DNA of 17,569 nucleotides from an uncultured Faecalibacterium sp. Lineage in GTDB: Bacteria > Bacillota > Clostridia > Oscillospirales > Ruminococcaceae. Below are positions 1-17,569 of this stretch, in pieces; the first letter of the stretch is position 1; each line of letters begins with the position of its first letter. The translations under genes and the position numbers were made by a program. Below the pieces are notes generated by a model. It saw only the letters and a list, made by a program, of their open reading frames with translations, searched no databases and was not told where the DNA came from. The DNA lies in the NCBI GenBank assembly GCA_945982465.1, contig CAMFSB010000005.1, positions 1-17,569 of the forward strand, read 5' to 3'.

Positions 1-409
1 CAACGCAGGCGGAGCCGACCGCGCTGGCCAAAACCTGGGCCCGGTCGGAGGCCACCGGCATGCGCTGAATGTCGGCCAGCCGGGCCTCGGCCGCGACCAG
101 CGGCACCGTACCGGCCGCAATCTCGCGCGAAAGGGCGTTGACGGCCGCCACCCGGCCCAGGTGGACCGAGCGGTTGGGCACGTTGCGCACCTCGCTGATC
201 TCGGCAGTACCGGCGCTGGCAAAAATGCCGTTGGTCAGCACATACACGTCAAATTCGCGCAGGTGGTAGCTGCGGGCCATGATGGCCATGGTCTGTTCCA
301 CCCGGAACACCTCGGCGCCGTTTTCCAGCAGCAGCTTGCCCGCCGCCATGGTCATATCCATAATACGGCGGCGCTGTTCGTAATCAGGGTTCTGTTCGAT
401 CTCAACCAC
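1..409 (-). CDS. Threonine/serine exporter family protein (ThrE/YjjP-like, DUF1212), N-terminal part only
   Basis: The first ~136 residues of a protein that runs off the left edge. After an initial GTG at 409 the translation contains AAGKLLLENGAEVFRVEQTM, the signature of the cytoplasmic N-terminal domain of the ThrE/YjjP family, followed by the usual stretch on small hydrophobic strands (YVLTNGIFAS). ThrE proteins export threonine and serine through the inner membrane; the transmembrane half lies outside the window. I chose GTG 407-409 because GAGG sits about 10 nt upstream of it, inside the end of legF; ATG 359-361 is an alternative start 16 codons later. The start overlaps the legF stop by 8 bp, so the gene is probably co-transcribed with the sugar operon although its known role has no obvious tie to legionaminic acid. 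Confidence 0.8.
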   Translation of the reverse strand, partial: MVEIEQNPDYEQRRRIMDMTMAAGKLLLENGAEVFRVEQTMAIMARSYHLREFDVYVLTNGIFASAGTAEISEVRNVPNRSVHLGRVAAVNALSREIAAGTVPLVAAEARLADIQRMPVASDRAQVLASAVGSACV

Positions 410-1163
410 GGATGTTGTTCCTCACAGCAGCAAATTCGGGGTAGTTGGCGTACAGGTGGCCCGCAATGACCTCCATCAGGCGGAAGTCCTCCTCAGAGTC
501 AATGTCCAGGATGCCGGTGTCCATCATGGTGGAAATGCCGATCTTGCCGTCCCACAGGATGCCGGTGTGGTTTTCGGCCAGAAAATCGCGGCGGAACACA
601 TAGATGGATGCGTTCAAATCGTAAATGGCCGGGGCCTGCTGGCGGGCCGTGTAAGGCGAGGCGATCACCTTTTCCACATGGTCGCCGCAGTCGCGCACCA
701 TATTGAAATAGGGGTTGCGGCGCGCCTCGGTCACACTGAACACCAAGTCCAGGTCCGGCCGCTGTGCCTTGGCGCGGTAGGCGTTTTCGATGTCGCGGGC
801 GGTGCGCAGCGGGCTGGTGATGTCCAGGTCCATTACATAGTCGTAGGCCGTACCGGTTTTTTGTTCCATACGGGCCAGCGTATCCTGAAACACCGCCATT
901 TTGGGCACCGTGTCGCCGCCCAGCGCCTCGCCGCGGGGCAGAAAAACCACCTCCGGGTACTGGGCGGCCACCAGCTCGGCCAGGTGCGGGCTGTCGGTGT
1001 TCAGAGCCACGTCCACCTGCACCTCCGGGTGGGCTTTGGCGAACAGCTGTGCCGCCGAAAGAGTGTAGTACACCAGCGGCTTTTCGCAAAAGGTTTTGAG
1101 GTTTTTGTTTTTGAAGCCCTTGCTCCCCGCACGGCCGCAAACAGTGATCAGCAATCGTTCCAT
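402..1163 (-). CDS. legF: CMP-N,N'-diacetyllegionaminic acid synthase (acylneuraminate cytidylyltransferase)
   Basis: A 253-residue cytidylyltransferase that would activate the finished nonulosonic acid with CTP to give CMP-Leg, in the cytoplasm. The N-terminus has the nucleotide-binding signature CGRAGSKGFKNKN (about residues 9-21), followed by VMDLDITSPLRTARDIE, the family's equivalent of the QPTSPLR region, and FSVTEARRNPYFNMV. Length matches NeuA/LegF single-domain enzymes. Three in-frame ATG codons lie near the start (1163, 1172, 1199); I prefer 1163 because homologues begin close to the MERLLITVCGR stretch and AGATGG lies in SD position, but 1172 is possible. It is the last nonulosonate gene of the operon. 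The sequence alone cannot separate CMP-Leg from CMP-Neu specificity; the legionaminate call rests on the LegB/LegC/PtmE neighbours. Confidence 0.87.
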   Translation of the reverse strand: MERLLITVCGRAGSKGFKNKNLKTFCEKPLVYYTLSAAQLFAKAHPEVQVDVALNTDSPHLAELVAAQYPEVVFLPRGEALGGDTVPKMAVFQDTLARMEQKTGTAYDYVMDLDITSPLRTARDIENAYRAKAQRPDLDLVFSVTEARRNPYFNMVRDCGDHVEKVIASPYTARQQAPAIYDLNASIYVFRRDFLAENHTGILWDGKIGISTMMDTGILDIDSEEDFRLMEVIAGHLYANYPEFAAVRNNIRG

Positions 1164-1229
1164 TGTTTCCATCTCATTTCTATCCGATCTTCTGCCCAAA
1201 GGGCAGTGGTTCCAGGGCAGCCCGCCGGT

Positions 1230-2195
1230 TTACGGCCGGCCCAGCGTGAGCCGCAGCACGTCCAGCGCATCGGCCGGGCTGTTGACGCTGCTGCCTGTGC
1301 CGTGCAGCGCATAATCGACAAAATACGCCATCTCCCGGCGGTACCAGGCGTCGGTGGTCTCTTTGTACTGCTGCACGGAGCCGTCCGGCAGCGTGAGGGT
1401 GGCCGCGCCGAAATCCGCCGTCAGCGTGCCCTCGCGGGTGAACAGCTCGATACTGCGGCGGTACTGCCGGCCAAAGTAGTCCAGATGCACCTCGGCCAGC
1501 ATGGAGGGGTACCGGGCAATGTATATGCTCAAATCGTCGCTGTCGATCTCCAGATCCGAGTAGGTGCCCTTGAAATTGTACAGTTCCAAGGGTTTACCGA
1601 ACAGCCCCACCAGATAGTCCCATTCGTGGATCAGGTCGATGGTGACGCCGCCGCCCAGCGCCCGGTGGGCCGAGTACACGGTGCGGTAGTCCACGCCGGG
1701 CCGCCAGCCGGGCAGGTAGCTGGAGCAGATCACCCGTGCCGAATAGGGCCGCTGGTCCGGGTGCGCCGCCAGCCAGTCTTTCAGCGCCAGCATTACGGCG
1801 CTCCAGCGCATGGGGGCGGCCACATAGGCTTTCTGCCCCGCGGGCAGCACATCGGCCAGCTCCAGGTCGGCCTGCTCCGCCGAAAAAATGGGTTTTTCGA
1901 TGAACAGGGCGCCGGCCCGGCCGTACACCTGCCGCAGCGCGTCGGCATGCAGGCTGGTGGGGTTGGTGATGAACGCCATGTCGTAATGCGGCAGAGCCGC
2001 TTTGTCCGCCAGGTCGGTGAACTGGGCGTGCAGCCGTTCGGCCGCGCCGGGCCGCAGCGGGCGGGCCGGGTCGCTGCGCAGTGCGTCGGCCCGCAGCGCA
2101 AGGCCCTGCTGTTCGCACAGGGCGGTCAGGCTGTTCAGGTGCCGTGTGCCGATGGAGCCAAGCCCCACAAACAGGGCGGATACTTGTTGCTGCAT
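1230..2195 (-). CDS. Gfo/Idh/MocA family NAD(P)-dependent oxidoreductase, catalytic motifs intact
   Basis: A 321-residue protein with an N-terminal Rossmann fold (LFVGLGSIGTRHL, residues 8-20) and the C-terminal alpha/beta substrate domain typical of glucose-fructose oxidoreductase/inositol dehydrogenase enzymes. The family EKP motif with its catalytic lysine is present (E100-K101-P102), as is GGGVTIDLIHEWDY (181-194), carrying the Asp and His of the usual active site. It also has YLPGWRPGVDY (160-170), shared with the upstream neighbour. Start ATG 2195 is preceded by AAAGGAG about 10 nt away; the gene begins 25 bp after the neighbour's stop. It probably oxidises or reduces a sugar or nucleotide sugar. 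The Campylobacter jejuni ptm locus also places oxidoreductases beside its legionaminate genes, which supports a precursor-supply role, but the substrate is unknown. Confidence 0.82.
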   Translation of the reverse strand: MQQQVSALFVGLGSIGTRHLNSLTALCEQQGLALRADALRSDPARPLRPGAAERLHAQFTDLADKAALPHYDMAFITNPTSLHADALRQVYGRAGALFIEKPIFSAEQADLELADVLPAGQKAYVAAPMRWSAVMLALKDWLAAHPDQRPYSARVICSSYLPGWRPGVDYRTVYSAHRALGGGVTIDLIHEWDYLVGLFGKPLELYNFKGTYSDLEIDSDDLSIYIARYPSMLAEVHLDYFGRQYRRSIELFTREGTLTADFGAATLTLPDGSVQQYKETTDAWYRREMAYFVDYALHGTGSSVNSPADALDVLRLTLGRP

Positions 2196-2220
2196 ATGCG
2201 TGTTCTCCTTTGGCGGGCCG

Positions 2221-3210
2221 TCAGCCCTCAATGCGGTCGATCAGGCGCAGCACCTCGGCGTCCTTTTCAAAGCTCCAGCGGGGGGCTTCGCCCTGTTCCA
2301 GCACGGCAAAGAAGTTGGCCAGCTCGTCCACATAGGCGTTTTCCACGATGTTGTCGCTGTAGCGGCTGTCGTGCTCAAAGGTCTCGTAGGTGTTCACCGC
2401 CTGCTTTGTGCCGGTGGCATGGTCAAAGCGGTACAGCGCCTTGGGGTTACCCTCCCAGAACAGGTGCAGCCCCTCGCCAAAGCACTCAAAATTGCGCACG
2501 GCCTTGGGGCTGACCACATCCACGGCCAGCAGGCCCTTGACGCCGTTTTGGTGCCGCAGGGTGACAAAGTAGCTGTCGGGGTAATCCACCTCCAGCGCGC
2601 TGATCTTGTCCTTTTCGGTGTGCACGCCGGTCACAGGGCCAAACGCATCCCACAGCCAGGGCAGGTCGATTCCAAAGATCTCCCGCACGCCGCCGGTGCG
2701 CTTATCGCCCACAAAAAAGTTTTTGTAGTTTTCCCACGGGTGCCAGTCGGGCAGGTACTGGCCGATGTGGTAAATGTAATTGACCGGCTTGCCGGTTTGG
2801 GCCATGAACTGCTGCGCCTGTGCCTTGATATACTGCGTTTCGCCGCGGTACAGCATGGTGGACGACAAAAACAGCGGCACATTTTTTTCTTTGGCGAGCG
2901 CCAGATTGCGCTCGTAGCCGTCGGCCACCAGGTTCAGCTCGGTAAAAACCGGCAGGCCATGCTGCAAAAGCCGGGTGATAATGTCCGCGTGGGTGATGGG
3001 CGCGGTGCACACCAGCGCCGCGTCCGGCGTTTGGGCGGCCACCGCTTCGTCGATGGACGCATAGGCCCGGATGCCCAGGCCCTCGGCCTCGGCGCGGCGG
3101 GCGGGGGCGCTGTCGACGCCGCAGATGGTCAGCTCCGGCCGCATGCCCTTAGCCAGGCGCGCACGGCGCTTGCCCATGCTGCCCAGGCCCACGATCAAAA
3201 TGGTTTTCAT
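2221..3210 (-). CDS. Gfo/Idh/MocA-like oxidoreductase with altered active-site motifs
   Basis: A 329-residue protein with Rossmann motif LIVGLGSMGKRRARL (5-19) and the same overall layout as the downstream gene, to which it seems paralogous: both have a YLP-W-P-Y motif (here YLPDWHPWENY, residues 152-162). It differs at the catalytic points. Where family members have EKP it reads E91-L92-N93, so the usual lysine is missing, and the GGG...D..H motif is replaced by GGVREIFGIDLPWLW. The cofactor-binding glycines are kept. I infer either a different reaction or a non-catalytic partner of the neighbouring enzyme. Start ATG 3210 follows TGAGGGG at about 9 nt; a GTG at 3225 is an alternative. It might correspond to a PtmF-like protein of the Campylobacter Leg pathway, but this is a tentative match. 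Confidence 0.78.
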   Translation of the reverse strand: MKTILIVGLGSMGKRRARLAKGMRPELTICGVDSAPARRAEAEGLGIRAYASIDEAVAAQTPDAALVCTAPITHADIITRLLQHGLPVFTELNLVADGYERNLALAKEKNVPLFLSSTMLYRGETQYIKAQAQQFMAQTGKPVNYIYHIGQYLPDWHPWENYKNFFVGDKRTGGVREIFGIDLPWLWDAFGPVTGVHTEKDKISALEVDYPDSYFVTLRHQNGVKGLLAVDVVSPKAVRNFECFGEGLHLFWEGNPKALYRFDHATGTKQAVNTYETFEHDSRYSDNIVENAYVDELANFFAVLEQGEAPRWSFEKDAEVLRLIDRIEG

Positions 3211-3268
3211 GGTCGATCCCCTCACAGTGTTTTGTTTTGCAGGCGTTTTGGGCCGCGTTCGGGCCGCT

Positions 3269-3619
3269 TCAGCCCAGCGCGCGCTCCCATTCCGCTTCGC
3301 GGAAGCCCACCAGCACAGCGTTGTCCAGCACCAGCAGCGGCCGCTTGACCAGCATGCCGTCGGACGCCAGCAGGGCCAGCTGCTGCTCCCGCGAAAGGGC
3401 GGGCAGCCTGGCCGCCAGCCCCAGTTCCTTGTATTTTAAGCCGCTGGTGTTGAAAAACCGTTTCAGCGGCAGGCCGGAGCGCTCGCTCCACTCCGCCAGT
3501 TCGGCGGCGGTGGGGTTGTGCTCCACAATGTGCCGGTCGGTATACGCCGCGCCGTGCGCATCCAGCCAGGCCTTTGCCTTTTTGCAGGTGGAGCATTTAG
3601 GGTATTCCACAAACAGCAT
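3269..3619 (-). CDS. ArsC/Spx-family thioredoxin-fold protein (arsenate reductase family)
   Basis: A 116-residue protein, the normal size for the ArsC/Spx/YffB family. The N-terminal strand leads into YPKCSTCKKAKAWL with a Cys9-X2-Cys12 pair, and the C-terminal half has LVKRPLLVLDN, the cis-proline 'RP' motif of ArsC-like proteins. Family members either reduce arsenate with glutathione or thioredoxin, or act as redox-sensing RNA-polymerase partners (Spx). The CXXC pair is Spx-like, but short ArsC homologues of unknown function also carry it, so I do not assign a reaction. It has no obvious role in sugar synthesis, yet it lies between legG and the two oxidoreductases. A weak extended -10 promoter upstream could give it separate expression. 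The SD is poor (AGGCGG about 9 nt before ATG 3619). Confidence 0.83.
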   Translation of the reverse strand: MLFVEYPKCSTCKKAKAWLDAHGAAYTDRHIVEHNPTAAELAEWSERSGLPLKRFFNTSGLKYKELGLAARLPALSREQQLALLASDGMLVKRPLLVLDNAVLVGFREAEWERALG

Positions 3620-3637
3620 GTTTGTTCCCGCCTTTCT

Positions 3638-3662
3638 GCGGCCGGGCCGGCCGCCTCTTTTT
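3638..3662 (+). other. GC-rich hairpin with T-tract on the plus strand (antisense terminator-like)
   Basis: Perfect 7-bp inverted repeat GCGGCCG (3638-3644) and CGGCCGC (3648-3654) with a GGC loop, followed on the plus strand by CTC and TTTTT (3658-3662). It has the form of an intrinsic terminator, but for plus-strand transcription, and no plus-strand gene precedes it. On the minus strand no T-run follows, so it should not end the operon transcript; it could stabilise an RNA end or stop antisense transcription. Confidence 0.4.
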
Positions 3663-3665
3663 GAT

Positions 3666-3693
3666 ATTGTAGCACGTCAGTTGCCGTCGTAAA
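3666..3693 (-). promoter_or_regulatory. Possible extended -10 promoter for the ArsC/Spx-family gene
   Basis: On the minus strand TGCTACAAT gives an extended -10 (TGN plus TACAAT, 5 of 6 to TATAAT; hexamer at plus 3666-3671). A weak -35, TTTACG, lies 16 nt upstream at 3688-3693. The element overlaps the legG stop codon and lies ~47 bp before the ArsC-like start. The -35 match is only 4 of 6, so this is a candidate and no more. Confidence 0.3.
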
Positions 3694-4870
3694 AGCCCTT
3701 GGGGGCAGTCAGCTCCGGGCAGAACAAAGCTTTTTCCAGCACTGCCACGATCCGGCCGCTGGTGTCGCCGCCGTTGTATGGGCTGACCGTCCGCCTGGCC
3801 TGCGCTGCGAACTCCGGCGTCAGGGCAGTGCGCAGCGCCTGCGCAATGGCTTCGCGCTGTGCCGGGCAGCACAGCACGTTGGGGCACACAATGCGCCCGG
3901 CCTGCCGCGCGCCGATGTTTACGGCGGGCACGCCAAAGGTGGGCGTTTCCACCACGCCGCTGGACGAGTTGCCCGCCACCACGGCCGCGTACTGCATGGC
4001 CGACAGATACCGCCGCACGCCCAGGCTGGTGTAGGCGGCGGCATAACCGGCATGGCCGGCGGCCCAGGCGTCGATGCGGGCGTTGATGTCCGCGCCGCCC
4101 GCGTCGGCGTTGGCCTTGGTGACCACATAGCGCAGGCCGGTTTCGGCGTGCACATCCTCCATGGCGGCCAGCAGCGAGTCCATCTGCACAGCGGCCGGGG
4201 GCGCGCAGGCGGCGGTTTCGGGGTGGAAAGTGACCAGCCCGAATGGCCGCTCCAGATCAAAGTCGATGCTTCCGGCCAGCTCGGCCCGGGTCAGCTTGGG
4301 CATGGTGCGGATGTTTTCATCCCCCAAGCCGCCCACGTTGAACACCCGCCGCGGGTCCTCGCCCATGCGGATGACCCGCCGGGCGTATTCCTCGCAGCTG
4401 GGGAAATGCAGGCTGGCCATTTTGGTGATGCAGTGCCGGTAGTAATCGTCCGCCGCGCCCAGCGTTACATCGCCGCCGGAAATATGGGCAATGGGCACCC
4501 CCATCATGGCGGCTGCCTGCGCCGCGGCAAAGATCTCGTACCGGTCGCCCAGCACCAGCACGCCGTCGGGGCGCTCCGCTTCAAACCAGCGGGCAAACTC
4601 CCGGATGGTATACGCCACGGTGTCGGGCAGCGCCAGCGGGCCGTCGCCGAACCGCAAAATGTCGATGCGCGCCGCAATGGGCACGCCGTCGGCTTCGATC
4701 TCGCCCACGGTCTGGCCGTACTGGGCCGACAGATGTGCCCCGGTCACAATTACCAATGGTATAATTTTGTCGGATTTTAACAGTTTGAAGATCACCGGCC
4801 GCAGCAGGCCGTATTCAGCCCGGGTGCCCGTGATCACGGCAAGGCGCTTTTTTTCGCTCGACTGCTGCAT
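3677..4870 (-). CDS. legG: Hydrolysing nucleotide-sugar 2-epimerase of legionaminic acid synthesis (NeuC/LegG type)
   Basis: A 397-residue GT-B-fold epimerase that releases the nucleotide and inverts C2, giving 2,4-diacetamido-2,4,6-trideoxy-mannose in the legionaminate pathway (ManNAc in the sialic acid version). Motifs seen: ITGTRAEYG (13-21), VLGDRYEIF, HISGGDVTLGAADDYYRH, LVTFHPET, VAGNSSSGVVETPTFGVP and NIGARQAGR, all hallmarks of UDP-GlcNAc 2-epimerase/NeuC proteins. The reading frame is open upstream to 4996, but ATG 4870 is the credible start: GGGAGG lies 8 nt before it and homologues begin just before the GTRAEYG motif. The 94 bp gap to legI is the only sizeable gap within ptmE-legI-legG. 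An AT-rich run of rare-looking codons covers residues ~28-42. Whether the leaving nucleotide is GDP or UDP is inferred only from ptmE. Confidence 0.9.
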   Translation of the reverse strand: MQQSSEKKRLAVITGTRAEYGLLRPVIFKLLKSDKIIPLVIVTGAHLSAQYGQTVGEIEADGVPIAARIDILRFGDGPLALPDTVAYTIREFARWFEAERPDGVLVLGDRYEIFAAAQAAAMMGVPIAHISGGDVTLGAADDYYRHCITKMASLHFPSCEEYARRVIRMGEDPRRVFNVGGLGDENIRTMPKLTRAELAGSIDFDLERPFGLVTFHPETAACAPPAAVQMDSLLAAMEDVHAETGLRYVVTKANADAGGADINARIDAWAAGHAGYAAAYTSLGVRRYLSAMQYAAVVAGNSSSGVVETPTFGVPAVNIGARQAGRIVCPNVLCCPAQREAIAQALRTALTPEFAAQARRTVSPYNGGDTSGRIVAVLEKALFCPELTAPKGFYDGN

Positions 4871-4964
4871 CTGTGCTTCCTCCCGTGGCAGGTATGCCGT
4901 TGTGCCGTCTGTTCTGCCGCCGCCGGGCGTTTTACCGGCCGGCAGGCTCAGGGATTCCCCCGTT

Positions 4965-5963
4965 TTACGCCAGAACGATCTGCTCGTCCTCGGCAAAATC
5001 GCGCACCGCCGCCGTGCCCAGCACCTCGTACCAGCACATGGGGCTGATGCCGTCGCCGGGGCGCTTGGTGGTCAGGTTTTCGGCGGTGAACACCTCGCCT
5101 TTCCGGATGGGGCGCGCCGCCACGATGCTCTTGCGGGCAATGGGCTTGTTTTTGGCCTCGCTGGCCGTCACATGCTTTTTGCCGTCGCCCATGGCCGCCT
5201 CGATGTGCCGCACCGCCGTGACCATGGCCGCCAGCTCCGCCGGCTCCAGGCTGGCCTTGTGGTCGGGGCCGTCCATGGTTTTGTCCAGCGTGAAGTGCTT
5301 TTCGATCACCGCCGCGCCGAACGCGGCCGCGGCCACGTCGCATTCCCAGCCGGTGGTGTGATCCGACAGGCCCACCGGCAGGCCGAACTGCTCCGAAAGC
5401 TCCAGCATGGCGCCCAGGTTCGCGTCCTCGTAGGGGGTGGGGTACTCGGTGTTGCAGTGCAGCAGCGTGGCCCCCCTGGCGCCGTTGGTCTCGAGGATAT
5501 CCAGGGCGTTTTCGATCTCATCCAGCGTACTCATGCCGGTGGAAAGGATCACATGCAGGCCCAGCTTACCCACCTCTTCCAGATAGGGCAGGTTGGTGAT
5601 CTCGCCGCTGGGCACCTTGATATAGGGCAGATCCAGCGTGCCCAAAAACCGCACGCTGGGGATATCGAACGGCGCCGACAGGTACTGGATGCCGATGGAA
5701 TCGCAGTATTCTTTCAGTTCCCGATGGGCCTCAAAGTCAAAGTGCAGCCGGCGCACCATGTCCAGCTGGCTTTCGGCGTCGCCGGTGGTCTCTTTTTGAT
5801 ATTCGGCCTTCTGCGCAAATTTGGAGATGACCAGCTCGGGCACGGCGGTCTGGTACTTGACCACGTCCGCCCCGCACTCCTTGGCAGTCAGAGCCATTTT
5901 TTTGGCCATTTCCAAACTGCCGTTGTGGTTGACGCCCGCTTCCGCGATGATGATGGTGCTCAT
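4965..5963 (-). CDS. legI: N,N'-diacetyllegionaminate synthase (NeuB/LegI family)
   Basis: A 332-residue PEP-condensing synthase joining the LegG product with phosphoenolpyruvate to form the nine-carbon acid. The N-terminal TIM barrel shows IIAEAGVNHNGSLEMAKKM, then VVKYQTAVPELVISK, YLSAPFD, IKVPSGEITNLPYL, STGMSTLDEIENA, LLHCNTEYPTPYEDANL, LSDHTTGWE and VIEKHFTLDKTMDGPDHKAS, all standard NeuB motifs including the conserved metal and substrate residues. The C-terminal ~60 residues are an antifreeze-like/SAF domain (IARKSIVAARPIRKGEVF). Length equals the family norm. ATG 5963 overlaps the ptmE stop as ATGA, with GGAGG inside the last codons of ptmE, so the two are translationally coupled. NeuB, LegI and PseI are close relatives; Leg is preferred because of the pathway neighbours. 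Confidence 0.92.
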   Translation of the reverse strand: MSTIIIAEAGVNHNGSLEMAKKMALTAKECGADVVKYQTAVPELVISKFAQKAEYQKETTGDAESQLDMVRRLHFDFEAHRELKEYCDSIGIQYLSAPFDIPSVRFLGTLDLPYIKVPSGEITNLPYLEEVGKLGLHVILSTGMSTLDEIENALDILETNGARGATLLHCNTEYPTPYEDANLGAMLELSEQFGLPVGLSDHTTGWECDVAAAAFGAAVIEKHFTLDKTMDGPDHKASLEPAELAAMVTAVRHIEAAMGDGKKHVTASEAKNKPIARKSIVAARPIRKGEVFTAENLTTKRPGDGISPMCWYEVLGTAAVRDFAEDEQIVLA

Positions 5964-7012
5964 AGTTTTTCCTCCATCCTTCTGCGCATCTTATCCAGTT
6001 CTTCCAGCTGGCCCATATCCATCCAGCTGGATTCGTTGATGGGGTACACCCCCACGTTTTCGCCCCTGCGGCGGTATTTTTCGATCACGTCCGGGAAGCC
6101 CTGCTTTTTGCCGATCTCCAATTCCTCCACCACGCGCGGCTCCACCACATAGACGCCGGTATTGGTCAGAAAGTTCAGCTGCGGCTTTTCGCGCATGGCC
6201 TGGATGGAGCCATTCTCCCCCATTTCCACCACGCCGTAGGGCACGGTGTAGTGCTTGTAGGCGCAGATCATGGTGATCACGTTGTTGTGCGCTTTATGGT
6301 ACTGGTAGATATCGCCGTAATCCACATCCAGCAGCGTGTCGCAGTTGGAAAAGAAAAACGTGGAATCCATCTGCCCGCGCAGCAGGCACAGCCCGCCGCC
6401 GGTGCCCCAGAACTCGGTCTCATCCACAAAATCCACGGTATAGTTTTTGTGTTCCAGGTCGGCAAAATAGCTTTTGATCATGCCCTTTTTATAGTTGACC
6501 ACCATGCGGAAGTCGCGGCAGCCGTAATCGCAGAAGCGGTCGATGATCAGTTCCACAATGGGCTTTTCGCCCACCGGGATCAGGGGCTTGGGCAGGATCT
6601 TGGTATACGGGTACAGCCGGGTGCCAAGGCCGCCCGCCATGATGACCACCGGGATATTGGCCTTTTTGCGGTTGTCGATGTCCAGCCCGGTGGCAAACAC
6701 CACATCCATGATGCAGCCCGCTTTATCCAGAATGGGCAGCGCGTCGATGCCGTATTGCTCCAGCACCTCGCGGGCACGGCCGCGCTCGGCCACCGGCAGG
6801 CTTTTGGGGTGGTAGTTGGCGGCATGGGCCACCGTATCGTCCAGCTTGCCGCCCCGCAGCAGAAATTTGCGCAGGTCGCCGTCGGTCAGCACCGCCTCCA
6901 GCCGGCCGTTCGGCGCAAGAAACAGAATGCGCTGGCCGGTTTCGTCCAGGCGCTTCATGGTCTCCAGGATCGTGGCAGTTTCGCTGATGAACAATTCTTC
7001 CAGTTTCAGCAT
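5960..7012 (-). CDS. ptmE: CBS-domain sugar-1-phosphate nucleotidyltransferase (PtmE-like guanylyltransferase)
   Basis: A 350-residue two-part enzyme. Residues ~1-115 are a pair of CBS motifs (ETMKRLDETGQRILFL...VLTDGDLRKFLL; then ALPILDKAGCIMDVVF). Residues ~120-350 are a nucleotidyltransferase with the pyrophosphorylase signature AGGLGTRLYPYTKILPKPL (126-144), FFSNCDTLLDVDY and a C-terminal WMDMGQLEELDKM. This CBS-plus-NTP-transferase layout is that of C. jejuni PtmE, which makes GDP-glucosamine for the GDP-linked legionaminate route, and its place directly before legI and legG repeats that locus. CBS pairs usually bind adenosyl ligands and may regulate the enzyme. ATG 7012 follows GAGG at ~11 nt and lies 6 bp after the previous stop. 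GDP specificity is taken from the family and not shown by the sequence. Confidence 0.87.
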   Translation of the reverse strand: MLKLEELFISETATILETMKRLDETGQRILFLAPNGRLEAVLTDGDLRKFLLRGGKLDDTVAHAANYHPKSLPVAERGRAREVLEQYGIDALPILDKAGCIMDVVFATGLDIDNRKKANIPVVIMAGGLGTRLYPYTKILPKPLIPVGEKPIVELIIDRFCDYGCRDFRMVVNYKKGMIKSYFADLEHKNYTVDFVDETEFWGTGGGLCLLRGQMDSTFFFSNCDTLLDVDYGDIYQYHKAHNNVITMICAYKHYTVPYGVVEMGENGSIQAMREKPQLNFLTNTGVYVVEPRVVEELEIGKKQGFPDVIEKYRRRGENVGVYPINESSWMDMGQLEELDKMRRRMEEKL

Positions 7013-7018
7013 CCGGGG

Positions 7019-7663
7019 TCACCTCGTTTTCTTGTTTCGGTTCGGGAGCAGTTCCCGGCAAAGGGAGAGGATGCAGGCGGCAAGGCCCGCGCCCGCCGCC
7101 AGCCAGAACAGCTGCCACGGCGAGGGCACCAGATAATCGTACCAGGGCAGCGGCTCGTTGAGCACGATGGCCTTTACCTGTACCGTAACATTGCTGCGGT
7201 CGCACAGGTCCAGCCGCAGGCCCTGCCCCGCAAAAAAGGGCACCGTGTAGCTGTATTCGCCCGCGGCGGTGCGGGTGGGCCAGCAGCGCAGCTGCTGGCT
7301 GTAGCCCCGGCCGGGCAGATGATAGTATAAATCCATCTCACAGCCATCCTGGCTGTATTCGGCCACCAGGCGCAGCGTGCGCACCGGTTGGCCGGGCGAA
7401 AGCAGCAGCTGGGAGTCGCCCTCGGTGGAGCGCAGGGTATCGCCCGCTTCGCCGGCAAATTCCAGTTGGTGCAGGGTATACAGCCCGGTATCTGCCAGCG
7501 TGATGGTCTGGGTGTGCAGCCGGCCGGCGGCATAGCCAGCCGCATCAAAGGCCCACAGGCCTGCGCCGCACACCAGCCGCAGCGCAAGGGCGGCCAGCAG
7601 GCACAAAACAGGCAGCGGCAGCGTGCGCAGCCGGCGCACGGCCCGGTTTCGTCGGTCGTTCAT
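7019..7663 (-). CDS. Small two-TM membrane protein with extracytoplasmic beta-type domain (module copy 2)
   Basis: A 214-residue protein I do not recognise as a named family. It has an N-terminal hydrophobic helix after a basic start (residues ~13-35), a ~130-residue domain rich in alternating polar/hydrophobic strands (TLRLVAEYSQDGCEMDLYYH), and a C-terminal helix (PSPWQLFWLAAGAGLAACIL) followed by a basic tail, predicting both ends inside and the middle outside. ATG 7663 overlaps the stop of the preceding large membrane protein by 4 bp (ATGA), with GGAGGAGGG upstream. Its C-terminal part matches the protein at 10962-11585: LRLDLC against LRLDPC, and QLFWL at the start of the last helix. The coupling suggests it is a partner subunit or outer domain for the large protein. 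Confidence 0.8.
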   Translation of the reverse strand: MNDRRNRAVRRLRTLPLPVLCLLAALALRLVCGAGLWAFDAAGYAAGRLHTQTITLADTGLYTLHQLEFAGEAGDTLRSTEGDSQLLLSPGQPVRTLRLVAEYSQDGCEMDLYYHLPGRGYSQQLRCWPTRTAAGEYSYTVPFFAGQGLRLDLCDRSNVTVQVKAIVLNEPLPWYDYLVPSPWQLFWLAAGAGLAACILSLCRELLPNRNKKTR

Positions 7664-9648
7664 GTGCTGCCCTCCTCCCACACGGCGGCCAGGGCAAAGC
7701 CCGTGCTGCCCACGCGGTACAAGGCTGCGGCCCCGCCCGAGGGCGCGGCCAGCCCATCGCTGAAAAGCGCCGCATAGCTGGCGGCAAAGATCTCGTCCGA
7801 CTGTGCCACCAGCAGCCACGCCGCGCCGCTGGCGCAGGTCTCGGCCAAAAATTCCTCAGCGGTCAGCGCACGGTACAGCCTGCCCGTGCCGTATTCTGCC
7901 AGGCCGTAGCTCACGCCGCCGTCGCCGTAAACCAGAATGCGGGGCAGCAGGCGGCAGCTGTATTCAAACCAGTGGTAGCCGTCGTCGCCCTGATAGATCA
8001 GATAGATGGTTTCGTCCGGCTGGGTCTGCCGCACCGCCCAGTCGGCAATGGCAATGGCCTGCCGCTGCTGGGCATACTGGGCCTGCGTGACCCCGAACAC
8101 CGTGTACTGCGGCTCCAGATTGACAAAGCACTGGCTGCAGAACACTGCCGCCAGCGCCAGCGCGCCCGCATGCCCTGCCGCCCGGCCCAAGGGCCTGCGC
8201 ACCCCGGCGGCCGAAGCGGCGAACACCGCCAGCGCCAGCAAAAACCAGCCCAGATAATAGCTTTGATAGTAGCGCTCGTAGCTGACCGGGTACGCCGGGC
8301 TGGAATCCTTTAAGATAAACGCATAGCTGAGCAGCAGCATCAGCCAGTAGCCGCCAAAGCATACCGTGCTGGCCAGCGCGGCCAGTGCGGCACGCAGCTT
8401 GCCGCGCAGCGTGGGCGCCAGCGCCACCGCACCCGCAAACAGCAGCAGGATCACAGCCGTTACCGCCGCCCCGCTGCCCAGCAGGGAAATTTTATGATGG
8501 AAGAACCAATCCCACAGCGTATGGGCATAGGCAAACGCCGTTTCGCGGCGGGCCTCGTAATACGCGGCGGCGGGCAGGCCCAGCAGCAGCCGGATGCCCT
8601 GCATCAGCACCGCGCCCAGCGGCTGGCTGGTGGCGCCCATGCCGCCTTCGGCTGCATTTTGGGCCACCAGCGCGGCCACATAGCGGTTCCAGGCCAGATA
8701 CTGCGCCGCCGGGGCCGCCACGAGAGCCAGCGCCCCGCCGCAGCGGCCGGCAAAGCTTCGGGCGGTAAGGCGCCCCGCTTCGTCTTTCAGGCCAAACAGC
8801 AGCCAGTCCGCCGCCGCAAGGCCCGCCGCCGCAAGGCCCAGCACAAAGGTATTGTCCTTGATGTTCCCGGCAAGGCAGGCCACCGGCAGCATCAGCCACC
8901 ACAGCCGCGGGCAGCGGGCACGCACTGCCCACCAGAACGCCGCCGCCCCGCCGAACAGCACCCCGGCCACGGTGTCGCCCATGGCCTCCAGATACGGCGT
9001 AGCCAGCACGGAGGTGTGGCTGCGCAGCGCCAGCACAAAGGGCGTCAGCAGCGCCGCCAGCGCCGCCGGGATCTGCAGCCGCCAGCCGCCGGCCGCCGCG
9101 CACTCGGCCACTGCCGCAGCACCGGCTAGCAATAGCAGGTCCACCGCCCAGATCAGCTTCCAGTCCGCATACGCGCCGCAACGCTGCACAAAGTAACCCA
9201 GCAGCGGCACGGCCGGCATCTGGGTGATCTGCCAGGGCGTGCCAATCTCACACTCGGTATACAGCCGGCCGTTCAGGCAGGTGAGCCGGGCCGCCGTGCC
9301 CCAAAACGAATATTCATCAAACTGCGTCGTACAGGGCTGCACCCGGGCCAGCAGGACCAGCAGCGCCAGCGCGCCGCACCAGAACACTGCACCCGCCGCA
9401 CCGCACCCGGCCGGGGCGGCCGCCGTCCGGCGCCGGTACAGCGTCCATGCGCCCAGGCCAAGCCCCAGCGCGTACAGCAGCGCCGCGGCCAGCGGCAGAA
9501 CGCCCAGAATGCCCGCCCCGAACAGCGCCAGAACCGCCGCCGCCAATACGGCCAGCGGCGCAGCGCCGCCGGGCAGCCCCAGCCATTGCAGAAACAGGCA
9601 GCCGCCCGCCAGTGCGGCCAGCGGCAAAAGCATAGCCAAAAAGTCCAT
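7660..9648 (-). CDS. Large multi-pass membrane protein, putative GT-C type glycosyltransferase (module copy 2)
   Basis: A 662-residue protein with ten or more predicted hydrophobic segments. After the first ~4 segments comes TQFDEYSFWGTAARL, with Asp111-Glu112 in what should be the first large outer loop, as in GT-C enzymes such as ArnT and PMT that use lipid-phosphate sugars. The last ~150 residues form a soluble outer domain (YQGDDGYHWFEYSCRLLPRIL; SYAALFSDGLAA). It is paralogous to 11582-13666 over its length: LLLGLPAAAYYEARR/MLLGLPAGEYYEARR, YYLGWFL, and the SYAALFSDGLAA block identical in both. ATG 9648 has only a weak SD (GAGAAG). Sugar and acceptor cannot be told from the sequence; a surface-polymer or lipid-linked glycan step is inferred from the operon. 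It could instead be a non-enzymatic polymer protein. Confidence 0.8.
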   Translation of the reverse strand: MDFLAMLLPLAALAGGCLFLQWLGLPGGAAPLAVLAAAVLALFGAGILGVLPLAAALLYALGLGLGAWTLYRRRTAAAPAGCGAAGAVFWCGALALLVLLARVQPCTTQFDEYSFWGTAARLTCLNGRLYTECEIGTPWQITQMPAVPLLGYFVQRCGAYADWKLIWAVDLLLLAGAAAVAECAAAGGWRLQIPAALAALLTPFVLALRSHTSVLATPYLEAMGDTVAGVLFGGAAAFWWAVRARCPRLWWLMLPVACLAGNIKDNTFVLGLAAAGLAAADWLLFGLKDEAGRLTARSFAGRCGGALALVAAPAAQYLAWNRYVAALVAQNAAEGGMGATSQPLGAVLMQGIRLLLGLPAAAYYEARRETAFAYAHTLWDWFFHHKISLLGSGAAVTAVILLLFAGAVALAPTLRGKLRAALAALASTVCFGGYWLMLLLSYAFILKDSSPAYPVSYERYYQSYYLGWFLLALAVFAASAAGVRRPLGRAAGHAGALALAAVFCSQCFVNLEPQYTVFGVTQAQYAQQRQAIAIADWAVRQTQPDETIYLIYQGDDGYHWFEYSCRLLPRILVYGDGGVSYGLAEYGTGRLYRALTAEEFLAETCASGAAWLLVAQSDEIFAASYAALFSDGLAAPSGGAAALYRVGSTGFALAAVWEEGST

Positions 9649-9714
9649 TTGCTTCTCACATTTCCCGCCGGGGCCGGGCAGTTCCGTTCCGGCGGCCGGC
9701 CGCGGGGGCGGCAG

Positions 9715-10872
9715 TTACAGCGCCAGCACCGCGTCGATGACGCGGGCGCAGTCTTGTTCGGTCAGGTTGGTGGAGCAGGGGATGTTGACGATGCGGCGGC
9801 GGTACTCCCGCGCCGTTTCCAGCGCAAAGGCCTGGTTGCGGCCGTAGTCGCACTGCTCGTTGATCAGCGACCACACCGGGCGGGTCTGGATCTTCTGCTC
9901 GTGCAGCGCCGCGATCACGGCGTCGCGCTCCAGGCGGTCGGGCAGCAGCAGGCTGTAGAACCAATGGTTCGAGCGCGTGCCCTCGCGGAACGGCAGCATC
10001 CGGAAGCCCTTGACCCCGTCCAGCGCGGCGCGGTACTGCTCGTACCGGGCGGTCTTATGGGCAATAAAGCCTTCCAGCAGTTCCATCTGGGCCAGGCCCA
10101 GGCAGGCGTCGATGTTGGTCATGCGGTAGTTGTAGCCCGGCTCGTCGTGGGTGAACTGCAGCACGTCGGTTTTGGCCTGGGTGGAAAGGTGCTTGGCGTG
10201 CACCGCCCAGTCGTCATGGTTGGACACCAGCGTGCCGCCGGTGCCGGTGGTGATGATCTTGTTGCCGTTGTAGCTGTACGCGCCCACGTCGCCCATGGTG
10301 CCTGCAAAGCGGCCGGCCAGCGGGCCTTCGGTATACTTGGTGCCCAGCGCCTCGGCCGCGTCCTCGATCAGGACCAGGCGGTACTTTTGGGCAATGTCCA
10401 GAAAGCGGGGCATGTCCGCCATGTTGCCGAACACATGCACCACCACCAGTGCCGACACATGGGCACCGGTGGCGTTGTCGTACAGGCCGTCGGCCCTGAG
10501 CGTGCAGTGGTTGGCGCAAAAGTCCTCCACCGCGTCCGGGTCCATGCAGGCGCTTTCGTCGCAGCCGATGAACACCGGCTCGGCCCCCACATAGCGGGTG
10601 GTGGGGTTGACCGACGCGATAAAGGTCAGCGACGGCACAATCACCTCGTCGCCGCGCTGCACGCCCGCCACCAGCGCCGACAGATGCAGCGCCGCCGAGC
10701 CGCTGGCACAGGCCACCGCCCGGGGCATGTGCAGGTACTGCGCCACGCAGGCTTCCATTTCGTCGACTTTGGCGCCGCTGGTGGACACCCACGCGCCGTC
10801 CAGCGCGTCGTCGACGTATTTTTTCTCATTGCCGCAGAAGTTGGGCACCGAAAGGGGGATAAAATTGCTCAT
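9715..10872 (-). CDS. legC: PLP-dependent nucleotide-sugar 4-aminotransferase (LegC family)
   Basis: A 385-residue DegT/DnrJ/EryC1-type aminotransferase adding the amino group at C4 of the LegB 4-keto product. It begins IPLSVPNFCGNEKKYVDDAL, typical of the LegC branch (many relatives start FIPLS), then GAWVSTSGAKVDEME, ACASGSAALHLSAL, PSLTFIASVNPTTRYVGAEPV, LIEDAAEALGTKY and GAYSYNGNKIITTGTGG with the PLP Schiff-base lysine K205. ATG 10872 is preferred to a GTG at 10887 because GTGAGG precedes the ATG at SD distance. The gene is set between the two copies of the large+small membrane module, so the module duplication flanks it. Amino donor is probably glutamate, as known for the family. Confidence 0.9.
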   Translation of the reverse strand: MSNFIPLSVPNFCGNEKKYVDDALDGAWVSTSGAKVDEMEACVAQYLHMPRAVACASGSAALHLSALVAGVQRGDEVIVPSLTFIASVNPTTRYVGAEPVFIGCDESACMDPDAVEDFCANHCTLRADGLYDNATGAHVSALVVVHVFGNMADMPRFLDIAQKYRLVLIEDAAEALGTKYTEGPLAGRFAGTMGDVGAYSYNGNKIITTGTGGTLVSNHDDWAVHAKHLSTQAKTDVLQFTHDEPGYNYRMTNIDACLGLAQMELLEGFIAHKTARYEQYRAALDGVKGFRMLPFREGTRSNHWFYSLLLPDRLERDAVIAALHEQKIQTRPVWSLINEQCDYGRNQAFALETAREYRRRIVNIPCSTNLTEQDCARVIDAVLAL

Positions 10873-10961
10873 ACTCAAACGCCTCACAATTCAAAATCAG
10901 AATATTCCGTGCTTGTTGATCGGATCGGGTGCCGGGCCGCACAGCGGCACGGCGCCAGGGC

Positions 10962-11585
10962 TCAGGGTTTTGTGCGCTGCTGCCAGGCGCGCACCGCGCA
11001 CAGCGCCACATCCAGTGCCGAGGACGCCAGCCCCGGCAGCAGCACCAGCCAGAACAGCTGCCGCCACGAGGGCGCAAAGTACCGCCAAGCCGCCCGGGGC
11101 GCATTGAATTCCACCAAAAAGCCGGTGATCACGCAGACATCGCTGCACGGGTCCAGCCGCAGGGCGTATACATCGGCCCGGGGCAGCGTAAAGGTCCAGG
11201 TTCCGTCGCCGTTATCCCGCGGCAGCACCCGCTGGTCCGCGCCAAATGCCTCGCCCGGCTGCTCGATGTAATACAGACACATCTCGCCGGGGAGGGTGCT
11301 GTACGCGGCCGTCAGCGTAACGGTGCGCACCACCTCGCCGCCGCTGTTGACCCAGATCATCTGGGGGTCGGAGGTCTGCGCGACCAGCACACCGTCGGCC
11401 GTCCACTCCGCGCTGACCAGTTCAAACGCCTGCGGCTCCAGGATCCGGCGCTCCATGCGGCCGCCGGCGCGGGCCGCCCAGTCGCCTGCCAGCAGACTGC
11501 CGCACAGCGCCAGCCATACCAGCGCCGCGGCACCGTAGCACAGCGCCGGCAGCGCCGCCCGCCGTGGAAAATGTATCTGCTTCAT
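10962..11585 (-). CDS. Small two-TM membrane protein with extracytoplasmic beta-type domain (module copy 1)
   Basis: A 207-residue protein of unrecognised family: N-terminal helix (PALCYGAAALVWLALCGSLL), outer domain with strand-like segments (VVRTVTLTAAYSTLPGEMCL; TWTFTLPRADVYALRLDPC), C-terminal helix (QLFWLVLLPGLASSALDVAL) and a short basic end. It resembles the protein at 7019-7663 mostly in the C-terminal third and in overall layout; the outer domains have diverged strongly. ATG 11585 overlaps the stop of the preceding large protein as ATGA, the same arrangement as in the other copy. I infer a dedicated partner of the large protein; no enzymatic motif is visible. Confidence 0.8.
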   Translation of the reverse strand: MKQIHFPRRAALPALCYGAAALVWLALCGSLLAGDWAARAGGRMERRILEPQAFELVSAEWTADGVLVAQTSDPQMIWVNSGGEVVRTVTLTAAYSTLPGEMCLYYIEQPGEAFGADQRVLPRDNGDGTWTFTLPRADVYALRLDPCSDVCVITGFLVEFNAPRAAWRYFAPSWRQLFWLVLLPGLASSALDVALCAVRAWQQRTKP

Positions 11586-13666
11586 GCCGCCCCCTCCGTC
11601 ATGGCCACGGGCACAAACAGGCCCTGCTGTTCATCCACTCGGTACAGCGCCGGGCTGCCGTTTGCAGCGGCGGCCAGCCCGTCACTGAACAGGGCGGCAT
11701 AGCTTTGCTCAAACACATCATCGCTGTACTGCACGAACACATACGCGCAGCCGCACTGCCGCACGGCGCTCCAGAACTGCTGCGGGCTGTAGGCGTGATA
11801 ATAAAGATCGCCGTTGTACAGTTCTGCCGTGCCAAAGGTTCCGCCGCCCGCGCCGTATTCGATGCCGCCCTCCTGCCGCAGCAGGCCGCTGTAATCCAGC
11901 ACCATAGGCAGAAATTCATAGCTGAAATTGAACCAGCGCAGGCCGTTGTCGCCCTGGCTGACCAGGAACACCCGCTGCCCGGCCAGATCGCCCTGCCGCT
12001 GGGGGTCGGCCTCGATGGCCGCTTTTACCTGCCGGGTCTGGGCCGCATAGATCTCCACGCCGGTGAACTCGGCGTCGCCGTAATCCAGCACGCAGGTATA
12101 CGGCGAAATATAGCGATCAAAGCACACAAGGCACAGGCAGGCCAGCGCCAGCACCGCCGCTTTGCCCGGCAGCTGCCAGCGGCTTTGCCGCACGGCCTGG
12201 CACAGCAGCGCCAGCGCGATCAAAAACCAGCCCAGATAATAGGTGTACAGGTAGCGGTTGTAATCGATGAGCTGAGCGCCCTGGCTCTCGGTAAAAATAA
12301 AGGCGTAGCTGAGCACCAGCATAAAGTTGTACGCCAGAAAGCACCCCGCGCACAGCGCCCACACGGTCACGATATGCAAGCGGCGGCGCAGCCCGGGGGC
12401 CAGCACAGCCGCCGCGGCAAACAGGCAGGCAATCACAGCCACCACGATCAGGCCGCTGCCCAGCAGGGTGCTCTTTGCGTGCAAAAATGAGTCCAGCATA
12501 TCAGCGGCCGCCTGGAAAAACCGCCCGCGGCGCGCCTCGTAGTATTCGCCCGCCGGCAGCCCCAGCAGCATTTTTATGCCGTTGACCGCCACGGTGATCA
12601 GGTCCTCGCTGGTATCGCCCATACCGCCCTGCTCGGCGTTTTGGGCGATCAGGCCGGCGGTATACCGGCCCCAGGCCGCATATACAGCTATGGGCGCGGC
12701 AAAGGCCAGCGCCGCGCGGCCGCAGCGCCCCGCCAGCCCCCGGCGCCAGGGCTGGCCGTCCGGGCCAAACAGCACCAGGTCCACCGCCACGATGCCCGCG
12801 GCCGCCAGGCTGAGCACAAAGGTGTTGGGTTTGATGTTGGCGCACAGCGCCAGCACCGGCAAAAGCGCCCAGAACGGCCCGCCCTCGCGCCGCAGGCACA
12901 GCCAGAACACCACCGCGCCGCCGAACAGAACGCCGGCCGGGATATCGCCGTAGCTGGTAAAATACACATGGCACACATAGATCGTGCGCACATACACCGT
13001 GAGCAGAAAGGGCGTCAGCCAGCAGATGACCGCCGCGGGCACGGCAAGGGCGTAATCCTTCCACTTGACGCCGCCCAACACGGCCGCGAAGCAGGCAAAC
13101 AGCAGCACGTCGTAGGCCACATAGGTCTTCCACGCGGCAAAGCTGCCGAAAAACTGCATAAAATAGCTCAGCAGCATCAGCCCACAGTTCTGGGTGGCCT
13201 GCCAGGGCCAACCGATGCTGCCCTCCGTGTACAGCACGTTCTGGGTGCTGGTCATCTTGGCGGCCGTGCCCCACAGCGAAAACTCGTCGTAATCGTAAAA
13301 CAGCGGCTGGCGCACCGCAAAATACACCGCAGCGCCGGCCGTCATCAGCCAGAACGCCGCCGCCCCGGGCGTAAACAGCAGCCGTGCCGCCGCCGCACAC
13401 CGCGCGCCCACCGGCTGGCCGCCTGCCTGGGGCCGCAGCGCATCGGCCAGCGCCCAGGCGCCCAGCGCAAAGCACAGCGCGTACACCGCCCAGCCAGCGG
13501 GCCGCAGCGCCCCAGCCATGCCGCCTGCCAGCAGCGCCAGCGAAGCGGCCGACAGCGCGCACAACGGCGCCAGCCCCGCGGGCAGCCGGGCCTTGAGCGT
13601 CAGCCAGGCGCAGGCGGCAAACAGCGCCGCCAGCGCGATCACAACATCAAAAAACGCAAACTCCAT
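11582..13666 (-). CDS. Large multi-pass membrane protein, putative GT-C type glycosyltransferase (module copy 1)
   Basis: A 694-residue integral membrane protein with many hydrophobic helices. LFYDYDEFSLWGTAAKM puts Asp127-Glu128 in the first outer loop, the position of the catalytic acidic motif in GT-C glycosyltransferases. Later come NIKPNTFVLSLAAAG, EQGGMGDTSEDL, LLGLPAGEYYEARR and YYLGWFLIALALL in the membrane part, and a C-terminal outer domain with SQGDNGLRWFNFSYEFLPMVL-like and SYAALFSDGLAAAANGSPAL segments, all mirrored in the 7660-9648 protein. ATG 13666 follows CGGAG at ~10 nt, 48 bp after the DUF2142 gene. Stop overlaps the next start (ATGA). Function is inferred from fold-type features and operon context, and the substrate is unknown. 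Confidence 0.8.
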   Translation of the reverse strand: MEFAFFDVVIALAALFAACAWLTLKARLPAGLAPLCALSAASLALLAGGMAGALRPAGWAVYALCFALGAWALADALRPQAGGQPVGARCAAAARLLFTPGAAAFWLMTAGAAVYFAVRQPLFYDYDEFSLWGTAAKMTSTQNVLYTEGSIGWPWQATQNCGLMLLSYFMQFFGSFAAWKTYVAYDVLLFACFAAVLGGVKWKDYALAVPAAVICWLTPFLLTVYVRTIYVCHVYFTSYGDIPAGVLFGGAVVFWLCLRREGGPFWALLPVLALCANIKPNTFVLSLAAAGIVAVDLVLFGPDGQPWRRGLAGRCGRAALAFAAPIAVYAAWGRYTAGLIAQNAEQGGMGDTSEDLITVAVNGIKMLLGLPAGEYYEARRGRFFQAAADMLDSFLHAKSTLLGSGLIVVAVIACLFAAAAVLAPGLRRRLHIVTVWALCAGCFLAYNFMLVLSYAFIFTESQGAQLIDYNRYLYTYYLGWFLIALALLCQAVRQSRWQLPGKAAVLALACLCLVCFDRYISPYTCVLDYGDAEFTGVEIYAAQTRQVKAAIEADPQRQGDLAGQRVFLVSQGDNGLRWFNFSYEFLPMVLDYSGLLRQEGGIEYGAGGGTFGTAELYNGDLYYHAYSPQQFWSAVRQCGCAYVFVQYSDDVFEQSYAALFSDGLAAAANGSPALYRVDEQQGLFVPVAMTEGAA

Positions 13667-13714
13667 GCACTAAACTCCGTATTTTCAGGTTCCGGCCGCA
13701 CCGGTCAGGGCAGA

Positions 13715-15433
13715 TCAGATGGTATACACCGGGCCGATGAAATAATGCTGGAACAGCAGTACCGCCCCCGCCAGCCCGCACAAGCCAAAGCAGCCCAGCG
13801 CCACCGAAAGCGGCTTGCGGCTGCTTTGCCGCGGCTCCAGCACATGGCTGAGCAGCGCGGCCAGCAGCACCGCCAGCATCAAAAACACCGGCAACAGGTA
13901 GCGAGCCTGCAGCCCGATGATGCGCACCATGCCCACCGGGGTGTAGGTGATATACATGGCGGTGAGCACCCCGGCCGCGTACACCACGGCCAGGCCGCCC
14001 AGCCCGGCGGCGGGCAGCGCCCGCAGGCTGGATTTTTCGTGCACCGAAAGCCCGGCCCCCAGCAGCAGCATGCAGGGCGACAGCAGGTTGATCATCTCAA
14101 TGGGCAGGTCCATCGCGCCGAACACGCCCAGCTGCCCCAGGAAAAACTGGTTTTCGTACAGCGTGCCCAGCATGACTGCGATATACCGCAGGGGGTTTGA
14201 AAGAATGAACTTGAGCTGCGGCAGCTGGTCCACGCCGGGCAGCATGCGGCCGATGGTGCCGTAATTGAAGGCAAAGGTGTTGCCGTGCCAGCTGATCATC
14301 TGGCTGAGCGCCAGCGCGGGCAGCACACACACCAGGGCGAACTGCCACTTTTTCAGCCGGGCTTTCCACGCCGTGCGGGGCAGCACCAGCGGCAGCGCCA
14401 GCCACAGCAGGTTGATCCAGGGCTTGATGCCGTTCATCAACCAGAACACCGCCGCATACGCCGCCAGGCTGCGGCCGGTCAGCTCGTCACGGCAGTAATA
14501 GCTGGCGGCAAAGTAATAGCACCCCAGCAGAACGGCGTCGTAGTTCAGCGAACCGGCAAGATACAGGCTCAGCGGCAGCAGCATCACGGCCAGAAACACC
14601 GGCTTGTACCGTTTGCAGTTTTTCAGCGCCAGCCAGCACAGCGCCGCGTACACGCACAGGTTGGCCAGCCGCCCGGCGTACAGGCAGCCCAGCGCCTGCA
14701 GCCCCAGCAGCCGCGCCGCCGCCATGAACAGCGCCGCGGGCAGATATTGCAGGATGGAACGGATCAGCGGCTCGGTGACCGGGGCCGCCGCCTCGCCGGA
14801 AAAATACCGGGCAAAGCCGTCGGCGATGCTGTATACGCGGCCGTCCTCGCCGTACTGCTTGAGGGCGTAACCGTCACTGCTGTACACTTCGTATCCCCGG
14901 GACGGTGTATACACGCCGTTGGATGGGGTTACGGGTTCTTCGGCCGGAGAAGCATCCTCCTGCGCGGAATCATCCGTGCGCACGCCGGCCGAGGTATGCC
15001 CATTGACCCATGCGCCGGGAAAGCACGCCAGCAGGCGGCTGACGCTTTCGGGGTAGCCGCGGTCCGCGTCAAAGTCAAAGCGGCCCAGGCTCACCGCGTA
15101 GGCGCGCAGGTAATGCCCCTGCTCGTCGGGCGCCTGCAAGGGCGGGTCGGCAAAAACAAACAGCGCCCCGCACAGCAGGATGCACAGCGCGGCCCGGGCG
15201 TCAAAATCCCGGACAAAGCGGCACGCCAGCGTGGCCAGCGCATACAGCGCCGCTGCAAACGCGCACATCCCGCCGGTAACGGCCAGCGGCAGCACGCCCC
15301 GGGCGTCCAGATAATAGAACACGCGCCAGTAGTAGGCCGCGCCCGCGCCCAGCGCGCACACGGCGGCAAGCCCTGCCAGCCAGCGCGCCCAGCCGGGCGC
15401 CTTTTTCAGTTTTGCAGCAGCGCGTTGGAACAT
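13715..15433 (-). CDS. DUF2142 family multi-pass membrane protein
   Basis: A 572-residue protein with the DUF2142 pattern: three N-terminal helices, then ADPPLQAPDEQGHYLRAYAV (Pro102-Asp103-Glu104 in the first outer loop), a ~120-residue outer segment, QYLPAALFMAAARLLGL, RLANLCVYAAL, LPLSLYLAGSLNYDAVL and further helices to a C-terminal hydrophobic end. DUF2142 proteins are membrane proteins common in surface-polysaccharide clusters, with a GT-C like appearance, but their reaction is not established. The outer loop includes an acidic Asp/Glu/Ser-rich stretch (residues ~150-170). ATG 15433 has GAGG about 6 nt upstream. It is the first gene after legB, separated by 94 bp containing a hairpin. 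With the two other DE-motif proteins it makes three related-looking membrane proteins in one operon. Confidence 0.85.
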   Translation of the reverse strand: MFQRAAAKLKKAPGWARWLAGLAAVCALGAGAAYYWRVFYYLDARGVLPLAVTGGMCAFAAALYALATLACRFVRDFDARAALCILLCGALFVFADPPLQAPDEQGHYLRAYAVSLGRFDFDADRGYPESVSRLLACFPGAWVNGHTSAGVRTDDSAQEDASPAEEPVTPSNGVYTPSRGYEVYSSDGYALKQYGEDGRVYSIADGFARYFSGEAAAPVTEPLIRSILQYLPAALFMAAARLLGLQALGCLYAGRLANLCVYAALCWLALKNCKRYKPVFLAVMLLPLSLYLAGSLNYDAVLLGCYYFAASYYCRDELTGRSLAAYAAVFWLMNGIKPWINLLWLALPLVLPRTAWKARLKKWQFALVCVLPALALSQMISWHGNTFAFNYGTIGRMLPGVDQLPQLKFILSNPLRYIAVMLGTLYENQFFLGQLGVFGAMDLPIEMINLLSPCMLLLGAGLSVHEKSSLRALPAAGLGGLAVVYAAGVLTAMYITYTPVGMVRIIGLQARYLLPVFLMLAVLLAALLSHVLEPRQSSRKPLSVALGCFGLCGLAGAVLLFQHYFIGPVYTI

Positions 15434-15457
15434 AAAAACCTCGCAAAATACGCGCTA

Positions 15458-15485
15458 TGCCCGCCGGCATCAGCGCAGGCGGGCA
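15458..15485 (-). other. Hairpin in the legB-DUF2142 gap
   Basis: Perfect 8-bp inverted repeat TGCCCGCC (15458-15465) and GGCGGGCA (15478-15485) with a 12-nt loop. On the transcribed minus strand the next T-run (TTTTT, 15434-15438) is ~20 nt further on and belongs to the ribosome-binding region of the next gene, so this is not a standard terminator. It may protect or trim the legB mRNA, or partly reduce read-through. Confidence 0.45.
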
Positions 15486-15527
15486 AAGCGGCCGGTTGTT
15501 CAAAACGAAACGGCGCGCCGGCCGCCG

Positions 15528-16511
15528 TTACAGGATATACTGCCCCGGCTTGTAGCTGGCCAGATTGGCGCGCAGGAATTCAATGGTCTCAGCCAGGCCC
15601 TGCTCAAAGGTATACTGCGGGGCCCAGCCCGTCAGCTGGCGCAGACGGGTGGAATCGCCCAGCAGGCGGTTCACCTCGCTCTTTTCGGGACGCAGGCGCT
15701 CCTCCTCGCACACCACGCGGGCGTTGGGGTTGATCTGGGCGATCAGCTCGTTGGCCAGGTCGCCGATGGAATGCTCCACGCCGGTGGCGATGTTCAGCTC
15801 CTGCCCGATGGCGGCGTCGCAGTCGGCAATGGCCATAAAGCCGCGGGCGGTGTCCTTGACATAGTTGAAATCGCGGGTGGGGCTGAGCTTGCCCAGCTTG
15901 ATCTCGGTCTGGCCGGCCAGCAGTTGGGTGATGATGGTGGGGATGACCGCCCGGCCGCTCTGACGCGGGCCGTAGGTGTTGAACGGCCGCACGATGGACA
16001 CCGGCAGATCAAAGCTGCGGTAAAAGCTCTCGGCCAGGCGGTCGGCGCCGATCTTGGTGGCCGAATAGGGGCTCTGCCCCTGGAACGGATGCTTTTCGTC
16101 AATGGGCACATACTGGGCTGTGCCGTACACCTCGCTGGTGGAGGTGACCATGATGCGCTCGGTGCCCACCTCGCGGGCGGCGTTCAGCACATTCAGCGTG
16201 CCCTTGATGTTGGTGTCCACATAGCTGTCGGGGCTGTGGTACGAAAACGGGATGGCGATGAGGGCGGCCAGATGATACACCCGCTGCACCCCGCGCATGG
16301 CCGTGCGCACGCCGTTGGGGTCGCGCACATCGCCCATAAAGATCTCGATCTCGTTTTTGATCTCGGGCGGCAGGGTGTCGATCCAGCCGGCCGAGCCGAA
16401 CGAATTGTACAGGCAGAAGGCCTTGACCTTTTCGCCGGATTTAACCAGTTCCTCGGTGAGATGGCTGCCGATGAAGCCGTCGGCGCCGGTGACCATAACT
16501 GTATGAGACAT
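15528..16511 (-). CDS. legB: NAD-dependent nucleotide-sugar 4,6-dehydratase (LegB family)
   Basis: A 327-residue extended short-chain dehydrogenase/reductase that would make the 4-keto-6-deoxy sugar that starts the legionaminate branch. Visible motifs: VTGADGFIGSHL (7-18) for NAD, HLAALIAIPFSYHSPDSYVD, the catalytic set TSTSEVYG (122-129, with acidic Glu126 following the Ser/Thr) and Tyr148-X3-Lys152, then RPFNTYGPRQSGRAVIPTII and PTRDFNYVKDTARG, typical of LegB and related 4,6-dehydratases. ATG 16511 has GGAGG 9 nt upstream; the frame is open to 16532, but that extension lacks support. It is the first gene of the operon, downstream of a strong SigA promoter and a ~123-nt leader. GDP or UDP specificity cannot be read from the sequence. 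Confidence 0.92.
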   Translation of the reverse strand: MSHTVMVTGADGFIGSHLTEELVKSGEKVKAFCLYNSFGSAGWIDTLPPEIKNEIEIFMGDVRDPNGVRTAMRGVQRVYHLAALIAIPFSYHSPDSYVDTNIKGTLNVLNAAREVGTERIMVTSTSEVYGTAQYVPIDEKHPFQGQSPYSATKIGADRLAESFYRSFDLPVSIVRPFNTYGPRQSGRAVIPTIITQLLAGQTEIKLGKLSPTRDFNYVKDTARGFMAIADCDAAIGQELNIATGVEHSIGDLANELIAQINPNARVVCEEERLRPEKSEVNRLLGDSTRLRQLTGWAPQYTFEQGLAETIEFLRANLASYKPGQYIL

Positions 16512-16634
16512 TCTGTTGTTCCTCCAAAACAAGCATCGGCGCAGCCGGCCCGGGGCCGCGGCAGCCGCCGCGCACAGGCGGCCGCGCCCGCAGCGCGTTC
16601 GCTGCGCAGGGCAAAGGGCCGCTTCGCGGTTATC
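16512..16634 (-). other. GC-rich, structured 5' leader of the leg operon
   Basis: The ~123 bases between the predicted start of transcription and legB contain no gene. They hold a perfect 7-bp inverted repeat with a 4-nt loop (16589-16606, arms CGCAGCG/CGCTGCG), a shorter CCGC-GAA-GCGG hairpin at the very 5' end (16619-16629) and a run of GGC/GCC repeats. I do not recognise a known riboswitch. Confidence 0.45.
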
Positions 16635-16640
16635 ATGGTT

Positions 16641-16669
16641 ATTATAATATAAAGGGAACCCGATTTCAA
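16641..16669 (-). promoter_or_regulatory. SigA-type promoter of the leg operon
   Basis: Minus strand: -35 TTGAAA (plus 16664-16669, 5 of 6 to TTGACA), 17-nt spacer, -10 TATAAT (plus 16641-16646, perfect). Transcription would begin near 16634. It is in the AT-rich patch between legB and the divergent gene, the only such patch upstream of legB. Confidence 0.85.
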
Positions 16670-16687
16670 CGAAAAAGCAAAAATGCA

Positions 16688-16700
16688 GGCGGGAACCGCC
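16688..16700. promoter_or_regulatory. Inverted repeat midway between the divergent promoters, possible operator
   Basis: GGCGG-GAA-CCGCC, 5-bp arms with a 3-nt centre, placed between the two -35 boxes (16669 and 16703). The position suits a protein binding both promoters, but the arms are short for a GC-rich genome. Confidence 0.25.
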
Positions 16701-16702
16701 GC

Positions 16703-16731
16703 TTTACAGCACCCGCGCGGGCGATTATAAT
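16703..16731 (+). promoter_or_regulatory. SigA-type promoter of the divergent MBOAT gene
   Basis: -35 TTTACA (16703-16708, 5 of 6), 17-nt spacer, -10 TATAAT (16726-16731, perfect). The spacer contains the perfect 10-bp palindrome CCCGCGCGGG (16712-16721), lying exactly between the two boxes. Transcription would begin near 16738. Confidence 0.8.
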
Positions 16732-16743
16732 AGAGAGCGTATC

Positions 16744-16769
16744 CGAGCCGCGCAGCGGCTTGTGTTTTT
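16744..16769 (+). terminator. Terminator-like hairpin in the leader of the MBOAT gene (possible attenuator)
   Basis: An 8-bp stem (CGAGCCGC 16744-16751 with GCGGCTTG 16755-16762, one G-U pair), a 3-nt loop, then TGTTTTT (16763-16769). This has the form of an intrinsic terminator only ~6 nt after the predicted transcription start and ~75 nt before the gene's ATG, so read-through would be needed to express the gene. Confidence 0.5.
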
Positions 16770-16792
16770 GCATGCAGCCATGCGGCGTTTTT
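16770..16792 (+). other. Second hairpin with T-run in the same leader
   Basis: GCATG (16770-16774) and CATGC (16779-16783) with a 4-nt loop, then GGCG and TTTTT (16788-16792). The stem is short, so it is weaker than the first, but the two together form a tandem hairpin plus T-run layout. Confidence 0.3.
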
Positions 16793-16843
16793 CCCGGTGT
16801 TTCCATACGGGCCGCGGCTGCCAGGAAAGTGGAATCGAGCCGT

Positions 16844-17554
16844 ATGAGTTTTCAAAATTTTTCGTATTTTCTGTTTCTGGCCGTAACGGCGGGGTGCTAC
16901 CTCAAGGCCCCCAAAAAGGCCCAGACGCCGCTGCTGCTGGCGGCCAGCGTGCTGTTTTACGGCATCAACCTGGCCGCCACCTATACAGCCGCCCCCGGCG
17001 CGGCCGCGGCGTTTCGCTGCGCGGTGAGCGCGGTGCTGGTGGCGGGCGTGGTGTGGTATGTGCACCGCACGGCCAACGCCCTGGCCGGGCAGGAGGGCGC
17101 GGCCCGCGGCCTGCTGCTGCGCCGGGCGGTGGTGACCCTGCTGGCGGTGCTGGCGGTGTTCAAATACTACAACCTCTCTCCTCTGCCCACGCTGCTGGAC
17201 GGCACCGTGCTGGCAAAGCTGCCGTTCCCGCTGGGCATCAGCTTTTTTACCTTTACGGCGGTGGGCTATCTGGTGGACGTGGCCCGGGGCGACTGCCCGG
17301 CCGAGCCGCGCATCAGCCACACGGCGGTGCTGCTGCTGTTTTTCGGCACGGTGGCCAGCGGCCCCATCTGCCGCGGCGGGCAGCTTTTGCCCCAGCTGGA
17401 TCAGGAGCACCGCTTTGACGAGGCCCGCACCGTAAACGCTTTGCGGCTGTTTGCGCTGGGGTTGTTCAAGCGGGTGGCCGTGGCCGACGTGCTGGGGCTG
17501 GTGGTGAACGTGGTGTTTGCCGACGCGAAGATGTCAAGGTCCTTTATGCGGTAG
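16844..17554 (+). pseudogene. AlgI-like MBOAT O-acyltransferase, 3' truncated
   Basis: 236 residues matching the N-terminal half of AlgI/DltB-type membrane-bound O-acyltransferases, which are usually ~450-500 residues. Seen: MSFQNFSYFLFLAVTAGCYL, LLLAASVLFYGIN, FKYYNLSPLPTLL, PLGISFFTFTAVGYLVDVARG, FGTVASGPICRGGQLLPQL and LRLFALGLFKRVAVADVLGLV, all family landmarks. ATG 16844 is chosen because the start MSFQNFSYF fits the family; the SD is weak. After VNVVFAD homology should run on into the membrane segment carrying the catalytic His, but it reads AKMSRSFMR and stops. The conserved His half is missing, so the product should be inactive. MBOAT proteins of this branch O-acetylate surface polysaccharides, a role that suits the adjacent operon. 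Confidence 0.82.
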
Positions 17555-17569
17555 TTCAAAGCGACCTGT
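17525..17569. other. Probable insertion junction at the window's right edge
   Basis: From about 17525 the sequence no longer encodes MBOAT and its GC content drops (18 of the 39 bases from 17531 to 17569, against a much richer local average). On the minus strand one frame is open across it (QVALNYRIKDLDIFAS). It could be the end of an insertion sequence, an integrative element, or a rearrangement point, but too little is present to name it. Confidence 0.45.

Follow-up and report, generated by a model that had tools for sequence, protein, structure and literature searches.

The window, a 17,569-nucleotide stretch of DNA from an uncultured Faecalibacterium sp. analysed over its full length, carries a legionaminic acid operon in which a gene pair occurs twice, and we consider it fairly probable (about 0.6) that the two proteins of each pair, Large and Small, form one two-subunit enzyme that would add a sugar, at the outer face of the membrane, to a legionaminic-acid-linked glycan. 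For Large, the prediction is a membrane sugar transferase with the GT-C fold; for Small, it is a membrane-anchored and likely sugar-binding partner of Large.

Organization of the operon

The operon lies on the minus strand and starts with legB, followed in transcription order by a DUF2142 protein, LargeA-SmallA, legC and LargeB-SmallB. Downstream of SmallB are a nucleotidyltransferase that includes a CBS-like part, a nonulosonate synthase, a UDP-sugar 2-epimerase, a short protein, two oxidoreductases and, last, a cytidylyltransferase.

16844-17554, plus strand: MBOAT-type gene in the opposite orientation (cluster assignment)
15528-16532, minus strand: legB, NAD-dependent 4,6-dehydratase (TIGR04180, 502.8 bits; cut-off 475)
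13715-15433, minus strand: DUF2142 membrane protein, directly upstream of LargeA (PF09913, 115.7 bits; cut-off 30.1)
11582-13666, minus strand: LargeA, 694 residues, predicted GT-C glycosyltransferase with D127 and E128 in the first outer loop of the core
11582-11585, minus strand: ATGA overlap of the LargeA stop and the SmallA start
10962-11585, minus strand: SmallA, 207 residues, modeled with a TM helix (11-40), an outer β-sandwich (47-160) and a second TM helix (174-205)
9715-10887, minus strand: legC, LegC-family aminotransferase, between the two pairs (TIGR04181, 437.3 bits; cut-off 420)
7660-9648, minus strand: LargeB, 662 residues, LargeA paralogue
7660-7663, minus strand: ATGA overlap of the LargeB stop and the SmallB start
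7019-7663, minus strand: SmallB, 214 residues, SmallA paralogue
5960-7012, minus strand: nucleotidyltransferase with an N-terminal CBS-like part, which we take to be ptmE-like (PF00483 above cut-off; PF00571 at 22.3 bits, below the cut-off of 24)
4965-5963, minus strand: nonulosonate synthase in the legI position (above the cut-off of the NeuB model TIGR03569)
3677-4870, minus strand: UDP-sugar 2-epimerase of the NeuC/LegG type (TIGR03568, PF02350)
402-1172, minus strand: cytidylyltransferase in the legF position (PF02348; PseF model below cut-off)

The synthase and the epimerase score above the NeuB and NeuC equivalog models, which leave the exact nonulosonate product unsettled. Inside the sugar operon, a 116-residue protein with a CSTCKKAK stretch (3269-3619, minus strand) presumably resembles ArsC/Spx. 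The coordinates assigned to LargeA, SmallA, legC, LargeB and SmallB in an initial annotation of this DNA proved correct, with all five genes on the minus strand, and both Large stop codons lie inside ATGA, as had been claimed. LargeA, LargeB, SmallA and SmallB have no Pfam or NCBIfam match above cut-off, which agrees with the description of the pair as undescribed.

Large and Small are encoded together

Searches for Large, small and legB covered 197 genomes of the window's family, apparently one identical set. Large is present in 36 of these genomes, and a small match was found in 31; the match in G014 is a fusion, and that in G045 is an ABC permease carrying two small-like domains. All 29 genomes with a stand-alone small also have Large, although these counts take in related genomes that are not independent, and Fisher values overstate the certainty. 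Frequent occurrence of either gene alone had been named as evidence against the two-subunit reading. A stand-alone small was never found without Large in this set, whereas 7 of the 36 Large genomes have no stand-alone small; 5 of the 7 carry a fused small-like domain. The fusions place this domain at the N terminus of a DUF2142 protein, recognized by the small profile in G014 (E 1.9e-6), G017 (0.0012), G043 (6e-6) and G039 (4e-8). The DUF2142 protein of G133 has a 200-residue extension that is below the profile threshold, and its residues 5-665 align to the G014 fusion. The DUF2142 match reaches the contig edge in both G095 and G123, and the three Large genes of G123 are on separate contigs (C61, C182 and C218), with no small match in that genome. 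In the loci whose gene order was read, genes were called by codon score, with most genes of L043 and several of L063 taken from profile searches.

A second survey examined gene order in 75 named loci, drawn from the best 80 of 102 confirmed stretches, on contigs that partly overlap the first survey. Among 135 Large genes, 123 are followed by a small, 4 are preceded by a fusion (L182, L188, L195 and L197), 4 are at a sequence end and 4 are alone (L185, L191, L170 and L198). The L191 case is fragmentary, lying where its contig begins, and L185 appears to match G039:C10, which has a fusion elsewhere in the genome, which leaves L170 and L198. Every small in these loci (123/123) is behind a Large. 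The Large stop codon is inside ATGA in 79 of the 123 pairs, compared with 15 of 239 complete stops of legB, legC, ptmE, legI, legG and DUF2142 genes in the same loci (9 of the 15 at legG; 9 genes cut by a stretch end were left out). The loci contain one to three Larges each and come from Faecalibacterium, Gemmiger, Fournierella, Subdoligranulum, Ruthenibacterium, Anaerofilum and Pygmaiobacter, and from bacteria assigned to Oscillospiraceae, Ruminococcaceae or Clostridia. In L044, L046 and L047, and in five of the named loci (L142, L143, L146, L148 and L158), a pair directly precedes a YfhO-family gene (PF09586), a candidate for a further multi-pass enzyme.

The fusions suggest another reading, in which Small is a general CBM-like subunit of an extracytoplasmic glycosylation complex that mainly serves DUF2142, its link to Large reflecting operon order and joint duplication. 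A small-like domain is indeed found at the DUF2142 N terminus in five genomes (four by profile, one by length and alignment) and also in L188 and L195, and a search for Large::small fusions found none. Its single match, P0175, combines a kinase-type protein with a piece of small on a 3.4 kb metagenome contig and was rejected as a probable assembly chimera. The smalls are nevertheless present at one per Large rather than one per DUF2142, are ATGA-coupled to Large and follow their own Large lineage (see below), and we therefore judge service to DUF2142 to be rather unlikely. Together, these surveys support a strict pairing of Large and small.

The pair is an old module inherited as a unit

Trees were built from 61 Larges and from 56 smalls or small-like domains. 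The same 21 type I rows group together in both trees (support 95/85 and 98/95), and a four-row set containing the second pair of the window is identical in both (support 100/100 in each). Both window pairs belong to the type II Large lineage, type I being absent from the window; the small tree does not recover type II as a single supported clade. Where a locus has Larges of both types (n = 20), type I comes first. Pairwise distances of Large and small correlate over 53 pairs (r = 0.90, Spearman 0.71), while r averaged 0.29 and did not exceed 0.72 across 20,000 trials in which partners were reshuffled inside genomes, and all 30 single partner swaps lowered r. The smalls thus keep to their own Large lineage, and the pair is inherited as a unit. 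The correlation speaks for unit inheritance and not for contact, because neighboring genes are co-inherited anyway; linkage alone could explain it.

The initial annotation had inferred a co-duplication of the pair around legC. Multiplication of the pair as a module is borne out, but a fresh local event is rejected because LargeA and LargeB fall in different sub-branches of the type II clade. Pairs flank legC on both sides in 7 of the 75 named loci and in the window, and Large-small-Large tandems with no tracked gene between are found in 43 of the 75. The paralogues are old, and the pair is an old multigene module. Recent gene conversion among the smalls of one genome was considered and was not seen in 19 loci with at least two smalls, where the best local alignments have 22-34% identity.

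Predicted structure of Large

LargeA and LargeB are identical at 275 of 645 aligned residues (43%; 46% in another alignment), and the blocks SYAALFSDGLAA, YYEARR and YYLGWFL quoted in the initial annotation occur letter for letter in both. Neither protein matches any Pfam family at E ≤ 1, PF09913 (DUF2142) included. A search of PDB sequences gave no significant match that could name the proteins, with two rows for Large at E 0.5 and 0.94 and none for Small. The GT-C assignment had been proposed from the letters, and a structure model was named as its check; the predicted model of Large has the multi-helix membrane core of the GT-C fold. The DE motif, said to lie in the first outer loop, is in an outer loop as judged by the charge pattern, but this loop is the first of the GT-C core and not of the whole chain, since D127 and E128 come after the fourth TM helix of the model. 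Both residues are invariant in the 28 aligned Large rows (28/28), and we take their position to be the counterpart of the catalytic Asp in ArnT.

The top row of the Foldseek list for Large is a non-GT-C protein, and ArnT ranks first among the GT-C structures, at 8-10% identity. Structures of OST, AglB, PglB and Pmt are also among the GT-C rows. These matches, together with a PF01943-type flippase gene that adjoins the clusters of several relatives, could be taken to mean that Large is an oligosaccharyltransferase- or ligase-like GT-C protein that transfers an entire lipid-linked legionaminic-acid glycan onto an acceptor, either protein or wall, presented by Small. We find this quite improbable, given that the leading GT-C match, ArnT, is a single-sugar enzyme, that WWDxG, the motif of oligosaccharyltransferases (STT3/PglB/AglB), is found in 0 of the 28 Large rows, and that several different Large copies per cluster better suit serial single additions.

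Predicted structure of Small

SmallA and SmallB are 38% identical in the N-terminal TM part (14/37), 26% in the outer domain (31/117) and 31% in the C-terminal part (12/39). The initial annotation described the outer domains as different and the C-terminal LRLD and QLFWL region as the part retained. Conservation is lowest in the outer domain, which can nevertheless still be aligned, and both motifs are found in both smalls, LRLD being inside the modeled outer β-sandwich and not C-terminal. In the model, the outer domain forms a jelly-roll-like β-sandwich of ~115 residues that resembles the CBM/galactose-binding-like superfamily, and R143, D145 and D73 are invariant in 21 rows.

Small could instead serve only to help the GT-C protein fold or stay stable in the membrane, with a CBM-like fold that has no role in substrate choice. 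Such a partner would account for the nearly constant joint encoding of Large and small, and it has a parallel in PIG-M/PIG-X, where the level of one subunit is reported to depend on the other and where the accessible part of the source calls the role of the small subunit unclear (PMC9306709). The predicted fold of Small is that of sugar-binding modules, however, and the small profile weakly matches long proteins outside the family, of which three among those listed look secreted and carbohydrate-related by eye, so that we regard a purely stabilizing role as unlikely.

A group of metagenome smalls (P0133-P0168 and P0172-P0175), most on short contigs, has a near-identical C-terminal half with differing N-terminal parts; these are probably assembly chimeras, recombination being possible. 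In L101 (G045), a 595-residue frame (8801-10588, minus strand) has two tandem small-like β-sandwich domains before an ABC-2 type permease domain (PF01061), and the small-like module may thus serve glycan exporters too.

Association with legionaminic acid genes

With a threshold of E ≤ 1e-60, legB matches were found in 41 of the 197 genomes. The survey of co-occurrence with leg genes suggested by the initial annotation gave a legB match in all 36 Large genomes, 32 of them over the curated cut-off and four under it (G014, G047, G079 and G133). Among the 161 other genomes, five have legB, all over the cut-off (G107, G110, G183, G185 and G189), and of these five G183 alone has a weak Large-like match.

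Beyond the family, 12 of 295 genomes of the order match the Large profile, 10 of them from outside the family. The eight of these 10 loci that were read have no small and no leg gene in the stretch, although L100 ends before the expected place of small; L103 contains MBOAT- and SGNH-like genes. Weak small matches came from six of 391 genomes of the class in addition to that of the window; those in five genomes lie in frames of at least 467 residues and that in G793 lies in a 70-residue frame. No stand-alone small was recognized outside the family in these samples. Within this sampling, the paired form characterizes this family and its legionaminic acid clusters.

Several loci (L040, L041, L131 and L136-L139) have the order legB-DUF2142-pair-pair and lack further tracked leg genes within the stretch read, and the remaining pathway may be located elsewhere. 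In relatives, divergently oriented genes of the MBOAT, SGNH-like (below cut-offs), TIGR04396 surface-carbohydrate, PF01943 flippase and WbuX amidotransferase types adjoin the cluster, which suggests that the surface glycan is acylated and amidated.

Proposed mechanism

In the two-subunit enzyme that we favor, Large would take a sugar from a polyprenyl-phosphate carrier at the outer face and would use the DE pair and the basic residues K279 and R471 for transfer. Small would pack beside Large through its two TM helices, with its β-sandwich positioned to hold the growing acceptor glycan. Distinct pairs would form distinct linkages, so that the 1-3 modules of a cluster would reflect how many residues are added by this route.

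The association with leg genes tells which glycan is concerned but leaves the identity of the transferred sugar aside. Because activation of legionaminic acid yields a CMP sugar and a cytidylyltransferase gene is present, the GT-C modules are more likely to add neighboring sugars than legionaminic acid itself. Elsewhere the genome has 3 GtrA-type matches (2 over cut-off) and 16 GT2-type matches (15 over), and these genes could supply lipid-linked donors. A fuller picture, which we offer tentatively and at somewhat less than even odds, is of a bacterial heterodimeric GT-C family in which holding and selecting the acceptor falls to a separately encoded lectin subunit anchored in the membrane, while duplicating the whole pair (1-3 modules per cluster) adds new linkages to the legionaminic-acid glycan of the Faecalibacterium/Gemmiger group.

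Comparison with known systems and significance

ArnT is a single-chain enzyme. In comparison with ArnT (lipid A aminoarabinose transferase, 5EZM), the Large model has extra N-terminal helices before the aligned core. Like Large, DUF2142 is a multi-pass protein of the operon; it bears a small-like domain in one lineage, and the accessible text of PMC9746298 also names DUF2142 (PF09913) in streptococcal cell-wall polysaccharide loci.

A close design is that of GPI mannosyltransferase I (PIG-M/PIG-X; Gpi14/Pbn1), in which, according to the accessible parts of PMC9306709 and PMC12653191, the GT-C catalytic subunit is joined by a second, TM-anchored protein that has a beta-rich outer part, the subunits associating in a species-specific manner. 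The available portion of PMC9306709 calls this heterodimer unusual for a glycosyltransferase and the function of its small subunit not clear. The pair studied here shares the separate TM-anchored partner with a beta-rich outer domain, deduced solely from gene order and predicted fold. The GPI enzyme differs in being a eukaryotic ER enzyme whose partner has one C-terminal TM helix, whereas Small has two in the model, and the pair here is present in several copies and linked with a nonulosonate pathway. A GT-C core with a CBM-like outer module is also found in EmbC, a mycobacterial Emb arabinosyltransferase in which a CBM in the same chain binds acceptor analogues (PMC3044687, accessible part), and in the GT-C enzyme GT136 ORF12, described with a CBM in the accessible part of PMC11127046. 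In contrast to these, the CBM-like module here is a separate, ATGA-coupled protein with its own TM helices. The system stands between the PIG-M/PIG-X and EmbC types, with a CBM-like module that is encoded by a separate gene and multiplied as a unit.

Among the open-access papers listed, judged by titles and the start of abstracts, we found no description of this pair or of leg clusters in this bacterial family. If the proposal is true, Large and Small would be a bacterial counterpart of the two-subunit design described in eukaryotes. The several paralogous pairs per genome would allow partner swaps that test what the small subunit selects, and named strains with pairs include Fournierella massiliensis DSM 100451, a cultured commensal that has tandem pairs, and Gemmiger gallinarum DSM 109015. 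Members of the Faecalibacterium/Gemmiger group are common gut commensals, and the finding suggests that a glycan containing a sialic-acid-like sugar is present on their surface, which bears on their contact with the host.
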